Made by a program: the position numbers and the translations under genes
Notes under the pieces: model-generated
Databases searched by the model: none
Told to the model about the DNA's origin: nothing
What the model saw: the letters and a program-made list of their open reading frames with translations, nothing else
In this document: positions 1-64,000 of the stretch, one piece after another
Layout: each line of letters begins with the position of its first letter
Position numbering within the stretch: position 1 is the first letter of the stretch
Source of the DNA: Streptomyces sp. JH34
Lineage (GTDB): Bacteria > Actinomycetota > Actinomycetes > Streptomycetales > Streptomycetaceae
Assembly: GCF_029428875.1 (NCBI RefSeq)
Contig: NZ_JAJSOO010000001.1
Span: 310,001 to 374,000, forward strand
Direction: 5' to 3'
DNA: 64,000 nt

Positions 1-759
1 CCCGACGACGACGAGCTGTTCGCACGCCTCCAGGAGGCCGACCCGGACATCATCGTGGCCAACAACTGGCGGACGTGGATCCCCCCGCGCGTCTTCGGTC
101 TCCCACGCCACGGCACGCTGAACATCCACGACTCCCTGCTGCCGAAGTACGCCGGCTTCTCCCCGCTGATCTGGGCGCTGATCAACGGCGAGCCCGAAGT
201 CGGCGTCACCGCGCACATGATGAACGACGAACTGGACGCGGGTGACATCGTCCGGCAGGAGGCGGTCGCGGTCGGCCCCACGGACACCGCGACCGACCTC
301 TTCCACAAGACCGTCGACCTCATCGGCCCGGTCACCATCGGCGCACTGGACCTCATCGCCGCGGGACGGACGGAGTTCACCAAGCAGGACCGCTCACAGG
401 CGAGCTTCTTCCACAAGCGCGCGGCCGAGGACATCCGCATCGACTGGAACTGGCCCGCCGAAGACCTCGAACGCCTGGTCCGCGCCCAGTCCGAGCCGTA
501 CCCCAGCGCCTTCACCTTCCACAGGGGCAGGCGCATCGAGGTGCTCGCCGCGGTGGTCTCCGAGGGCCGGTACGGGGGAACGCCCGGCCGCGTCTTCTAC
601 CGCGAGGGCGAGGGCGTGGTGATCGTCGCCGGATCCGACGCCCGGACCGGCCGCAACCACGGTCTGGCCATCACCCGCGTACGCACCGAGGACGGCCGTG
701 AAGTGCCCGCGACGGAGTACTTCACGTCCATGGGCGGCTATCTGACCAGCCGTCCCTGA
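1..759 (+). CDS. Formyltransferase, 5'-truncated; probable siderophore hydroxyornithine formyltransferase (CchA-like)
   Basis: The frame is open from the first base, so the N-terminus lies outside the window; 252 residues are visible. The methionyl-tRNA formyltransferase fold signature is present: NIHDSLLPKY at fragment residues 41-50 supplies the catalytic Asn and His, and ELDAGD near residue 80 supplies the Asp. A C-terminal domain follows. In Streptomyces, stand-alone formyl-THF-dependent enzymes of this kind formylate N5-hydroxyornithine for hydroxamate siderophores such as coelichelin. The siderophore ABC importer less than 1 kb downstream supports that role here. The specific substrate is inferred; a housekeeping Fmt cannot be excluded on sequence alone, but the divergent text around the SLLP motif argues against it. 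Confidence 0.75.
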   Translation, partial: PDDDELFARLQEADPDIIVANNWRTWIPPRVFGLPRHGTLNIHDSLLPKYAGFSPLIWALINGEPEVGVTAHMMNDELDAGDIVRQEAVAVGPTDTATDLFHKTVDLIGPVTIGALDLIAAGRTEFTKQDRSQASFFHKRAAEDIRIDWNWPAEDLERLVRAQSEPYPSAFTFHRGRRIEVLAAVVSEGRYGGTPGRVFYREGEGVVIVAGSDARTGRNHGLAITRVRTEDGREVPATEYFTSMGGYLTSRP

Positions 760-781
760 CCCATCCCCGGGGGCGCGTGCC

Positions 782-1582
782 TCATGGCTCGCGGATCGCC
801 TCCACCGCCTCACGGACATCCGGCGACGGGTCCTCGGCGAGGCCGTCGAGCAGCTGGTCCACCCCGGGGGTGGACCAGCGGCCCACCGTCCACACCAGCT
901 CTTCGCGCACACCGGGGTCGGGATGCGCCGCCAGCGGGGCCAGCCGGCCGAGCGGACCGCGACGGCGCATCGAGAACCAGTGCAGCACCTCCCGCAGCAC
1001 GGCCGGGTCCCCGGGATCGCCGGCCTGCGCGATCCGGGCGAGCAGCACCCCGGCCGGTGGCGGCGGGCCGTCCAGAGGGTGCGGAAGGCGCTCGAGCAGC
1101 CGCCGTGACCCGTAGCCGCCCCGCACCCGGCAGCCGAAACAGGTGCAGGGACGAGTGCCGTGCGCGTCCGGCAGATAGCGCCAGCCGGCGACCTGTGGCG
1201 CGGCGCGGATCCGGTGGACCTCACGCCGTCCGATCGCGCGCGGCACGAACACCTCCCACCCGCGGGGGTCCTCCAGTGCCGCGATCCTGCGCACCGCCTC
1301 GGCGGCGGGGACGGCGGGCGGGATCTCACGCACCCGGTCCCTGTAGTGCCCGACCGACACCCGCTGGTCGTCGTCGAGCCGCAGGTGGACGGCGACCAGC
1401 CCCCCGCGACTGCCGAAACGGGCAAGTTCCCTCACCCACTGGTGGGTGAGGGTGTGCGAGGGCAGCACCGGGAAACAGTGCACGCCCCGCACACCTCCCC
1501 GCGCGTCGCCCGCCGCACGTATCCCGGACCTGCGGATGCGGGGAGCGTTCGCCGCGGACGTCACGTGCACGAACATCGCCAT
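782..1582 (-). CDS. HEAT-repeat protein with possible ADP-ribosyltransferase-like N-terminal domain
   Basis: 266 residues. The C-terminal 90 residues read as HEAT-type helical repeats (AAHPDPGVREELVWTVGRW, then AEDPSPDVREAVEAI). The N-terminal 150 residues open with FVHVTSAANAPRIRRSGI, followed by GVHCFP and LVAVHLRL, an arrangement resembling ART/Tpt1-fold proteins (His-x-Thr, then a GI turn). Between the two parts sits CTCFGC, a possible metal-binding or disulfide cluster. The function is not known; the ART resemblance is inference from pattern only. ATG at 1582 is used, with another Met two codons in. The gene diverges from the siderophore importer, with the iron box about 90 bp upstream of its start, so iron control is possible but unproven. 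Confidence 0.7.
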   Translation of the reverse strand: MAMFVHVTSAANAPRIRRSGIRAAGDARGGVRGVHCFPVLPSHTLTHQWVRELARFGSRGGLVAVHLRLDDDQRVSVGHYRDRVREIPPAVPAAEAVRRIAALEDPRGWEVFVPRAIGRREVHRIRAAPQVAGWRYLPDAHGTRPCTCFGCRVRGGYGSRRLLERLPHPLDGPPPPAGVLLARIAQAGDPGDPAVLREVLHWFSMRRRGPLGRLAPLAAHPDPGVREELVWTVGRWSTPGVDQLLDGLAEDPSPDVREAVEAIREP

Positions 1583-1671
1583 GGCTCGGCATGGTAGGCG
1601 ATCCGCGTCGGCGCGTGCCGTGCGGGAGGCACTCCGTCCTCCCGAACCGAGGGCCGTGGTTCAGCAGCATC

Positions 1672-1690
1672 TAAGGGCAGGCTAACCTAA
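1672..1690 (+). promoter_or_regulatory. Iron box (DmdR/IdeR-type operator)
   Basis: taagggcaggctaacctaa matches 15 of 19 positions of the streptomycete DmdR iron box TTAGGTTAGGCTCACCTAA, with the right half-site perfect. It overlaps a plausible -10 (TAACCT, 1683-1688) for the importer operon, so Fe-loaded DmdR would block the promoter. The ATG at 1696 is 7 nt beyond that hexamer, which suggests a leaderless transcript. Confidence 0.75.
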
Positions 1691-1695
1691 CGCCC

Positions 1696-2595
1696 ATGAG
1701 AGCTGGTGAGAGCACTTCCACGGCTGTGGGCACCCCTGTGTCCACCGACGGGCCGCCCACGCGCGGCCACGGGCTGTCCGCCGACGGGGTGACCGTGGCG
1801 TACGGCCGCGTCGATGTCGTCCACGGGGCGGCCATCACCCTGCGGCCCGCCGAGGTGACGGCCCTCGTGGGCCCCAACGGCAGTGGGAAGTCGACCCTGT
1901 TGCGCACGCTCGCCCGTCTGCAGAGCGCGCGGACCGGCACGCTGACGGTCGACGCCGGGACGGACAGGGCCGAGGACGGCTTCACGCTCGGCGCCCGCGA
2001 GTTCGCGCGCCGGGTCGCGCTCCTGACACAGTCCCGGTCGACGCCGGGCGGACTGACGGTCCGGGACGTGGTCGATTTCGGCCGCTACCCCCACCGCGGG
2101 CGCTGGGGCCGTCCTGATCCCCGTGGCACCGCCGCGGTCGACCGGGCACTGCGTCTCACCGGCGTCGAGGACCTCGCCGGCCGGGGTGTCGACCAGCTGT
2201 CGGGAGGACAGCTCCAGCGCGTGTGGCTCGCGAGCTGTCTCGCACAGGAGACGGGCGTCCTGCTCCTGGACGAACCGACCACCTATCTCGACCTCCGGTA
2301 CCAGGTCGAACTCCTCGACCTGATCCGCGATCTCGCCGACGACCACCGGATCGCCGTGGGCGTCGTGCTCCATGACCTCGACCAGGCAGCCGCAGTCGCC
2401 GACCGCGTCGCGCTGCTGCACGCGGGACGCGTCGTCGCCGACGGCGTGCCCGAGGACGTGTTCACACCCGGCCTTCTGTCGGACGTCTACGGCATCCGCA
2501 TCGACGTGGACACCGATCCCGCCACCGGCAGCCTGCGCACCCGCGCGATCGGCCGCCACCACTCCCGATCCGAAAGGCTCAGCACCTCCTCATGA
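1696..2595 (+). CDS. Fe-siderophore ABC transporter, ATP-binding protein (FecE/CchE-like)
   Basis: 299 residues. It is the ATPase that drives ferric siderophore import across the membrane. Walker A is GPNGSGKST at residues 59-67, the ABC signature is QLSGGQ near 170, Walker B is VLLLDEPT near 190, and the switch His is in VVLHDLDQA. The first ~25 residues are a low-complexity extension absent from typical family members, so a GTG further in is possible; no ribosome-binding site precedes the ATG, consistent with leaderless translation just below the iron box. The stop overlaps the next start (ATGA), so it is co-translated with the binding protein. Confidence 0.9.
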   Translation: MRAGESTSTAVGTPVSTDGPPTRGHGLSADGVTVAYGRVDVVHGAAITLRPAEVTALVGPNGSGKSTLLRTLARLQSARTGTLTVDAGTDRAEDGFTLGAREFARRVALLTQSRSTPGGLTVRDVVDFGRYPHRGRWGRPDPRGTAAVDRALRLTGVEDLAGRGVDQLSGGQLQRVWLASCLAQETGVLLLDEPTTYLDLRYQVELLDLIRDLADDHRIAVGVVLHDLDQAAAVADRVALLHAGRVVADGVPEDVFTPGLLSDVYGIRIDVDTDPATGSLRTRAIGRHHSRSERLSTSS

Positions 2596-3572
2596 GACGC
2601 CACATCCTCGCCACGGCCACCGTCGCCGTCGCCGCCCTCTCCCTGGCCGCGTGCGGGACCACGGAACCGTCCTCCGACGACGCCGCGGCTTCCGCCAAAC
2701 CTGCCGGCAAGATCACGCTCACCGACGCCAAGGGCACGAAGGTGACCCTCGACGGCCCGGCCACCAAGGTCGTCGCCACCGAGTGGAACGTCGTCGAGGA
2801 CCTGGTCGCGCTCGGAGTCGCCCCCGTCGGCGTCGCGGACGTGAAGGGCTACACCGCGTGGAACACCGCGGCCCCGCTCACCGGCACCCCGAAGGACATC
2901 GGCACCCGTGGCGAGCCGAGCATCGACACCGTCGCGGCGCTCGCCCCCGACCTCGTGGTCGCCACCAGTGACCTCTCGCCCGCTGTCGTGAAGCAGCTCC
3001 GCAAGGTCGCGCCCGTCATCGAGATCACGTCCGCCGACGCCGCCGACCAGATCGGCACGATGACGGAGGGCCTCGACCTCATCGCGAAGGCCACCGGCAA
3101 GGAGTCCGAGTCGGCCGCTCTCAAGAAGGACTTCGACACGAGCCTGGCCGAGGGCAAGAAGGCACTCGCGGACGCCGGCCTCGGCGGCGCCGAGATCGCC
3201 TCCGCCGACGGCTACGTCGCGTCGAACCAGGTGTCCGTCCGCGCCTACACCAGCGGTTCGCTCCTCGGCGCGGTCAACGAGAAGCTCGGCCTGAAGAACG
3301 CCTGGACCGTGAAGGGCGACGAGAGCTACGGCCTCGCCACCACCGACGTCGAGGGCCTCACGGGCCTCGGCGACGTCCAGTTCACGTACGTGGCGAACGA
3401 CGCCGACGGTGACGCCTTCGCCGGCCCTCTCGCCAAGAACGCCGTGTGGAAGTCGCTGCCCTTCGTGAAGGCCGGCGACGTGCACCGACTGCCCGACGGC
3501 GTCTGGATGTTCGGCGGTCCCCGCTCCATGGAGGCGTACATCGACTCCCTCGTCGACGCGCTGACGAAGTAG
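2592..3572 (+). CDS. Fe-siderophore ABC transporter, substrate-binding lipoprotein
   Basis: 326 residues. An N-terminal signal peptide ends in the lipobox LSLAAC with the lipidated Cys at residue 21. The rest is a FepB/FhuD-type class III periplasmic-binding fold: TKVVATEWNVVEDLVALGV, then the GEPSIDTVAALAPDLVVA segment typical of siderophore-binding proteins. It captures the ferric siderophore outside the membrane and hands it to the permease encoded next. The start overlaps the ATPase stop by 4 nt and the stop is 6 bp before the permease GTG, giving a tight three-gene operon under the iron box. The ligand cannot be read from sequence; a hydroxamate is likely given the neighbouring formyltransferase. 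Confidence 0.92.
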   Translation: MRRHILATATVAVAALSLAACGTTEPSSDDAAASAKPAGKITLTDAKGTKVTLDGPATKVVATEWNVVEDLVALGVAPVGVADVKGYTAWNTAAPLTGTPKDIGTRGEPSIDTVAALAPDLVVATSDLSPAVVKQLRKVAPVIEITSADAADQIGTMTEGLDLIAKATGKESESAALKKDFDTSLAEGKKALADAGLGGAEIASADGYVASNQVSVRAYTSGSLLGAVNEKLGLKNAWTVKGDESYGLATTDVEGLTGLGDVQFTYVANDADGDAFAGPLAKNAVWKSLPFVKAGDVHRLPDGVWMFGGPRSMEAYIDSLVDALTK

Positions 3573-3578
3573 CGCGCC

Positions 3579-5645
3579 GTGGCCGTCATCGAGAAGACCG
3601 CGGTCGGCCGTGACCGGTCCGTCGCGGCCACGACGGGTGCGGTCGCCGTGACGGCCACGCTCGTGCTGCTGGTCATGGTCCTCGCCGCCGTCGACATCAC
3701 GCAGGGCACCGCGGACGTCGGCGCCTCCGAGGTCTGGGACGCGCTCACCGGGAACGCGGCGGCCGGGGACTCCTCCGTCGTCATCGCGTCCCGGCTCCCG
3801 AGGATGGTGGCCGCCGTCCTCGTCGGAGTGGCACTCGGCACGGCAGGCGCCGCCCTCCAGGCGGTCAGCCGGAACGTACTCGCCTCTCCGGACACGCTCG
3901 CCGTGAACGCCGGGTCCTATCTGGCGCTCGGGATCATCGCCGTCACCGGTGTCTCCCTCCCGCTCCTCGCCTCGTCCGGTGCGGCGTTCGTCGGCGGCCT
4001 CGCCGCCGCGGCGGTCGTGCTCGGACTGTCCGGACTGGGCAAGGGCACCGTACGGCTCGTCCTGGCGGGCACCGCGCTCGCCCTCGGACTCAGCGCGGTG
4101 ACCGAGGCGTTGCTCCTCCTCTTCCCCCAGGAGACCGAGGGCCTGTACAGCTGGAATCAGGGCAGCGTCGGCCAGAACGGCTTCGACGCCGTCGTCCAGA
4201 TGGCGCCGGTCGTCGTCGTCGGCCTGGCCGGGCTGATGCTCCTCGCCCGCCGGATCGACGCCCTGGCGCTGGGCGACGACGCCGCCCGGGGGCTGGGGGT
4301 CCCCGTGCGCGGGACCCGGGTCACCACGGTCGTCGTCGCGACCCTGCTCTCCGCCGCGGCCGTCACGCTGGCCGGCCCGATCGGGTTCGTCGGTCTCTGC
4401 GCGCCCGCGCTCGTCCGGCCCCTCACCCGCCGGTTCCGGGGACTAGTCCGCTCCCGGGTGAGCCTGCCGGTGGCCGGACTCGTCGGTGCAGCGCTCGTGC
4501 TCGGTTCGGACGTCCTGCTGCGGGCCGTCGTGCCCGCCGACACGGCCGTGGAGGTGCCGACCGGCGTCGTCACCACGGTGGTCGGCGCGGTGTTCCTCGT
4601 CGTCATGGCACTCCGTCTCCGCGACACCGCCTCGGCCGAGGCTCCCGACCGGCTGCGGATCCCGAGCCGGACGGCGTTCCTGGTGACGGTGGTGGCTCTG
4701 GCCGTCGCCCTGGTGGGCGTACTCGTCGCGGCCGTGCTCCTAGGCGACGCGAAGCTGCTGCTCGGCGATGTCATGAACTGGGCGCAGGGCAGGGCGGGCC
4801 GCGTCGTCACGTTCGTCCTCGACACCCGGGTGCCCAGGGTGTCGGCCGCGCTCCTCGCGGGTGGCGCGCTGGCGCTGTCCGGCACGCTGGTGCAGGCCGT
4901 GACCCGCAACCCGCTCGCGGAACCCGGCGTGCTGGGTGTCTCCGGGGGCGCCGGACTCGGCGCCGTCCTCCTGGTGACCACCGTGCAGTCCCCCGGCTCG
5001 TGGGAGATCGCGGGGGCCGCTTTCGGCGGTGCGGCGGTCACGGCGGCGTTCGTGTTCGGGCTGGCCGCGCGAGGCGGTTTCCAGCAGAACCGGGTGGTTC
5101 TGCTGGGTGTCGGGGTCTCCGCCGCCGCGGCGGCGCTGATCAGTCTGGTCATCGTGCTGAGCGACCCGTTCGACACGACGAAGGCCCTCACGTGGCTGTC
5201 CGGTTCGACGTACGGGAGGAACATGCCCGATGTGGTCCCGGTGGCCGTCGTGCTCGTGCTCGGCATCCTCCTCGCCGTGACACGGCGCCGGGAACTGGAC
5301 CTCGTCGCACTCGACGAGGACACCCCCAGGCTCCTGGGCATGGGTCTCCCCCGGGCACGGCTCGGCTTCCTCGTCGTGGCCGTGCTGCTCGCCGCCACCG
5401 CCGTCGCGGCGGCGGGGACGATCGCCTTCGTCGGACTGGTCGCACCGCACGCGGCACGGGCACTCGTCGGCCGGCGGCACGTACGGGTGGTCCCGGTCGC
5501 CCTCCTCCTCGGAGCGCTCCTGGTCTGCCTCGCGGACCTCGCGGGACGTACGGTGATCGCCCCGGCGCAGCTCGGCGCCGGCTTGATGACGGCTGTCATC
5601 GGCGCTCCGTACTTCATCTACCTGCTGGTCCGCACGAGGCGCTGA
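3579..5645 (+). CDS. Fe-siderophore ABC transporter, fused double FecCD permease
   Basis: 688 residues, about twice the usual ~340 of a FecCD permease, and it contains two complete FecCD domains (about 25-350 and 365-688). Each half carries the SRLPRM/TRVPRV segment and a GxxxAxxGAxxQAVxRNxLA motif, followed by about ten hydrophobic spans. Each half ends in the GPIGFVGL or GTIAFVGL coupling motif that contacts the ATPase. The fusion therefore supplies the whole transmembrane channel from one gene, as FhuB does in Gram-negative bacteria. GTG at 3579 is the only start close to the upstream stop. A strong hairpin follows the stop. Confidence 0.92.
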   Translation: MAVIEKTAVGRDRSVAATTGAVAVTATLVLLVMVLAAVDITQGTADVGASEVWDALTGNAAAGDSSVVIASRLPRMVAAVLVGVALGTAGAALQAVSRNVLASPDTLAVNAGSYLALGIIAVTGVSLPLLASSGAAFVGGLAAAAVVLGLSGLGKGTVRLVLAGTALALGLSAVTEALLLLFPQETEGLYSWNQGSVGQNGFDAVVQMAPVVVVGLAGLMLLARRIDALALGDDAARGLGVPVRGTRVTTVVVATLLSAAAVTLAGPIGFVGLCAPALVRPLTRRFRGLVRSRVSLPVAGLVGAALVLGSDVLLRAVVPADTAVEVPTGVVTTVVGAVFLVVMALRLRDTASAEAPDRLRIPSRTAFLVTVVALAVALVGVLVAAVLLGDAKLLLGDVMNWAQGRAGRVVTFVLDTRVPRVSAALLAGGALALSGTLVQAVTRNPLAEPGVLGVSGGAGLGAVLLVTTVQSPGSWEIAGAAFGGAAVTAAFVFGLAARGGFQQNRVVLLGVGVSAAAAALISLVIVLSDPFDTTKALTWLSGSTYGRNMPDVVPVAVVLVLGILLAVTRRRELDLVALDEDTPRLLGMGLPRARLGFLVVAVLLAATAVAAAGTIAFVGLVAPHAARALVGRRHVRVVPVALLLGALLVCLADLAGRTVIAPAQLGAGLMTAVIGAPYFIYLLVRTRR

Positions 5646-5649
5646 CCCG

Positions 5650-5694
5650 CCTCGGGGCGGGCCTTCGGTTCCCCGCCGACGGCCCGCCCCGAGG
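5650..5694 (+). terminator. Terminator of the siderophore importer operon
   Basis: A perfect 14-bp GC-rich inverted repeat (cctcggggcgggcc / ggcccgccccgagg) with a 17-nt loop starts 5 bp after the permease stop. It has no U-tract, as is usual in Streptomyces, and may serve the convergent gene as well. Confidence 0.75.
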
Positions 5695-5742
5695 TCCGTT
5701 GCGACCGGTGGCCCTGGGGCAGTCCGGCCACCGGACTACCCG

Positions 5743-6180
5743 TCAGGTGGAGGGCGGCAGCTGTCCTCGCACCCACGCGGGGTCGGGGTTGACGTGAGCC
5801 CGGCCGCCGACCACGACGGTCGGCACGGTCTCGTCACCGCCGTTGGCCGCCCTCACCTCCGCCGCTCCGGCCGGGTCGCGCCGGATGTCGACCCAGTGCA
5901 ACCGGGCGGCGTTCCGGCCCAGCCGGATCCGCAGGCGCATGCAGTAGGTGCACCCCGCCCGCCAGTAGACGACCGGCCTGCCGTCGGCCGCGCTGCGGCG
6001 CTGCGCCTCCGCTGCGCCGATCGACCGCGGGAACGCGAGCGGTGAATACAGCCAGGCGAGAACGACGAACACCAGGCACAGCCCCACGGCGGCGGCGGGC
6101 GACCCGTCACGGGCCCGCGGGGACGCGACGAGTACGCCGCACGCCACGAGCGACATCGGCAGGGTCCAGGCACGCATCAT
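5743..6180 (-). CDS. Membrane-anchored glutaredoxin/mycoredoxin-like protein
   Basis: 145 residues. Two hydrophobic segments (about 5-20 and 30-47) precede a glutaredoxin fold with PVVYWRAGCTYC, where Cys77 and Cys80 form the CxxC redox site. A VPTVVVGG cis-Pro loop follows, as in mycoredoxins. It probably reduces mixed disulfides with mycothiol at the membrane; this is inferred from the family. The start is ATGATG with no clear ribosome-binding site; a TAGCCT hexamer lies 8 nt upstream on the same strand, so a leaderless message is possible. Confidence 0.85.
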   Translation of the reverse strand: MMRAWTLPMSLVACGVLVASPRARDGSPAAAVGLCLVFVVLAWLYSPLAFPRSIGAAEAQRRSAADGRPVVYWRAGCTYCMRLRIRLGRNAARLHWVDIRRDPAGAAEVRAANGGDETVPTVVVGGRAHVNPDPAWVRGQLPPST

Positions 6181-6334
6181 GATCAGGCAGGCTACCGCCG
6201 GCGCCGGTCCGGCGGGCGGGAAGGTTCGCGTCCGCCTCGCCCGGTGGCCGTCCGGCTCCGCCCGCGCCCGTCCGGACGGCCCCCTCGCCGGTACTGGTCG
6301 ATGGTGAGGACGCCGCCTGGAGCCGCACCGAGGT

Positions 6335-6475
6335 CTCCCGGATTTCGCTGCTCACGGCGTCAATTGCGCACCGTGCTCCGCGGATTCCGGCGACTGCGTG
6401 ACGAGGGCCTGCTCGAACTCCGGCGCGGCCGGGGCGCGGTGATCACCGCGGCGCCCGGATCACCGAAGCCGTCCG
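6335..6475 (+). pseudogene. Remnant of a GntR-family regulator
   Basis: In one frame the text reads RQLRTVLRGFRRLRDEGLL then RRGRGAVITAAPG, which is the recognition helix and wing of a GntR winged-helix domain. No start codon with the preceding helices is present and the text upstream in all frames is unrelated. The frame continues downstream only as antisense of the neighbouring peptidase gene. It is a decayed fragment; a very short functional protein is unlikely. Confidence 0.5.
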
Positions 6476-6514
6476 CGGGCGGCTTTCATGGCCGGCCCGG
6501 TCGGACACCGCCCG

Positions 6515-7171
6515 TCAGCGGACCCGGGGTGGGCGGTCTCCGTCGATCACCAGGGCCTGGCCGTCGCGCAGGGGCCGGTGGGCCGTGCCCTCGGCGTGGT
6601 ACCGGTCGGCGACCGCTCCGAGGATTTCCGATTCGGGATGGCCCGGGGAGTCGATGTGGGGCACCACGACGTGGTCGAGGAGGCCCAGTCCGTCCCAGCG
6701 GGCCTCGTCACCGTAGGCGGTGCGCACCTCCTTCGGATCGTCGCACTGTTCGAGACCGTGCAGGTCAGGTGCCAGAACGCAGACGCCCGCGCTGTAGCCG
6801 GCGTAGACGAAGGCGTCCTGGCGCAACAGTTCGGTCAGAGCCAGGTCGGCACCACTGCGGGCCAGGGCCTGGCGCAGGACGAACACATTGCCTCCGCGCA
6901 CCCAGATCAGGGGGAACCTGGAGAGTGCCGTCGCGACCTGCGTGGAGGGCTGATCGAAGAACGTACGCAGGTCGACCTCGGACGGCCGCAGCCCCAGACC
7001 CGCCAGCGCCTCGAACTCCCGCTCGACGGCGGCTCGGCGCTCTTCGTCCGGCAGGACGTCGACCGCGTTGGCGATCACTGCGACATCGGGCGTGGCGGCG
7101 GTGCGGGTCAGCAGGGCCAGCATCTCGTCCGGATGGTCGCCGGTCCGGAACGAGGAGAGGTACATACGCAT
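6515..7171 (-). CDS. Peptidase S51 family (dipeptidase E-like)
   Basis: 218 residues, the usual length of PepE-type enzymes. The nucleophile elbow GYSAGV places the catalytic Ser at residue 127, and PHIDSPGH supplies the candidate His. The VRGGNVFVLR strand-turn before it is typical of the family. These are cytoplasmic serine peptidases related to class I glutamine amidotransferases that release N-terminal Asp dipeptides or act on cyanophycin-type substrates; the substrate here is unknown. The ATG at 7171 is the only in-frame start before the conserved MYLSSFR strand. It is divergent from the secreted hydrolase. Confidence 0.87.
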   Translation of the reverse strand: MRMYLSSFRTGDHPDEMLALLTRTAATPDVAVIANAVDVLPDEERRAAVEREFEALAGLGLRPSEVDLRTFFDQPSTQVATALSRFPLIWVRGGNVFVLRQALARSGADLALTELLRQDAFVYAGYSAGVCVLAPDLHGLEQCDDPKEVRTAYGDEARWDGLGLLDHVVVPHIDSPGHPESEILGAVADRYHAEGTAHRPLRDGQALVIDGDRPPRVR

Positions 7172-7289
7172 CCGTGCACCGTAACGGTCCCGCCACGCGC
7201 CGCCCGGCCACCAGGTGGTCCGCCCAACCGCGAGCGCGCCATGGACCATCCACCGGCCACATCGGTAACTCAGAAGACACATCGGGCTG

Positions 7290-7318
7290 TTGAAGCGCGA
7301 GCCAACCGATCCTAGACT
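7290..7318 (+). promoter_or_regulatory. Candidate vegetative promoter of the CocE/NonD hydrolase
   Basis: TTGAAG (7290-7295) and TAGACT (7313-7318) are separated by 17 bp, a good match to the streptomycete HrdB consensus. Transcription would begin near 7325, leaving a 5' leader of about 140 nt before the GTG at 7467. Confidence 0.55.
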
Positions 7319-7466
7319 CCTGCGCCGTCGGCTCCGGTTCGTGTTCGCGACTGCGATCCAGCTCCGCGGACGTGTGCGACCGCCGTCGCGTCCTGAGGAC
7401 GTGCCGGATCCGCTGCTCGGCCTGCACCACTGCGAAGCCCCGTACCCACCCAGCCGGGAGAAGCAT

Positions 7467-9338
7467 GTGAGAGCACGTCGCACGCCCAGATGGGCCGCCT
7501 CAGCACTCGTCACCGTCCTCGCGTCGACCGGGCTCCTCGCCGGCCCCGCGGCCGCCTCCGGGTCCGCCGCGGCACCGGGCCGCCAGGTGGCCACCACGAC
7601 CGACCCGGTCACCCATCAGGAGAACGACCGCGTCCCCGAGGGCTCGCTCTGGACGCAGCACTACTTCCCGTCCTCGGACCGCTCCGGCACCGAACTGCAC
7701 GCAGACGTGCTGCTGCCCGAGGGTCTGCCGAGGAAGGCCGAGGTCCCCGTCATCCTGTCCGTCGGCCCGTACTTCGGGCACTCCGGACAGTCCGGCGCCG
7801 AGGGCTGGACCCACACCGGTCCCTCCGCCCGGTTCCAGGACTTCATCGAGGGCACCGACCTGTTCGACCAGGGCTACGCCTTCGTGATGGTCGACCTGCG
7901 CGGCTTCGGCGGGTCCACCGGTTGCCTGGACTGGGGCGGCCCCGGTGAACAGGCGGACGTGAAGGCGGCGATCGACTGGGCGGCGAAACAGCCCTGGTCC
8001 ACGGGTGCGGTGGGCCTGTACGGCAAGTCCTACGACGCCCTGACGGGCCTCATCGGCAACAACCTGGACCAGCGTGCGCTGAAGGCCGTCGTCGCCCAGG
8101 AGCCCGTCTGGGACATGTACCAGTACATCTACTCCAACGGCGTGCCGCGCCCGAACGTCACCGGCACCGCCAATGCCTACAACTCCATCGCCACGCTGGA
8201 CCAGCTGCCCGACGACGACGCCCGCTACCTGGCCAACTCCCGTTACGAGGAGGCCCATCCCGAGTGCCTGACACAGAACTCGGCCGGTTACCGGATCGCC
8301 GACCAGGACGACCCGTTCTGGACCTCCCGGGACCTGGCGAAGGCGGCAAGGGGCACGGACACCCCGCTCTTCGTGACCCAGGGCTTCATCGAGAACAACA
8401 CCAAGCCCGAGGAGATGCAGGAGTACCTCGACAACCACAAGGGCCCCGAACGCGGCTGGGTCGGCCAGTGGGAACACGTCCGCGGCGGGGACCGCACCGC
8501 CGACGGCCGCCTCTCCATGGGGCGTGAGGGCTGGTACGACGAGACCCTCTCCTTCTACGACCAGTATCTCAAGGGCATCAGGCCGGCTGTGCGCTACCCG
8601 GCCTACTCCGTCGAGGACTCCACCGGCGCGTGGCGGGCGCAGAAGACCTGGCCCGTCGTGGAGCGCTCCGTCACGCTTGCCCTCGGCGGCGGCTCGTACG
8701 TGGACGACGGCGGCCTCTCCTCGGTCACCGGCCTGGTCGGGCCGGACGGGCCGGCGCCCCGGGAGCGTGTGCGGCCCACCGGCGAATGGGACCTGGAGAA
8801 CGCGCCCGCGACCGACCCGGCCGCACCGGAGGGCCTGGCTGAGAAGCAGGCCCTGCTCCAGCGGTCCGGAGCCGTCACGTCGAGCTTCGTCGTGTGGTCC
8901 GAGGCGCTCGAGAAGGCCGTGCGGGTCACCGGCACACCCCGGATCTCCCTGGCAGCGAAGGGAGAGGGCAACGTGATGCTCAAGCTGTACGACGTCGCCC
9001 CGGACGGCACGGCCGTCATGTTCGACGAGCAGGTCTCGCTGCTGAGGACGGGCAAGCTCTCCGTCGATCTGAAGGCGACCGACTGGACCTTGGCTGCCGG
9101 GCACGTCCTGGCGGTGGAGATCGGGTCCGTCCGGACCGGCTCGTGGCGTGACACTCCTTCCGGCGAGACGATCCGGGTCGAGGGAGCACGGCTCGGGCTC
9201 GCCCTGGACGACCCGGCCGACGACGTCGCCACCCAAGGGGCCCGCTCGCCGTATCTGGACACCTATCTGCGCCAGTACACGGTGCCCCTGCCGGCAGGTC
9301 CCGGCACGTTCACGGTGGTACCCGGCGGACGTCTCTGA
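7467..9338 (+). CDS. Secreted CocE/NonD-family hydrolase (X-Pro dipeptidyl-peptidase-like)
   Basis: 623 residues from the GTG at 7467, which follows a GGGAG ribosome-binding site; a longer frame exists upstream but would bury the signal peptide. Residues 1-31 (VRARR then a hydrophobic stretch and AAA) are a secretory signal. The alpha/beta-hydrolase domain carries the oxyanion-side VDLRGFGGS segment and the nucleophile motif GLYGKSYD with Ser178. A late WEHVRG supplies the candidate catalytic His. The last ~220 residues form the beta-sandwich C-terminal domain of the S15/CocE family. It would hydrolyse an ester or X-Pro peptide bond outside the cell. The substrate is not identifiable. Confidence 0.9.
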   Translation: MRARRTPRWAASALVTVLASTGLLAGPAAASGSAAAPGRQVATTTDPVTHQENDRVPEGSLWTQHYFPSSDRSGTELHADVLLPEGLPRKAEVPVILSVGPYFGHSGQSGAEGWTHTGPSARFQDFIEGTDLFDQGYAFVMVDLRGFGGSTGCLDWGGPGEQADVKAAIDWAAKQPWSTGAVGLYGKSYDALTGLIGNNLDQRALKAVVAQEPVWDMYQYIYSNGVPRPNVTGTANAYNSIATLDQLPDDDARYLANSRYEEAHPECLTQNSAGYRIADQDDPFWTSRDLAKAARGTDTPLFVTQGFIENNTKPEEMQEYLDNHKGPERGWVGQWEHVRGGDRTADGRLSMGREGWYDETLSFYDQYLKGIRPAVRYPAYSVEDSTGAWRAQKTWPVVERSVTLALGGGSYVDDGGLSSVTGLVGPDGPAPRERVRPTGEWDLENAPATDPAAPEGLAEKQALLQRSGAVTSSFVVWSEALEKAVRVTGTPRISLAAKGEGNVMLKLYDVAPDGTAVMFDEQVSLLRTGKLSVDLKATDWTLAAGHVLAVEIGSVRTGSWRDTPSGETIRVEGARLGLALDDPADDVATQGARSPYLDTYLRQYTVPLPAGPGTFTVVPGGRL

Positions 9339-9365
9339 CGCTCGCTCGGGCCGGCGTCGCACGAC

Positions 9366-9395
9366 GGGGTTCCCGGACCGCACCCGGGAATCCCG
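9366..9395 (+). terminator. Candidate terminator after the secreted hydrolase
   Basis: An imperfect hairpin with a perfect inner TTCCCGG/CCGGGAA stem, extended outward by GGG/CCC after one bulge, lies about 30 bp past the stop. No U-tract. Confidence 0.45.
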
Positions 9396-9512
9396 CCCGG
9401 CACCGGCCCACGCACGCGCGTCACGTGCGCGGGCCGGCCGCACGCGCGCGCCGGGACGCGTCCCCTCCGGGCGCTGCCGGTCTCACCTGCTGACATTCCT
9501 GCCCTCCAGGGC

Positions 9513-9542
9513 TTGAGCCGACCGGTGCCCCTCCCCCACAAT
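9513..9542 (+). promoter_or_regulatory. Candidate promoter of the leader peptide-ssuD transcript
   Basis: TTGAGC (9513-9518) and CACAAT (9537-9542) are 18 bp apart. The predicted start of transcription falls at or beside the ATG at 9550, so the leader ORF below would be translated from a leaderless message. Confidence 0.45.
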
Positions 9543-9549
9543 GCTCGGC

Positions 9550-9630
9550 ATGACCGCCGCTGCCGACTTCCTCGTGGGGCGCCTGCACGTCGACCTGTGT
9601 CGCCAGTCCAGCGCGACCTGTCGCCGCTGA
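9550..9630 (+). CDS. Putative Cys-containing leader peptide of a sulfur gene (HVDLxRxxSAxC type)
   Basis: A 26-codon ORF (29 codons if the in-frame ATG at 9541 is used) ending RLHVDLCRQSSATCRR. The HVDL-C/L-R-xxSA-x-C block is the hallmark of short actinobacterial leader peptides found before cysteine and organosulfur genes. Here it precedes an alkanesulfonate monooxygenase gene by 213 bp. There is no ribosome-binding site before the ATG, and the promoter hexamers place the transcript start on it, so translation is probably leaderless. Its role would be to sense Cys-tRNA or cysteine supply by ribosome stalling at the two TGT codons; that mechanism is inferred from the family, not shown here. 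Confidence 0.65.
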   Translation: MTAAADFLVGRLHVDLCRQSSATCRR

Positions 9631-9767
9631 CGCCTGCCGGACCCCTGGAGCCGTGGGCCACCTGCCCCGGCTCCCCGCGCATCGGCACTCCCGCCCGGCA
9701 CCGTACGACGCCGTGACTCCCTTCCCTTCCCACGTGTCCCCGCATGTCCCGGCACGCACCTGACCGT

Positions 9768-9806
9768 ATGCCGCGGGGCCCCTGCGGCATGCCCCGTCCG
9801 GCATGC
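9768..9806 (+). promoter_or_regulatory. Overlapping hairpins between leader peptide and ssuD
   Basis: ATGCCGC (9768-9774) pairs with GCGGCAT (9784-9790) around a GGGGCCCC core. GCATGCC (9787-9793) pairs with GGCATGC (9800-9806). The two stems share bases 9787-9790, so they cannot form together. This is the geometry expected of an attenuator; which state blocks expression is unknown. Confidence 0.4.
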
Positions 9807-9843
9807 AGACACACCGTCCTCCGCACCCCTCCGGAGCTCTCGT

Positions 9844-10995
9844 ATGTCCGCACTCACCTTTCATTGGTTCCTGCCCACCACCGGTGACAGCCGGCACATC
9901 GTCGGCGGAGGCCACGGTTCGACGCCCGGCGCCGCCGGCGGGGACCGTCCGGCCTCCGTCGAGTACCTCGGACAGATCGCCCGCACAGCCGAGCAGCTCG
10001 GCTTCGTCGGCGCGCTCACCCCGACGGGCGCGTGGTGCGAGGACGCCTGGCTGACCACGGCCATGCTCACCCAGGTCACCGAGCGGCTGAAGTTCCTGGT
10101 CGCCTTCCGCCCCGGCCAGATCAGCCCGACGCTGTCGGCACAGATGGCGGCGACCTACCAGCGGCAGTCCCACGGACGTCTGCTGCTCAACGTCGTCACA
10201 GGAGGCGAGTCCGCCGAACAGCGCGCGTACGGCGACTTCCTCGACAAGGACCAGCGGTACGCCCGGACCGGGGAGTTCCTGGGCATCGTGCGGCGGCTGT
10301 GGGCCGGTGAGACGGTCGACCACCACGGTGAGCATCTGCGCGTGGAGGCCGCCCGGCTGAACCGGCTGCCGGAGCCCGCGCCGCAGATCTACTTCGGCGG
10401 GTCCTCCCCGGCGGCCGGCGACGTGGCGGCCCGTCACACCGATGTCTACCTGACCTGGGGGGAGCCGCCGCAGCAGGTGAAGCAGAAGATCGACTGGGTG
10501 CGCTCGCTGGCCGCGGCGCAGGGTCGCGACGTACGGTTCGGGATCCGCCTGCACACCGTCACCAGGGACACCGCGGCACAGGCCTGGGCCGAAGCGGAGC
10601 GGCTCCTGGAGGCCATGGACCCGGAACGCGTCGCGGCGGTGCAACGGGGCCTGGCGACCAGTGAGTCCGAGGGGCAGCGGCGGATGCGCGAGCTGCACAA
10701 CAGCGGGGAGACCGGCAACCTCGAGGTCTACCCCAACCTGTGGGCGGGCGTCGGCCTGGTCCGCGGGGGCGCGGGCACGGCGATGGTCGGCAGCCACACC
10801 GAGGTCGCCGACCTCATCGAGGAGTACCACCGGATCGGCATCGACGAGTTCGTCCTGTCGGGGGCGCCCCATCTGGAGGAGGCGTACTGGTTCGGCGAGG
10901 GCGTCCTGCCGCTGCTGGAGAAGCGCGGTCTCTGGCAGCATCCGGCCCGTCCGCGTCCCGTCGAGGCGGGAACCGCCCGGCTCGCCGGCCGGTGA
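9844..10995 (+). CDS. ssuD: FMNH2-dependent alkanesulfonate monooxygenase-like (SsuD family)
   Basis: 383 residues, a bacterial luciferase-like flavin monooxygenase. The N-terminus LTFHWFLPTTGDSRHIVGGGH and the block LLLNVVTGGESAEQRAYGD with LGIVRRLW are diagnostic of SsuD/SfnG-type desulfonating enzymes. They cleave alkanesulfonates or sulfones to sulfite plus aldehyde using FMNH2 from a partner reductase. No reductase or SsuABC transporter is adjacent, so FMNH2 and substrate must come from elsewhere. The Cys-containing leader peptide upstream supports control by sulfur status. A dimethylsulfone monooxygenase is an alternative. Confidence 0.85.
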   Translation: MSALTFHWFLPTTGDSRHIVGGGHGSTPGAAGGDRPASVEYLGQIARTAEQLGFVGALTPTGAWCEDAWLTTAMLTQVTERLKFLVAFRPGQISPTLSAQMAATYQRQSHGRLLLNVVTGGESAEQRAYGDFLDKDQRYARTGEFLGIVRRLWAGETVDHHGEHLRVEAARLNRLPEPAPQIYFGGSSPAAGDVAARHTDVYLTWGEPPQQVKQKIDWVRSLAAAQGRDVRFGIRLHTVTRDTAAQAWAEAERLLEAMDPERVAAVQRGLATSESEGQRRMRELHNSGETGNLEVYPNLWAGVGLVRGGAGTAMVGSHTEVADLIEEYHRIGIDEFVLSGAPHLEEAYWFGEGVLPLLEKRGLWQHPARPRPVEAGTARLAGR

Positions 10996-11077
10996 AGGGC
11001 GCCCCCGTGCCCACCGAGTCACGTCCCGGCGGCCCGGAACCCGGGCGGGATGCCACGGTCCCCGGCGGCTGAGGACC

Positions 11078-11340
11078 GTGGTGCTCGCGAGCCTGCTCGG
11101 CACCACGGCGGCTTGGTTACGACTTCTTCCTCTACAGCACGGCGGCCGGACACCTCGGAGACCGCATCGGCCGGCAGCACACCCTGGCCTTCACCATGGG
11201 GCTGATGGGCGTGTTCATCTCCCGCACCGGCCTGTTGCCCACCCACCAGCAGGCCGGTGTCCTCGCCCCGGCGCTCCTCCTGGTGCTGCGTGTCGCGCAG
11301 GGCGTGGCACGACGCGGACCCGTTCGGTACCCGCTACGGC
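11078..11340 (+). pseudogene. Remnant of an MFS transporter (metabolite:H+ symporter type)
   Basis: VVLASLLGTTA in one frame is followed, after a frameshift, by GYDFFLYSTAAGHLGDRIGR and then GLMGVFISRTGLLPTHQQAG and LLLVLRVAQGV. These are the first transmembrane segment, the loop 2-3 DRIGR motif and helices 3-4 of the MHS family. Most of helix 2 is deleted and everything after helix 4 is missing. It is a decayed fragment directly downstream of ssuD, perhaps once its uptake partner. Confidence 0.7.
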
Positions 11341-11368
11341 AAGCGCCCGTGCGGGGACTCACCTGTGG

Positions 11369-11400
11369 GTGGGGGACGGCCGGGGCCGGCCGTCCCCCAC
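11369..11400 (-). terminator. Terminator, probably bidirectional
   Basis: A perfect 13-bp stem (gtgggggacggcc / ggccgtcccccac) with a 6-nt loop, 35 bp beyond the stop of the leftward AI-2E family gene. It can also end transcripts from the ssuD side. Confidence 0.75.
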
Positions 11401-11434
11401 GCTCGACGAAGCGGACCGGGAGTGCCGGCACGCT

Positions 11435-12550
11435 TCACGAAGGGGCACCGACACGGCTGGGTGACGTCTGGGGCTCCGGCTCCTCCCCCGGTTCGCTGAG
11501 CTGCTCGCGCACGTAGTTCCAGACGACGGCGATCAGCGCGGCGGCGGGCACCGCGAGCAGGCTGCCGACGATGCCCGCCAGACTGCCGCCCAGCGTCACC
11601 GCCAGCAGGACCACAGCGGCATGCAGACCGAGCCCTCGGCTCTGGATCATGGGCTGGAACACGTTGCCCTCGAGTTGCTGGACCACCACGATGACCGCCA
11701 GCACGATCAGCGCGTCGGTCAGCCCGTTCGACACCAGGGCGATGAGGACGGCGACGAAGCCCGCGAACAGCGCACCCACGATGGGCACGAACGCGGAGAC
11801 GAACGTCAGCACGGCCAGGGGCAGCACCAGCGGCACTCCCACGATCCAGAGTCCGAGACCGATGAGGACGGCGTCGAGCAGTCCGACGTAGGCCTGGGAA
11901 CGCACGAATTCACCCAGGGTGCTCCAGCCACGCTCCGCCACGGCGGGAACATCGGTGGCGAGCCGGCCGGGCAGCTGACGCCCGAGCCACGGCAGGAACC
12001 GGGGTCCGTCCTTCAGCATGAAGAACATGAGGAAGACCGCCAGGACAGCGGTGACCACACCGTTGACCACGGTGCTCACCCCGGTGACGACCGTGGTGAC
12101 CATGCTGCCGATGCTGTCCTGGACGCGCGCAGTAGCGGAATCGAATGCTCCGGTGATCTCGTCGTCACCGATGTTGAGAGGCGGCCCGGAGGCCCACTCG
12201 CGCAGCCTCTGGATGCCTTCGACCACACCATCGGCCAGTTCCCCGGACTGGGAAGCCACCGGCACCGCGATCAACGCCACCGCCCCTCCGGCCACCAGGA
12301 GGAACAGCACCGTCACCGTGGAGGCGGCGAGCGCCGGCGGCCATCCGCGCCGACGCAGGAAGCGGGCCAGTGGCCACGTCAGGGTCGTGAGCAGCAGACC
12401 GACTATGAGTGGCCAGACGACCGGCCACATGCGCCCCAGCAACCACACCGCCACTGCGGTCATGACAAGGACCAGGAGCAACTCGCCTGAGACGCGTGCC
12501 GAAACGCGGAGAGCCGCGCGGGTCTTGGTGGAGCTCATCGTGACTGACAT
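11435..12550 (-). CDS. AI-2E family transporter (PerM/YdiK-like membrane protein)
   Basis: 371 residues from the ATG at 12550, preceded by AGGGTG; an upstream in-frame ATG would add 26 arginine-rich residues without a ribosome-binding site. The protein has about eight hydrophobic spans, two near the N-terminus (LLLVLVMTAVAVWLLG, VVWPLIVGLLLTTLTWPLA) and a cluster at the C-terminus. A central domain contains the family's MFFMLKDGPRF segment. A PIVGALFAG stretch precedes the last helices. Members range from autoinducer-2 exporters to Na+/H+ antiporters. The role here is unknown, and nothing nearby points to quorum sensing. The C-terminal EPGEEPEPQTSPSR tail is hydrophilic. Confidence 0.88.
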   Translation of the reverse strand: MSVTMSSTKTRAALRVSARVSGELLLVLVMTAVAVWLLGRMWPVVWPLIVGLLLTTLTWPLARFLRRRGWPPALAASTVTVLFLLVAGGAVALIAVPVASQSGELADGVVEGIQRLREWASGPPLNIGDDEITGAFDSATARVQDSIGSMVTTVVTGVSTVVNGVVTAVLAVFLMFFMLKDGPRFLPWLGRQLPGRLATDVPAVAERGWSTLGEFVRSQAYVGLLDAVLIGLGLWIVGVPLVLPLAVLTFVSAFVPIVGALFAGFVAVLIALVSNGLTDALIVLAVIVVVQQLEGNVFQPMIQSRGLGLHAAVVLLAVTLGGSLAGIVGSLLAVPAAALIAVVWNYVREQLSEPGEEPEPQTSPSRVGAPS

Positions 12551-12946
12551 GCGGTTCACCCTATGGGCCCGCGGCCCCGCTCCTGACCGCTCTCCACGAG
12601 GCCTGATGCCCCAAGGGAGCCGGGCCACACGGGGCGCGGCGCTGACAGCGCCGGATCACGGCTCGTCGCGGCGGGCAAGAAGGGTCACATCGTGACGGCG
12701 ACCGACGCGTCATGAGTGCCGACCGGCCGGGGCCCTTCCCACCAACAGAGCAAAGCGCCCCCAGCACCGCCGAAGACGCCCGCACCGAGATCCGGCACCG
12801 TGACCGACCCGCAGTACCGGCCTGCGGCGCGCCGTTTCCACTTGAACCGTTTCGTTCTGATATGCGGGTTTCCGTGAGCCGTCCTAGCCTGACCGATATC
12901 GCTCAGGCAGTCGACGGCCGGCCAGTCCGGCGGAGGGTGAGCTTCC
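12551..12946. other. Intergenic region upstream of glpF with CCGTTTC repeats
   Basis: 396 bp without a gene. It holds three spaced CCGTTTC-like elements (12832-12838, 12847-12853, GGGTTTC 12866-12872) in a locally AT-richer stretch, plausible sites for a glycerol regulator of the GylR (IclR) type. No gylR gene is in the window and the assignment is tentative. A GGAGG ribosome-binding site at 12931-12935 serves glpF. Confidence 0.3.
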
Positions 12947-13792
12947 ATGGCAAAACGGAGTGCACGATCCGGATTGCTCGGCGAAATGTCCGCCGAGTTC
13001 GCGGGCACGATGATCCTGATTCTTTTCGGCTGCGGCGTGGTGGCCCAAGTCGTGGCGGGCGGGGCCCTGACGGATCCGCCCGGCGGCCTCGGGAACCACG
13101 ACAGCATCGCCTGGGCGTGGGGACTCGGTGTCACCCTCGGTGTCTACGTGGCGGCGCGTCTGAGTGGCGCCCACCTCAATCCCGCGGTGACGCTCGCACT
13201 CGCGACGTTCCGGGGCTTCTCCTGGGGCAAGGTGGCGCCCTACGTACTGGCCCAGACGGCCGGCGCGTTCGTGGCCGCCCTCCTCGTCCGCTGGAACTAC
13301 ACCGAGGCGCTGGCGAAGGCCGACCCCGAACACACCTTCAAGACACAGATTGTGTTCTCCACGCTCCCCTCGAACGGCAATCCCGCTCTGCCGGTCCATG
13401 AGTGGGGTGCGTTCCGTGACCAGGTCATCGGCACCGCCATCCTGCTGCTGCTGATCATGGCCATCACCGACATGCTGAACACCCCGCCGGGCGCGAACCT
13501 CGCCCCGTTCGTGATCGGCCTGGTCGTGGTGGCGATCGGCATGGCGTGGGGAACCAACGCGGGGTACGCGATCAACCCGGCCCGGGACTTCGGCCCCCGG
13601 CTGGCGAGCTTCATCACCGGATACAACGGCGCCTGGCGAGATCAGTACGGGAACTTCTACTTCTGGGTCCCGATCGTCGGCCCGCTCATCGGCGGCCTGC
13701 TCGGCGCCGGACTGTACAAGGCATTCGTCGGCCGGTTCCTGCCGTCCGCGGAACCCGAGCCACCGGGACGCGTCCCGGCACCCGAGGACTGA
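12947..13792 (+). CDS. glpF: Glycerol uptake facilitator, aquaporin family
   Basis: 281 residues. Both aquaporin half-helix motifs are intact: HLNPAVT (Asn78) and AINPARD in the second half. The residues after the second NPA (RD, with Arg) fit an aquaglyceroporin selectivity filter. Six membrane spans are evident. It passes glycerol through the cytoplasmic membrane, and the kinase encoded 23 bp downstream traps it as glycerol-3-phosphate. The ATG follows GGAGGG. The loop between residues 120 and 155 is longer than in E. coli GlpF. The operon resembles streptomycete gylCA, but gylR and gylB/X are not adjacent. Confidence 0.93.
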
Positions 13793-13815
13793 CCACAGCC
13801 GGAGAGGCGTACATC

Positions 13816-15333
13816 ATGGCGGACTTCATCGGCGCGGTGGATCAGGGGACCACCAGCACCCGATTCATGATCTTCGATCACGGCGGCAACGAGGTCGCCA
13901 AACACCAGCTGGAGCACGCCCAGATCCTCCCGCGCTCGGGCTGGGTGGAACACGACCCGGTGGAGATCTGGGAGCGCACCAACTCCGTGATGCAGAACGC
14001 CCTGCGCTACGGGGGCATCGCACCGGGCGACCTGGCGGCGATCGGGATCACCAACCAGCGTGAGACCACAGTCGTCTGGGACCCGCGCAACGGGCGCCCG
14101 TACTACAACGCCATCGTGTGGCAGGACACCCGCACGGACGCCATCGCCGCGGAGCTCGAGCGGTCGGGCCGTGGAGACGTCATCCGGCGGAAGGCGGGAC
14201 TGCCGCCGGCGACGTACTTCTCCGCGGGCAAGATCCAGTGGATCCTGGAGAACGTCGACGGCGTGCGGGAGGCCGCCGAGGCCGGTCACGCCATCTTCGG
14301 CAACACGGACGCCTGGGTCCTGTGGAACCTGACCGGCGGCCCCGACGGCGGTATCCACGCCACGGACGTGACCAACGCGAGCCGCACCATGCTGATGGAC
14401 CTGGAGACCCTCGACTGGGACGACGAGCTGCTGGGCTTCTTCGGCATCCCCCGGGCGATGCTGCCGGCCATCAACCCCTCGTCCCACCCCGAGGCCTACG
14501 GAACCACGCGCACCTCACGGCCGCTGCGGGCTGCCATCCCCATCGGCGGGGTACTCGGCGACCAGCAGGCGGCCACCGTCGGGCAGGTCTGCTTCTCACC
14601 CGGCGAGGCCAAGAACACCTATGGCACCGGTAACTTCCTGGTGCTCAACACCGGGACCGAACTGGTCCGGTCCCAGCACGGCCTCCTCACCACGGTGGCG
14701 TACCAGTTCGGCGACAGCCCGGTGGTCTACGCGTTGGAGGGCTCCATCGCCGTGACGGGATCCGCCGTGCAGTGGCTGCGGGACCAGATGAAGATCATCA
14801 AGACCGCGGCGGAGAGCGAGGTGCTCGCCCGCTCGGTCGACGACAACGGCGGCATGTACTTCGTGCCCGCGTTCTCGGGTCTGTTCGCCCCCTACTGGCG
14901 CTCCGACGCCCGGGGAGCGATCGTCGGCCTGGCCAGGTACAACGACAACGCCCACCTGGCGCGGGCGACCCTGGAGGCGATCTGCTACCAGAGCCGAGAC
15001 GTCGTCGAGGCCATGGAGCAGGACTCCGGCGTCCACCTCGACGTGCTGAAGGTGGACGGCGGCGTCACCGCCAACGATCTGTGCATGCAGATCCAGGCGG
15101 ACATCCTCGGCGTACCGGTCAGCCGCCCGGTCGTCGCGGAGACCACCGCCCTCGGCGCAGCCTATGCGGCGGGACTGGCGACGGGTTTCTGGCAGAACAC
15201 CGATGAACTGCGCGCCCAGTGGCACGAGTCCGAGCGGTGGTCGCCGCAGTGGTCCGAGGAGCAGCGTGCGGAAGGCTACGCGGGCTGGAAGAGGGCGGTG
15301 GAACGCACCCTGGACTGGGTGAAGGTCCCGTAA
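13816..15333 (+). CDS. glpK: Glycerol kinase
   Basis: 505 residues, the normal length. FGGY-kinase landmarks are present: the phosphate-binding [11 protein letters not shown] at residues 5-15, the substrate-binding [11 protein letters not shown] and [10 protein letters not shown] blocks, and the C-terminal [12 protein letters not shown] and [14 protein letters not shown] signatures. It phosphorylates glycerol with ATP in the cytoplasm, feeding glycolysis. The ATG lies 8 nt after GGAGAGG and 23 bp after the glpF stop, so the two form an operon. No glpD is adjacent. A strong terminator follows. Confidence 0.96.
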
Positions 15334-15352
15334 GGTCCCCACTTGGCCGTGC

Positions 15353-15390
15353 GGAGCCGGGGACGCGTGCGGGCCGTCGTCCCCGGCTCC
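15353..15390 (+). terminator. Terminator of the glpFK operon
   Basis: A perfect 13-bp inverted repeat (ggagccggggacg / cgtccccggctcc) with a 12-nt loop, 20 bp past the glpK stop. Confidence 0.75.
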
Positions 15391-15516
15391 GCCGCGCTCC
15401 GGGACGACACCGGAGCGCGCAACTGCCCGCCCCAGCGGGCCGAGACGCCGCAGGTCCGCGGCCGGAGAGCGGACGGCAGCGGGATCACGACGGTGGCGCC
15501 GATCCTGAACGACTGA

Positions 15517-15756
15517 TCACGAACGGGAATTCGGCGGCGCGGCGAAGGGCGTGACCAGTAGCCAGTGCTGATTGGCGCCACCGTGGTGGCTCCACATCAC
15601 CGGCCGGGTTCCGCGCTCCGCCTCGTGGGGCCCGTCGAGCACCAGTCCCGTCGCGCCGCTCTCAAGACAGTGCGCGCGATGACCGGGAGCCGGTCTCAGG
15701 CGCCACCGCTGCTGTGGTCCAGCGTTCTCAGCCCGCATTTCGGGTGGCCCCCTCAT
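15517..15756 (-). pseudogene. Ricin-type beta-trefoil lectin domain fragment
   Basis: The 79 codons contain NAGPQQRWRL, HCLESGATGLVLDGP and MWSHHGGANQHWLL, which are the Cys-Leu-Asp and Gln-x-Trp elements of a RICIN (CBM13) lectin repeat. A whole domain would need three such repeats and a catalytic or secretory partner; neither is present. The upstream text in this frame has no signal peptide. It is probably the surviving 3' end of a secreted lectin-tailed hydrolase. A tiny functional protein cannot be excluded. The rest of the 458-bp gap between glpK and the pirin gene holds only the glpFK terminator. Confidence 0.45.
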
Positions 15757-15791
15757 GACTTCCGTAGGTGTCGAGAAACACCACCCCCGGG

Positions 15792-16757
15792 TCAGCGCAC
15801 CCTTCCTCGCGGTTTCAGTGCCACCGGTGGCAGTTCGGGAGCGGGCAGCCGGCCGCCGTCGTAGCCGTGCACCTCACCGAACCGGGAGCCCTCCTCCCAC
15901 GCCTGCCGGGCCTCCTCGATCTCCTCGTGCGAGCGCCCGACGAAGTTCCACCACATGACGATCTCCTCCTCGAACGGTTCGCCGCCGAGAAGCATCAGCC
16001 CGGCGTCGGAGGCGGCGCGCAGCGGCAGTTCGGTGCGGCCGCAGCCGAGGTAGAGCATCGATCCCGGCAGGACCGGGACACCGTCGACCTCGGCCTCGCC
16101 GGACATCGACAGCACGGCGTACTCGAAGTCGGGGTCCAGCGGCAGCCGGGCGTCGGTACCGGCGGCCAGGGACAGGTCGGCTCCGACGATCGGGGTGTAC
16201 GCCGTGCCAGGTGATGCGGCCCCGTCGATCTCTCCGAGGATCACGGTGGCGGTGATGCCTGGTGCCGTGACGGTGGGCAGGTCGGTGTGGTGCTCGAAGC
16301 GCGGCTCGACATGACGGTCGGAGCCCGGCAGCGCCACCCAGAGCTGGGCGCCGTGCAGCGACCTCGCGTGCGGTTTCGGGCTCTCCTCGGAGTGGCTGAT
16401 GGCCCTGCCGGACGTCATCAACCCCAGTTCGCGCGGCCGGATCTGCTGGAGGCTGCCCAGGCTGTCCCGGTGCAGGACTTCTCCTTCGTGGAGCCAGCTG
16501 ACCGTCTGAAGGCCCATGTGGGGGTGCGGCGGCACCTGCATCCCGGGCTCGTCGGCGATGTCGTCGGGACCGTAGTGGTCCACGAACGCCCAGGCGCCGA
16601 CCATGCGGCGCCCGAGGTTGGGAAGCAGTCTGCGCACCTCGGTGGACTCACCGAGCTGGACGCGGCGCGGGGCGAGGAGTTCCCGCACCGGCTCGGAGAC
16701 GACGAAGCCACGGCCCCCGCAGACGGAGAGAGCGGCCTGGCGATCGAGATTGCTCAT
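15792..16757 (-). CDS. Pirin family protein (first copy)
   Basis: 321 residues from the ATG at 16757. The bicupin pirin fold is clear: VDHYGPDDI, then the metal site HPHMGLQTVSWL with two His, a third His in HRDSLGS, and the acidic ligand further on. The C-terminal cupin ends with EEIVMWWNFVGRSHEEI, the other pirin signature. Pirins are Fe(II)-containing proteins with quercetinase or regulatory roles; the role here is unknown. A second pirin sits at 43794 and shares the same signature blocks and an upstream TGTTnAAC operator core. Confidence 0.9.
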   Translation of the reverse strand: MSNLDRQAALSVCGGRGFVVSEPVRELLAPRRVQLGESTEVRRLLPNLGRRMVGAWAFVDHYGPDDIADEPGMQVPPHPHMGLQTVSWLHEGEVLHRDSLGSLQQIRPRELGLMTSGRAISHSEESPKPHARSLHGAQLWVALPGSDRHVEPRFEHHTDLPTVTAPGITATVILGEIDGAASPGTAYTPIVGADLSLAAGTDARLPLDPDFEYAVLSMSGEAEVDGVPVLPGSMLYLGCGRTELPLRAASDAGLMLLGGEPFEEEIVMWWNFVGRSHEEIEEARQAWEEGSRFGEVHGYDGGRLPAPELPPVALKPRGRVR

Positions 16758-16809
16758 GGCGCACAACCTATTCCCGCTGGGCTGCGGAGCGTCGGTCCCC
16801 ACGCCGAAT

Positions 16810-16830
16810 ATTTAGTGGAATGTTTAACTA
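16810..16830. promoter_or_regulatory. AT-rich operator candidate between pirin and TPR genes
   Basis: TTAGTGGAATGTTTAACTA is an imperfect inverted repeat (TAGT...ACTA) in an AT-rich patch between the divergent pirin and TPR genes. Its core TGTTTAAC matches the TGTTGAACA palindrome upstream of the second pirin gene (43752-43760). It could bind a common MarR- or HxlR-type regulator, which is an inference. Confidence 0.4.
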
Positions 16831-16877
16831 CCTCGGGGTGTTGACCCCGCTGGAAGCACCACGGCCGAGGAGGAGAA

Positions 16878-17255
16878 GTGGAAGACACCTACTACGAGTT
16901 CGGCACGCCCGCCGACCGCTGGGACCGGGCGCAGCTGTTCTTCGAGGCGAAGGAGTACCTGACGGCCGCGCGGATCCTCGGCGGACTGGTGCAGGAGGTG
17001 CCGGAGCAGGTGGCGCCGAGGCTGCTGCTGGCGCGCGCCTACTACCACTCGGCGCGGCTCGGCAAGGCAGAGACGGAGCTGCGTGAGGTCCTGCGGCGTA
17101 ACCCCGTCGAGGAATACGCCCGGCTGATGCTCGGGCGCACCCTCGAGCGCCAGGGCCGGCAGTCGGAAGCCGACACGCACCTGCGGATGGTGCACGCGAT
17201 GGCAGGGGACCTCGGGCCCGAGCTTCTCGCGCAGGAGCAGCGGAACCAGAGGTGA
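16878..17255 (+). CDS. Tetratricopeptide-repeat protein
   Basis: 125 residues, starting at GTG after a GAGGAGGAG ribosome-binding site. About three TPR units are visible: RAQLFFEAKEYLTAARILGG, PRLLLARAYYHSARLGKAE and ARLMLGRTLERQGRQSEAD. No signal peptide or catalytic domain. It is a small scaffold or adaptor, diverging from the pirin gene across an AT-rich 120-bp region; a functional link with pirin is possible but not shown. Confidence 0.85.
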   Translation: MEDTYYEFGTPADRWDRAQLFFEAKEYLTAARILGGLVQEVPEQVAPRLLLARAYYHSARLGKAETELREVLRRNPVEEYARLMLGRTLERQGRQSEADTHLRMVHAMAGDLGPELLAQEQRNQR

Positions 17256-17272
17256 CACGCACAGCGGCGAGC

Positions 17273-17305
17273 GGGGCGGGGAGCGGAGGCACCACTCCCC
17301 GCCCC
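17273..17305 (+). terminator. Terminator after the TPR gene
   Basis: A perfect 11-bp stem (ggggcggggag / ctccccgcccc) with an 11-nt loop, 18 bp past the stop. Confidence 0.65.
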
Positions 17306-17347
17306 CTCGTCCCCTCGTCCTCTCGGACCGCGTGCCGAACGGACGGC

Positions 17348-17881
17348 TCAGCGCTCCGCGTTCGACACCCGGTCCAGCCATTCGGTCATCAGCGCCGATT
17401 CGGCCGTGCTGAGCCCGGATCCGTGCGACCGGCGCAACAGCGCACCCAGCTTCGCGGCCGCGGAGGGCACCTCCGCGTCGACGGGCGCGCCCGTGGTCAC
17501 GTCCGATGTGCAGACGGCGGCGTGTACCGCGTCGCGGACGCGCGCGGACATGCCGGCGTCGGGAAACGTCACGGGCCGGGACACCAGCATGAGCGCCACG
17601 CCAGTGGTGGCGGACATGATCATCTGCGCGGCCGGCTCGGGGGCGATGCGCAGCTTGCCCTGCTCGGCAGCCCGCTCCAGGTCGCGTGTCAGGATGCGGT
17701 GCGCCTCGACGGCGGACGCCGGCGGAGTCCGCATCGCCGGTGAGTTCATCAGCCGGTACAGGTTGGGGTTCCGCAGCGCGAAATCGACATGGCTGTCCCA
17801 TCCGTTCCGCAGATCCTCGATCGAGGTTGCGCGATGCAGTGACGGCGCGGCAGAGGGCCCTGAGCCGGCCGACGGGCCCCC
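17348..17881 (-). pseudogene. TetR-family regulator lacking its DNA-binding domain
   Basis: The frame encodes EDLRNGWDSHVDFALRNPNLYRLMNSPAM and continues to VSNAER, a complete TetR ligand-binding domain of the kind found in many Streptomyces regulators. The helix-turn-helix that should precede it is absent: the frame is closed by TGA at 17882-17884, and no other frame nearby encodes an HTH. An internal ATG (17749) would give 133 residues starting inside the ligand domain. It is best read as a 5'-truncated gene. The next gene (PPTase) begins its 3' end only 80 bp away, marking the deletion junction. Confidence 0.65.
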
Positions 17882-17964
17882 TCAGCAGATCGCGGAAACG
17901 TGAGCCCTGCACCGTGGCACGGGCCGAGCCACGCACGGCCGACACGGAACCGCGGTGCTCGGCG

Positions 17965-18660
17965 TCACGCCGACGCCGCGACCGGCCGTCGGACGGAGGG
18001 GCTCGCGGGAAGCACGATCGCGGTCACCGCGAAGCCGTCGTCGACCAGCCACTTGCCCTCGTACGCCCTCGGCATCCCGGGTGCGGCCTGCGAGAGCTCC
18101 GCGGTGAAGGTGCCTTCGGTGGCACTGTCCGGACCCGTACGGAAGCTGATGTCCGCTTCGGAGAAGTCGAGTTCGACCCGGGTGAGCGGAAACCACGTCT
18201 TGAAGACACTCTCCTTGGCGCTGAACAGAAGGCGGTCCCAGTGAACTGTCCGGCTGTCGACGCCCAAAGGCCTCCTCGCCCGTTCCGAAGGCAGGGATAT
18301 CACCTCCCACACGTCGGGCGGGAGCGGTGCGTTCGGCTCGGCGTCGATACCGACCGCGCGCACCTCGGAGGACCTCGCCAGCACCGCCGCGCGATATCCG
18401 TCGCAGTGCGTCATGCTGCCGACGGTCCCCTCGGGCCACAGGGGCAGGCCCCGGTGCCCCGAGAGTACCGGCGCCGGGGGCAGTCCCAGGTCGGCCATGG
18501 CCCGTCTCGCGCAGGCGCGTACGGCCGCGAACTCGTGTCTGCGACGGTCCACGCTCGTGGCGATCTGCCGTGCCTCCTCCGGGTACAGGGTGCCCGGCGG
18601 CGCATCGGTCTCGTGCGTGTCCGCGCACGCGACGTACGCGGGAAGAAGCCGTTCGATCAC
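17965..18660 (-). CDS. 4'-phosphopantetheinyl transferase (Sfp-type)
   Basis: 231 residues. The two PPTase signatures are present: AVGIDAEPN (Mg-binding Asp) and LLFSAKESVFKTWFPL (Glu and Lys of the KE motif). LPLWPEGTVGSMTHCDGY is the CoA-binding loop. It transfers the phosphopantetheine arm of CoA onto carrier domains of NRPS, PKS or acyl carrier proteins. The GTG at 18660 overlaps the stop of the upstream phosphoesterase gene (GTGA), so the two are translationally coupled, an arrangement common in Streptomyces. No NRPS or PKS is in the window, so it probably serves clusters elsewhere. Confidence 0.92.
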   Translation of the reverse strand: MIERLLPAYVACADTHETDAPPGTLYPEEARQIATSVDRRRHEFAAVRACARRAMADLGLPPAPVLSGHRGLPLWPEGTVGSMTHCDGYRAAVLARSSEVRAVGIDAEPNAPLPPDVWEVISLPSERARRPLGVDSRTVHWDRLLFSAKESVFKTWFPLTRVELDFSEADISFRTGPDSATEGTFTAELSQAAPGMPRAYEGKWLVDDGFAVTAIVLPASPSVRRPVAASA

Positions 18661-19562
18661 GAACCCTCGCCCTTCATGGCCGGGGACTCCTGCCCCCCGT
18701 AAGGAAGGATCTGCCGTAGCAGCCCGCGCGGATGGCCCCGTTTGCGCCACTCCCTGGGGTAGCCGATCGAGACCTCCTCGAACCGCACGCCGTCGTGCCA
18801 GGTCGTGCGGGGGATGTGGAGATGCCCGTAGACGACCGCGGCGACGTTGAAGCGACGGTGCCAGTCGGCGGTGAGTTCCGTACCGCACCACTGGGCGAAC
18901 TCCGGGTACCACATCACCGACGTGGGTTCGCGCAGCAGCGGCCAGTGCCCGGCGATCACGAGGGGGACATCAGGGTCGTGTGCGGCCAGCCGCTGTTCGG
19001 TGAGTGCCACCCGCGCCCGGCACCAGTCGTCGCGGGTCGCGTACGGGTCGGGGTGCAGGAGGTACTCGTCGGTGCAGACGACGCCCGCCTCGTGCGCGCG
19101 CGCCAGGGACTCCTCCTTCGACGTCACGCCCGGAACCCTGAAGGAGTAGTCGTACAGGAGGAACACGGGAGCGACAGCAACGGGACCGTCCTCGCCCTGC
19201 CAGTGGGGGTAGGGGTCCTCGGGCGTGGTCACGCCGAGCTCCCGGCACACCTGGACGAGGTGTTCGTACCGCTTCTGGCCGCGCAGCCTCACGGGGTCCT
19301 TCTCCACCGTCCAGAGCTCGTGGTTTCCAGGGGTCCACACCACATGGGCGAATCGGCCCGCCAGCAGTTCCAGCGCACGCTCGACCTCTTCGGCCTGCTC
19401 CGCCACGTCTCCCGCCACGATGAGCCAGTCCTCGTCACCGGACGGGCGCAAGCTGTCGGCGACGGGACGGTTGTCGGCGATGCCGACATGGAGATCACTG
19501 ACGGCGAGGAGCCGGCCGCCACCGTTCGAAGTGTCGGGGGCGGGCCCGGTCGGAGAACTCAT
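18657..19562 (-). CDS. Metallophosphoesterase (calcineurin-like)
   Basis: 301 residues. All five metal-binding blocks of the family are visible: AVSDLHVG, VAGDVAEQ, TPGNHELW, IAGHWPLL and VYGHLHIP. The enzyme is cytoplasmic, with no signal peptide. It is coupled to the PPTase gene by a 4-nt overlap; proteins of this pair may act on CoA or phosphopantetheine-related phosphates, but the substrate is not known. ATG at 19562 is used; the first ~15 residues are a polar extension before the GRLLAVSD strand. Confidence 0.9.
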   Translation of the reverse strand: MSSPTGPAPDTSNGGGRLLAVSDLHVGIADNRPVADSLRPSGDEDWLIVAGDVAEQAEEVERALELLAGRFAHVVWTPGNHELWTVEKDPVRLRGQKRYEHLVQVCRELGVTTPEDPYPHWQGEDGPVAVAPVFLLYDYSFRVPGVTSKEESLARAHEAGVVCTDEYLLHPDPYATRDDWCRARVALTEQRLAAHDPDVPLVIAGHWPLLREPTSVMWYPEFAQWCGTELTADWHRRFNVAAVVYGHLHIPRTTWHDGVRFEEVSIGYPREWRKRGHPRGLLRQILPYGGQESPAMKGEGS

Positions 19563-19716
19563 TGTTCGAATTTATCGTCTTCGGGGTTCATCCGGGGCCG
19601 CACCGCTCAACATGCCCGCAGTTCATCCGCTCGGGATGATTGACCGACCGCCCCCGGGGAACGCGGCGGCACGTGCACGACACGCCTCAGGCGACGACGA
19701 GGAAAGGAAGACACCG

Positions 19717-20604
19717 ATGTCCGATGCCGAGCAGCCGCAGGACCCGACCCAGCGCCACCCGCGGCCCGAATTCCCCCAGCAGCAGCAGGAGCACCCCGGC
19801 CGGACCGCCCCCATGGATCCGCCTCCGGACCACGGTGAGGACTCGTACCGGGGGCACGGGCTCCTGCTCGACCGCAAGGCCGTCATCACCGGCGGCGATT
19901 CCGGCATCGGCCGCGCCGTCGCCCTGGCCTTCGCCCGCGAAGGGGCGGATGTGCTGCTGACCTTTCTGCCCGCCGAGGAGAGCGAGGCGGAGGAGACCGC
20001 CCGGCTCGTCGAACAGGCCGGGCGGACGGCGGTGCCTGTGGCCTGTGACATCAGGGACGAGAAGGAGTGCCGGACTCTCGTCGGGAAGGCGGTCTCGGAG
20101 TTCGGCAGGATCGACGTCCTGGTGAACAACGCCGCCTACCAGATGTCGCAGCCGGACGGCATCTCCGCCATCTCGACCTCCCAGTTCGACCGCGTGGTGC
20201 GTACGAACCTGTACGGCATGTTCTGGCTGTGCAAGAACGCTCTCCCGCACATCCCGGCCGGCGGCTCCATCATCAACACCACCTCGGTGCAGGCCTACAA
20301 ACCCAGTCCGCACCTGCTGGACTACGCCATGACCAAGGGTGCCATCGTCACCTTCACCCAGGGGCTGGCGCAGATGCTGGCAGCGGACGGAATCCGGGTC
20401 AACGCGGTCGCCCCAGGGCCGGTCTGGACGCCCCTCATCCCCGCGACCATGCCCGACACCACCGAGTTCGGGAAGCAGAGTCCGCTCGGCCGGCCCGCCC
20501 AGCCGGCCGAGATGGCACCCGCCTACGTCTTCCTCGCGTCGTCGAACGCGTCCTTCATCACCGGGGAGATCATGAACGCGACGGGCGGCACGCCCCTTCC
20601 CTGA
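19717..20604 (+). CDS. SDR-family oxidoreductase with N-terminal polar extension (stress type)
   Basis: 295 residues. The first 45 residues are rich in Pro and Gln (RPEFPQQQQEHPG), as in YhdF/YdaD-type general-stress dehydrogenases of Bacillus and actinobacteria. The Rossmann motif is TGGDSGIGRAV, the structural motif is NNAA, and the catalytic set is Ser in NTTSVQ and YAMTKGA (Tyr and Lys). The C-terminal SFITGEIMNATGG closes the fold. It is probably an NAD(P)-dependent alcohol or aldehyde reductase. GGAAAGGAAG precedes the ATG. The following decarboxylase begins 39 bp later in the same direction. Confidence 0.92.
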   Translation: MSDAEQPQDPTQRHPRPEFPQQQQEHPGRTAPMDPPPDHGEDSYRGHGLLLDRKAVITGGDSGIGRAVALAFAREGADVLLTFLPAEESEAEETARLVEQAGRTAVPVACDIRDEKECRTLVGKAVSEFGRIDVLVNNAAYQMSQPDGISAISTSQFDRVVRTNLYGMFWLCKNALPHIPAGGSIINTTSVQAYKPSPHLLDYAMTKGAIVTFTQGLAQMLAADGIRVNAVAPGPVWTPLIPATMPDTTEFGKQSPLGRPAQPAEMAPAYVFLASSNASFITGEIMNATGGTPLP

Positions 20605-20643
20605 CCGTGATTGCCCCGACCACCAGCGGGAAGGCGCCCTGAC

Positions 20644-22131
20644 ATGCGTGCAGACCACCACGAAGCACCCGTTCTCGATGCACTGGCCGCCTACAAGGAG
20701 AAGGGAGAACTGGCGTTCACCCCACCCGGCCACAAGCAGGCGCGCGGAGCGGACCCGGCGGTACGCGCCGTCCTGGGCGACGCCGTGTTCTTCGGGGACC
20801 TGCTCGCCATCGGCGGGCTGGACGACCGCCGCCAGACCTCCGGCGTGCTCCAGCGGGCCGAGGAACTGATGGCCGACGCGGTGCACGCCGAGCACACGTT
20901 CTTCTCCACCTGCGGCAGTTCCTTGTCGGTGAAGGCTGCCATGCTCAGCGTCGCCGCCCCCGGACGGAGACTGCTGATCGGCCGGGACGCCCACAAGTCC
21001 GTCGTCGCCGGACTGATCCTGTGCGGAGTGGAGCCCGTCTGGGTGGAACCCCAGTGGGATCCGGAACGCCATCTGGCCCATCCACCGTCCGCCGAAGCGT
21101 ACGAGCGGGCCTTCGGCCGGCACCCGGACGCCTGCGGGGCCCTCGTCACCAGCCCCACCCCGTACGGTTCCGCCGCCGACCTGCGGGCCATCGCCGAGGT
21201 GTGCCACCGGCGTGGCCGGCCGCTCATCGTCGACGAGGCGTGGGGCGCCCACCTGCCGTTCCACCCGGACCTGCCCTCCTGGGCCATGGACTCCGGCGCC
21301 GACGTGTGCGTCACCAGCATCCACAAGATGGGCAGCGGCCTCGAACAGGGCTCGGTCTTCCACCTGCGGGGCGATCTCGTCGACCACGACACGCTGGCCT
21401 CGCGTGCGGATCTGCTCGGAACCACCAGCCCCTCCGTGCTGCTGTACGCCGGCATCGACGGCTGGCGACGACAGATGGTCATGGAGGGGCATGCCCTGCT
21501 GTCCGGGGCACTCGGCCTTGCCGCGGAGGTACGGCAGCTGATCGAAGAGCTCGACGGGATGCACGTGAACGGATACGAGGACTTCTGCGGGCCCGGAAAG
21601 GCCGCGGAGTTCGACCCCCTTCCTGTGATCATCGACGTGAATGACCTCGGAACCAGTGGATACCGGGCGGCCGACTGGCTCCGCGAACACCATCACGTCG
21701 ACATGCACATCGTCGACCACCGGCGCATCAGCGCCCAGTTCACCCATGCCGACGACAGAGACACGGCCGGCCGCCTGTTGGACGCCCTGCGCGACCTCTC
21801 CCGGCAGGGACACGCTCTCGGCCCCGGGCCGGCAGTCGAGGTCCCTGGGGCGGACGAGCTGCGCCCTGACCAGGCATGCCCACCGCGAGAGGCCTATTTC
21901 GCCGCCACCGAGGACCTTCCGGCCGAGCACGCCGCAGGACGCGTCGCAGCGGAGATGATGACCCCTTACCCTCCCGGCATTCCCGCCGTACTGCCGGGCG
22001 AGCGGCTCACCGAACCCCTGCTGCGGTACCTGCGCACGGGAGTCGACGCCGGCATGAACGTTCCTGACGCGGCCGATCCCACTCTGCGAACGGTGCGGGT
22101 GTGCCGAGACGGTGAGGTCCCCGAGGCGTGA
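20644..22131 (+). CDS. Orn/Lys/Arg decarboxylase class I family PLP enzyme
   Basis: 495 residues. The N-terminus FTPPGHKQARG is the hallmark of the YaaO/SpeA-type short decarboxylases. PLP-site features are AHKSVVAGLI, DEAWGAH (Asp that contacts the pyridine N) and SIHKMGSGLEQGS with the Schiff-base Lys. The C-terminal domain carries PYPPGIPAVLPGE, also family-typical. It would decarboxylate arginine, lysine or ornithine to a polyamine or diamine. Substrate choice cannot be read from the sequence. It lies between an SDR and a VOC gene, all in one direction with gaps of 40-50 bp. Confidence 0.9.
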   Translation: MRADHHEAPVLDALAAYKEKGELAFTPPGHKQARGADPAVRAVLGDAVFFGDLLAIGGLDDRRQTSGVLQRAEELMADAVHAEHTFFSTCGSSLSVKAAMLSVAAPGRRLLIGRDAHKSVVAGLILCGVEPVWVEPQWDPERHLAHPPSAEAYERAFGRHPDACGALVTSPTPYGSAADLRAIAEVCHRRGRPLIVDEAWGAHLPFHPDLPSWAMDSGADVCVTSIHKMGSGLEQGSVFHLRGDLVDHDTLASRADLLGTTSPSVLLYAGIDGWRRQMVMEGHALLSGALGLAAEVRQLIEELDGMHVNGYEDFCGPGKAAEFDPLPVIIDVNDLGTSGYRAADWLREHHHVDMHIVDHRRISAQFTHADDRDTAGRLLDALRDLSRQGHALGPGPAVEVPGADELRPDQACPPREAYFAATEDLPAEHAAGRVAAEMMTPYPPGIPAVLPGERLTEPLLRYLRTGVDAGMNVPDAADPTLRTVRVCRDGEVPEA

Positions 22132-22179
22132 TCCCGTCGGGAACACGCACAAGCGCGGCACTTGACGAAAGGACCGGAC

Positions 22180-22551
22180 ATGCCCATCGCCACCTACAGC
22201 CTCGTCGCTCTCGACTGCCCCGACCCCAGATCCCTCGCCGCGTTCTACCAGGGTGTCCTGGGCGGCGAGGTGAGGAACGACTACCCGGACTGGTACGACC
22301 TCTACGTCCCGGGCGGCGCGCGCATCGCCTTCCAGAAGGCACCGGACCACCGGCCGCCGGAGTGGCCACGGGGTGATCGCAACTCCCAGCAGGAACACCT
22401 TGACTTCGAGGTGACGGACATCGAGCGGGCGCAGCGGGAGGTGCTGGCGCTGGGTGCCACGCCCCTGGATCTCGACGACCGGGGCGGCGAGCGCAAGTTC
22501 CGCGTGTACGCCGACCCGGCGGGGCATCCGTTCTGCCTCCGCCGGCACTGA
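22180..22551 (+). CDS. VOC-family protein (glyoxalase/bleomycin-resistance fold)
   Basis: 123 residues, one vicinal-oxygen-chelate domain made of two beta-alpha-beta-beta-beta modules: YSLVALDCPDPRSLAAFYQGVLGG and EHLDFEVTDIERAQREVLALGA. The terminal DPAGHPFCL is typical of Streptomyces members. It may be a dioxygenase, isomerase or resistance protein; metal ligands are only partly kept, so a specific reaction is not assigned. The upstream gene ends 48 bp before it and the next starts 12 bp after it. Confidence 0.87.
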   Translation: MPIATYSLVALDCPDPRSLAAFYQGVLGGEVRNDYPDWYDLYVPGGARIAFQKAPDHRPPEWPRGDRNSQQEHLDFEVTDIERAQREVLALGATPLDLDDRGGERKFRVYADPAGHPFCLRRH

Positions 22552-22563
22552 GGACGGACGACC

Positions 22564-23100
22564 ATGAGCCGAAGCGCCCTCGTCGTCATCGACATGCTCA
22601 ACACGTACAGCCACCCGGATGCCGAGATCCTCATCCCCTCCGTACGCGAGGCACTCCCCCGAATCGTCGGGCTCGTCGAGCGGGCCAGGGACGACGGCGT
22701 ACCGGTGATCTACGTGAACGACAACTTCGGCGAATGGCGCTCCCACCACGGCGAGATCATCGAGGCGACGCTCGCGGGCCCTCACAGGGACCTGGTGGAG
22801 CCCTTGTTGCCAGACGACGACTCGCTGTTCGTCGTGAAGGTCCGGCACTCGATCTTCTACGAGACGCCCCTGACCTACCTCTTGTCCCAGCTGGACGTGA
22901 GCCGCGTTGTCCTCTGCGGTCAGGTCACCGAGCAGTGCGTCCTGTACTCGGCCCTCGACGCGCACATCCGTCACCTGGAGGTGACCGTTCCGGACGACGC
23001 GGTCGCCCATATCCACCGGGACCTGGCGCAGGCGGCTCTGCGGATGATGGAGCGCAACATGAACGCGTCGATCCGCAAGGCGGCGACGGTCGAGTTCTGA
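22564..23100 (+). CDS. Isochorismatase-family cysteine hydrolase
   Basis: 178 residues. The catalytic triad of the family is visible: Asp in LVVIDMLNTYSHPDA, Lys in FVVKVRHSIFYETPL, and Cys in CGQVTEQCVLYS, which follows the usual cis-peptide Val-Thr. It is a nicotinamidase/N-carbamoylsarcosine-amidase-like hydrolase; the substrate is unknown. It starts 12 bp after the VOC gene, the last of four co-directional genes, and converges on the ComB-like gene with a 27-bp gap. Confidence 0.9.
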   Translation: MSRSALVVIDMLNTYSHPDAEILIPSVREALPRIVGLVERARDDGVPVIYVNDNFGEWRSHHGEIIEATLAGPHRDLVEPLLPDDDSLFVVKVRHSIFYETPLTYLLSQLDVSRVVLCGQVTEQCVLYSALDAHIRHLEVTVPDDAVAHIHRDLAQAALRMMERNMNASIRKAATVEF

Positions 23101-23127
23101 GGTCCGGCGCCGCCTCCCGAGGAGCCG

Positions 23128-23838
23128 TCAGATCTCGCTGTCGTCCGGACTCGGCGGCGCGGCACACGGACGCAGGACCATGAGCGAGTCCTCCAGGGTC
23201 GCCACCACGGCGAAGGGAAAGCGGTCGAGTTCGAGGCAGAGCGCGACATCATCGGGATGGACTCCCTGACGAACGCCCTCCGCCAGTTCGGCAGCCGCGC
23301 GCGACGCGGCGGCACGGCGGAGGAACTCGCCCGCGTCCGTCCCGTCGTCGGTGGTCTTCCGGGCGATGTACTCGGCGCAGGCCAGATCCTCATCGGCCCT
23401 CCCGTCCTCGCCGGTGACCACGAACGTGGCGCCGTCGCACCCGCGTGCCCGCAGCGTCCGGGCCGTGGCCTCCGCCACCACGAAACCGGCGCACAGCACC
23501 AGCGAAGCCTCCTTCACCGCCAGGGCGCCGACCGTCCCTGCCGTGGTCTTCTGCACGACGGTCCGCCCGGTGAGGTCGGCGGACCGCAGCAGGCCCGGCG
23601 AGTTGACCAGGTCGAATCCCGGTGCGGGCGGCCCGTCCTTGAGCGCCAGCCGATCCGGATGGCACGCCTTGAGGGCCAGGGCCTCGTCCAGCGATCCGGC
23701 GAGGACGATCTTTTCCGCACCCTGGCCAAGAGCCCAGGCAGCCACGGTGAAGGCACGCATGACGTCGACGACGACCGCCACGGCCGGGGCCTCGGTCAGC
23801 TCGGTGATACCGAGGAAACGGGAGTCCATTCGGCTCAC
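23128..23838 (-). CDS. 2-phosphosulfolactate phosphatase family (ComB-like)
   Basis: 236 residues with the ComB fold: [20 protein letters not shown] near the N-terminus, the LVNSPGLL segment and [13 protein letters not shown]. In methanogens ComB makes sulfolactate for coenzyme M; streptomycetes lack that pathway, so the true substrate is another phosphoester and is unknown. ATG at 23838 is used; ATG at 23829 (MDSRFLG) is equally possible. It stands alone, divergent from the TetR gene. Confidence 0.87.
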
Positions 23839-23950
23839 GATCGCCTACGACCGACCCACAGCGGTCGGGAGTGACCCGCATCACATCGTCGGCCGGGCGT
23901 GCTGCCGACCGGCCCGCCATCGTCGACGTCAGGCAGGGTCATCTGAATAT

Positions 23951-23964
23951 GTAGACTGACCTAC
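23951..23964. promoter_or_regulatory. Candidate operator/-10 of the tetR-eamA pair
   Basis: GTAGACTGACCTAC has inverted GTAG/CTAC arms and contains TAGACT, a good -10 hexamer (23952-23957), 29 bp before the TetR start. The overlap fits autorepression by the adjacent regulator. Short arms make this tentative. Confidence 0.4.
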
Positions 23965-23985
23965 CTAATCAAGGGAGGGAGCGAG

Positions 23986-24594
23986 ATGGCCGGGACGGCC
24001 CCCGAACCACCACAGCCCAGGAAGCGACAGGGCGCCGCGCGCCGGAAGCTGCTCGACGCGGCCGCTCGCCGCTTCTACGCGGACGGCGTGTCGGCCACGG
24101 GTGTCGACACGATCACCGCCGAAGCGGGTGTCGCGAAGATGAGCCTGTACAACAACTTCTCCTCCAAGGCGGATCTGGTACTCGCCTACCTGGATGCGAG
24201 GCACGAGGAGTGGATGGACCTGTACCGGCACCGAATGGAGGGTGCCCAGGACGGCCGCGACGGCGTACTGGCGGTCTTCGACGCCTACGCCGACCATGCG
24301 CGGTTCGCCTACGAGCGCGGCTTCCGCGGCTGCGGCCTGCTCAACGCCGCCGCCGAGCTGCCGGCCGGCGACGAGGGACGGGCGGCGGTGCGCCGCCACA
24401 AGGAGCAGGTCGAGACGCTTCTCGCGGAACACGTAGGACAGTTGATGAGCGGCCGGCCCGAGGAGGTCCACCCGCTCGCGGAGCACCTGGCGTTCCTGCT
24501 CGAGGGGGCGATGGCACGCGCCGGTCTCGAAGGCACGGCCGATCGTGTCGAGCACGCGCGGGCCATGGCCGCGGATCTGCTGGAGCGGCGGTGA
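23986..24594 (+). CDS. TetR/AcrR-family transcriptional regulator
   Basis: 202 residues. The helix-turn-helix spans residues 15-60: KLLDAAARRFYADGVSATGV, then AEAGVAKMSLYNNFSSKADL, the recognition helix and YxxF-type turn. The C-terminal ligand domain has the GLLNAAAEL segment of the TetR_C family. The gene is directly followed, with GTGA overlap, by an EamA exporter. It therefore probably represses its own operon and responds to the exported compound. The ATG follows a strong AAGGGAGGG ribosome-binding site. Confidence 0.92.
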   Translation: MAGTAPEPPQPRKRQGAARRKLLDAAARRFYADGVSATGVDTITAEAGVAKMSLYNNFSSKADLVLAYLDARHEEWMDLYRHRMEGAQDGRDGVLAVFDAYADHARFAYERGFRGCGLLNAAAELPAGDEGRAAVRRHKEQVETLLAEHVGQLMSGRPEEVHPLAEHLAFLLEGAMARAGLEGTADRVEHARAMAADLLERR

Positions 24595-25628
24595 CGACGG
24601 CCGCCGGACGCGTGCCCGCGCCCGTCGGCATGGGCCCGATGTGCGTCCTGCTCGCCTCGGTGCTGTGGGGCACCACGGGCACCGCCGCGACGTTCGCCCC
24701 GGACGTGGGCCCCCTGGCGATCGGAGCCGTCGCCATGGGACTGGGAGGACTGTTCCAAGCCGTCGTCGCAGCCCCCGCGATCCGACGGGAGGCGCCCCGG
24801 TTGCGTACCCGGCGCGGTGTCGTGCTGATCGGGGCCCTGGCCGTGGGCGTCTATCCGCCGGCCTTCTACAGCAGCATGCACCTGGCCGGGGTCGCCACCG
24901 GCACCGTGGTCTCGATCGGCTCCGCCCCGCTCGCCTCTGCGCTGGTCGAGCGGGGCTTCGACGGCCGTCGCCTCACCCGCCGCTGGATCACGGGCGCCGT
25001 CCTGGGGCTGACCGGGACCGTGCTGCTGTGCGTGGCCGAAGCGACCGGCGGGCCCCACTCCGGGCCCGGCTCCCGTTCCACGGGTTCCACCGTGCTCGGC
25101 GTGGCTCTCGGCCTGGTCGCCGGTCTCACCTACGCCGTCTACTCATGGGCGGCCCACCGCCTGATCAGCCGTGGCATCACCTCCGGCGCGGCCATGGGCA
25201 CCGTGTTCGGAATCGGCGGACTGCTGCTCGTGCCCGTGCTGCTGACGACCGGGGCGCCACTGCTGGACTCCTGGTCCGGCGCAGCCGTCGGTGCCTACAT
25301 GGCTCTGGTCCCCATGTTCCTCGGCTACGTCCTGTTCGGCTGGGGTCTCGCACACGTCCCGGCGAGCACCGCCACCGCCCTGACCCTCCTGGAACCCGCG
25401 GTCGCTGCCGTCCTGGCGGTCCTGGTCGTCGGCGAACGCCTCCCCCCGGTGGGCTGGGCCGGTGTCGTCCTGATCCTCGGATGCCTCGCCGTGCTCACCG
25501 TGCGGCGCGGCCGAGCGCCGGCCCGCCACCCCTCCTCGTTCACTCTCGCCCTCCCCGGCGGACACGCCGGAGCCCCACCACGCTCCGGCCGGGGACCGCG
25601 TGCACGCGGACGGACGCTGAGACGGTGA
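24591..25628 (+). CDS. EamA/DMT-family transporter
   Basis: 345 residues with ten hydrophobic segments arranged as two EamA repeats, the first opening MCVLLASVLWGTTGTAATF and the second opening LGVALGLVAGLTYAVYSWAA. ASTATALTLLEPAVAAVLAVLVVGE is the conserved last-repeat stretch. It is an inner-membrane drug/metabolite exporter. GTG at 24591 overlaps the TetR stop. The hydrophilic, arginine-rich last 45 residues are not part of the family and may be an unconserved tail. Confidence 0.9.
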   Translation: MTTAAGRVPAPVGMGPMCVLLASVLWGTTGTAATFAPDVGPLAIGAVAMGLGGLFQAVVAAPAIRREAPRLRTRRGVVLIGALAVGVYPPAFYSSMHLAGVATGTVVSIGSAPLASALVERGFDGRRLTRRWITGAVLGLTGTVLLCVAEATGGPHSGPGSRSTGSTVLGVALGLVAGLTYAVYSWAAHRLISRGITSGAAMGTVFGIGGLLLVPVLLTTGAPLLDSWSGAAVGAYMALVPMFLGYVLFGWGLAHVPASTATALTLLEPAVAAVLAVLVVGERLPPVGWAGVVLILGCLAVLTVRRGRAPARHPSSFTLALPGGHAGAPPRSGRGPRARGRTLRR

Positions 25629-25650
25629 CCACGCACAGCACCCCGGCACC

Positions 25651-26394
25651 TCACACATGTCCGAGGTCGGGCAGCGTTCTGGGAGCGTGCGAGACGCGTG
25701 CGGCGGACGGCGACCGGACCTGCTGCGGCACGCCGCCCCGCGTGAGGGCGCCCGGCTCGGGGCGGACGTCCGTGAGCAGTTCGATCAGCGCGATGCGCGC
25801 TCGGGCGACGCGCGAGCGCACCGTGCCGACGGGGCAGCCGATCACCGTGGCGGCCTCCGCGTAGGGGACGCCGAGGAGTTGGGTGAGGACGAACGCCTCA
25901 CGTCGGTCCGCCGGGATCGACGACAGCAGCTCGGCGAGGACGACCCCCTCCTCGAAGCCGGGTGTGTTGCACGGCTGGGCCTGCTCCGCCGCCCTCTGCC
26001 AGTCCGCACGGTCCGCGAGTCTGGGCCGGGCGGCGGCATGCCGGAAGCTGTCCGCCACGGTCCGGCGGGCGATGGCAAGAAGCCATGTGCGGGCGGACGA
26101 ACGGCCCTCGAACCCGGGCAGGCCGGTGAGCGCCCGGAGGAAGACGTCCTGGGTGAGGTCGTCGGCCGCCTGGGTGTCCGCGCTGAGGTGGGCGACATAG
26201 CGCCAGACGTCGCGGTGCAGTACCCGTACGAAACGGTCCGTCTGCACGGGGTCGCCGTCCCGGGCCGCCAGCGCCAGCCGCGTCGCCGTCACGTCGGAGG
26301 CAGAGCTGGACGGCTGTGCCGTCGTACCGGAGGCGCGGGTGGGCCGTGTCGGAGCCGGCGTTCCGTGGGCGGGTGGGTGCTGGGCATGAGTCAT
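25651..26394 (-). CDS. ECF-type RNA polymerase sigma factor
   Basis: 247 residues from the ATG at 26394 (AAGGACC upstream). Region 2 is VLHRDVWRYVAHLSADTQAADDLTQDVFLRA with the following ARTWLLAIARRTVAD. Region 4 is RREAFVLTQLLGVPYAEAATVIGCPVGTVRSRVARAR. The 40-residue Pro/Thr/Ser-rich N-terminus and a 40-residue C-terminal tail flank the sigma core. No anti-sigma gene is recognised next to it. The only neighbour in the same direction is a membrane protein gene 102 bp upstream. Its regulon is unknown. Confidence 0.9.
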   Translation of the reverse strand: MTHAQHPPAHGTPAPTRPTRASGTTAQPSSSASDVTATRLALAARDGDPVQTDRFVRVLHRDVWRYVAHLSADTQAADDLTQDVFLRALTGLPGFEGRSSARTWLLAIARRTVADSFRHAAARPRLADRADWQRAAEQAQPCNTPGFEEGVVLAELLSSIPADRREAFVLTQLLGVPYAEAATVIGCPVGTVRSRVARARIALIELLTDVRPEPGALTRGGVPQQVRSPSAARVSHAPRTLPDLGHV

Positions 26395-26496
26395 CGCCAC
26401 AAGGTCCTTACAGACGCGTGAGGTCCGGCGACGCGCGAGGCGTACCGGTGAGGGGGACGGCCTGCCGTCAGGCAGCACCGATGCCCGAGGCGCTGC

Positions 26497-27411
26497 TCAG
26501 TGCTCCGCGCGCTCGGGGAAGCCCACTGCCGCCAGGGCGTTTCGTCCGGGTCGGGTCGGACCGGACGAGGCCGGGGCCACCGGGCGGGTCGGACCTGACC
26601 CCGCACGGAGGGCCCGGACGGCAGCCGTTCCCCTCGGCGGGCCCCGCGAGGTGATGCTGTGGACGAGCAGGAGCTGCGTGAACGACTGCTGTGCAGGCCG
26701 GCGTCGAACGCTCCGGCGGGGACGCCGTGGGGGCGCGGCAAGACGGAGAAGGAGATGGAGCGGCGTCCGGAGGCACCACGCGAGGGCACGCAGGACCCGG
26801 AAGAAGGCCCGCTCCCCGTACGCGAGCCACAGGCCGCACAGGAGGGCGGCCAGCAGGTGGGCCGCGAGCATCCCCGTCGGAGCCGCGGCGAACACGCCCT
26901 GCCCTCCGTGCACGGCCTGCACCGTCCCGGCGGCGTCGATGGGCACGCCGTGCATGGCGTGATGACTGTGTCCGACCGGATCGGCCGCCGGGGCGAAGGT
27001 CCCGGGAGGCGGCCGGGAGATGAGGCTTCCCAGTCCGGCGTCCGTGACGATCGCGACCGCGTCCCGCTCGGAGAGTAAGGTCGCGCCGTCCCCGCACAGC
27101 AGTTTCCCGGCCCACTGCCGGGCGAACGACTCATTGGGCAGCGGCGGTGGCGGGGCCAGGGACTGCGCGTACGTGAATCCCGCGTGGAGGGCGGTCTGTG
27201 CCGCTACAGCCGCCGTGGTGACGGCGAGCACTCCCCTCTCACGGCCGGCGAGGAACCAGGCGGCCGCGGTCGTGCCCGCGAGCGCTGCGAACAGCACCCA
27301 CCCGGGCACCGGTGTGCCCGACATGAGGACGTGGCCCGTCGCCGCGAGCAGCACGCAGACGGCCGCGAACAACGCGGCCCGCACAGCTCGGTGACACCGG
27401 CCCGGCTTCAT
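26497..27411 (-). CDS. Integral membrane protein, His-rich loop, unknown function
   Basis: 304 residues from the ATG at 27411. Four or five membrane spans are visible: AALFAAVCVLLAATGHVLM, WVLFAALAGTTAAAWFLAG, VLAVTTAAVAAQTALHAGF and LAAHLLAALLCGLWLAYG. An extracellular-side loop carries PVGHSHHAMHGVP, a possible metal site. The C-terminal 100 residues are arginine-rich and low in conservation. No family is recognised. It lies upstream of the ECF sigma gene in the same direction and could be its membrane partner. It is also close to a PepSY membrane protein. Metal handling is only a guess. Confidence 0.7.
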   Translation of the reverse strand: MKPGRCHRAVRAALFAAVCVLLAATGHVLMSGTPVPGWVLFAALAGTTAAAWFLAGRERGVLAVTTAAVAAQTALHAGFTYAQSLAPPPPLPNESFARQWAGKLLCGDGATLLSERDAVAIVTDAGLGSLISRPPPGTFAPAADPVGHSHHAMHGVPIDAAGTVQAVHGGQGVFAAAPTGMLAAHLLAALLCGLWLAYGERAFFRVLRALAWCLRTPLHLLLRLAAPPRRPRRSVRRRPAQQSFTQLLLVHSITSRGPPRGTAAVRALRAGSGPTRPVAPASSGPTRPGRNALAAVGFPERAEH

Positions 27412-27557
27412 GGCGGGCCCGTCCTGCCGCCCACGGCCGGTCCTTCGCAGGTGGGTGCGCACGATACGTGGATCGGCGGGGTAAGGGCGTTCGACGTCGT
27501 CCGTGTCGCCCGCGCGAAGGAGTTCTCCACGGCATCCCCGCGGCACCTGACCAGCCC

Positions 27558-28091
27558 TCAGCCGCGGAGAGCCGCGTCGAGTTCACGGATGAGCTCTCCC
27601 ACCCGTCCGCCCCCGGAGGGTGCGCCGGGCAGACGGCCGAGCACCGCGGTGACCGCTGCCGGCGCGCGACGGCGGGCCCGGTCGAGGGTCTCCGCCGCGC
27701 CGGGCCGGCCCTCCGCGTCCGCCAGTTCCTCCGCTCGCACCGCGTGGGCCGCCGCGCCGAGGACGTGCTTCACCTGATGGGCGCTCGCCCTGGGATGCAG
27801 GAACGCGGCGGCGGCCGCATGGCTCGCCGCTCGTGCCGCGTCGGCCGCGCCGGGTGATCCGGCTCCTCCCGCGGCCTTGTACGCCGCCCACGCGCTCTGC
27901 CGCAAGCTGTTCGTGCGGGGCCCGCCCTCGGCGAAGGTCCGCGCCGCGTCGACCGCGTCGCGTGGGCGGGTGTCAGCGGGCAGACCGTCCTCGAAGATCG
28001 GCAGCACCGTACGCGCGCAGTCGGCCGCATAGCCCGTGATCGCGCGAAGTTCGTCCTCGCTCAGCTCGATCCTGTCCGCGTGGGTAGGCAC
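27558..28091 (-). CDS. Putative immunity-like protein (Imm-5-like domain)
   Basis: 177 residues, all-helical and Ala-rich. ITGYAADCARTVLPIFEDGLPADTRPRDAVDAAR followed by SLRQSAWAAYKAA and SHAAAAAFLHP matches the pattern of bacterial proteins annotated as Imm-5-like. The start is GTG. No toxin gene lies beside it, so if it is an immunity protein it is an orphan. The family name is a recognition from memory and moderate in certainty. Confidence 0.7.
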   Translation of the reverse strand: MPTHADRIELSEDELRAITGYAADCARTVLPIFEDGLPADTRPRDAVDAARTFAEGGPRTNSLRQSAWAAYKAAGGAGSPGAADAARAASHAAAAAFLHPRASAHQVKHVLGAAAHAVRAEELADAEGRPGAAETLDRARRRAPAAVTAVLGRLPGAPSGGGRVGELIRELDAALRG

Positions 28092-28226
28092 AGCTCAATA
28101 CTGTCGTACGTCGCCTCCGCCGGGAAGCCGCGGGCCGCCCGTACCCGTGGACAACCCGCCGCCTCCCCGCACATGACGGTCCGGCACCGACGGGCCCCGC
28201 GTCCGGCGCGGGGCCCGCGTGTCCTG

Positions 28227-29639
28227 TCAGTCGACGGCGTAGGTACGCCTGCCGCGCCGGTAGGCGTACTCACCGAGCACGATGTCCAGGGCGAGGAACG
28301 CGGCCAGCGGGATGCCGAGCAACGGTACGAAGTACCCCAGGGCGGCCACGGCCGCCATCAGGGGCACCAGCACGTGGGGCGGGACCTTCTGCCACGCGCC
28401 CCGCGGCAGCGGACGGCCGAAGGCGGAGCCCCGTCCGCGCTGCCACCACATCCGGTAGCCCAGCACGATCAACAGGATCAGGCCGGAGCAGAGGGCGATG
28501 AGCACGAGCTGGTTGACCGCTCCGAACAGCACGCCGGTGTGCGCGTCGATGCCCCAGCGGGTCAGTTTGGCGAGCACCGGGTAGTCGGCGAACCGCACCA
28601 CGTCCGTGACCTCGCCGGTCGCCGGGTCGATGGCGACGGCGTCCTGCTTCTCGGGCCAGCTGCGCTGGATCTGCCGCACGACGTACCCGGACGAGGCATC
28701 GGCAGGGGGGACTATCTCCACCGGATTCGAGAGGCCCTCGCCGCGAGCCGTGCTCAGAGCGGCGTCGAGTCCGATGTCCTCGCCCCGCGCCCCCGCGGTG
28801 CCACCCGAGCCCATGTGCTCGGCGTGGTCGCCCCCGGACGTCACACCCGCCTCGAGGACCGGGGTCGTCTGGCCGACGGCCTCGCGCAGGTCCGTGACGT
28901 TCTGCCCCGCGTAGGTCGACCAGGTCAGGCCTGTCGCCGACACGAAGAAGAGGCCGACGGCCACCCACGCGCCGACCGTGCCGTGCAGCGAGAGGGTGCG
29001 CCTGCGACCTGTCGTACCGCGCACCTTCCGTCGTGCCCGGCGGCGTCCGAACCACAGCACCAAGCCGCCGGCGGCTGTCACCCACAGCCAGCTGGCGGCG
29101 AGTTCGCTGTACAGGCGGCCCGGCTGTCCCAGGTGCAGATCGCGATGGAGTTCGTCGATCCAGGTGCGCAGGGGCAGTGCCCCGGTCGACCCGTACTGCT
29201 CGAGCGCTCCGGTCACCTGACCCGTGTACGGGTTCACGAACACGGCGAGCGTGTGGTCGGCGTCCACCCCCGGCACTCCTGACAGGAGGACCCGGGTCGT
29301 CGCGCCGTCCTCCGGCGACGGCCTGACCGCGCCGACCTCCCCCTCGGGATGCGCCTCGCGGGCCGCCGCCACCTGTCGCGAGACCGGCAGGTCGCTCCCG
29401 CCCACAGGCACCCGCAGCTCATCGGCGTACACGGTCCTCTCCACCTGGTACGAAGCCGCGTACAGGAGGCCCGTCGTGGCGGCGACCAGCAGGAACGGTG
29501 CGACGAGCACACCGGCGTAGAAGTGCAGCCTCAGCACGAGCGGCCGGAGGGACGCCCACGCGGAGCGTGCTCCCGGCGGACCGGGTTCTCGGGCCTCCTC
29601 CGGATCACCGGAGGTGCGGACAGCCGGCTCGACGGACAT
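28227..29639 (-). CDS. PepSY-associated membrane protein (PiuB family)
   Basis: 470 residues. The N-terminal helix LRLHFYAGVLVAPFLLVAATTGLLYA with its His is the family signature, followed by a PepSY domain (PVSRQVAAAREAHPEGEVGAVR), a second helix pair, a second PepSY domain (about 285-340) and C-terminal helices. The ELHRDLHLG motif supplies two more conserved His, likely haem or metal ligands. Members are iron-regulated membrane proteins thought to help ferric reduction. No iron box was seen upstream. An unrelated epoxide hydrolase gene precedes it by about 170 bp. Confidence 0.88.
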   Translation of the reverse strand: MSVEPAVRTSGDPEEAREPGPPGARSAWASLRPLVLRLHFYAGVLVAPFLLVAATTGLLYAASYQVERTVYADELRVPVGGSDLPVSRQVAAAREAHPEGEVGAVRPSPEDGATTRVLLSGVPGVDADHTLAVFVNPYTGQVTGALEQYGSTGALPLRTWIDELHRDLHLGQPGRLYSELAASWLWVTAAGGLVLWFGRRRARRKVRGTTGRRRTLSLHGTVGAWVAVGLFFVSATGLTWSTYAGQNVTDLREAVGQTTPVLEAGVTSGGDHAEHMGSGGTAGARGEDIGLDAALSTARGEGLSNPVEIVPPADASSGYVVRQIQRSWPEKQDAVAIDPATGEVTDVVRFADYPVLAKLTRWGIDAHTGVLFGAVNQLVLIALCSGLILLIVLGYRMWWQRGRGSAFGRPLPRGAWQKVPPHVLVPLMAAVAALGYFVPLLGIPLAAFLALDIVLGEYAYRRGRRTYAVD

Positions 29640-29806
29640 GAGTGGTCTCCTCTACGCGCGCGGGACGGGCGGACCCGTGATCAGGCGGTCGAGTAGTCGG
29701 AGAGGAACGCGTGCCAGTTCCCGGCAGCCTCTGTGATGTGGGTCACGCACAGCCGGTGCGGTCGCGCCACGCGGCCGTACCGCGGCCTCCGCGGCACGGC
29801 CGTGTC

Positions 29807-30982
29807 TCAGCCCGTGGCGGCCGCGCGGTAGGGGCGGAAGAAGGCGCGGAGCTCCTCCGCGAAGAGCTCGGGCTCCTCGAACGCGGCGAAGTGCCCGCCG
29901 CGCTCGGGCTCCGTCAGGCTCACCATGTTCGTGCTGCGCTCCAGCCACGCCCGCGGCGGGCGGACGACGTCGCCCGAGAACAGTGAGAAGCCGGACGGCA
30001 CCTCGACCCGCCGGGCGAGCTGTTCCGGCGGGATCGCGCTGTTCGCCCGGTACATGCGCATGGACGACCCGATCGTCTCCGTCAGCCAGTAGAGCGTGAC
30101 GTTCGTCAGGATCTCGTCCTTGGTGTAGCTCCGCTCGATGTCACCGTCGCAGTCGCTCCAGGCCTGGAGCTTCTCCACGATCCACGCCGCGAGCCCGGCC
30201 GGTGAGTCGTTGAGCCCGAAGGCGGCGGTCTGTGGCTTCGTGCGGTGGATCGCGGCGTAGGCGCCCTCGGTCGCGCTCCAGGCGGCCGTGCCCTCGATCC
30301 AGGACCGCTCCTCCGGAGAGAGGTCCGCGGGGTCCCCGCGGAAGACGGGCAGCCCGCCGTCGGTGCGGTGGACGGCGACGACCCGGTCGGGGTGGTCGAG
30401 GCCTAGGTAGCGGCTCACGTGGCTGCCGACGTCCCCGCCCGCCGCACCGAACGTCTCGTAGCCGAGGACGGTCATGAGCTCTGCCCACAGGCCGGCGACG
30501 GCGATGGAGTCGAGGGGCGGGCCGACAGGCCGGTCCGAGTAGCCGAAACCCGGCATGTCGGGCACGATCACGTCGAACGCGTCCGCGGGATCGGCGCCGT
30601 GCGCGCCGGGGTCGGTGAGGAGCGGGACGACTTTGGAATAGCGCCAGAACGAATCGGGCCACCCGTGGCTGAGGATGACCGGTAGAGCGGGTCCGACAGG
30701 CGCGACGGCCCGGGCGTGCACGAAATGGATCCCGAGGCCGCCCACCGGGACCCGGAAGCGGGGAAGGCTGGCGAGCGCCGCCTCCTGCGCAGGCCAGTCG
30801 AAGCTCTCCGCCCAGTAGTCCACGAGCTCTCGCAGGTAGGCCAGGTCGGTCCCGAGGGACCATCCGGCCTCCTCGGGCGCGTCCGGCCAGCGCGTCGCCC
30901 GGAGTCGGACGCGCAGGTCCTCGAGCGCCGCGGGAGAGGTCTGCTGGATGAACGGCTCAGGGCGGGGCAGGGGGTCAGGCAT
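29807..30982 (-). CDS. Epoxide hydrolase (EHN-domain alpha/beta hydrolase)
   Basis: 391 residues from the ATG at 30982. The N-terminal EHN region (IQQTSPAALEDLRVRLRATRW) is that of microsomal-type epoxide hydrolases. The oxyanion motif is SHGWPDSFW, the nucleophilic Asp is in GAAGGDVGSHVSRYLG, and the catalytic His is in RGGHFAAFEEPELF. It converts epoxides to diols through an alkyl-enzyme ester. Substrate unknown. The three codons upstream (MRP) are an alternative start. Confidence 0.9.
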   Translation of the reverse strand: MPDPLPRPEPFIQQTSPAALEDLRVRLRATRWPDAPEEAGWSLGTDLAYLRELVDYWAESFDWPAQEAALASLPRFRVPVGGLGIHFVHARAVAPVGPALPVILSHGWPDSFWRYSKVVPLLTDPGAHGADPADAFDVIVPDMPGFGYSDRPVGPPLDSIAVAGLWAELMTVLGYETFGAAGGDVGSHVSRYLGLDHPDRVVAVHRTDGGLPVFRGDPADLSPEERSWIEGTAAWSATEGAYAAIHRTKPQTAAFGLNDSPAGLAAWIVEKLQAWSDCDGDIERSYTKDEILTNVTLYWLTETIGSSMRMYRANSAIPPEQLARRVEVPSGFSLFSGDVVRPPRAWLERSTNMVSLTEPERGGHFAAFEEPELFAEELRAFFRPYRAAATG

Positions 30983-31159
30983 GGGACGCATCCTAGGTGC
31001 GCGCCCCGATGCGGGTAACCGGGCCCACGGCTTTCGGCCAGGCGAGCGGTACCGGGGTCACCGGCCTGTGGCCCCGGCACCGCGGGCGGTCCCGGAGGGC
31101 GTGACACCCCAGGAGTACAGTCGCCCTGCCCCGTTGCCATCCGTACGAAAAGGTGAGAG

Positions 31160-32374
31160 ATGTCCAGCCACATAGAGCAGCGAACCGCGCATTCCAGACC
31201 CGTCGACGCCCCTCTGTACGCGGAACGCGTGCAGAGGCTGCGCCGGAGGCTGGAACGTCTGATCGGTATCGCCGCGACCGAGGGGAACAAGCTCGTCCCT
31301 CTCCGCAACGGGGACCAGATCTTCGCCTCGATGCTGGATTCCATCCGTGGTGCCGAGCACACCGTGGACATGATGACGTTCGTGTACTGGCGCGGGGACA
31401 TCGCCCGCGAGTTCGCGGAGGCGCTGTCGGAGCGTGCGCGCGCCGGTGTGCGGGTGAGGCTGCTGCTCGACGGGTTCGGTTCGCGGCTCATCGAGAAGGG
31501 CCAGCTGGCGATGATGGAGGAGGCGGGGGTGGAGGTGGCCTGGTTCCGCAAGCCGCTGTACCTCTCCCCTCTCAAGCAGAACCACCGCTGCCATCGCAAG
31601 GTCCTCATCACCGATGAGATGACGGCGTTCACCGGCGGGGTCGGGATAGCCGAGGAATGGTGCGGCGACGCCCGCGACGAGACCGAGTGGCGGGACACGC
31701 ATGTGCGGGTGCAGGGCCCGGCGGTGGACGGTCTGGCCGCCGCGTTCGCGCAGAACTGGGCGGAGTGCCACGACGAGCTGTTCACCGACCGCGACAGGTT
31801 CGTGGACGCCACGCAGCACGGCGACGCGATCGTCCAGGTGGTACGAGGATCGGCCGGATTCGGCTGGCAGGACATGCAGACGCTGCTCCGCGTCGTTCTC
31901 GAGTCCGCAGAGGAGCGGGTGCGGCTCACCACGGCGTACTTCGCGCCCGACGCGTACTTCATCGAGGTGCTGTGCGCCGCCGCGCGCCGGGGCGTGACCG
32001 TGGAGATCCTGCTCCCCGGGCCGCACACGGACAAGCGGGTGTGCCAGCTGGCCGGCCAGAACTTCTACGAGGATCTCACCGCCTGCGGGGTGAAGATCTA
32101 CCAGTACCAGCCGACCATGCTCCACACCAAGGCGCTGACGGTGGACGGTGTCGCCTCGCTGATCGGGTCGACGAACTTCAACCGCCGCTCGCTCGAGCAC
32201 GACGAGGAAGTGATGCTCGCGGTGCTGGACCCGGAGTTCACCGCCACGCTGGACGGTCACTTCGACGAGGACGTGGAGAAGAGCACGCTGATCGACGGGG
32301 CCCGGTGGAAGCGCCGTTCTCCCGTGCAGAGGATGCGTGAGGCGGCGGTCGTGCCGATCCGCCGCTTCCTGTGA
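31160..32374 (+). CDS. Phospholipase D-like cardiolipin synthase
   Basis: 404 residues. Two HxKxxxxD motifs are present: CHRKVLITDEMTAFTGG and LHTKALTVDGVASLIGSTNFNRRS, each with the downstream GG or GS and Asn. No N-terminal membrane helices are visible, unlike E. coli ClsA, so it resembles ClsB/YbhO-type enzymes. It would join phosphatidyl groups to make cardiolipin or a related lipid. The ATG follows AGGTGAG. A strong terminator follows. Confidence 0.9.
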   Translation: MSSHIEQRTAHSRPVDAPLYAERVQRLRRRLERLIGIAATEGNKLVPLRNGDQIFASMLDSIRGAEHTVDMMTFVYWRGDIAREFAEALSERARAGVRVRLLLDGFGSRLIEKGQLAMMEEAGVEVAWFRKPLYLSPLKQNHRCHRKVLITDEMTAFTGGVGIAEEWCGDARDETEWRDTHVRVQGPAVDGLAAAFAQNWAECHDELFTDRDRFVDATQHGDAIVQVVRGSAGFGWQDMQTLLRVVLESAEERVRLTTAYFAPDAYFIEVLCAAARRGVTVEILLPGPHTDKRVCQLAGQNFYEDLTACGVKIYQYQPTMLHTKALTVDGVASLIGSTNFNRRSLEHDEEVMLAVLDPEFTATLDGHFDEDVEKSTLIDGARWKRRSPVQRMREAAVVPIRRFL

Positions 32375-32384
32375 CGAGCACATG

Positions 32385-32419
32385 CGGGTGCGCCACCACG
32401 AGGAGTGGTGGCGCACCCG
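32385..32419 (+). terminator. Terminator after the cardiolipin synthase gene
   Basis: A perfect 15-bp stem (cgggtgcgccaccac / gtggtggcgcacccg) with a 5-nt loop, 11 bp past the stop. Confidence 0.8.
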
Positions 32420-32590
32420 TGCCCCGCGTGCGGCCGGTCAGCCGCCCAGGTACCGGCTGAAGCCTCCGGACCGGGCGGCCACGGCCCTCAGCCTCCTCAC
32501 ATACGTCCAGCCGGTTCGCGGACGTGTGACGGCTGCCGCCCGGGGCATACGGGCTGTCACCTGCCGCATGTCAGGTGAAGGGAGTGGGCC

Positions 32591-33019
32591 ATGAGTGAGA
32601 GCGTCGAGACACGGTTGGAAACGACCCCGGTGGTGACGGAGCCGGTGCCCGATCTTCAGTTGCAGCTGCTGATCCAGCTGCTGGACAGAGAACAGCGCTC
32701 CAGCCTGCCGATCACCCTCGCTCTCGCCGGAGGCGTCCTCCACGGAGACGTGATCGGCCATGAGGCGTGGAAGGCGGACTGGGCGCGAAGCCTCCGCCAG
32801 GTCGAGGGCGAAGGCGCGAATCTGATCGCGGAGTTCCCGGAGACGGTGGACCAGGGGATCAGGGAGCTGGGAGGCGGGACCGGAACCTCGCAGCTGCCGC
32901 GGTGGATTCATCTCAGGGACGCCACGATGGTGTTCGGCGGTACGGGATCCCTGCGACTGCCTCTGTGGCGCGGCCGTCTGTCCGACGTGTCGGGATGGGC
33001 GCTGGGCCGGCCGCAGTAG
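32591..33019 (+). CDS. Orphan gas vesicle accessory-like protein (GvpU family)
   Basis: 142 residues. LLIQLLDREQRSSLPITLALAGGVLHGDVIGHEAWKADWA matches the small beta-sandwich domain of GvpU (ITL-x-V-x-G-x-V-x-SG-x-x-V). In Bacillus megaterium GvpU modulates gas vesicle clustering. No other gvp gene is in the window, so here it is either an orphan or a protein of another role that shares the fold. The ATG follows AAGGGAG. Assignment is from pattern recognition. Confidence 0.65.
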   Translation: MSESVETRLETTPVVTEPVPDLQLQLLIQLLDREQRSSLPITLALAGGVLHGDVIGHEAWKADWARSLRQVEGEGANLIAEFPETVDQGIRELGGGTGTSQLPRWIHLRDATMVFGGTGSLRLPLWRGRLSDVSGWALGRPQ

Positions 33020-33044
33020 GAGGTACGGCACGGCGGACGGTTGA

Positions 33045-33350
33045 CGGGCGCGGCGGACCGACGACATCGACCTGTACCTGCCGTCTTCCGCTCGGGGCCC
33101 CCGTTCCGCGCTGCTCTTCGTCCACGGCGGCCGTTACCCCGCCAGGCCCCGCCCCACCCCGCGGCAGGCCGCCGACGAGGTGGCGGACGCGGTGGGACGG
33201 GTCCGGGCCGATCCGCGGGTCGACACGGACCGCGAGGTGACCGACGTGCCGAACGGCCACCACGGTTTCGAGACGGTCGGCCGGACGGACGAATCACGTG
33301 ACGCCGTACATTCGGCGACGCACTCGGTTCTGCGTCGTCCGGCTGGCTGA
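33045..33350 (+). pseudogene. Remnant of an alpha/beta hydrolase
   Basis: The frame reads DIDLYLPSSARGPRSALLFVHGGRY, then jumps to RADPRVDTD and PNGHHGFETVGRTDESRDAV, ending at a natural stop. These are the oxyanion-loop strand and the catalytic-His C-terminus of a dienelactone-hydrolase-type enzyme; the centre with the nucleophile Ser (about 120 residues) is deleted. There is no start codon in frame and a stop lies just upstream. The rest of the gap up to 33516 shows no gene; it must hold the promoter of the rightward crt operon. Confidence 0.65.
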
Positions 33351-33516
33351 CCGGCCGACCGTCCGGGCGCGACCGGGGCCGGATGCGGACGTCCGTCCGG
33401 CAGACGGGTCACACGAAGGTGCGGTCTCCGTGGCGGCTGCTGGCTTCCGGGCTCCGGACGTGATCGGCTTGGCAGCCCGTCAGCCGCACGGGGGGGGACC
33501 AAGCCGAGGGGCACGG

Positions 33517-34783
33517 ATGACGAACCCACAGCACCCACCGCCGCCGGACGCAGTCGTCGTGGGCGCAGGTCTGGCGGGGCTGGCCTGCGCGCTCGACCTC
33601 AGCGGCGCGGGCCTGCGCGTCGAACTGCTGGAGGCCTCCGACGGGGTGGGGGGCCGGATGCGCACGGACCGCCGGGACGGCTTCCTGCTGGACCGGGGAT
33701 TCCAGGTGTTCAACACCTCCTACCCGCAGGTGAAGAAACGTCTCGATCTGCGCGCCCTGCGTCTGCGCCCGTTCACGCCGGGTCTCGTCGCCCGCACGTC
33801 CTCGGGCCGGGTGCGCCTCACCGACCCCACCCGGCGTCCGGGGGACGCCGGGGAGCTGCTGCCCGGGCGGGTGCTCCCGGCCCGGGACCTCGCCGCTCTC
33901 GCCGCGCTGACCGCCCGCGACGTCCTGCTCCCGGCGAAACGCGTGGGCCGGATGACCGATCGCACCGCTTCGGAGGCGCTCGTGCGCGCCGGGCTGTCAC
34001 CGCTCGCGATCGAGGACCTCCTGCGGCCGTTCCTCTCCGGGGTGTTCCTGGAGGAGGGCCTGGAGACCTCCGCGCGCTTCCTGCACCTGGTCTGGCGCAG
34101 CATGGCGCGCGGCACGCTCTGTCTGCCCGCCCACGGCATCGGCGCCGTGCCGGCCCAACTGGCCGACGGGCTGCCGGAGGGCGCGCTCCGGCTGGACTCG
34201 GCCGTCGCCGAGGTCACGGACTCCGGGGTGCTCCTGGCGGACGGCGGTGAACGGCCGGCCGGCACCGTCGTCGTGGCGACGGACTCCGCCACCGCGGCCC
34301 GTCTCCTGCCCGGCCTGCCGGTACCGGACAGCCGCACGGTGACGACGTACTACCACGCGGCCGACCGTTCGCCGCTGACCGAACCCACCCTGGTCGTCGA
34401 CAGCGGTCTCGCCGTCCTGAACAGTTGCGTCCTCACCGAGGTGGCCCCCTCCTACGCTCCCCCCCGGCACGGCACTCGTGTCGACCTCCGTGCTCGGCGC
34501 GGGCCCGCCCGGCGGGGAGAGGACGGTCCGCGCGCGGCTGGCCGAGCTCTACGACACGGACACGAGCACCTGGGAGACGGTGGCCTCCTACACCGTTCAG
34601 GGCGCCCTGCCGGCGATGCGGCCTCCGTGGCCGCTGAGCCGTACGACGCGCTTCGCGCGGGGCCGGTACGTCTGCGGGGACCACCGGGCAACCGGGTCGG
34701 TGCAGGGCGCGCTCGCCTCCGGCAGCAGAGCGGCACGCGAGGTGCTGGCCGACCGGGCTGCCGCGCGGACCACCGGGACGTGA
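33517..34783 (+). CDS. FAD-dependent oxidoreductase of the crt cluster, frameshifted at a C7 run
   Basis: An amine-oxidase/desaturase-type flavoprotein. VVVGAGLAGLACALDLSGAG and EASDGVGGRMRT form the FAD-binding N-terminus (residues 10-45), and the C-terminal FAD-contact block GRYVCGDHRATGSVQGALASG is present. The two halves are in different frames: the first reads to about 34465, the second from there to TGA at 34781-34783. Removing one C from the run of seven at 34459-34465 restores one continuous protein of about 421 residues (APSYAPPGTALVSTS). It is either a sequencing error or a real inactivating or phase-variable mutation. Read through without correction, the first frame runs into crtY and gives an artefactual 895-residue fusion. 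Its exact step in carotenogenesis is not known. Confidence 0.75.
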
Positions 34784-35985
34784 CCGGGCGCTCCCGGGGG
34801 CGGGTGGACGATGCCGTCGTCGTGGGCGGCGGTGCCGCCGGGCTCTGTCTGGCCCACTGGCTCACGAGGACCGGTACGGGGGTGACGCTCGTCGAGGCGC
34901 CCGACGGACCGCTGCGGCCTGCGGAACGCACCTGGTGCTACTGGGAGGCGGGGACCGGCGAGTTCGAGGAGGCCGTCGTCGCCTCCTGGCGGAGACTGCG
35001 GGTCCGGGGGCCGGACGGCGTCGTCGTGGAGTCGGACCCCGCGCCGCTGCGTTACCGCATGGTGCGCTCGGGTCCCTTCGAACGGCTGGTCCACTCCCGT
35101 CTGGCCGCGGCCCCGGCGGCGCGCGTCGTACGTGCCACCGCCCACCAGGTGCGCGACGCACCGTACGGCGCCGAGGTGCGCTGCACGACGGCGGACGGGG
35201 AACCGCTGACCCTGCGCGGCAGATACGTGTTCGACTCGCGGCCCGCGCGGGACACACCGCCGCACCGCACCCTGTTGCTGCAGCACTTCCGCGGCTGGTT
35301 CGTGCGCACCGCCGTCCCCCGCTTCGATCCCGCAGTGGCGGACCTCATGGACTTCCGGGTTCCGCAGCCCCGCCACGGCCTCGCGTTCGGCTACGTCCTG
35401 CCGCTGGCGGCTGACCGGGCGCTGGTCGAGTACACCGAGTTCTCCCGTGCCCCGCTCCCGACGGCCGCGTACGAGGCCTCTCTTCGGCAGTACACCGGGG
35501 ACGTCCTGGGGCTCGGCCGGTTCGCCGTGGAGTCGGCCGAACAGGGCGTGATCCCCATGACCGACGCGCGGTTCCCCCGCCGGTCCGGCCGGGCCGTGTT
35601 CCGTGTCGGGGCCGCCGGGGGCGCCACCCGTCCGGCGACCGGCTACACGTTCGCCGCCGTGCAGCGCCAGGGGCGGGCCGTCGCCACCGCCGTGCACCGG
35701 GGGCGCCCTGGTGTCCCGCCGCCGCACGGCCGCAGGGCCCTCGCCATGGACGCGGTGCTGCTGCGGGCGCTGGACACCGGACGCGTGGACGGACCGCGCT
35801 TCTTCACCGACCTCTTCCGCCGTGTGCCCATGGAGCGGCTGCTGCGTTTCCTCGACGGCGGGAGCACACCGTGGGAGGAGTTCGGGATCGGCCTGCGTAC
35901 GCCCGTGGGCCCGATGCTCCGCACCGCGGCCGAACTCCCCTTCCTCACCCGCCGGGCCGCCGGCCGACCCGAAGAGAGCCCCTGA
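34780..35985 (+). CDS. crtY: Lycopene cyclase (CrtY type)
   Basis: 401 residues from the GTG at 34780, which overlaps the upstream stop (GTGA). The dinucleotide-binding VVVGGGAAGLCLAHWLTRTG is at residues 11-30. RTWCYWEAG and the FDSRPAR block are diagnostic of CrtY/CrtL cyclases, as are RHGLAFGYVLPLAADRALVEYTEFS and the C-terminal GGATRPATGYTFAAVQRQG. It cyclises both ends of lycopene to give beta-carotene. The stop overlaps the methyltransferase start (TGATG). Confidence 0.9.
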   Translation: MTGRSRGRVDDAVVVGGGAAGLCLAHWLTRTGTGVTLVEAPDGPLRPAERTWCYWEAGTGEFEEAVVASWRRLRVRGPDGVVVESDPAPLRYRMVRSGPFERLVHSRLAAAPAARVVRATAHQVRDAPYGAEVRCTTADGEPLTLRGRYVFDSRPARDTPPHRTLLLQHFRGWFVRTAVPRFDPAVADLMDFRVPQPRHGLAFGYVLPLAADRALVEYTEFSRAPLPTAAYEASLRQYTGDVLGLGRFAVESAEQGVIPMTDARFPRRSGRAVFRVGAAGGATRPATGYTFAAVQRQGRAVATAVHRGRPGVPPPHGRRALAMDAVLLRALDTGRVDGPRFFTDLFRRVPMERLLRFLDGGSTPWEEFGIGLRTPVGPMLRTAAELPFLTRRAAGRPEESP

Positions 35986-36719
35986 TGACCCTGCTGCGGG
36001 ACCACGACCTGGCACGCGCCTTCGATCACGCGTCGCTCACCTACGACCGGCTCACCTCGCTGAATCCTGGCTACCGCTCCGATCTCCTGCGCTCGGCGCA
36101 CCGCCTGCGGCTGCCGCGTGGTGGAGGGGGACTGCGCGTGCTCGACCTCGGCTGCGGAACGGGCGCGTCCACGCGGGCCCTGCTGCGGGCGGCCCCGTAC
36201 GCCCGGATCACCGCGGTCGACGCCTCGGCGGGAATGCTGGAGCGGGCGCGCGCCAAGCGCTGGCCTCCGAACGTCCGTTTCCTGCACCGGTCCGCCGAGG
36301 ATCTCCGGACGACCGACGACGACGGCTCCTACGACGCCGTGTTCGCCGCCTACCTCTTCCGCAACGTCGCCGACCCCGGCAGGGTCCTCCGGTCCGTACG
36401 CGCCCTGCTGAGCCCCCGCGGCCGCCTGCTCGTCCATGAGTACAGCCTCAGCGGCTCTCCCGTGCACCGGGCGGTGTGGAACACGGTCTGCCGGGGTGTC
36501 ATCGTCCCGGCCGGTACGCTGACGGGCGACCGGCAGCTGTACCACCATCTGTGGCGCAGTGTCCTCGCGTTCGACACGGCGCCCGCCTTCGCGCACCGTG
36601 TCGCCCGGGCCGGGTTCCCCTTCGTGCGGACCGTTCCCGTCGCCGGCTGGCAGACCGGCATCGTCCACACGTTCCTGGCCCGGAACGGTGCGGCGCGCGT
36701 CGGGACCGAGGCGTCGTGA
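35985..36719 (+). CDS. crtT: SAM-dependent methyltransferase of the crt cluster (CrtT)
   Basis: 244 residues, class I methyltransferase. The SAM-binding motif is VLDLGCGTGASTRALLRAAP near residues 51-70, with ITAVDASAGMLERAR as motif II and YDAVFAAYLFRNVADP as motif III, close to UbiE/COQ5 enzymes. It has the crtY-T-U position of the known streptomycete carotenoid clusters, where its product is not essential for isorenieratene and its substrate is unsettled. TGATG overlap with crtY indicates coupling. Confidence 0.85.
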   Translation: MTLLRDHDLARAFDHASLTYDRLTSLNPGYRSDLLRSAHRLRLPRGGGGLRVLDLGCGTGASTRALLRAAPYARITAVDASAGMLERARAKRWPPNVRFLHRSAEDLRTTDDDGSYDAVFAAYLFRNVADPGRVLRSVRALLSPRGRLLVHEYSLSGSPVHRAVWNTVCRGVIVPAGTLTGDRQLYHHLWRSVLAFDTAPAFAHRVARAGFPFVRTVPVAGWQTGIVHTFLARNGAARVGTEAS

Positions 36720-36781
36720 GAGCCCGCGGGCTCCGCCCCGACGCGACCCGGCACGGACGTGACCGCAGGGCCGAGGTGATC

Positions 36782-38278
36782 ATGCCGGAGCCGGGGCGCG
36801 AGCGCTTCACCGGTGATGCCCCTTCGGCCGCGGTGATCGGTGGTGGTGTCGCCGGTCTCGCGGCGGCGACGGCCCTCGCCGAACGCGGTGTCCGCGTGAC
36901 GCTGTACGAACGGGGCGAGTCCCTCGGCGGCCGTCTGGCCGGATGGCCCGTCCGCCTCGCCGACGGGTCGGGGGCGACGATGAGCCGTGGCTTCCACGCC
37001 TTCTTCCGCCAGTACTACAACCTGCGCGGACTGTTGCGTCGTGCTGACCCCGCTCTCGCGATGCTCACCCCGCTTCCGGACTACCCGCTCCTGCACCGGA
37101 ACGGTATGGCGGACGGTTTCGCCCGGGTGCCGAGGACGCCTCCGTGGAGCGCGCTCGGATTCGTGGCCCTCAGCCCGTCGTTCGGCTGGCGCGACCTCGC
37201 GGCGATGAACCCCCGCGAGGCGCTGCCCCTCCTCGACGTGCGGGTCCCCGAGGTGTACGAGCGGTTCGACGGGGTCGGCGCCGAGGACTTCCTGCGGCGG
37301 ATCGACTTCCCTGAAGCCGCCCGCCACCTCGCCTTCGAGGTGTTCTCGCGCAGTTTCTTCGCCGACCCCCGGGACCTGTCCGCCGCCGAACTGCTGCTGA
37401 TGTTCCACATCTACTTCCTCGGGTCGTCCGAGGGGCTCCTCTTCGACGTGCCGCGTGAGCCCTTCCCGCAGGCGCTCTGGGAGCCTCTCGGCGGCTATCT
37501 GCGGAACCTCGGCGCGGATGTGCGCACCGGCACCCCGGTACACCGCGTCGCCCCGGCCGCCGGAGGGGACCTGACCGTGGAGACCGAAGGTGCGGCGGAC
37601 CGTCACCGGGCGGTGGTCCTGGCTCTGGACACGGGTGGTCTGCGTCAGGTGGTGGGCGCCTCGGAGCAGTTGGGGGACGCGTCCTGGCGGGCCGGTGTCG
37701 ACTCCCTGCGCACGGCGCCGCCGTTCCTCGTGTCCCGGCTGTGGCTCGACCGCCCGGTGCACGACTCCCGCGCGGGGTTCCTCGGCACCAGTGGGTTCGA
37801 CGGGCTCGACAACATCAGCGTCCTCGACCGCTGGGAGGGCGAATCGGCACGCTGGGCGGCCCGGACGGGCGGTTCCGTCGTCGAACTGCACGCCTACGCC
37901 GTCGACGGGGGCGCGGAGCCCGAGAAGGTGCAGCGCCGGATGCTCGACCGGCTGCACGAGGTCTATCCGGAGACGGCGGAAGCCCGTGTGGTCGACTCCT
38001 GCCACGAATGGCGTGCCGACTGCCCCGTCTTCTCCGTGGGCGGCTACCACCGCCGGCCGGCCGTGCGTACGCCCCATCCGCGTGTGACCCTCGCGGGCGA
38101 CCTGGTCCGCACCGGTCTGCCCGTGGCCCTGATGGAGCGCGCGGCGACCTCGGGGTTCATGGCCGCCAACGCCCTCCTCGCGGGCTGGGGAGTCCGGGGA
38201 CAGGTGCTCTGGACCGTGCCGCGTGCCGGGCGTTCCCGGGTGCTGCGTGCCCTCGCGGGCCGGTTCGCGGGGCACTGA
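36782..38278 (+). CDS. crtU: Beta-carotene desaturase/methyltransferase (isorenieratene synthase)
   Basis: 498 residues. An FAD-binding AAVIGGGVAGLAAATALAERG and ERGESLGGRLAGW begin the protein. SRGFHAFFRQYYNLRGLLRR and FEVFSRSFFADPRDLSAAELLLMFHIYFLGSSEGL are characteristic of CrtU. The family converts beta-ionone rings to aromatic phi rings by desaturation and methyl migration, giving isorenieratene. ATG at 36782 follows a strong GAGGTGATC ribosome-binding site. It ends three bases from the stop of the convergent Rieske gene, with no terminator between. Confidence 0.88.
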   Translation: MPEPGRERFTGDAPSAAVIGGGVAGLAAATALAERGVRVTLYERGESLGGRLAGWPVRLADGSGATMSRGFHAFFRQYYNLRGLLRRADPALAMLTPLPDYPLLHRNGMADGFARVPRTPPWSALGFVALSPSFGWRDLAAMNPREALPLLDVRVPEVYERFDGVGAEDFLRRIDFPEAARHLAFEVFSRSFFADPRDLSAAELLLMFHIYFLGSSEGLLFDVPREPFPQALWEPLGGYLRNLGADVRTGTPVHRVAPAAGGDLTVETEGAADRHRAVVLALDTGGLRQVVGASEQLGDASWRAGVDSLRTAPPFLVSRLWLDRPVHDSRAGFLGTSGFDGLDNISVLDRWEGESARWAARTGGSVVELHAYAVDGGAEPEKVQRRMLDRLHEVYPETAEARVVDSCHEWRADCPVFSVGGYHRRPAVRTPHPRVTLAGDLVRTGLPVALMERAATSGFMAANALLAGWGVRGQVLWTVPRAGRSRVLRALAGRFAGH

Positions 38279-38281
38279 CGC

Positions 38282-39289
38282 TCAGCCGGGGAAGCGCCCG
38301 GTGCTCCGCAGCGACCAGCGGCGTTCGGCGTACGCCAGGTCGTCGCGCCAGAGCCGGCCCGCCGTCCGGCGCATCAGCGGCCGCAGGGCCGGCGCGGCCG
38401 CGCGCGCCAGGGCGAAGCCCCGCCGGCCCGAGGCGGCGACGACGGCCTCGACGACAGCCGTCCTCGGATCCGCCGCGCCGGGTGCGGTGAGCGGTGTGGC
38501 GTGAGTTTCCACCACCGAACCGGCGCCCTCGCCGTCCGTGATGTGCATGACCACGGTGCGCGGTCCGGGCGCTGTGAACTCCGCCCGGACCGGCACCACC
38601 AGCCTGCCCGCGACCTTGAACGAGACGTCGACGGCGAACGCGTCGTCCTGGCCGTCCTCCGGGGTGCCGGCCACCTTCAGCCCGACGAACGCGTACGGGT
38701 GGAACCAGGAGCCGTGCCAGGGGTCGAGCCGGTTCGCGACGACGTCCTCCGGTTCGCATCTGCCCACCGCGGTGAACACCGCGTCGACGGCCGTTCCCGG
38801 CACGGGTCTCGCCGGGACGACCGGGCGGTCCAGCGGGGTCTCGCCCCCGGCCCGGTCCAGCCTCACCCAGACCAGAACCCCGTCGTCGTGCAGCGGATAC
38901 GGCTCCCACCCGGCGAACGGCCCGCCGTCCAGGCCCAGTCCGTGCCAGCGGCACAGCAGCGTCCCGCACACCACCCGTCCGTCGCGCAGCGGCGCACCCA
39001 GATGGGGGCACTCCCCCGGGCCCGCGCGCAGCGCACCGTCCTCCGTCCGCCACAACACGACTTCCACCCCGGCGACCGTGCGGCCGTACGGGCGGTCCCG
39101 TGCCCCGAAGTCCCGGGAGGCACCGACCACGTACCAGTTGCCGGACGGCCGGGCTCCGGACCGCTCGAGCGCTTCGGCGATCACGGCGGGCTTCGCCTCG
39201 CGCCAGGTCGGAACCTGCCGGTCCCATCGGGGCGCGCGCCGCAGGCGCAGCGGTGACGTCCACGTGGTCGATGTCCGACGGCCGCTCAT
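38282..39289 (-). CDS. Rieske 2Fe-2S protein, DUF5914 type, in the crtEIB operon
   Basis: 335 residues. The Rieske cluster ligands are in ECPHLGAPL (Cys-x-His) and [10 protein letters not shown] (Cys-x-x-His). The domain is preceded by a [13 protein letters not shown] entry typical of ring-hydroxylating oxygenases. A long C-terminal half contains [12 protein letters not shown], where His residues might bind a mononuclear iron. It is the fourth gene of crtE-I-B and overlaps crtB by ATGA. An oxygenase in this position could hydroxylate or cleave a carotenoid end, but no such activity is established; in other streptomycetes this slot has been called crtV. Confidence 0.85.
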
Positions 39290-40272
39290 CGCAGGGAGCC
39301 CTCCGCCCCGGCGACCGCGCCCGGCTCCGGGGCGGACGGCCGCGTCCGCATCCGCGCCCCCAGGATTCGCGCGACTCCAGCCGCCGCGATGACGGACCGC
39401 CGGCGGCGGGGCACCACGGCACGACGGTGCACGACCCGGTGGTCGTCGGCGGCGATGGCGTCCAGGATCCCCCGGTAGAGGATGAACGCGGTGCGGATGC
39501 AGGGCCGTACGCGCGGCTCCAGCATGGCGATGCCCGGCTCCGCCTCCCCGTACACGGTCCGGATCACCGCGTCGGCCTCGACGAAGGCGTTCCTGATGCG
39601 CGGGTCGTGCCGTCCGGTGCGGCGGCTCCACTCCAGGAGCGGCCGGTCGACCCCGTGGGCGGCGAGCAGGTCCGCGGGCAGGTAGACGCGCCCCCGGTCC
39701 AGGTCCTCGCCCACGTCCCGGAGGAAGTTGGTCAGCTGGAAGGCGACGCCGAGGGCGGCCGCGTGCGGAGCCGCCTCCTCACGGGGCACGACAGTCCCGA
39801 GCACCGGCAGCATCTGGAGGCCGATCACCGCTGCGGAACCGTGCATGTAGGCGCGCAGGTCGGCGTACGTCGCATAGTCGGTGACGGTCAGGTCGCTACG
39901 CATGGACGTCAGGAAGTCGGCGAACAGGCTGTGGTCGATGGCGTAGCGCCCGGCGGTGTCGGCCACGGCTCTGACCACGGGTTCGTCGCCGCCGCCCGTG
40001 GCCAGTCCGTGGACGAGGTCGCTCTCCAGCAGGCGCAGCAGACGGTCGCGTTCATCGGGCGACCGCCGGCGGTCGAGGTCGTCCACGATGTCGTCGGCCC
40101 AGCGGGCGAAACCGTACAGCGCGTGCACGGCGCAGCGTCGTTCGACCGGCAGCAGCCGGGTGGCCAGGAAGTAGGTCCGGCCGTGCCGGGCGTTGAGCCG
40201 CCTGCACCGGGCGTAGGCGTCGCGCAGCGCGGGTCCGGTGATCCCGGCGGCGTCCAGTTCACGGCGGTTCAT
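39286..40272 (-). CDS. crtB: Phytoene synthase
   Basis: 328 residues. The two Asp-rich motifs of squalene/phytoene synthases are visible: [13 protein letters not shown] (near residue 60) and [22 protein letters not shown] (near 185), the latter including the signature after RDVGED. It condenses two GGPP molecules to phytoene. ATG overlaps the crtI stop (ATGA), and its own stop overlaps the Rieske start the same way. The last 40 residues are Ala/Arg-rich and unconserved. Confidence 0.95.
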
Positions 40273-41804
40273 CGGCTCTGCCCTTCGAGGACGGCGGGAC
40301 GGCGGCGCGCGACCGTCGCGCGGGGAAGGCCGGTGATGCGCGCGGCGGCGAGTTTGCCGCTCAGGAGGACGGTCGGCACACCCACCCCGGGAGTGGTTCC
40401 GCACCCGGCGAGGACGACGTTGTCGTGACCGCGTACAAGGTTGCGCGGCCGGAAGGGGCCGGTCTGCGGAAAGGTGTGCGACACGGAGAACGGGGTGCCC
40501 GCCGCATGGCCCTGGGCCGTCCAGTCCGCCGGGGTGACCAGCAGTTCCTGGTCCATGGACGCTTCGAAGCCGTCGAGCCCCCGGCGCTCGAGTTCGGCCA
40601 GCAGGCTGTCACGGTAGCGCTGTCCGAGGCCGCGCCAGGTGCCCGCCGAGGGGCCGGTCGTGGTGTTGGGGCACGGGGCCAGGACGTAGTGCAGGTGTCT
40701 GCCGGGCGGCGCGAGCGACGGGTCGTGCGTCGTCGGGCGGGTGATGAGCAGCGACGGGTCGCTCATGAGCCGTCCGGTCCTGGTGAGTTCGTCGAAGGTG
40801 CGCTCCCAGGCGTTGCCGAAGGAGAGGGTGTGGTGTGCCAGTTCCGGCCAGGTGCGGTCCGTTCCGGCGTGCAGGATCACGGCCGAGGGCGCGTGGCGGA
40901 GTCGTACGGGGCGGCGTGGCGCCCGGCCCAGGAGGCGGTGGACGACGGGCAGGTCCGGTGTCAGGACGACCGCGTCGCAGGCGATCCGTTCGCCGGATGC
41001 CAGACGGACGGCCCGCACCCGTCCCGCCGACCGTTCCAGGGCCTCGACCTCGGCGGACCATCTGAACTCGCCCCCGGCGTCGGCGGCCGCGTCCGCCATC
41101 GCCCTGGGCAGCGCGTGCATGCCGCCCTTCGGGAACCAGACTCCCGCGACCGTGTCCATGTAGGCGATGACGGCGTAGGCGGCCAGGGCACGGGCCGGGG
41201 CGACTCCCGCGTACAGCGCCTGGAAGGAGAAGACCCGGCGCAGCCGCGGGTCGGAGAGGAATCTGCCGATCTGCGGATCGAGCCGGCCGAAGCCCCCGAG
41301 CGCCGCGAGCCTGGCGAGATCCGGATGAAGGAGCTGGAAGGGCGAGTCGAAGTTGGTGTCGATGAAGCGGCGCATCTGGGCCTTGTACAACCGCTCCAGC
41401 CAGCTCCGCAGCCGACGGTAGCCCGCCGCCTCCGCGTCCCCGGCGAACCTCCGTACCTCGGCCTCCATGGCGTCGCCGTCCGTGTGCACGTCGATCCGGC
41501 CGCCGTCGGCGAACCGGGCCCGGTAGGCGGGGTGGAGGGGGATCAGCTCGACGCGCCGGTGGAGGCTGTCGCCCACGGCGGCGAAGGCCTCGTCGGCCAG
41601 GTGGGGCATGGTCAGCACCGTCGGCCCGGTGTCGATCCGGTAGCCGCCGAGTTCGTGCCGTCCGGCGCGGCCTCCGGGCCCGGCGTCGCGTTCGACGACG
41701 GTCACCCGGCGTCCCGCGCCGAGCAGGTGCAGGGCGGCGGCGAGACCGGACAGGCCGGCCCCGACCACCACCACGTGGTCCGTGGCGCCGGAGACGGTCC
41801 TCAT
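40269..41804 (-). CDS. crtI: Phytoene desaturase
   Basis: 511 residues, the bacterial CrtI length. The dinucleotide motif is [24 protein letters not shown] followed by [12 protein letters not shown]. The C-terminal flavoprotein signature reads [22 protein letters not shown]. It performs the successive desaturations from phytoene to lycopene. It overlaps crtE and crtB by 4 nt each. Confidence 0.95.
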
Positions 41805-42994
41805 GCGCCCTCCCCGCCGGGGAAGGAGGCGGCGGTACCGGCGGCCCGTGCCACGAGTGCGGCGAACTCCGCCCTGGCGCGCTCGTCCGCCCCGGCGTCC
41901 GCGAAGTGGCGCAGACTCGACGCCGAGAGGCAGGCGATCTCCTCCTCCACCACTGTGCGCGCGCCCGTGCGTTCCAACGCCGCGCGCATCCGGCCGGCCA
42001 CCCCTTCACCGGCTTCCGGCCCCTCGGGGCCGGTGTCCGTCGCCTCGGGGCCGAGTACGGCCAGAGCCTCGGTGTCGCCCGACTCCTCGGCGAGTCGGAG
42101 AGCGGCCGCGAGGAGGCCGGTGAGCTTGCGTGTCCTCAGGTCCTCGTCCGCGGGCTTCCCCGTGACGGCGGGGTCCCCGAACGCTCCCAGCAGGTCGTCG
42201 TGGAGCTGGAAGGCGAGGCCCGCGCACCGTCCGGCGGAACGCAGCGCGTCCATGGCGAGGGCATCGGCCCCGGCCAGGGACGCGCCGAGGGCGAGCGGCC
42301 GCTCCACTGTGTACAGCGCGCTCTTGAGCGTCGCGATCTTCCGGGCCTGGGCCTCGTCGGAGGAACCGGCCGCCTGGGCCCGCATGTCGAGGTACTGCCC
42401 CGCGACCATCTCTCCGCGCATCGCCTGCCACTCCTGGTGCAGCTGTCCGCCGTACGGGGAGCCGAGCGCCGTCCCGGTGAGCAGGTCGTCGGCCCACACC
42501 AGTGCCAGGTCTCCGGCCAGGACCGCGGCTGTGGCGGAGTAGGAGGTGGCGGAGCCGTGCATACGGCCCTCCCGGTGCAGGCGCGCGAACTGCGCGTGCA
42601 CGGCCGGCGCGCCCCGGCGCACCGGCGATCCGTCCATGACGTCGTCGTGCACCAGCGCGCAGGCCTGCAGCAGTTCGAGTGCGGCACCGACGCGCAGCGG
42701 AGTACCGGGGTCGCCGGACCCGCCCGCCGCCAGCCACCCGCACCGGACGAACGCCGTCCGGAGCCGCTTGCCGCCGTGCAGGACGAAGGTGGCGACCCGG
42801 GACGCCACCTCCCCGGCGAACACGGCGTCCACCTGGCGCGCTTCCTCCAGCCTGGTGCGCAGGTGGTCCGCGAGGAAGGCGTCGACGGCCGCCGCGATTC
42901 CGCCGAACGTGTCAGGGGCACGGCCGCCACCCGTGCCCGGGCAGGGGCCGGCACTCGCGCCGGTCCCTGCCCGCGTCGCTCGTGGACCGAGCAT
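41801..42994 (-). CDS. crtE: Geranylgeranyl diphosphate synthase
   Basis: 397 residues from the ATG at 42994 (AAAGGGG ribosome-binding site); a longer frame upstream is arginine-rich and unlikely. The first Asp-rich motif is ALVHDDVMDGSPVRRG and the second is LAFQLHDDLLGAFGD, with GGKRLRTAFV for IPP binding. It makes GGPP, the precursor of phytoene. It is the first gene of the crtE-I-B-Rieske operon. A second, separate polyprenyl synthase lies at 56899. No LitR, LitQ or LitS gene is next to it. Confidence 0.93.
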   Translation of the reverse strand: MLGPRATRAGTGASAGPCPGTGGGRAPDTFGGIAAAVDAFLADHLRTRLEEARQVDAVFAGEVASRVATFVLHGGKRLRTAFVRCGWLAAGGSGDPGTPLRVGAALELLQACALVHDDVMDGSPVRRGAPAVHAQFARLHREGRMHGSATSYSATAAVLAGDLALVWADDLLTGTALGSPYGGQLHQEWQAMRGEMVAGQYLDMRAQAAGSSDEAQARKIATLKSALYTVERPLALGASLAGADALAMDALRSAGRCAGLAFQLHDDLLGAFGDPAVTGKPADEDLRTRKLTGLLAAALRLAEESGDTEALAVLGPEATDTGPEGPEAGEGVAGRMRAALERTGARTVVEEEIACLSASSLRHFADAGADERARAEFAALVARAAGTAASFPGGEGA

Positions 42995-43181
42995 GGACAG
43001 CCCCTTTCGCCCGATGGTCCGCTTCCGCGTCCACCGGTGCTTCCGGCCGCGAGGACCGCGGATGCGTCTATGCCTGCCCGGCACACGGCGGGGTCGGAGC
43101 GGAGTTCACCCGACCAGCGGATGGAAGGGCGAAACCGGGTCGGCCCGGCACGTCCGGGCGGGTCCGAAGCTCGGGGTCACG

Positions 43182-43670
43182 TCACTGCCGGGGAACGCCG
43201 CGCACGGGGTGCTTGCTCATGATCGAGACCCGGTTGAAGGCGTTGATGGTGATGGCGACCCAGATCACGGCCGAGATCTGGTCCTCGGAGAGGGACCGGC
43301 GTGCCGTGGCGTAGGCGTCGTCCTGGAGGGCGGCGTCGGCGGGGTGCGTCGTGGCCTCGGCGAGGGCGAGTGCGGCACGCTCCTGGGCTGTGAACACCTC
43401 GGTGTCGCGCCAGGCCGCCAGCACGCCCAGCCGCCGGGTCGTCTCGCCTTCGCGCAGGGCGGACCGGGTGTGGACGTCCAGGCAGTAGGCGCAGCCGTTG
43501 ATCTGTGACACCCGCAGGTTGACCAGTTCGACCAGGGTGCGGTCCAGCCCCGCCTCCTGGGCGACCGTGCGCACCGTCTCGGCCGTGGCGGTCAGCGCGC
43601 GGAAGGCCTCCGGACTCCGCTTGTCCACGTAGACCCGCTTGTCCGCACGATCCGCCTCCGTACCGTTCAC
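43182..43670 (-). CDS. Carboxymuconolactone decarboxylase/AhpD-family protein
   Basis: 162 residues from the GTG at 43670, preceded by GAGGAG. The AhpD core is present: LVELVNLRVSQINGCAYCLDVHTRSA, with the CxxC pair and the His that relays protons. It is likely a thiol-dependent peroxidase or disulfide oxidoreductase. Divergent from the second pirin gene across a 123-bp region with palindromes. Confidence 0.88.
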   Translation of the reverse strand: MNGTEADRADKRVYVDKRSPEAFRALTATAETVRTVAQEAGLDRTLVELVNLRVSQINGCAYCLDVHTRSALREGETTRRLGVLAAWRDTEVFTAQERAALALAEATTHPADAALQDDAYATARRSLSEDQISAVIWVAITINAFNRVSIMSKHPVRGVPRQ

Positions 43671-43734
43671 CCTGGACTCCTCACCGGGACGTGCCGCCCC
43701 TCGTCGTGCCGTGGCCGCCCGAGGGGGCGACGGC

Positions 43735-43766
43735 TTATGATCAAGCATGATTGTTGAACATGTAAG
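43735..43766. promoter_or_regulatory. Operator region between CMD and second pirin genes
   Basis: An AT-rich patch in an otherwise GC-rich region. It contains the palindrome TGTTGAACA (43752-43760) and, beside it, an inverted ATCA/TGAT pair (ATCAAGCATGAT). The first element shares the TGTTnAAC core with the operator candidate upstream of the first pirin gene (16821-16828), which suggests one regulator controls both. Confidence 0.45.
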
Positions 43767-43793
43767 CACCTTTGTCGCACCGGAGGGCCGTCG

Positions 43794-44792
43794 ATGAGTG
43801 GTGCGGACGCGGACCGGGTAGCTCCGCACACGGGTCCCGACGGCCGGGAGCCGGCGCCCGGGAGCGCGGTGGAGATCCTCACGCCACGTGACGTCCCCCT
43901 GGGCGGCCCGAGGGCGATGACGGTGCGGCGTACGCTGCCGCAGCGGGCCAGGACGCTCATCGGCGCCTGGTGCTTCATCGACCACTACGGCCCGGACGAC
44001 ATCGCGGAGACGGGCGGGATGGACGTGGCCCCGCATCCGCACATCGGCCTGCAGACCGTCAGCTGGCTGTTCAGCGGCGAGATCGAGCACCGCGACAGCC
44101 TCGGCAGCCACGCCTTCGTACGGCCCGGAGAGCTGAACCTCATGACCGGTGGCCACGGCATCAGCCACACGGAGGTCTCGACCCCCGGCACCACCGTGCT
44201 GCACGGCGTCCAGCTGTGGGTGGCGCTCCCCGGGGAGCACCGGGACACCGGCCGCGACTTCCGGCACCACGTACCGGGTCCGGTGCACCTGGACGGAGCC
44301 GTCGTCCGGGTGTTCCTCGGGTCTCTCGCCGGAGACACCTCACCTGTCCCGGCCTTCACCCCGCTGCTCGGCGCCGAGATCGTCCTCGAACCGCACGCGA
44401 CCACGACGCTCGACACCGATCCGTCCTTCGAGCACGGTCTCCTCGTCGACGAGGGCACCATCCGTCTGGACGGAACGCCTCTGCGCCGGTCGGAGCTGGG
44501 CTACACCGGCACGGGGAACCGCACGATGACCCTGACCAACGAGACGGACGCCCCTGCCCGGGCGGTGCTCGTGGGCGGAACCCCGTTCGAGGAACGGATC
44601 GTCATGTGGTGGAATTTCGTCGGCCGCAGCCACGAGGACATCGTCGAGGCACGCCAGGACTGGGAGGCGTCCTCCGATCGCTTCGGCCAGGTCGACGGCT
44701 ACCCCGGCGGCCGCATCCCCGCCCCCGCCCTCCCGAACGCCACCATCGCACCGCGTGGCAACCCGACACGTCCGAAAGGCAGCACACGATGA
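43794..44792 (+). CDS. Pirin family protein (second copy)
   Basis: 332 residues. Metal ligands are in APHPHIGLQTVSWLFSGEIEHRDSLGS. MTGGHGISHTE is the next cupin strand. The C-terminal signature is ERIVMWWNFVGRSHEDIVEAR. It shares these blocks with the pirin at 15792, so they are paralogues. It is a probable redox-linked Fe protein next to a CMD-type peroxidase gene. The stop overlaps the GNAT start (ATGA). Confidence 0.92.
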   Translation: MSGADADRVAPHTGPDGREPAPGSAVEILTPRDVPLGGPRAMTVRRTLPQRARTLIGAWCFIDHYGPDDIAETGGMDVAPHPHIGLQTVSWLFSGEIEHRDSLGSHAFVRPGELNLMTGGHGISHTEVSTPGTTVLHGVQLWVALPGEHRDTGRDFRHHVPGPVHLDGAVVRVFLGSLAGDTSPVPAFTPLLGAEIVLEPHATTTLDTDPSFEHGLLVDEGTIRLDGTPLRRSELGYTGTGNRTMTLTNETDAPARAVLVGGTPFEERIVMWWNFVGRSHEDIVEARQDWEASSDRFGQVDGYPGGRIPAPALPNATIAPRGNPTRPKGSTR

Positions 44793-45127
44793 CCCAGGCC
44801 GCCACCCCCCTCGTCCGGAACGTGGACGCCCGGCACCGGTACGAGATCCTGGCCGGCGAGGTGACGGCGGGCTTCACCGCCTACCGCGACCGCGACGGGC
44901 AGCGCGTCTTCTTCCACACCGAGATCGATGACGCCTTCGCGGGCCAGGGTCTTGCCTCCGCCCTCGTGCAGGAGGCCCTGACCCACGTGCGGGACGCGGG
45001 CAAGCGGATCGTTCCGGTCTGCCCGTACGTCGCGAAGTTCCTCAAGAAGCACGAGGAGTTCGCCGACATCACGGACCCGGTCACACCCGAGGTCCTGCAG
45101 TGGCTGGAGACCACCCTGGCCCGCTGA
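44789..45127 (+). CDS. GNAT-family acetyltransferase, short (YidJ/GCN5-like)
   Basis: 112 residues. RYEILAGEVTAGFTAYRD, then VFFHTEIDDAFAGQGLASALVQEALTHVRDAGKRIVPVCPYVAKFLKKHEEF is the pattern of the minimal GNAT fold, with the QGLAS acetyl-CoA loop. It is translationally coupled to the pirin gene. Its substrate is unknown. Confidence 0.9.
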   Translation: MTQAATPLVRNVDARHRYEILAGEVTAGFTAYRDRDGQRVFFHTEIDDAFAGQGLASALVQEALTHVRDAGKRIVPVCPYVAKFLKKHEEFADITDPVTPEVLQWLETTLAR

Positions 45128-45141
45128 ACCCCGCGGTCGCG

Positions 45142-45171
45142 CCACGGCCGCCGCCCGGACGGCGGCCGTGG
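45142..45171. terminator. Bidirectional terminator between GNAT and GH43 genes
   Basis: A perfect 12-bp stem (ccacggccgccg / cggcggccgtgg) with a 6-nt loop in the 50-bp gap between the convergent genes. Confidence 0.75.
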
Positions 45172-45177
45172 GGCCCC

Positions 45178-46716
45178 TCATGCCGGCCGCAGCTCGAACC
45201 AGTCGAAGGCGACGGCTCCCCGGGTCGCGTACATGCCGATGACCCGGCCGGTGAAGCCGCCGGCGACCTCGGTGGTGAGGTATCGGCCGTCGAGTTCGGC
45301 GAGGACCTCGAAGTGGCCGTCCTCGGTCTCGTAACCGAGCCGGAGGGTGTCCGGGCCACCGACGCGCAGGCCGGAGGGCGCGTCGGCCTCGGGGCCGGCA
45401 GGACGTACGGTGACGGTGGGCGGCAGGACCTCCGTGGTGGTCACGTCGATCCGCAGCGTCAGAGGCCCGGGGGGCACGGTCCGTTCGGCGACCGTCGTAC
45501 GGGACGGGCCGATGCGGGCCACCGCGCGCACGGTGCCGCCCTCCACCTCGACCTGGTAGTGGTGCGCCTCGTCCAGCCGTACGGCGAGCCCGCCCCGGCC
45601 TTCCTCACCGACGTCGATCCGCGTCAGCGCGCCGCAGTCGGGGTCGCGCTGACGCCGTCCCACGAACAGGGCTCCGGGCTTGTCCATGCCGACCGCACGG
45701 GCGTGGAGCGTCAGGTGGCCGGGACGCTCGCCGAGGCGTACGGCGCTCGGGTCCTGCCGCCTCAGCGACACCCAGCAGGGTGCGAGGGCGGGCGAGTCGA
45801 AGTCGTCGCGGTGCGGTTCGGCGGGCCAGGGGTGCGGAGCCAGCAGCGGTGCGGGGGCGCGGAGTTCCAGCGGCCCCGGCAGCGGCCACTCGTCCTCCCA
45901 CCGGACCGGCACCAGGAACGTCTCCCGGCCCATGCCGTGGAACTTCGGTGTGTCACCGCGGGGCCGGGTGCCCAGCAGCACCATCCACCAGGAGTCGTCG
46001 TGCGCCTTCACCAGATCGCCGTGCCCGGTGTTCTGCACCGGGTGCCCCGTACTGCGGTGGGAGAGCACGGGGTTGTCCGGGTGCGGTTCGAACGGCCCGG
46101 GCAGCGAGCGGGCCCTGGCCACCGACATCGCGTGGCCCCGTTCCGTACCGCCCTCCGACAGCAGCAGATACCACCAGTCACCGATCCGGTAGAGGTGCGG
46201 GCCCTCGGGGTACTGGAGCCCGCTGCCCGACCACATCTCGACCGGCTCGCCGAGCAGTTCGCCCGTCTCCGGTTCGATCCGCACCCCTCGGATCCCGTCG
46301 TGGGAGAAGACGCACCAGCAGTTCCCGTCGTCGTCCCAGGCCAGATCGGGGTCGATGCCGGGAATTCCGACGGGCACGGGTTCCGACCACGGACCGGCGG
46401 GGTCCTCGGCGGTCACCAGGATGTTGCCGGCGCCGGCCACCACGGTCGTGATCATCCAGAAACGGCCGTCGTGGTGCCGCAGGGTGGGGGCGTAAACCCC
46501 GCAGGAGGACGGGGCGTCGTCAGGAAGCGCCAGCTGTGACGGGCGGTCCAGCGCATGCCCGATCAGCCGCCAGTGCACGAGGTCCCGGCTGTGCCACAGC
46601 GGTACGCCGGGCACGTACTCGAAGCTGGACGTCGCCACGTAGTAGTCCTCGCCGACGCGGCAGATGCTCGGATCCGGACTGAAGCCGGGTATCACGGGAT
46701 TGTCGAAGAACGCCAT
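45178..46716 (-). CDS. Glycoside hydrolase family 43 (beta-xylosidase type)
   Basis: 512 residues with no signal peptide, hence intracellular. The catalytic set is Asp in NPVIPGFSPDPSICR, the transition-state-stabilising Asp in PGIDPDLAWDDDG, and the acid Glu in GLQYPEGPHLYR. A GH43_C2 beta-sandwich domain occupies about 310-512. It would cleave xylo- or arabino-oligosaccharides imported into the cell. It diverges from a YdjC/ChbG gene, with two LacI-type palindromes between them. Confidence 0.92.
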   Translation of the reverse strand: MAFFDNPVIPGFSPDPSICRVGEDYYVATSSFEYVPGVPLWHSRDLVHWRLIGHALDRPSQLALPDDAPSSCGVYAPTLRHHDGRFWMITTVVAGAGNILVTAEDPAGPWSEPVPVGIPGIDPDLAWDDDGNCWCVFSHDGIRGVRIEPETGELLGEPVEMWSGSGLQYPEGPHLYRIGDWWYLLLSEGGTERGHAMSVARARSLPGPFEPHPDNPVLSHRSTGHPVQNTGHGDLVKAHDDSWWMVLLGTRPRGDTPKFHGMGRETFLVPVRWEDEWPLPGPLELRAPAPLLAPHPWPAEPHRDDFDSPALAPCWVSLRRQDPSAVRLGERPGHLTLHARAVGMDKPGALFVGRRQRDPDCGALTRIDVGEEGRGGLAVRLDEAHHYQVEVEGGTVRAVARIGPSRTTVAERTVPPGPLTLRIDVTTTEVLPPTVTVRPAGPEADAPSGLRVGGPDTLRLGYETEDGHFEVLAELDGRYLTTEVAGGFTGRVIGMYATRGAVAFDWFELRPA

Positions 46717-46764
46717 GATCTGTCCTCGGGGCTCGGGCCAGGACCGTGTCCCACGGCCATGATC

Positions 46765-46782
46765 GTTGAAGCGCTTCGAAGA
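46765..46782. promoter_or_regulatory. LacI-type operator, GH43-proximal
   Basis: The core GAAGCGCTTC (46769-46778) is a perfect CG-centred palindrome of LacI-family type. It is about 50 bp upstream of the GH43 start. Confidence 0.7.
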
Positions 46783-46907
46783 TGACAGCCGAGCGTGGGG
46801 CTGTCAATAGAGTCGACCGGACCTGATCCCGGGAGCCTCAGTGAACCGCACAGGCGGACAGGGGATCTCGCTCGTACGACTAGCCCGTCATCACATCGCA
46901 CTCTTCA

Positions 46908-46921
46908 TCGAAGCGCTTCGA
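46908..46921. promoter_or_regulatory. LacI-type operator, YdjC-proximal
   Basis: TCGAAGCGCTTCGA is a perfect 14-bp palindrome with the same core as the GH43-proximal site, 141 bp away and 77 bp before the YdjC/ChbG start. Two sites at this distance fit repression by looping. Confidence 0.75.
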
Positions 46922-46997
46922 CGGCGCGACCTTCCACGACCTCGCTCCCGGCCGAATCCAGGTGCGCGACCGGCGAGGCGTGGACCAGACTGCGGAC

Positions 46998-47897
46998 ATG
47001 GATGGAGCCCCCGCCGAACACCCGGAACCGACTCCTCCGACGGGGACGAACGAAAGCCTGGGGTTCCCGCCGGACGCCCGCCTGCTGATCGTCAACTGCG
47101 ACGACTTCGGGATGCGTCCCACGGTCAACGCCGCGGTGATCGAGTCGGTCGAGGAGGGGATAGCCACCTCGTGCAGTCTCATGACCGTGTGTCCGGCCGC
47201 GCCCGACGCCGTGCGACTGCTCAGGCGGCACCCCGCCGTTCCCTTCGGGATCCACCTCACATTGGTGTGCGAGTCACCTCGCTCCCCTTGGGGCCCCCTC
47301 AGCCCGGCGGAGAAGGTGCCCTCCCTCCTGGACCCCTGCGGCAACCTCTTCGAACCGACCCCGGCCGGGCGCGCCGCTCTGCTCGGGCGGGCGCGGCCCG
47401 ACGAGGTCGAGACCGAGTTCCGCGCGCAGATCGACGCCGTCGCCGACGCCGGGCTCGCGCCCACGCACCTGGACTTCCACTGCCTGGCCGACGGTGGACG
47501 CGACGACGTCCTGGACCTGACCGTGGGGCTGGCGGCGGAGTACGGCCTGGCCGTACGCGTCTGGCTGGAGAAGGGACGACACGCGATGCGGCGACGCGGG
47601 CTGCCCGTCGTCGACCATGACTTCCTCGACAGTTTCTCGCTTCCGACCGAGGGCAAGGCGGAGCATTACGGACGGCTGCTCCATGAACTGCCGGCCGGGC
47701 TCAGCGAGTGGGCCGTCCACCCCGCCCTGGACGGCCGGGAGACCGAGGCCCTCGACGACGGGCGGCCGGTGCGCAGGACGGACCACGCGTTCCTGACATC
47801 GCCGGAGGCCCGGGAGGCCGTGATCCGGGAGGGCATCACACTGATCGACTACCGGAGTCTGCAGCGCGTCTGGTCCCGGGCCGCCGGTCCGGTGTGA
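46998..47897 (+). CDS. YdjC/ChbG-family carbohydrate deacetylase
   Basis: 299 residues. LIVNCDDFGMRPTVNAAV is the family N-terminus with the catalytic Asp-Asp, and the metal ligands are in FGIHLTLVCESP and PTHLDFHCLAD. Such enzymes remove acetyl groups from chitin- or cello-type oligosaccharides. The start is uncertain: ATG at 46998 lacks a clear ribosome-binding site, and an in-frame GTG at 46962 would add 12 residues. It shares a regulatory region with the GH43 gene, implying joint control by a LacI-family repressor that is not in the window. Confidence 0.88.
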   Translation: MDGAPAEHPEPTPPTGTNESLGFPPDARLLIVNCDDFGMRPTVNAAVIESVEEGIATSCSLMTVCPAAPDAVRLLRRHPAVPFGIHLTLVCESPRSPWGPLSPAEKVPSLLDPCGNLFEPTPAGRAALLGRARPDEVETEFRAQIDAVADAGLAPTHLDFHCLADGGRDDVLDLTVGLAAEYGLAVRVWLEKGRHAMRRRGLPVVDHDFLDSFSLPTEGKAEHYGRLLHELPAGLSEWAVHPALDGRETEALDDGRPVRRTDHAFLTSPEAREAVIREGITLIDYRSLQRVWSRAAGPV

Positions 47898-48075
47898 CGC
47901 TACGCCGTGAGCCGCCGTGCGGAGCAGTCGGGCATCCGGCACGCCCACGTTTCGGCCCGGCCGGTCCGGACAGGCGCGAGGAGCGGCGTCAGCCCGGCCA
48001 GTACCGGCTCACGGCGCGGAGCGTGCCCCTGCACGGACCCCGCACAGGAGGCCGTCCACCGAGCGAGATCCATAT

Positions 48076-48100
48076 GTTTGCCCTGTTTGGTGACGGGTAC
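48076..48100 (+). promoter_or_regulatory. Sigma-B-type stress promoter of the aldo/keto reductase gene
   Basis: GTTT (48076-48079), 15 bp, then GGGTAC (48095-48100) matches the streptomycete sigma-B consensus GNNT-N14-16-GGGTAC exactly. Transcription would begin near 48107, leaving about 140 nt before the GTG. The rest of the 352-bp gap from 47898 shows no gene. Confidence 0.65.
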
Positions 48101-48111
48101 GCCGCAGTGAG

Positions 48112-48132
48112 GACGGAATGAGGCATTCCGTC
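48112..48132 (+). promoter_or_regulatory. Perfect hairpin at the start of the aldo/keto reductase leader
   Basis: Arms GACGGAATG and CATTCCGTC pair perfectly around AGG, 12 bp after the GGGTAC hexamer. It would form at the 5' end of the mRNA, or act as a palindromic operator in DNA. Confidence 0.45.
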
Positions 48133-48249
48133 ATGCCGGAAGCCGGGTCGGACCAGCCCGCACCCGCGGCGTCCCGGTGACGCCCGGGGCGTCCGCGAGC
48201 CCGCTCCCGGACCGGTACGCACCCTCACACCGACGGCAAGGAGTCTCCC

Positions 48250-49077
48250 GTGCCCTCAGTACCCGCCATCACGCTCAACAACGGCGTGGAGATCCCCCAG
48301 CTCGGATTCGGTACCTTCCAGATCCCGCCGCAGGAAACCCGTGAGACCACTCTGGCGGCTCTGAAGGCCGGATACCGGCACATCGACACGGCCCAGATGT
48401 ACGGCAACGAGAAGGAGGTCGGCGAGGCGGTCCGGGACTCCGGTCTCGACCGCAGCGACGTCTTCGTCACCAGCAAACTGGACAACGACGCACACGCGTA
48501 CGACGACGCGCTCAAGGCTTTCGACCGCACGATGGAGAAGATCCAGCTGGACCATCTGGACCTCTTCCTCATCCACTGGCCGCTTCCCGACAAGGGTGAC
48601 TTCGTGGAGACCTGGAAGGCCCTGGAGGAGATCTACCGCTCGGGACGGGTCAAGAGCATCGGGGTCTCGAACTTCCAGCCGCACCACCTGCGCCGTCTGC
48701 TGGACGGCAGTGTCGTCGTGCCGGCCGTCAACCAGATCGAGGTCCATCCCTACCTCACCCAGGACGCCGTCAGGTCCTTCGGCGCCGAACACGGCATCGC
48801 CACCGAGGCCTGGTCCCCGATCGCGCAGGGCAAGGTGCTCGACGATCCGACGCTGGTCCGCATCGGCGAGCGGGTCGGCAGGTCGACGGCGCAGGTCACC
48901 CTGCGCTGGCACCTGCAGCGCGGTGACATCGTGTTCCCCAAGTCGGTGACCCAGCGGCGCATCGAGGAGAACTTCGCCCTCTTCGACTTCGAACTCACCG
49001 AAGGTGACATCGGCGAGATCAACGCCCTGAACCGCGACGAGCGCACCGGTTTCGACCCGGACCGCTTCAACGGCTGA
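48250..49077 (+). CDS. Aldo/keto reductase
   Basis: 275 residues, from the GTG that follows AAGGAG. The catalytic tetrad is visible: Asp and Tyr in HIDTAQMYGNEKEVG, Lys in VTSKLDND, and His in FLIHWPLP. The NADPH-binding end FPKSVTQRRIEENF is intact. It reduces aldehydes or ketones, in the 2,5-diketogluconate reductase group by resemblance. The sigma-B-like promoter upstream fits a stress-induced detoxification role. Confidence 0.93.
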   Translation: MPSVPAITLNNGVEIPQLGFGTFQIPPQETRETTLAALKAGYRHIDTAQMYGNEKEVGEAVRDSGLDRSDVFVTSKLDNDAHAYDDALKAFDRTMEKIQLDHLDLFLIHWPLPDKGDFVETWKALEEIYRSGRVKSIGVSNFQPHHLRRLLDGSVVVPAVNQIEVHPYLTQDAVRSFGAEHGIATEAWSPIAQGKVLDDPTLVRIGERVGRSTAQVTLRWHLQRGDIVFPKSVTQRRIEENFALFDFELTEGDIGEINALNRDERTGFDPDRFNG

Positions 49078-49095
49078 ACATCCCGGCACAGAGCA

Positions 49096-49126
49096 GTGGC
49101 CCGCCCCTCGTCGAGGGGCGGGCCAC
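49096..49126. terminator. Bidirectional terminator between AKR and GH92 genes
   Basis: A near-perfect palindrome (gtggcccgcccctcg / cgaggggcgggccac around a single T) lies between the two convergent stops. Confidence 0.75.
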
Positions 49127-49153
49127 GCACACGTACGGGGGTACTTCAGCGGG

Positions 49154-51502
49154 TCACTTGAGGGCCGGCGGTGCGGCGTCCGCCGACGTCCCCCACTCGG
49201 AGGGCGTCGTACCGACCTCGAAGGACAGTTCCCGCGTTCCGCGGATGTCCTCGGTGGTGAGGTAGGTCTTCCCGTAGGCGGCGCCGTCGGTACGCGCGGA
49301 CCGGATGTAGCGCACCGAGTCGGAGGTGCCCGGCGCCTTCACGGTCAGGCGGCCCTTGGGGTAGTAGCGCCGGTCGAGGGTCAGGTCGACCCGCTCGAAG
49401 ACCGGCGTGGACAGGCCCCAGGTGTCGGTCCCCGGCTGCACCGGGAAGACGCCGATCGAGGAGAGGACGTTCCAGGCGGACATCGTCCCCAGGTCGTCGT
49501 TGCCGGTCATGCCGGTCGGGGTGTCCGTGAAGAGCGTGAGCGCGGCGTGCACCACGTCCGTCGTCTTCCAGGGCTGCCCGGTGGAGAGGTAGGTGTAGGG
49601 GGCGATCAGATCGGGCTCGTTCTGCGGGTTGTACTTGTCCGCGTTGTAGTAGTCGTACGGCCCGTTCACCCACACCTCGCGGGCGGTCTTCGACGGGTCC
49701 CGCAGCAGCTGCTCGTAGGCGAAGAACGAGTCGAGCCGTTCGTTCGCCGACTCCGTTCCCCCGATCAGGGAGACCATGCCGGGCAGGTCCTGGGGGACGA
49801 GCCACTGGTACTGCCAGGACGTGCCCTCGTGGAAGCCCTCGCTCTGCGCCGGGTCGACAGGACCGGTGAAGTTCCCGTCCGCGTCGCGCGCCCGGAAGAA
49901 GCCGGTCGAACTGTCGAAGATCTTCCGGTAGTTCTGGGCCCGCTCCGCATAGCGCGCGGCGTCCTGCCCGTGGCCGAGTTCCTTCGCCATCTGCCCGAGC
50001 ATCGCGTCCGACAGGGCGTACTCCAGGGTCGCCGAGGCACCGTGGTCGTAGTCGGAGTCGCCCGGCTTCACATGGGCCCTGCCCTTGACGTAGGGGGCGA
50101 ATCCGTCGGCCAGGTACTCCTTGTTGGCCTCACGGCCCACGGGGGCGGAGTCGGCCGGCGGCACACCGTCGGCGTTCTTCTTCAGCGCGCGGTACGCCTT
50201 CTCCTCGTACCCCTTGAGCAGTCCCTGCTGGTAGGCGTTGGTGAGGAAGGGGGTGACCGGGTCGCCGGTCATGATGTTGGTCTCGACGGTGCCGTAGCCC
50301 CACTTGGGCAGCCAGCCGCTGTCCTCGTCGATCTTGATGACCGAGATCGCCATGTCACGGGACTCGTGGGGTGCGAGCAGCGACAGGAGCTGGGCCTGGG
50401 TTCGGTAGGTGTCCCAGAGCGACCAGTTCTGGTAGTAGGTGAAGCCCTTGGCCCTGTGGATCTCCTGGTCCCAGCCGGTGTAGCGGCCGTCGACGTCGCT
50501 GCCGATGTTCGGCGCGAGGAACGAGCGGCACAGGGACGAGTAGAAGGTCCGGCGCAGGGTCTCGCTGCCGCCCTTCGCCCGGACGTCGTCGAGGCGGTCC
50601 TCCCAGGCGGCCTGCGCGGCACGCGCGACACGGTCGTACGAACGGCCGCCTTCGGCACGGAGGTTGAGCTCGGCTCCCTTGGCGTCCACGTACGAGATCG
50701 CGGTGGTCGCCTCGACGGTGCGGTCCTCGGAGGTGTCGAATCGCACGAAGGCGCCGTTGCGCTCGCCGCCGGCGGACGAGACCGTGGACCCCTGGGTGAC
50801 GGTGTCACCCTTCCAGGTGCCGGAGACGGTGAACGGCCGGTCGAACCGGGTGAGGGTGTACACCGTGTACGGCTTCGTGTCCTGGCAGAAGCCGCTGCCG
50901 GTGATGGCCGTGCGAACGGTCCGGTCGTCGAGGATCTCGACCTCGGTGTTCACGGTCCTGTGGAGCGACTGACCCGCGTTGATGAGGACGTTGGCCTTGT
51001 CCGTGGCGGGGAAGGTGTAACGCTGCACGCCGGTGCGTTCGGTGGCGCTCAGCTCGGCCTCGATGCCCGTCTTGAGGCCGACCCGGTAGGTTCCGGGGCC
51101 GGCCTTCTCGTCGTCGTGGCTGAACTCGGCCGCGTACGCGGCGTTGTCCGTCGACGTGATGTCACCGGTCGTGGGGAGCACGGGCAGGTCTCCGCCGAGG
51201 CCGCAGCCCACGCCGGAGATGTGGACGGTGGAGAAGCCCCTGATGTGGGTCTCCGAATAGTCGTATCCCGTGTTGTGCCCGGTGTCGGGCGAGAACTGCA
51301 CCATGCCGAACGGCACCGCGGCACCGGGGTAGGTGTTGCCCTCGTTCTCGGTTCCGATGAAGGGGTTGACGAGATCGGTGAGCCGACCGCGTTCGGCGTG
51401 GCCGCCTCCGTCCGCCGCGGCGGGTGCGGCGACGGCGCCACCGAGGAGGGCGGCTGCGGCAGCCGCCGTCCCCGCACCGCGGATCCACTGGGTCCATCTC
51501 AT
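49154..51502 (-). CDS. Secreted GH92 alpha-mannosidase
   Basis: 782 residues. Residues 1-31 are a secretory signal with an AAPAAA cleavage region. LVNPFIGTENEGNTYPGAAVPFGMVQFSPDTG opens the GH92 domain, GFSTVHISGVGC follows, and the C-terminal GNDDLGTMSAWNVLSSIGVFPV carries the catalytic-site Asp pair and the signature of the family. These Ca-dependent inverting exo-mannosidases trim alpha-1,2 or related mannans. It stands alone with a palindromic operator 25 bp before the start. Confidence 0.94.
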   Translation of the reverse strand: MRWTQWIRGAGTAAAAAALLGGAVAAPAAADGGGHAERGRLTDLVNPFIGTENEGNTYPGAAVPFGMVQFSPDTGHNTGYDYSETHIRGFSTVHISGVGCGLGGDLPVLPTTGDITSTDNAAYAAEFSHDDEKAGPGTYRVGLKTGIEAELSATERTGVQRYTFPATDKANVLINAGQSLHRTVNTEVEILDDRTVRTAITGSGFCQDTKPYTVYTLTRFDRPFTVSGTWKGDTVTQGSTVSSAGGERNGAFVRFDTSEDRTVEATTAISYVDAKGAELNLRAEGGRSYDRVARAAQAAWEDRLDDVRAKGGSETLRRTFYSSLCRSFLAPNIGSDVDGRYTGWDQEIHRAKGFTYYQNWSLWDTYRTQAQLLSLLAPHESRDMAISVIKIDEDSGWLPKWGYGTVETNIMTGDPVTPFLTNAYQQGLLKGYEEKAYRALKKNADGVPPADSAPVGREANKEYLADGFAPYVKGRAHVKPGDSDYDHGASATLEYALSDAMLGQMAKELGHGQDAARYAERAQNYRKIFDSSTGFFRARDADGNFTGPVDPAQSEGFHEGTSWQYQWLVPQDLPGMVSLIGGTESANERLDSFFAYEQLLRDPSKTAREVWVNGPYDYYNADKYNPQNEPDLIAPYTYLSTGQPWKTTDVVHAALTLFTDTPTGMTGNDDLGTMSAWNVLSSIGVFPVQPGTDTWGLSTPVFERVDLTLDRRYYPKGRLTVKAPGTSDSVRYIRSARTDGAAYGKTYLTTEDIRGTRELSFEVGTTPSEWGTSADAAPPALK

Positions 51503-51526
51503 GGAATGAGCGCCTCTCGAGACGTG

Positions 51527-51538
51527 GACAACGTTGTC
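51527..51538. promoter_or_regulatory. Palindromic (LacI-type) operator of the GH92 gene
   Basis: GACAACGTTGTC is a perfect 12-bp palindrome with a central CG, typical of LacI-family sites. Its core differs from the GH43/YdjC sites, so a different repressor is likely. Confidence 0.65.
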
Positions 51539-51666
51539 ATGTCTGCTGCGCGATCATTCTTGGCCCGCGTGCGTGTACTCGTCAAGAGTTGCGGCGGACG
51601 GGGTCGGGGGCGGTCGAAGGCGTGTGCCGGTCGGCCTCACGGGGAGTCAGGAGTCCGAGGAGTGAC

Positions 51667-51695
51667 GCCGGCCGGACCTGACGGGACCGGCCGGC
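51667..51695 (-). terminator. Candidate terminator after the sortase gene
   Basis: GCCGGCCGG and CCGGCCGGC, perfect 9-bp arms with an 11-nt loop, about 70 bp past the sortase stop. Confidence 0.4.
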
Positions 51696-51762
51696 GGACC
51701 GGGGCGGCGGGCGGACGGCCTTGCGGCGGCCTCGCCCGTACGGCTCCGGGCAGAGGTCTCCG

Positions 51763-52368
51763 TCAGCGCAGCGTCGCGTAGACGATGAGATTGTCCACGG
51801 GGTGGCCGGCGGCGTCGAAGTCGCCGTCGCACGTGATCAGCCGGAGCACGCGGTCGTCCGTCGCTCCGTAGACCTTGTCGGTGGGGAACGCGTCCTTGCG
51901 GACGGTCTCCGTCCTGGTGACGGTGAAGTGGGTCTCCTTCCCTCCCCCGCCGGCCACGGCTATGTCCGCGCCCTCGGCGATCGTGTGCAGGTCGTGGAAG
52001 ACGGCCTTGCCGAACCGTGTGTCGTTGTGGCCGATCAGCACGGCCGCGCCCGGTTCGCCGGGAACGGCACCGCCCGCGTACCAGCCCGCCGTCATCCCCT
52101 TCTCTGCCGGCGGGACCTCGACCGTGCCGTCCTCGTTCAGCCCCAGCCGCAGCAGCTCGCTGTCTATGCCCAGCGACGGGACGGTCAGCCGCGTCGGCGC
52201 GGGTGCCTTGGGCGCGTCGGCGGCCCGGGAGGTCTGCGGGACCTTCTCCTTGGCGGGGGGCTCGGGCGCCTCGGGCGCGCCGCAGCCTCCGGCAAGGGTG
52301 ATCAGCAGGGTGGCCGCGGTGGCGGAGACCATGGTCCGCCATGACGGGTTCGGTGTGAATGCGCGCAT
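51763..52368 (-). CDS. Class F sortase
   Basis: 201 residues. The signal peptide ends in a lipobox-like LAGGC (Cys near residue 29), unusual for a sortase and suggesting a lipid anchor. The catalytic His is in VLIGHNDTRFG and the catalytic Cys in RLITCDGD; the Arg is expected in the terminal VYATLR. Class F sortases are typical of actinobacteria and their sorting signals are poorly defined. The gene lies 86 bp below a small secreted protein with a C-terminal membrane anchor, its likely substrate, and both are preceded by CGGAG-type ribosome-binding sites. Confidence 0.87.
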   Translation of the reverse strand: MRAFTPNPSWRTMVSATAATLLITLAGGCGAPEAPEPPAKEKVPQTSRAADAPKAPAPTRLTVPSLGIDSELLRLGLNEDGTVEVPPAEKGMTAGWYAGGAVPGEPGAAVLIGHNDTRFGKAVFHDLHTIAEGADIAVAGGGGKETHFTVTRTETVRKDAFPTDKVYGATDDRVLRLITCDGDFDAAGHPVDNLIVYATLR

Positions 52369-52454
52369 GAAGTGCTCCGGTGCGGGGTCGGGCGTCGGTG
52401 GACGAACGGCGGGTGGCGCCGCCCCCGTCCGGGGAGCGGCGCCACGGTGTGGGA

Positions 52455-52838
52455 TCAGCCGTTGCGCTGTGCCGAGGACCGGCGGCGCAGCACGAGGACG
52501 CCTGCGCCCGCGAGCAGCACCGCACCGGCCGCGGAACCGTACAGCGCGGTGCCACCTGCCTCGCCGGCCGGACGCTCGCCGGCGTCGACACCGCCGCGCG
52601 GTACGGCTCCGGCGGGCACGGACTCGGCCGGTACCGGGGTGGGCGACTCGGCGAGCTCGGTGGGTTCGGGCCTGGGGCTGACCCGCGAGGGCTCGGCCGC
52701 GGCTGAGGGCTCCGTCACACGCTCGGCGGGAGCCGCCGTGGGCGAGTCGTCGGCGACGGCAGCCGTCGACGGGAGCAGGACCGCGCCGATGGCGGCGGTG
52801 GCGAGGACCACGGTCCTCAGGGTCGGGCGAAGGGACAT
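52455..52838 (-). CDS. Small secreted, C-terminally anchored protein; possible sortase substrate
   Basis: 127 residues. Signal peptide 1-29 (ending AAVAD), then a 70-residue region rich in Pro, Glu, Ala and Ser, then a hydrophobic helix (GSAAGAVLLAGAGVLVL) and an RRR tail. This is the layout of a cell-wall sorting substrate, but no LPxTG or LAxTG is present. PRGGVDAG before the helix is a candidate non-canonical signal. It is adjacent to the class F sortase and to a two-component system. Function otherwise unknown. Confidence 0.75.
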   Translation of the reverse strand: MSLRPTLRTVVLATAAIGAVLLPSTAAVADDSPTAAPAERVTEPSAAAEPSRVSPRPEPTELAESPTPVPAESVPAGAVPRGGVDAGERPAGEAGGTALYGSAAGAVLLAGAGVLVLRRRSSAQRNG

Positions 52839-52939
52839 GAAGAACTCCGATTCCAGCTCGGCGTTGGTGGTGCCCGCGCACGGATGCGCGTCGGGCGCCG
52901 GGCATGCCCACAGACTGGAGTGAAGTTGTGAGGAAGCTG

Positions 52940-54961
52940 TCAGACCGCCGTGTTCATCGGATCAGGGCCGGACCGCGGCAGCCGCAGGGTGAAGACCGAC
53001 CCCTGGCCCACCGTGCTGGCCACGTCCACCGTCCCGCCGTGCGCCTCGACGAGTTTGCGGACGATCGCCAGCCCCAGGCCGCTGCCCCCTGTGCGCCGGC
53101 TGCGTGACTTCTCGGCACGCCAGAACCGGTCGAAGACGTACGTCAGGTCCTCCGGCGCGATTCCGCTGCCCGTGTCGGCGACCTCCAGCAGCACCTCTTC
53201 GTCCGCTCCCCCGGCCCCCGTGGCACCGGCGCGCAGCGTGACCCGGCCTCCGGCCGGCGTGTGGCGTACGGCGTTGGACACCAGATTGCCGATCGCCTGC
53301 CGCAGCCGGACCGGGTCGGCCTCGAGCCCGGGGACGGGTACATGCCCCTCCGGACCGGTCACGGTGAGGCTGACGCCGGCGGCGTCGGCCTGCGCCTGAT
53401 GGGCTGCCACGACATGGGCGAGCAGTTCCTCGATCCGCACCGGTTCGGGATGCAGGCGCAGCGCCCCGGCGTCGGCGGCCGACAGGTCCTGGAGGTCGTC
53501 GATGATGTGCTGCAACTGCACGGCCTCCTCCAGCAGCGAGGAGACGAACGTCGCGTCCGCATCGGCGATGCCGTCCTGTGCGCCCTCCAGCCATCCCCGG
53601 ATGTTGCTCAGCGGGGTGCGCAGTTCGTGCGCGACGTCGCTGACCATGGCCTTGCGCTGCTCCTCCATCCGGGCGCGGTGGGCGGACATGTCGTTGAATG
53701 CGGTGGCCAGCCGGCCGATCTCGTTGTCCGCGGCGACCACGACGTGCGACGGCGCCTCGCCGTCGCGCATACGCTGGGCCGCTCCCGTGAGGTCGTGGAG
53801 CGGCCGCACGAGCCGGACTCCCGCGAGCACCGAGGCGCCCACGGTGAGAGCGAGGACGAGCGCCGCGACCCCGGTGATCTTCGCCGTGTTCCCGGGGGAC
53901 AGGTCGAAGCCGGGGACCTCACCGCCGCCCGGGTCGCTGATGAAGAGCAGCGCGGGTGAGGCGACGTACGAACTGAGCTGCTCCTGGCGGGCGATGCCGA
54001 CGCAGGAGGCGATGTCGCGGTCGTTCTCGCCGTCGAGGGGTGCGGGCGTGGCCAACTCGGTCGGCATCGCCTCCCTCGGGACACTGACGCTCGGCACGGG
54101 CGTCGGCATGGGTACGGCGGACGCGGGAAAGGGCTCGTCGCCCGTCCTCCACGACAGGTCGAGATCGAGCTCAACGGGTTCGCGTCCCTGCCTGTCCAGG
54201 CAGGCGTTGACGAGTTCGTTGAGAGCGACGAGCGCCTTGGCCTCGGTCCCGGTGGGGCGGTCCAGTGCGTCCGTCGAACACCGGCTGCCGCTCAGACGGT
54301 CGGGGTCGTTGCCCACGACCTGGACGCGGGGCCGGCCGCTGGGACCCTCGACGACGTCGGAGGCTATACCGGACCGGCTGAGGCACTGCACCGCCTCGTC
54401 GGCGGTGCGCCGGAGCGACGTGCGCTCGGCCTCGGACAGTTCGAACGGTCCGACGGCCCGCGGGTCGACCCGGTCGGTCCCGGAGCGTTGCGCCCCGCCC
54501 GTTCCGGGATCCGCGACGGTCACCGAACCGGATCCCGCGCCGGAACCGGAGGAGACGTCGGCCACGGACAGCGGGTCCACGACCGCCGACGCCTGGGGAG
54601 GCAGCGCCGGTGGGGGCGGGGACGAGCCGGCGGAGTCCGCGAGTATCTGCCGGCTCTGCGTCGTCAGCGTGATCCTCCGGTCGGACGCGTCGGCCAGATC
54701 GTCCACCGTGGCGCCCACACCGTCCCAGGTGGGGTGCCGTGCCGCGTAGGCGAGCAGGGTGTCCAGGACACGGGTGTCGGCGGCGAGGTTGCGGCCCTGC
54801 TCCTGCTCGATCGCACCGGACGTGGTCTGCACGGCCAGCCACGCGGTCGCAGCCACCGAACAGGCGGCTACCAGCGCCGACACCGCCAGGAGCCTGCCGA
54901 GGAGGCTCTTGCGCAGCGGCAGCCGCAGGCGCTGCGCGGTCTTCTCAGCGCGCCGCGGCAC
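52940..54961 (-). CDS. Two-component sensor histidine kinase
   Basis: 673 residues. Two membrane helices (about 22-46 and 360-385) enclose a ~310-residue extracellular sensor of unknown type with Cys residues and a Gly/Ser-rich insert. A HAMP domain follows (VRPLHDLTGAAQRMR), then the H-box VSDVAHELRTPLSNIRGW, the N-box RQAIGNLVSNAVRHTP, and G-boxes DTGSGIAPEDL and GGSGLGLAIV. The start overlaps the regulator gene by 17 bp. The 3' end lies 101 bp from the sortase-substrate gene, so the system might respond to the cell envelope. Confidence 0.92.
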   Translation of the reverse strand: MPRRAEKTAQRLRLPLRKSLLGRLLAVSALVAACSVAATAWLAVQTTSGAIEQEQGRNLAADTRVLDTLLAYAARHPTWDGVGATVDDLADASDRRITLTTQSRQILADSAGSSPPPPALPPQASAVVDPLSVADVSSGSGAGSGSVTVADPGTGGAQRSGTDRVDPRAVGPFELSEAERTSLRRTADEAVQCLSRSGIASDVVEGPSGRPRVQVVGNDPDRLSGSRCSTDALDRPTGTEAKALVALNELVNACLDRQGREPVELDLDLSWRTGDEPFPASAVPMPTPVPSVSVPREAMPTELATPAPLDGENDRDIASCVGIARQEQLSSYVASPALLFISDPGGGEVPGFDLSPGNTAKITGVAALVLALTVGASVLAGVRLVRPLHDLTGAAQRMRDGEAPSHVVVAADNEIGRLATAFNDMSAHRARMEEQRKAMVSDVAHELRTPLSNIRGWLEGAQDGIADADATFVSSLLEEAVQLQHIIDDLQDLSAADAGALRLHPEPVRIEELLAHVVAAHQAQADAAGVSLTVTGPEGHVPVPGLEADPVRLRQAIGNLVSNAVRHTPAGGRVTLRAGATGAGGADEEVLLEVADTGSGIAPEDLTYVFDRFWRAEKSRSRRTGGSGLGLAIVRKLVEAHGGTVDVASTVGQGSVFTLRLPRSGPDPMNTAV

Positions 54962-55676
54962 GTGGTGCGCCCTTCAGCGGGTCCATGAGCTTGTAGCCGA
55001 CGCCGAAGACGGTGAGCAGCCGGACCGGACGCCTGGGAGCGCGTTCGATCTTCTTGCGGAGGTTCATGATGTGCACGTCGACCGTACGACTGCTGATGTA
55101 CCGGTCGAAGCCGTGGAGTTCGGCGAGCAGTTGCTCGCGGGTGAAGACGCGTTCGGGCTCGGCCGCCATCGTGGAGAGGAGGCGGAACTCCCCCGGTGTG
55201 CACTCGACCCCGACGCCGTCCACCGAGACCTCGTGGCGCGCGGCGTCGACGGCGAGAGTCCCCACCCGCAGCACCTGGCCGCCGTCTTCTCGTGCCCCCT
55301 CCCGGCGGGTGCGCCGCAGGAGGGTGCGGACCCGTGCCATGAGCTCCCGCGGGCTGTAGGGCTTCGTCATGTAGTCGTCCGCGCCCAGGTCGAGCCCCAG
55401 CAGCAGATCGTCCTCCGTGGCCCGGGCGGTGAGCATGAGGACCGCCACCTCACGCTGCTCGGCACGCAGGATGCGGACCACGTCGAGCCCGTCGGCCCGC
55501 GGCATCATGACATCGAGGACGAGCAGGTCGGGCGTCCCCCGCCTCGCCTGTTCCAGGGCGGAGAGGCCGTCGGACACCACCGTGACCGAGTGCCCCTCGC
55601 GTTCGAGGTACCGGCGGACCAACTCGGCCTGTTTCGCGTCGTCTTCCGCGACTATGACGTTTGCGCACACGTGCAC
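54945..55676 (-). CDS. OmpR-family response regulator
   Basis: 243 residues. The receiver has the acidic pair EDD near residue 11, the phosphoacceptor Asp in LLVLDVMMPRADG, and the Lys of MTKPYSP. The winged-helix output runs from about residue 135 to 235, with the RYISSRTVDVHIMNLRKKI recognition helix. It is the partner of the kinase encoded next. The start is ATG (MHVCANVIVAEDD). The 195-bp region upstream shows no gene. Confidence 0.93.
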   Translation of the reverse strand: MHVCANVIVAEDDAKQAELVRRYLEREGHSVTVVSDGLSALEQARRGTPDLLVLDVMMPRADGLDVVRILRAEQREVAVLMLTARATEDDLLLGLDLGADDYMTKPYSPRELMARVRTLLRRTRREGAREDGGQVLRVGTLAVDAARHEVSVDGVGVECTPGEFRLLSTMAAEPERVFTREQLLAELHGFDRYISSRTVDVHIMNLRKKIERAPRRPVRLLTVFGVGYKLMDPLKGAPRAAAR

Positions 55677-55871
55677 GATCGTAAGGGAGTCCCGTGTGCC
55701 GACGACCGCCCCCGGTCCGCCTTGCCGGGGCCGGGGCCACGGTCACCTGTCGCGTGCCGTGGCCCGTTCGCCCGTCGTTCCGGGGCCGGCACGCCCCGTC
55801 GGGACGGCCGGCAGCCCGGCGATGTGACCCGGAGCGGCCGTCCCGAAGGACACCGTGTCAGCCGGGCCGTG

Positions 55872-56264
55872 TCACCCGATTCGCCCTTCCGCCCGGCCGG
55901 TCGGGTCCGACTCCTCACGCACCGCCCGGGCTTCCTCGGTCCGCCCCAGGAGGAGCAGTTCCCGCTCGCACGCCTCCAGTGCTTTCAGCAGCAGTGCCGC
56001 CCGCTTCGGTTCGTCGTCGTTCATCCGCCGGGCCGCCGCGGCGGCCTCGGTCAGGACGGTCAGCCGGGTCTCCGCATCCCCCGGGACGACCGTGCCGTAC
56101 TCCAGGAGCGCCTGGGACAGGCGTGGCAGGTACACCGCCGGGTTCACCCGGGCGAGCAGACGATAGGCGTCGACGGCCTCGTGGACGTTGATGGTGCCGG
56201 ATCCGAGCAGCAGAGTCCGTGCTCGCAGTACCGCATCGTGATCGACGCTCTCCCTGTGATTCAT
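55872..56264 (-). CDS. Hypothetical helical protein
   Basis: 130 residues, no recognised family. VHEAVDAYRLLARVNPAVYLPRLSQALLEYG and KALEACERELLLLGRTEEARAVREE read as TPR-like helix pairs. It is a small soluble protein; the gene diverges from the polyprenyl synthase locus over a 366-bp region (56265-56630) in which I see no gene. That region has only a directly repeated TGTCAT (56347, 56361), of unknown meaning. Confidence 0.65.
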   Translation of the reverse strand: MNHRESVDHDAVLRARTLLLGSGTINVHEAVDAYRLLARVNPAVYLPRLSQALLEYGTVVPGDAETRLTVLTEAAAAARRMNDDEPKRAALLLKALEACERELLLLGRTEEARAVREESDPTGRAEGRIG

Positions 56265-56630
56265 GACGGTGATTCTGGAGCGACGGCAAGGCCTCCAACA
56301 AGGCTTGTCGGACGTGCTGTTCGTCCTACGAAAATGCCCTCTGACCTGTCATGATGGGTGTGTCATCACTCCTCTCGGGCCGGCCGCCGGGTCACGGTCC
56401 GCGGGATCGGCGCCCGACAGGACCTCCCCCTCCCCCGTCCGTTCGGCTCGATGACACGGGGACGGCGAGGTTTGGGCGTCGCGCACCCAGGGTGGGTGTG
56501 AACCGTACGACCGGGCGAAGCGCTCACTCGTTGGTGACTTCCGCCGTTCCCGTGCCGTGCGCGACCCGATCCTCAGGAGTGCGGCGCTTCGACCGGCGTC
56601 GCCGGGTTTCTGCGGGTGAGGGGAGACGGC

Positions 56631-56909
56631 ATGACGCGGGATGCGGGTTGGCGCACCGGGCCGGACGGGCGGGCCGTGCTGCTGGTGGCCGGGCTGGCGG
56701 ATCTGGCGGTGTCCACGGCGGGCTCGGTCCTGGGCACGGTACGTGGGTTGCTCCGGCGCTCCGACACCGCGGAACTGGCGGCGGAGGCCGAGCACGATCT
56801 GATCGCCAGGGGCCGTCTGGTGCTGGGCCGTTGGTCCACCGCTCCCCCGGCCCACCTCGAGGTTCTCGCTCGGGAAGCCCTCGTCCGGCGGGCCGCCGAT
56901 GACGCATGA
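56631..56909 (+). CDS. Small hypothetical protein upstream of the polyprenyl synthase
   Basis: 92 residues from the ATG after GAGGGGAGA. WRTGPDGRAVLLVAGLADLAVSTAGSVLGTVRGLLRR gives a possible amphipathic or membrane-binding helix; the rest is helical and Ala-rich. The stop lies 11 bp inside the next gene, so the two are translationally coupled, and the protein probably assists the prenyl synthase. Family unknown. Confidence 0.65.
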   Translation: MTRDAGWRTGPDGRAVLLVAGLADLAVSTAGSVLGTVRGLLRRSDTAELAAEAEHDLIARGRLVLGRWSTAPPAHLEVLAREALVRRAADDA

Positions 56910-57954
56910 CCGGTGGCACCCGGCCGAGTTCAAGGCGCGCGTCGACGACGTACTGCGACGGTACGTCGCCCAGGAGGCGGAGCAGTTCGCAGCCGTGGAC
57001 CCGGCGCTGGGTCCGGTCGCCGAGCAGTTGCAGTCCTCCGTGGCGCACGGGAAGAGGCTGCGGGCGGCGTTCTGCTACTGGGGCTGGCGGGCCGCCGGGC
57101 AGCCGGACGACGAGTCGCTCGTCCGGGCGGCGGCCTCGATGGAGTTGGTGCACGCCGCCGCGGTCGTCCACGACGACCTCATCGACGACAGTCCGCTGCG
57201 CCACGGGCGCCCCACCGCGCACATCGCCCTGCGTGGTGCCGTGCGCCGCCGCCCGCGTTCCGTCTCTGCCGGCAGGTCGCTGGCGATGCTCGTGGGCGAC
57301 CTGCTGATGGGGCTGGCGGGGCAGTTGTTCGCCACCAGTGGCCTGCCCGCGGCCTATCTCGCCCGGGCCCGCCCGCTGTGGTCGGCCCTGGCGCGGGACC
57401 TGATAGCCGGGGAGTGTCTGGAGATCCTGCGCACCGGGGCGCCTCCGGACACCGTCGAATCGTTGAAGGTGATCCGGTACAAGACCGCCAAGTACACTGT
57501 CGAGCAGCCCCTGTTGATCGGCGGCGCCCTCGCGGGAGCCGGTGACCGGGTGCGCTCCGGATACTCCGCGTACGGTCTGCCACTGGGCGAGGCGTTCCAG
57601 CTGCGGGACGATCTGCTCGGCCTGTTCGGGAGCCCCGAGGCCACCGGCAAGGCGAACACCGACGACCTGCGGGGCCGCCGGCCCACGGCCCTTCTCGCGG
57701 AGACCTGGCGTGTCGCCGACGACAGCGAACGGCGGCAGCTGCGTGCCCTCCTGGGGCGGCGTGATCCCGGCACGGACGGTCTGCACGCGGCTCGTGAGCT
57801 GATGCGCCGGCTCGACGCTCCCGACCGGGTCGAGAAGATGATCACCGAGCGGGTCGAGGAGGCCCTCGCCGCCCTGGACGGGCTCGCTCTGCCGACCCCC
57901 GCCACCACGGCTCTCACCGCGCTGGCGCACTCGGTCGCGGTCCGTGGGGCCTGA
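56899..57954 (+). CDS. Polyprenyl synthetase, E-type isoprenyl diphosphate synthase
   Basis: 351 residues. The first Asp-rich motif is VVHDDLIDDSPLRHGRPT, the second is EAFQLRDDLLGLFG, and HGKRLRAAFCYWGW binds IPP. The chain length cannot be read reliably; GGPP or a longer product are candidates. It is distinct from CrtE (41801) and lies in a three-gene set (small protein, synthase, Lcp/MpaB-like protein) that may make and oxidise a polyprenyl product. Confidence 0.9.
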   Translation: MTHDRWHPAEFKARVDDVLRRYVAQEAEQFAAVDPALGPVAEQLQSSVAHGKRLRAAFCYWGWRAAGQPDDESLVRAAASMELVHAAAVVHDDLIDDSPLRHGRPTAHIALRGAVRRRPRSVSAGRSLAMLVGDLLMGLAGQLFATSGLPAAYLARARPLWSALARDLIAGECLEILRTGAPPDTVESLKVIRYKTAKYTVEQPLLIGGALAGAGDRVRSGYSAYGLPLGEAFQLRDDLLGLFGSPEATGKANTDDLRGRRPTALLAETWRVADDSERRQLRALLGRRDPGTDGLHAARELMRRLDAPDRVEKMITERVEEALAALDGLALPTPATTALTALAHSVAVRGA

Positions 57955-58072
57955 TCACACGCGCGGCGGGCGGCACCGGCGTTCGTCGCCCGGCCGCTGT
58001 CGCTCTCCGTCCTCGGAACCACCGCGCCCCGTAGACGTCGTGCACCACCCACACAGCCCGAGGAGCCTCACC

Positions 58073-59245
58073 GTGCGCTACACCGAGTCGTCGTTGAACG
58101 CCCTGCGCCGGACTGGTGACGAACTCGCCGACGCCACCGTCGCCACCCTCTTCGAACGCGGGGAGGTGGGGAAGTTCAACACCCTGATGCGTTACGTCTC
58201 CACCGCCGGCGCTCCCCTGCCGGACGGCCTTCCCGACGTCGCCCGCGAGTACCTCGAGGTGACGGGCGCACCACCGGCCTGGGTCGACTGGGGTGAGATG
58301 GAGAAGGCCCGCCTGTTCTTCATCGACAACAACGTGCACATCTCCACCGCCCTGTCCTTCGCCTCCATGCCGGCGTGCTACGTCGTCCCCCACGTGGCGA
58401 AACTGCTGTCGGCCACCCACGGGCTCGACTACCCCTCGAAACGGATGGCGGAGACGGGCCAGTTCACCGTGCATCTGATGCAGCCGGACGCCTTCGAGTC
58501 CGGGGGCCGCTTCATCCCCGCCGCGCAGAAGGTACGCCTCCTCCACGCCTCCATCCGCCACCATCTGGAGCGTGAGGAGCGCTGGGACACCGCGGCCCTC
58601 GGAACGCCGATCTGCCAGGAGGACATGATCGGCGGTCAGATGTTCTTCTCCATGCTCGTCCTCGACAGCCTGCACCGCCTCGGGATCCACATGTCGGAGG
58701 AAGGCGCCCAGGCGTACTACTACGCCTGGCGCGTGGTCGGCGCCATGCTCGGTGTCGACCAGGACGCGGTACCCGGGACCCTCGAAGAGGCCCGCGGCTT
58801 CCTCGACCTCTACATGCTCCGGCACATGGGTCCGTCGCCGGAGGGCGCGCATCTGACACGCCAGCTCATCGACCTGTACGAGGAGGTCGTGCCGGGCACC
58901 TTCTTCGACCCGGTCGTGTCCGCCCTCATCCGGCACCTCGTCGGCGACACCTGCGGCGACTGGCTCGGCGTGCCCCGCACCTCGTGGGACACCGTCGTCA
59001 AGGCCGTGCCGCGTCTGATCGGCGTACTGGAGACCGTCGAGGACCGTTCACCGCTGGGAGCCTGGGCCCTGGACCGGCTCGGCCATCTCACGACCGTTCT
59101 CGAGCTGTCCTCGCTGACCCGCGGGCGCGTCATGCACTACGCCATCCCCGAACACCTCAGGAAGGACTACGGCGTCTCCAGCTCGGTACCCCGTACCGAG
59201 CGGTGGGTTCCACCGGCGGCCACGGTCCCGCAGGCAGGCGCCTAG
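58073..59245 (+). CDS. Oxygenase MpaB/latex-clearing-protein-like (DUF2236) protein
   Basis: 390 residues from the GTG after GAGGAG. AARLFFIDNNVHISTALSFASMP-type text near residues 80-105, and FFSMLVLDSLHRLGIHMSEEGAQAYYYAWRVVGAMLG, resemble the all-helical haem-binding core of rubber oxygenases (Lcp) and MpaB. These enzymes cleave C=C bonds of polyisoprenoids with O2. There is no signal peptide, unlike secreted Lcp, so it acts inside the cell, plausibly on a product of the adjacent prenyl synthase. The catalytic residues cannot be fixed without alignment. Confidence 0.8.
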   Translation: MRYTESSLNALRRTGDELADATVATLFERGEVGKFNTLMRYVSTAGAPLPDGLPDVAREYLEVTGAPPAWVDWGEMEKARLFFIDNNVHISTALSFASMPACYVVPHVAKLLSATHGLDYPSKRMAETGQFTVHLMQPDAFESGGRFIPAAQKVRLLHASIRHHLEREERWDTAALGTPICQEDMIGGQMFFSMLVLDSLHRLGIHMSEEGAQAYYYAWRVVGAMLGVDQDAVPGTLEEARGFLDLYMLRHMGPSPEGAHLTRQLIDLYEEVVPGTFFDPVVSALIRHLVGDTCGDWLGVPRTSWDTVVKAVPRLIGVLETVEDRSPLGAWALDRLGHLTTVLELSSLTRGRVMHYAIPEHLRKDYGVSSSVPRTERWVPPAATVPQAGA

Positions 59246-59339
59246 TACCGCCTCGGCCGACGTCGTCGTGCGGGTGCCGTGCGGTGACCGTGGGACCGGC
59301 GGTGGTCCGCCTGCTGAGGTCTTCGCCGTCCTGACCGGC

Positions 59340-59500
59340 TCAGCGGGCTCCCGCAGCCGCCAGTCGCGGGGAGCCGAGCAGCATCCGCTCGTGGCCGATC
59401 ACCGCACCCAGCGTTTCCGGGCCGGCTGCCCGGTTGAGCAGGAACAGCACGTCGCCCGGGACGCCGGCGGCGCGGGTCAGGAGGTCCTCACCCTGCGGAC
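59340..59500 (-). pseudogene. Remnant of a ketopantoate-reductase-like protein
   Basis: On the minus strand, LLTRAAGVPGDVLFLLNRAAGPETLGAVIG and HERMLLGSPRLAAAG, ending at TGA (59340-59342), read like the strand before the substrate cleft and the ERVLLGFP segment of ApbA/PanE-type reductases. The N-terminal Rossmann fold and the C-terminal domain are absent. Interpretation from pattern alone. The rest of the 59246-59900 gap shows no gene. Confidence 0.4.
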
Positions 59501-59900
59501 GAAAACTGCGGGCGCTCGTCGGCGGCGTTCCCGTTCCGCCGGATGACGGATCGGCGGGTCATGCCGGACACGGCCGGTACCAGGCCGGCCCGCCCGGGAG
59601 TGGCGTGGGGAGGGCCCCTGGCCATGCTGAGCGGGGCGGGGCCACGGGGCAGGTGTGACGGGAGAACACATCATCGCCGGTCAGAAGGCTGTTCCTGCCG
59701 CATGTACGGATGGGTGGTGGCCAGGAGGGGCGGGGTTGTGCCACGGTGGATGGACACGAGACCGTCCGGTGCCGCGGGTGCCGGACTTTGGGTTCTGGGC
59801 GTTGCCCCCTTCACGGGCTCCCGGCTCCCGCCATCGTCGTCACCCCTCAGAAGGGGCTTCGCCTTTGGGCTCACCACCCCGGAAGGGGGGCACGCCCATC

Positions 59901-60338
59901 ATGAACGTCACTACGCTGATCGACGCCACCAGTGCCACGATCATCCCGCACGGCGAGATCGACCACACCACCCTGCCCAAGCTCCGTGCCGTGGTCGCCG
60001 CACTGCCGCGGGACGTGGCCGAAGTGGTCTGGGACCTCAAGGACACGCCCTTCATCGACACCGCGGGCCTTCATCTGCTCGTCGATCCGCCGCCGGCCGA
60101 CGTCCCGCCGCGTCGGGCGACGGTGACCGGCATGCAGCCGCAGCCGCTGCGGGTGCTGCGCACGGCTGCGGAACTCTTCCCCACCCTCGAATTCGCCCGC
60201 CTGCTTCCCGAGGCCCGACAGCACGGAGCGGCGGCCCGACAGCGCCAGGTCCACGAGCACCGGGGGCCGGACACGCTCCGCAGCCGCCAGTGCAACGCTT
60301 CGGCCTCCACTGCGTCCACGGCGCACGCGTCACGGTGA
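59901..60338 (+). CDS. STAS-domain anti-sigma factor antagonist-like protein
   Basis: 145 residues from the ATG after GAAGGGGGG. ATIIPHGEIDHTTLPKLRAVVAALP and VVWDLKDTPFIDTAGLHLLV form the STAS fold. The phosphorylatable position, usually Ser in D-S-[AS]-G, is Thr (DTAGL), which kinases of this class can accept. The LVTG-like strand is replaced by a Pro-rich loop (DPPPADVPPRR). The C-terminal 45 residues are unconserved. It would release a sigma factor by binding an anti-sigma kinase; no partner is nearby. Confidence 0.8.
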   Translation: MNVTTLIDATSATIIPHGEIDHTTLPKLRAVVAALPRDVAEVVWDLKDTPFIDTAGLHLLVDPPPADVPPRRATVTGMQPQPLRVLRTAAELFPTLEFARLLPEARQHGAAARQRQVHEHRGPDTLRSRQCNASASTASTAHASR

Positions 60339-60455
60339 GCGGGACGGCGAAGGTGACCTCGGCCGACGGACGGCGAATGCCGGACGACGGTCGCCTGCCG
60401 CGGCCGGGCCGGGCCGTCGGCGGGTTGCCGACCTCCTGTGCCGTGGTGAGGTTCC

Positions 60456-60492
60456 GTGGTCCCGTGGAGCCCGGGCCGCTCTACGGGACCAC
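60456..60492. terminator. Hairpin between STAS and YeeE/TsuA genes
   Basis: A perfect 10-bp stem (gtggtcccgt / acgggaccac) enclosing a GC-rich inner loop, between convergent genes. Confidence 0.55.
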
Positions 60493-60550
60493 CTGACAAA
60501 GCCCTGCCAGGGAGCCCGTGACGCCGCCGGCCCTCCCTGGCCGGACCGGC

Positions 60551-61843
60551 TCAGCAGACGCCGTCGCCGGGCTTGGGGTTTCCCAGGCCGAACAGCGGCC
60601 GCAGCCTGAGCCCGAGCCAGGTCCCGGCCAGGGCGACCGCACCCCACAGCCAGCCGCTGAGACTGCCCGATGCCACGCCCGCCAGGTAGGCACCGATGTT
60701 GCAGCCTCCGGCCAGCCGGGCGCCGACGCCCATCAGCACTCCCCCGAGCACCGACGCGACGGCCGTGCGCCAGGGGATTCCACGGTGCAGGGCCCACGTG
60801 CCGCCGAGGGCGGCGGCCACGGCGGCCCCGACCATGATGCCGATGTCGGTGAGACTCGTCTTGTCAGCCAGTACGGGGCCGGCGAGCATCTCCGCGTTGC
60901 CCGCCTGCCTCCACCAGGTCCAGTTCTCGGGGTGGCCGCCGAGCGCGCCCACCAGCTCCGAACCCCACAGGCTGAACGCACTTGTGACGCCCCAGGCACC
61001 ACCGGACACCGCCAGGACACCCGCGCCCAGGAGGGCCAGCACCAGGGCGCCCGCGGCGAGCGGCCAGGAGCCCCGGAAGACCCGGACCGCGGCAGTACGC
61101 GCCGAGGGAACGGCCCCGAGAGGAGGCGGGTTGCGACGGGCCTGGACGCGTCGCGTGACGACGACGACCAGCAGCAGGGCGGCGATGGTCACCGCCCACG
61201 AGCCGAACCAGCCGATGTGCTCGGAGAGGACGACCGGCTCCCAGGCGGGAAGGTCCTTCCACAGGTCGAACTGCCAGGCGGCGAGCGTGGCGCCCGCGAT
61301 GAACCCGGCGAGGGTCAGGAGCACCGAGGTCTGACCCGAGCCGACGGCGAAGAGCGTGCCCGAGGCGCAGGCGCCGCCGAGCTGCATCCCGACGGCGAAG
61401 AGCAGGGACCCGACGGCCAGTCCGACTCCGATCGGCCCCGCGGAGGGCGCGGGCTGGGAGCCGAACAGTCCGGTGCCGCTGCCGATGAGCAGCGCGAACA
61501 GCGTGGCGGTGGTCCCGAGCAGCAGTGTGTGCGCCCGCAGTCCTGTGCCGTTGCCGACGGCGATGAGCTGACGCCAGGCGGAGGTGAAGCCGAACCGGGA
61601 GTGGAAGAGGGCGACGCCCAGGCCGAGTCCCAGCAGGAGCAGTACGCCGGGTCCGGGCCCGTGCGTGGACCATACGTACGCGGTCAGGGCCACGGCGAGC
61701 AGCCCGGACACGACGAGCGGCGTCCTGCGCACCGGGGGCAGGGGCGGCGCCTCCGGGCGCGGCACCGAGGTGGGGGAAGGGTCGAAGAGGGCGGGCAGTG
61801 CGCGCGGGGGCGCGGCCGGCCCGGCAGGTGGCGCGGTGGTCAC
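60551..61843 (-). CDS. YeeE/YedE-family sulfur transporter (TsuA-like)
   Basis: 430 residues from the GTG at 61843, which has GGAGG 6 nt upstream; a longer frame from 61897 lacks that site. Ten or more hydrophobic helices. The two conserved Cys motifs of the family are present: VGMQLGGACASGTLFAVGSG and GVGARLAGGCNIGAYLAGVASGS. TsuA-type proteins import thiosulfate or other inorganic sulfur for cysteine synthesis. A 27-codon, Cys-containing ORF with its own leaderless promoter lies just upstream, consistent with control by cysteine supply. Confidence 0.88.
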   Translation of the reverse strand: MTTAPPAGPAAPPRALPALFDPSPTSVPRPEAPPLPPVRRTPLVVSGLLAVALTAYVWSTHGPGPGVLLLLGLGLGVALFHSRFGFTSAWRQLIAVGNGTGLRAHTLLLGTTATLFALLIGSGTGLFGSQPAPSAGPIGVGLAVGSLLFAVGMQLGGACASGTLFAVGSGQTSVLLTLAGFIAGATLAAWQFDLWKDLPAWEPVVLSEHIGWFGSWAVTIAALLLVVVVTRRVQARRNPPPLGAVPSARTAAVRVFRGSWPLAAGALVLALLGAGVLAVSGGAWGVTSAFSLWGSELVGALGGHPENWTWWRQAGNAEMLAGPVLADKTSLTDIGIMVGAAVAAALGGTWALHRGIPWRTAVASVLGGVLMGVGARLAGGCNIGAYLAGVASGSLSGWLWGAVALAGTWLGLRLRPLFGLGNPKPGDGVC

Positions 61844-61917
61844 GAAAGGCCTCCGGGATGATGCGGCGGCGGACGGTGGCAGGGCTGTCGGCAGCACGGA
61901 ACGTGCGGCCGCGAGGT

Positions 61918-62001
61918 TCAGCCGCTACAGAGTCCGTCGTCGACGCACCACGCCGAGTGCGCGAACAGCGCGAGGCACAGTGTCGGGGCCGGTACAGACA
62001 T
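61918..62001 (-). CDS. Cys-containing leaderless upstream ORF before the TsuA-like gene
   Basis: A 27-codon ORF on the minus strand whose product contains three Cys (TLCLALF, SAWCVDD and GLCSG). Its ATG is 8 nt after a TATATT -10 hexamer (62009-62014), so transcription should start on the A of the ATG. It ends 74 nt before the transporter GTG. It differs in sequence from the HVDL-type peptide at 9550 but has the same layout. Its function as a cysteine-sensing leader is an inference. Confidence 0.5.
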   Translation of the reverse strand: MSVPAPTLCLALFAHSAWCVDDGLCSG

Positions 62002-62008
62002 GCGTACG

Positions 62009-62014
62009 AATATA
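62009..62014 (-). promoter_or_regulatory. -10 element of the TsuA-like transcript
   Basis: TATATT on the minus strand, 7 nt from the ATG of the upstream ORF. No convincing -35 was seen, as often at leaderless actinobacterial promoters. Confidence 0.45.
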
Positions 62015-62150
62015 CGGACGCCACCGCTCCGGATACTCCGGCGTCTCGCCATACGGAAGGGCCTTCGGGGAGAGTCCGGAGGGACAGCCGACCCGGGCGG
62101 CGGAAGCATTGACAGGGCTGCGGCACGGACGGCAGACTCGCCGAGCCTCA

Positions 62151-62166
62151 GTGAAGAAACCTTCAC
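62151..62166. promoter_or_regulatory. Candidate operator upstream of pobA
   Basis: GTGAAG and CTTCAC are perfect 6-bp inverted arms around AAAC, 78 bp before the pobA GTG. It could bind a PobR-type regulator, which is not in the window. Confidence 0.4.
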
Positions 62167-62243
62167 CTTGCGAACAGCCAGTGAGGCGCCGCCCGGGCGG
62201 CGCCAGGGGTTGCGAACACTCCCCGACCGAAGGAGCACGAGCC

Positions 62244-63416
62244 GTGCACACGACCGTGGGGATCATCGGGGGTGGCCCGGCAGGACTGCTGCTGTCGCGC
62301 ATGCTCCACCGGGCAGGTGTGGAGTGCGTCGTCCTGGAGAGCCGCGATCGCGCCTACGTCGAGCAGCGCCAGCGGGCGGGGGTCCTCGAACAGTCCACCG
62401 TCGACGCTCTGCGCGAGGTGGGGGCCGCCCAACGGCTGGACGCCGAAGGAATGGTGCACGACGGCGTGGAACTGCGCTGGGAGGGCCGATCCCACCGGAT
62501 CGACTTCCCGTCGCTGACGGAGGGCCGGCGCGTCTGGGTGTACGCGCAGACCGAGGTCGTCAAGGACCTCATCGCCCTGCAGTCGGCCGACGGCGCGGCC
62601 CTCCACTTCGGTGCCCGTGTCTGCTCGGTCGAGGGAGCGGACACCGCCCGTCCGACGATCCGCTACACGCACGACGGCCGGGACAAGACCCTGACGTGCG
62701 ACTACGTCGTCGGCTGCGACGGCTTCCACGGGGTGGCCAAGACAGCGGTACCCGAGGCGGCCCGGCGCACCTACGAGCGCGTGTACCCCTACTCATGGCT
62801 CGGGATCCTGGCCGATGTGGCGCCGTCCTGCGACGAGTTGGTCTACGCCCACTCCCCACGCGGCTTCGCCCTGCACAGCATGCGGTCCCCCGAGGTCAGC
62901 CGCATGTACCTCCAGGTGCCCAACGGCTCGGATCCGGCCGACTGGCAGGACGAACGGATCTGGGACGAGCTGGACGCCCGGTTCGCACTGGACGGCTGGA
63001 AGCTGGCACGCGGTCCGATCACCTCCAGAAGTGTTCTGCCGATGCGCAGTTCGGTCACCGAGCCCATGCGGTACGGCCGCGTCCTCCTCGCCGGGGACGC
63101 CGCGCACATCGTGCCTCCCACCGGGGCGAAGGGGCTCAATCTGGCCGTGGCCGACGTCGTCGTACTCGGCCGGGCCCTGATCCGGCAGCACACGACGGGC
63201 GCGACCGACCTGCTGGACGCCTATTCCGACACGTGCCTGCGCCGCGTGTGGCGCGCCGAGCACTTCTCGTACTTCATGACCACGACGCTGCACGCCGATC
63301 CGGACCAGAGCCCTTTCGACACGCGACTCCAGATCGCCCAGCTCGACCGCATCGCCGGTTCACCGCACGCCGCGGCCGAACTCGCCGTGAACTACGCGGG
63401 GCTGCCGTTGCCGTAG
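62244..63416 (+). CDS. pobA: 4-hydroxybenzoate 3-monooxygenase
   Basis: 390 residues (family about 394). The FAD-binding TVGIIGGGPAGLLLSRMLHRAG is at residues 4-25 and EQRQRAGVLEQSTVDAL follows as in PobA. The internal FAD/NADPH motif is YVVGCDGFHGVAKTAVP, and GRVLLAGDAAHIVPPTGAKGLNLAVADV is the C-terminal FAD-ribityl signature. It hydroxylates 4-hydroxybenzoate to protocatechuate with NAD(P)H and O2, feeding the beta-ketoadipate pathway; no pca gene is adjacent. The GTG follows AAGGAG. Confidence 0.92.
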   Translation: MHTTVGIIGGGPAGLLLSRMLHRAGVECVVLESRDRAYVEQRQRAGVLEQSTVDALREVGAAQRLDAEGMVHDGVELRWEGRSHRIDFPSLTEGRRVWVYAQTEVVKDLIALQSADGAALHFGARVCSVEGADTARPTIRYTHDGRDKTLTCDYVVGCDGFHGVAKTAVPEAARRTYERVYPYSWLGILADVAPSCDELVYAHSPRGFALHSMRSPEVSRMYLQVPNGSDPADWQDERIWDELDARFALDGWKLARGPITSRSVLPMRSSVTEPMRYGRVLLAGDAAHIVPPTGAKGLNLAVADVVVLGRALIRQHTTGATDLLDAYSDTCLRRVWRAEHFSYFMTTTLHADPDQSPFDTRLQIAQLDRIAGSPHAAAELAVNYAGLPLP

Positions 63417-63550
63417 CCGCCGGCGCGGACCACTCCGCCCAGGTGAAGGTGTACGCCGCCACCTCCCGCGTCTACGCGCGGGCGGGCCTTCTCACGGACG
63501 CGCCCTTCACGGCTCTGTGCACCAAGATGGGACATGTCGCAGATGTGCTT

Positions 63551-63584
63551 CTCCTGGTCGCGGCCGTCCGGGCCGCGCCAGGAG
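63551..63584 (+). terminator. Candidate terminator after pobA
   Basis: Arms ctcctggtcgcggcc and ggccgcgccaggag pair with one bulged T, about 135 bp past the pobA stop. I see no gene between 63417 and 63648. Confidence 0.5.
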
Positions 63585-63648
63585 CGTGGGCGGCGGTCGG
63601 CCCGGTGTTGCGCGGACCGCTGCGGCCACACCCGTCGAGGAGGTCCAT

Positions 63649-64000
63649 GTGTCCGGCTCAGCTCGTCCCCTGGAAGGCCGTGTCGCCGTGGTGACCGGTG
63701 CCGCGAGAGGTGTGGGCGCGGCGATGGCGCGGGAACTGTCACGGCGCGGCGCCAGGGTGGCCCTCCTCGGCCGGGAGGAGTCGACCCTGGCCGAGGTGAG
63801 GGACACGCTCTCAGGGGCCCGGTGCTGGGAGGTCGATGTGACCGACGACGCCGGAATGAGCAGGGTGGCCGACGAGGTCCGGGACCGGATGGGACCCGCG
63901 TCCGTCGTGGTGGCGAACGCGGGCCTGGCCGAGGGCGGCCCGTTCGCCGAGTCCGACCCGGTGACCTGGCGGCGTGTCATCGAGGTGAACCTGGTCGGCA
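63649..64000 (+). CDS. SDR-family oxidoreductase, 3'-truncated by the window end
   Basis: 117 codons are visible, starting at a GTG 6 nt after GAGGAGG. VAVVTGAARGVGAAMARELSRRGARVALLGR is the Rossmann entry with TGxxxGxG, and VVVANAGLAEGG is the NAG structural motif. The catalytic Ser, Tyr and Lys lie beyond the window. It is a classical short-chain dehydrogenase of unknown substrate. Confidence 0.85.
   Translation, partial: MSGSARPLEGRVAVVTGAARGVGAAMARELSRRGARVALLGREESTLAEVRDTLSGARCWEVDVTDDAGMSRVADEVRDRMGPASVVVANAGLAEGGPFAESDPVTWRRVIEVNLVG

Follow-up and report, generated by a model that had tools for sequence, protein, structure and literature searches.

An NF042934 leader peptide with a near-invariant UGU codon upstream of an ssuD-like gene in Streptomyces: a candidate sensor of cysteine shortage

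INTRODUCTION

The usual view of leader-peptide attenuators is that codons for the sensed amino acid are all that they require. For cysteine, responsive polycysteine leaderless attenuators are known from Mycobacterium smegmatis (Canestrari 2020, via PMC13236596, PMC9094748, and PMC9031893, as excerpted), and excerpts of one of these reports use the term translation attenuation (PMC13236596). Like the locus described here, which lies in a 64,000-nucleotide stretch of Streptomyces sp. JH34 DNA (hereafter the window), the M. smegmatis attenuators comprise a short, probably leaderless open reading frame (ORF) with Cys codons in front of sulfur genes. The original 2020 study by Canestrari is said to describe occlusion of the ribosome-binding site (RBS) in these leaders. 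Based on its name, we infer that the NCBIfam model NF042936 represents the M. smegmatis Ms4527A polycysteine attenuators. The window ORF differs from that Cys-rich leader family: it has two separated Cys residues and no Cys run, and it scores 16.3 bits, under the cut-off of 45. With respect to a second model, NF042934, there is no difference; the window ORF is a full-length member of this family, which carries a name without a stated mechanism.

Other described systems share some of these features. In mycobacteria, Cys-rich upstream ORFs (uORFs) precede cysA2 and other genes, and ribosome occupancy has been shown according to excerpts of the report (PMC4633059); as described there, these are leaderless small ORFs with Cys codons before a sulfur gene, as in the window, but their Cys codons cluster at the C terminus. 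For the cys leader peptides of Mycobacterium, P. acnes, and B. longum, the excerpted text of PMC1262725 suggests Rho-dependent control; these leaders resemble the window in having Cys codons and no terminator and differ from it in having runs of Cys codons near the stop, and no Streptomyces cysteine leader was found in that excerpted text. The Rhodobacterales uORFC-8-2 cysS leaders, as excerpts of PMC8632094 describe them, likewise have conserved Cys codons in a uORF, but they have an intrinsic terminator, and UGC is dominant in them, whereas the codon of the window's family is UGU. TnaC-type arrest peptides that act with Rho-dependent termination are the subject of PMC10941005, judging from its abstract-level text; they share with the window a fixed spacing between conserved residues and the stall codon, and C-rich RNA after the ORF, whereas in the window the stall is proposed at a sense codon and arrest is putative. 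Finally, RNA-seq of S. lividans yielded a list of eight leader peptides, among which the excerpts of that report show none of the NF042934 family (PMC8079986).

RESULTS AND DISCUSSION

The Leader ORF and the Gene That Follows It

An earlier note on this DNA had claimed a 26-codon ORF without an RBS, containing Cys codons, in front of a sulfonate gene that it called ssuD. The ORF is present on the forward strand, from ATG 9550 to TGA 9628-9630, and encodes MTAAADFLVGRLHVDLCRQSSATCRR, with two TGT codons for Cys placed seven codons apart (Table 1). By reading, no Shine-Dalgarno (SD) sequence was seen before ATG 9550 or before an alternative in-frame ATG at 9541, which would make the leader ORF 29 codons long. 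The peptide is a member of leader-peptide family NF042934 ("putative leader peptide," cis_reg_atten): it matches positions 1 to 19 of the 19-position profile with an E value of 1.9e-9, and its score exceeds the cut-off of 27 bits.

The leader lies between a CocE/NonD hydrolase gene, which ends at 9338, and the SsuD-like gene, in a host genome of 7.29 Mb; the closest SsuD relatives in a named collection come from Streptomyces. The protein that is presumably regulated is SsuD-like, as the earlier note had it, but scores below the NCBIfam SsuD cut-offs (448 versus 518 bits for TIGR03565, and 458 versus 510), so that the name ssuD is a likely rather than an exact one.

The closest SsuD relative found (93%) belongs to locus L096, which is also the only compared relative that aligns across the whole gap between leader and ssuD. 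Identity to L096 is 52/70 in the promoter stretch, 78/81 in the leader ORF, 16/19 in the 20 nt just after the leader stop, and 58/109 with 8 gaps in the middle of the gap; it is 28/39 in the stem stretch, 21/37 in the RBS region, and 53/60 in the first 60 nt of ssuD. Taken with the E value of the family match, the identity within the ORF, in contrast to the middle of the gap, sets the leader above chance.

Table 1. Features of the leader-ssuD region of the window (positions within the window)
Feature	Position	Strand	Remarks
GTCTCACCTGCTGA block, possible transcription-factor operator	9480..9493	+	Same sequence in L096 and L017; L099 differs at one base
Promoter-like hexamers TTGAGC-18-CACAAT	9513..9542	+	Same spacing in L096, L099, and L017
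Leader peptide ORF MTAAADFLVGRLHVDLCRQSSATCRR	9550..9630	+	NF042934, 36.9 bits; 78/81 bases identical in L096
TGT for the first Cys (+4 counted from His); nonconserved codon	9598..9600	+	In the genus, TGC 48 : TGT 3
Proposed sensor codon: TGT for the conserved Cys (+11 counted from His)	9619..9621	+	In the genus, TGT in 138/138
C-rich, G-poor gap, possible Rho loading region	9631..9767	+	C 26-32 and G 12-18 per 60-nt window
First stem, ATGCCGC/GCGGCAT (9768-9774/9784-9790)	9768..9790	+	Present; chosen in predicted fold of the window
Second stem, GCATGCC/GGCATGC (9787-9793/9800-9806)	9787..9806	+	Present
Small hairpin CTCCG-8-CGGAG holding the ssuD Shine-Dalgarno GGAG (9833-9836)	9819..9836	+	Predicted in the window and L096
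SsuD-like FMN-dependent alkanesulfonate monooxygenase gene, presumed regulated gene	9844..10995	+	PF00296 (Bac_luciferase), 244.7 bits

Among ten SsuD loci that are 88 to 100% alike (window included), of which at most nine are independent because L016 and L100 have the same sequence over 2.65 kb, a leader lies no more than 1.5 kb upstream in six. At L016, L097, L098, and L100, ssuD is immediately preceded by another gene, and at L016 a leader is found 4.55 kb upstream.

Promoter and Upstream Block

The hexamers in front of the leader (TTGAGC at 9513-9518, an 18-nt spacer, CACAAT at 9537-9542, and then 7 nt to ATG 9550) share 8 of 12 bases with the consensus, which is under the threshold of the promoter scanner, and a consensus promoter scan around the leader returned 0 sites. 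L096 has identical hexamers and spacing; in L099 and L017 the spacing is kept and the hexamers are changed. Based on this arrangement, the RNA probably starts at about 9549-9550, on the leader ATG. The earlier suggestion of a transcript that begins with the start codon is thus consistent with the spacing and its recurrence in relatives, but the promoter is a weak one that the scan missed. Across the family, a TA...T element occurs 5 to 9 nt before the candidate start in 34% of 160 leaders versus 6% of control positions. Together, a weak promoter that places the start on the ATG and the enrichment of this element make leaderless translation of the leader ORF plausible.

Further upstream, the GTCTCACCTGCTGA block may be the operator of a local regulator. 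Position 9480-9493 holds its sole exact copy in the host genome, and allowing up to two mismatches yields 85 genome matches versus 54 for a backward control, a modest excess. As a regulon-wide operator the block was rejected, since only two others of the 214 leader loci scanned have a copy even when three mismatches are allowed.

Family Spread and Target Genes

NF042934 is a widespread family. Every one of 61 sampled genomes of the genus has a match over the cut-off, with 3 to 16 matches each (E 0.01). In a sample of the class searched at E 0.001, the family is present in 171 of 246 genomes (over the cut-off in 151) and 72 of 103 genera, and in a sample of the phylum it is present in 10 of 149 genomes (over the cut-off in 7). 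The 14 control genomes gave no NF042934 match in the genus, class, and phylum searches; at a loose E of 10, 10 of the 14 match, none of them over the cut-off. The host genome itself has 14 places at E 10, of which nine are below 0.01 and five over the cut-off.

Target genes were assigned by clustering the proteins downstream of 161 leader loci and identifying one or two representatives per cluster. On this basis the leaders mostly precede sulfur genes: cysteine synthase (36 loci), cysteine dioxygenase (35), sulfatase (15), FMN monooxygenase of the NtaA/DmoA kind (14), nitrite/sulfite reductase (13), SsuD and related monooxygenases (9), rhodanese-type sulfurtransferase (8), and SsuA-type binding proteins (7). 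The other 24 loci fall into clusters of 1 to 3, which include an SDF symporter, oligopeptide-type binding proteins, an ABC permease, a flavin reductase, and a 2OG-Fe oxygenase, for which a link to sulfur is at most putative. A family scan of L176 gave no match; the scanned coordinates do not fit the L176 ORF. Thus, the proposal of a conserved leader with Cys codons before a sulfonate gene finds a curated family and many sulfur-gene neighbors on its side. NF042934 leaders probably sense cysteine shortage.

Could the leader peptide instead act in trans, as a small protein? Conservation of its amino acids would be expected of such a protein, but the 3 to 16 matches per genome stand mostly beside sulfur genes, the constraint described below is at the level of a codon, and the distance from the start codon varies; we find this reading hard to credit at all.

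A subclass with the sequence RVHMDLxRYAGCxC and similar ones (L002, L126, L142, L165, L166, L169, and others) precedes cysteine dioxygenase. At the start of the downstream gene, both the cysteine dioxygenase group and the LLM monooxygenase group carry a conserved AGGA...CGTGTC block; it is predicted to form a hairpin, and unconserved sequence sets it apart from the leader.

One Synonymous Codon Is Kept at a Set Distance from the Peptide Motif

To compare leaders, the His (or Ala) of the RxHVDLxR motif was numbered 0, which places the conserved Cys at +11. In the first set, 162 of 164 loci fit this register, and of 143 distinct leaders, 141 have Cys at +11, encoded by TGT in 140. Within the genus, 138 of 141 distinct leaders have Cys at +11, and the codon is TGT in all 138; outside the genus, Cys is found at +11 in 84 of 86 distinct leaders, and TGT encodes it in 82 of these. 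Over all sets, 253 of 261 fetched loci share this register, and their codons for His, Asp, Arg, and Leu vary synonymously. These 253 rows represent 250 distinct regions, as a few places were fetched twice, and at +11 they have TGT in 243, TGC in 2 (L162 and L322), and no Cys in 5, among them L163, L319, and L331. L333 was counted among the leaders that lack Cys, although its placement is clearly wrong. The misfits to the register that were left out are L138 and L226 (of 164), L284, L311, L314, L328, and L336 (of 57), and L398 (of 40). In L275 (G067:C1:1355000-1356191), a TGA stop replaces the conserved TGT (RRHIDLLRVCSAI*), and Cys is found at +7.

The other frequent Cys position, +4, shows the opposite preference, with TGC in 48 leaders versus TGT in 3 in the genus and 35 versus 2 outside it. 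Nearly all family members examined have TGC or no Cys at +4; the window, with TGT, is one of the exceptions within the genus. Stalling on both TGT codons of the window had been proposed earlier, but of the two only the second (9619) is conserved as TGT, and the first (9598) is not. In the downstream genes TGC is preferred as well (207 versus 16 TGT), and in leaders outside the genus that carry Cys runs, the other Cys codons of the run vary between TGC and TGT.

A Fisher test of +11 against +4 gives 1e-41 in the genus and 1e-25 outside it, for sequences that are related; since the leaders are related by descent, a test on a tree carries more weight. A leader lies on the same strand within 5 kb upstream in 60 of 80 SsuD loci, 74 of which have at least 4.5 kb of upstream sequence, and the +11 Cys codon is TGT in all 60. 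On the SsuD tree of these 60 leaders, the third base of this codon changes 0 times, versus 16 changes for His, 12 for Arg +5, 7 for Asp, and 6 for Arg -2, counts that rest on one quick tree. Synonymous drift is thus frequent in leader ORFs and absent at one codon. Opposite-strand matches to the leader pattern number four among the 80 SsuD loci, all from Saccharopolyspora and all with TGT; at these loci (L022, L028, L032, and L059) the match is a second one beside the ssuD-proximal leader, and it perhaps heads a divergent operon.

Both the profile and the pattern work on protein and so should not favor TGT, but the register is partly imposed, since the profile favors ungapped members and the pattern fixes the spacing. 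The loci were fetched from the best-scoring part of the match lists, so that weaker members are under-sampled. A preference for AGC at the conserved Ser (+8) was ascribed to Ser/Gly exchange and set aside as an RNA signal.

The almost constant use of UGU at a fixed spacing from the peptide motif appears to be a new feature of the family. The literature, searched by abstracts and excerpts, gave no sign of an earlier report, which is a weak kind of absence, and a UGU bias may be present in Canestrari 2020 itself.

Wobble Decoding as an Account of UGU

Why would UGU be kept and UGC be avoided? When ARAGORN was run on all 71 tRNA hits of the host genome, it called 70, including two tRNA-Cys, both with anticodon GCA; the one uncalled hit resembles a Gly tRNA by eye. 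With GCA as the only tRNA-Cys anticodon, UGU is read by G:U wobble. Since one anticodon reads both UGU and UGC, charging alone cannot favor UGU, and slow wobble decoding must be assumed; such slow decoding is our preferred account of the retention of UGU. Against it, the other G:U-wobble codons CAT and GAT occur freely in these leaders. In S. coelicolor, according to excerpts of the report, G34:U wobble gives inefficient reading of GAU, for which a regulatory role has been proposed (PMC9262613). Elf and Ehrenberg argued in an abstract that the choice among synonymous codons must be a particular one if an attenuator is to be sensitive (PMC1183508). The argument from differently charged isoacceptors would be inapplicable where one anticodon reads both codons.

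The two tRNA-Cys loops differ, one having A36A37A38 and the other A36A37C38. The A36A37A38 motif presumably marks a substrate of MiaA/MiaB, and a MiaB gene is present in the host genome. A tRNA-Asp with anticodon ATC is also found there (L376, G000:C1 near 1256231); according to excerpts of PMC9262613, a tRNA of this kind is present in 0.7% of Streptomyces sequence libraries.

It is also conceivable, though decidedly improbable, that the constraint on the U of UGU lies in the RNA, through pairing or the binding of a protein, and that decoding has no part in it. Only a constraint at the nucleotide level tells UGU from UGC, a pyrimidine follows UGU in 84 of 92 non-redundant leaders, and in five fold windows this U pairs slightly more than nearby U's. 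The excess is small (pairing with A 0.23-0.36 versus 0.19-0.30), and pairing of the uridine was rejected as a sufficient reason for conservation; moreover, the one specific partner, A(-26) of the Asp codon, reaches only 0.018, and beyond the second base after the codon the positional signal is weak (0.27-0.32 bits).

Stems, Gap, and RNA Folding

In the earlier note, two mutually exclusive hairpins between leader and ssuD were to be switched by ribosomes stalled at the TGT codons. Both stems exist as claimed and have GCAT 9787-9790 in common; in addition, 9632-9642 could pair with 9796-9806 at 10 of 11 positions, and the identity of the stem stretch to L096 is above that of the middle of the gap. 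This similarity does not extend to the structure itself: no counterpart of the first stem was seen in the L096 alignment or fold, and at the place of the second stem L096 has a different hairpin, GGCCATGCCC-TGAA-GGGCGTGGCC. A repeat search found 10 inverted repeats in this 330-nt GC-rich stretch, and on this count the pair of stems does not stand out from chance expectation. Position also argues against a switch. Both stems start more than 130 nt past the leader stop, and a ribosome paused at 9619 would cover the RNA to roughly 9635, which puts 9768-9806 beyond its reach. A scan of 9340-9900 for intrinsic terminators found 0 terminator-like sites, and masking the stalled ribosome in the fold model left pairing of the ssuD SD unchanged, at 0.00 before and 0.00 after. 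Thus, the stems stood up to scrutiny and the switch did not, and selection between them by stalling at TGT is in our view highly improbable.

Related mechanisms were rejected on similar grounds. A classical trp-type attenuator would call for a terminator, which was not found, and for conserved alternative stems within reach of the ribosome, whereas here both are out of reach and the first has no counterpart in L096. Unmasking of the SD by a stalled ribosome was modeled for eight leader-ssuD regions and changed the SD by at most 0.04, the row of L032 being unreliable since its start is one codon off. A riboswitch was set aside, as 9300-9900 has no Rfam match up to an E of 5. The small hairpin that holds the ssuD SD has arms of the same sequence in the window and L096 and so offers no covariation. 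Across five paralogue groups, no conserved RNA linking the leader to the gene start was found outside the leaders, with the exception of the gene-start hairpin of the cysteine dioxygenase and LLM monooxygenase groups.

The 60 nt after 92 non-redundant leaders have C at 0.465 and G at 0.281, versus 0.369 and 0.322 in 130 other upstream regions (C minus G, p 5e-14). This control is imperfect, as promoters fall within it and its positions are counted from the gene rather than from a leader. In being C-rich and G-poor, the RNA after the leaders resembles Rho loading sites.

A Proposed Mechanism

Based on the observations above, we posit, with a confidence slightly better than even, that the leader is a cis-acting NF042934 peptide in which a wobble-read UGU, in register with the nascent peptide, reports the supply of Cys-tRNA and raises ssuD. 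In this model, the RNA would start at the leader ATG, and ribosomes would load on it directly. The ribosome would make R-L-H-V-D-L-C-R-Q-S-S-A-T and then meet the UGU at 9619-9621, where it would pause when Cys-tRNA is short. Because the conserved stretch is kept at a fixed distance from UGU, we suggest that the pause is caused or reinforced by this stretch, which lies 2 to 13 residues upstream and would by then occupy the exit tunnel. By what route would the paused ribosome raise ssuD? At the end of the leader, it could keep Rho off the C-rich gap; alternatively, it could keep the leader RNA from folding onto downstream RNA. In either case, a shortage of cysteine would increase the use of sulfonates.

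The fixed spacing between conserved residues and one codon, together with free choice among synonyms at other positions, would also fit an arrest peptide that binds cysteine or another sulfur metabolite in the ribosome tunnel, much as TnaC binds tryptophan there and arrests translation. The Cys codon would then be a stall site and not a gauge of charging. A signal of high cysteine would fit the cysteine dioxygenase targets; as this enzyme degrades cysteine, its control has the wrong sign under a plain starvation switch. By itself, however, arrest by a metabolite gives no reason for UGU specifically, and the relatives with Cys runs outside the genus fit sensing of Cys-tRNA better. We consider such an arrest peptide unlikely.

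Sensing of Cys-tRNA at a wobble-read codon, the reading preferred above, can be extended to the whole class. We speculate, with some doubt, that the leaders are an old sensor in which the RxHVDLxR nascent peptide programs a pause at the UGU exactly 11 residues downstream, wobble making this codon the slowest gauge of tRNA-Cys. This would hold within the relatives that carry Cys runs as well, and UGU would gauge the charging of tRNA-Cys and possibly also its sulfur-dependent thiomethylation at A37. If this is true, the architecture of each leader would set the sign of control, so that biosynthetic genes and cysteine dioxygenase could share one sensor, and a GC-rich soil group that produces antibiotics could coordinate its sulfur genes through ribosomes alone. 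A synonymous codon kept almost without exception across dozens of genera, at one distance from a conserved peptide, points to a role for the peptide as well as for the wobble position, and a change of a single base, from TGT to TGC, makes the idea of a sensor codon directly testable.

Beyond the presumed target gene, the window has a further feature. Directly after ssuD, at about 11069-11464, interrupted fragments resemble, by reading, the start of an MFS transporter, and L096 and L017 have a long open frame of about 490 to 500 codons at this place.
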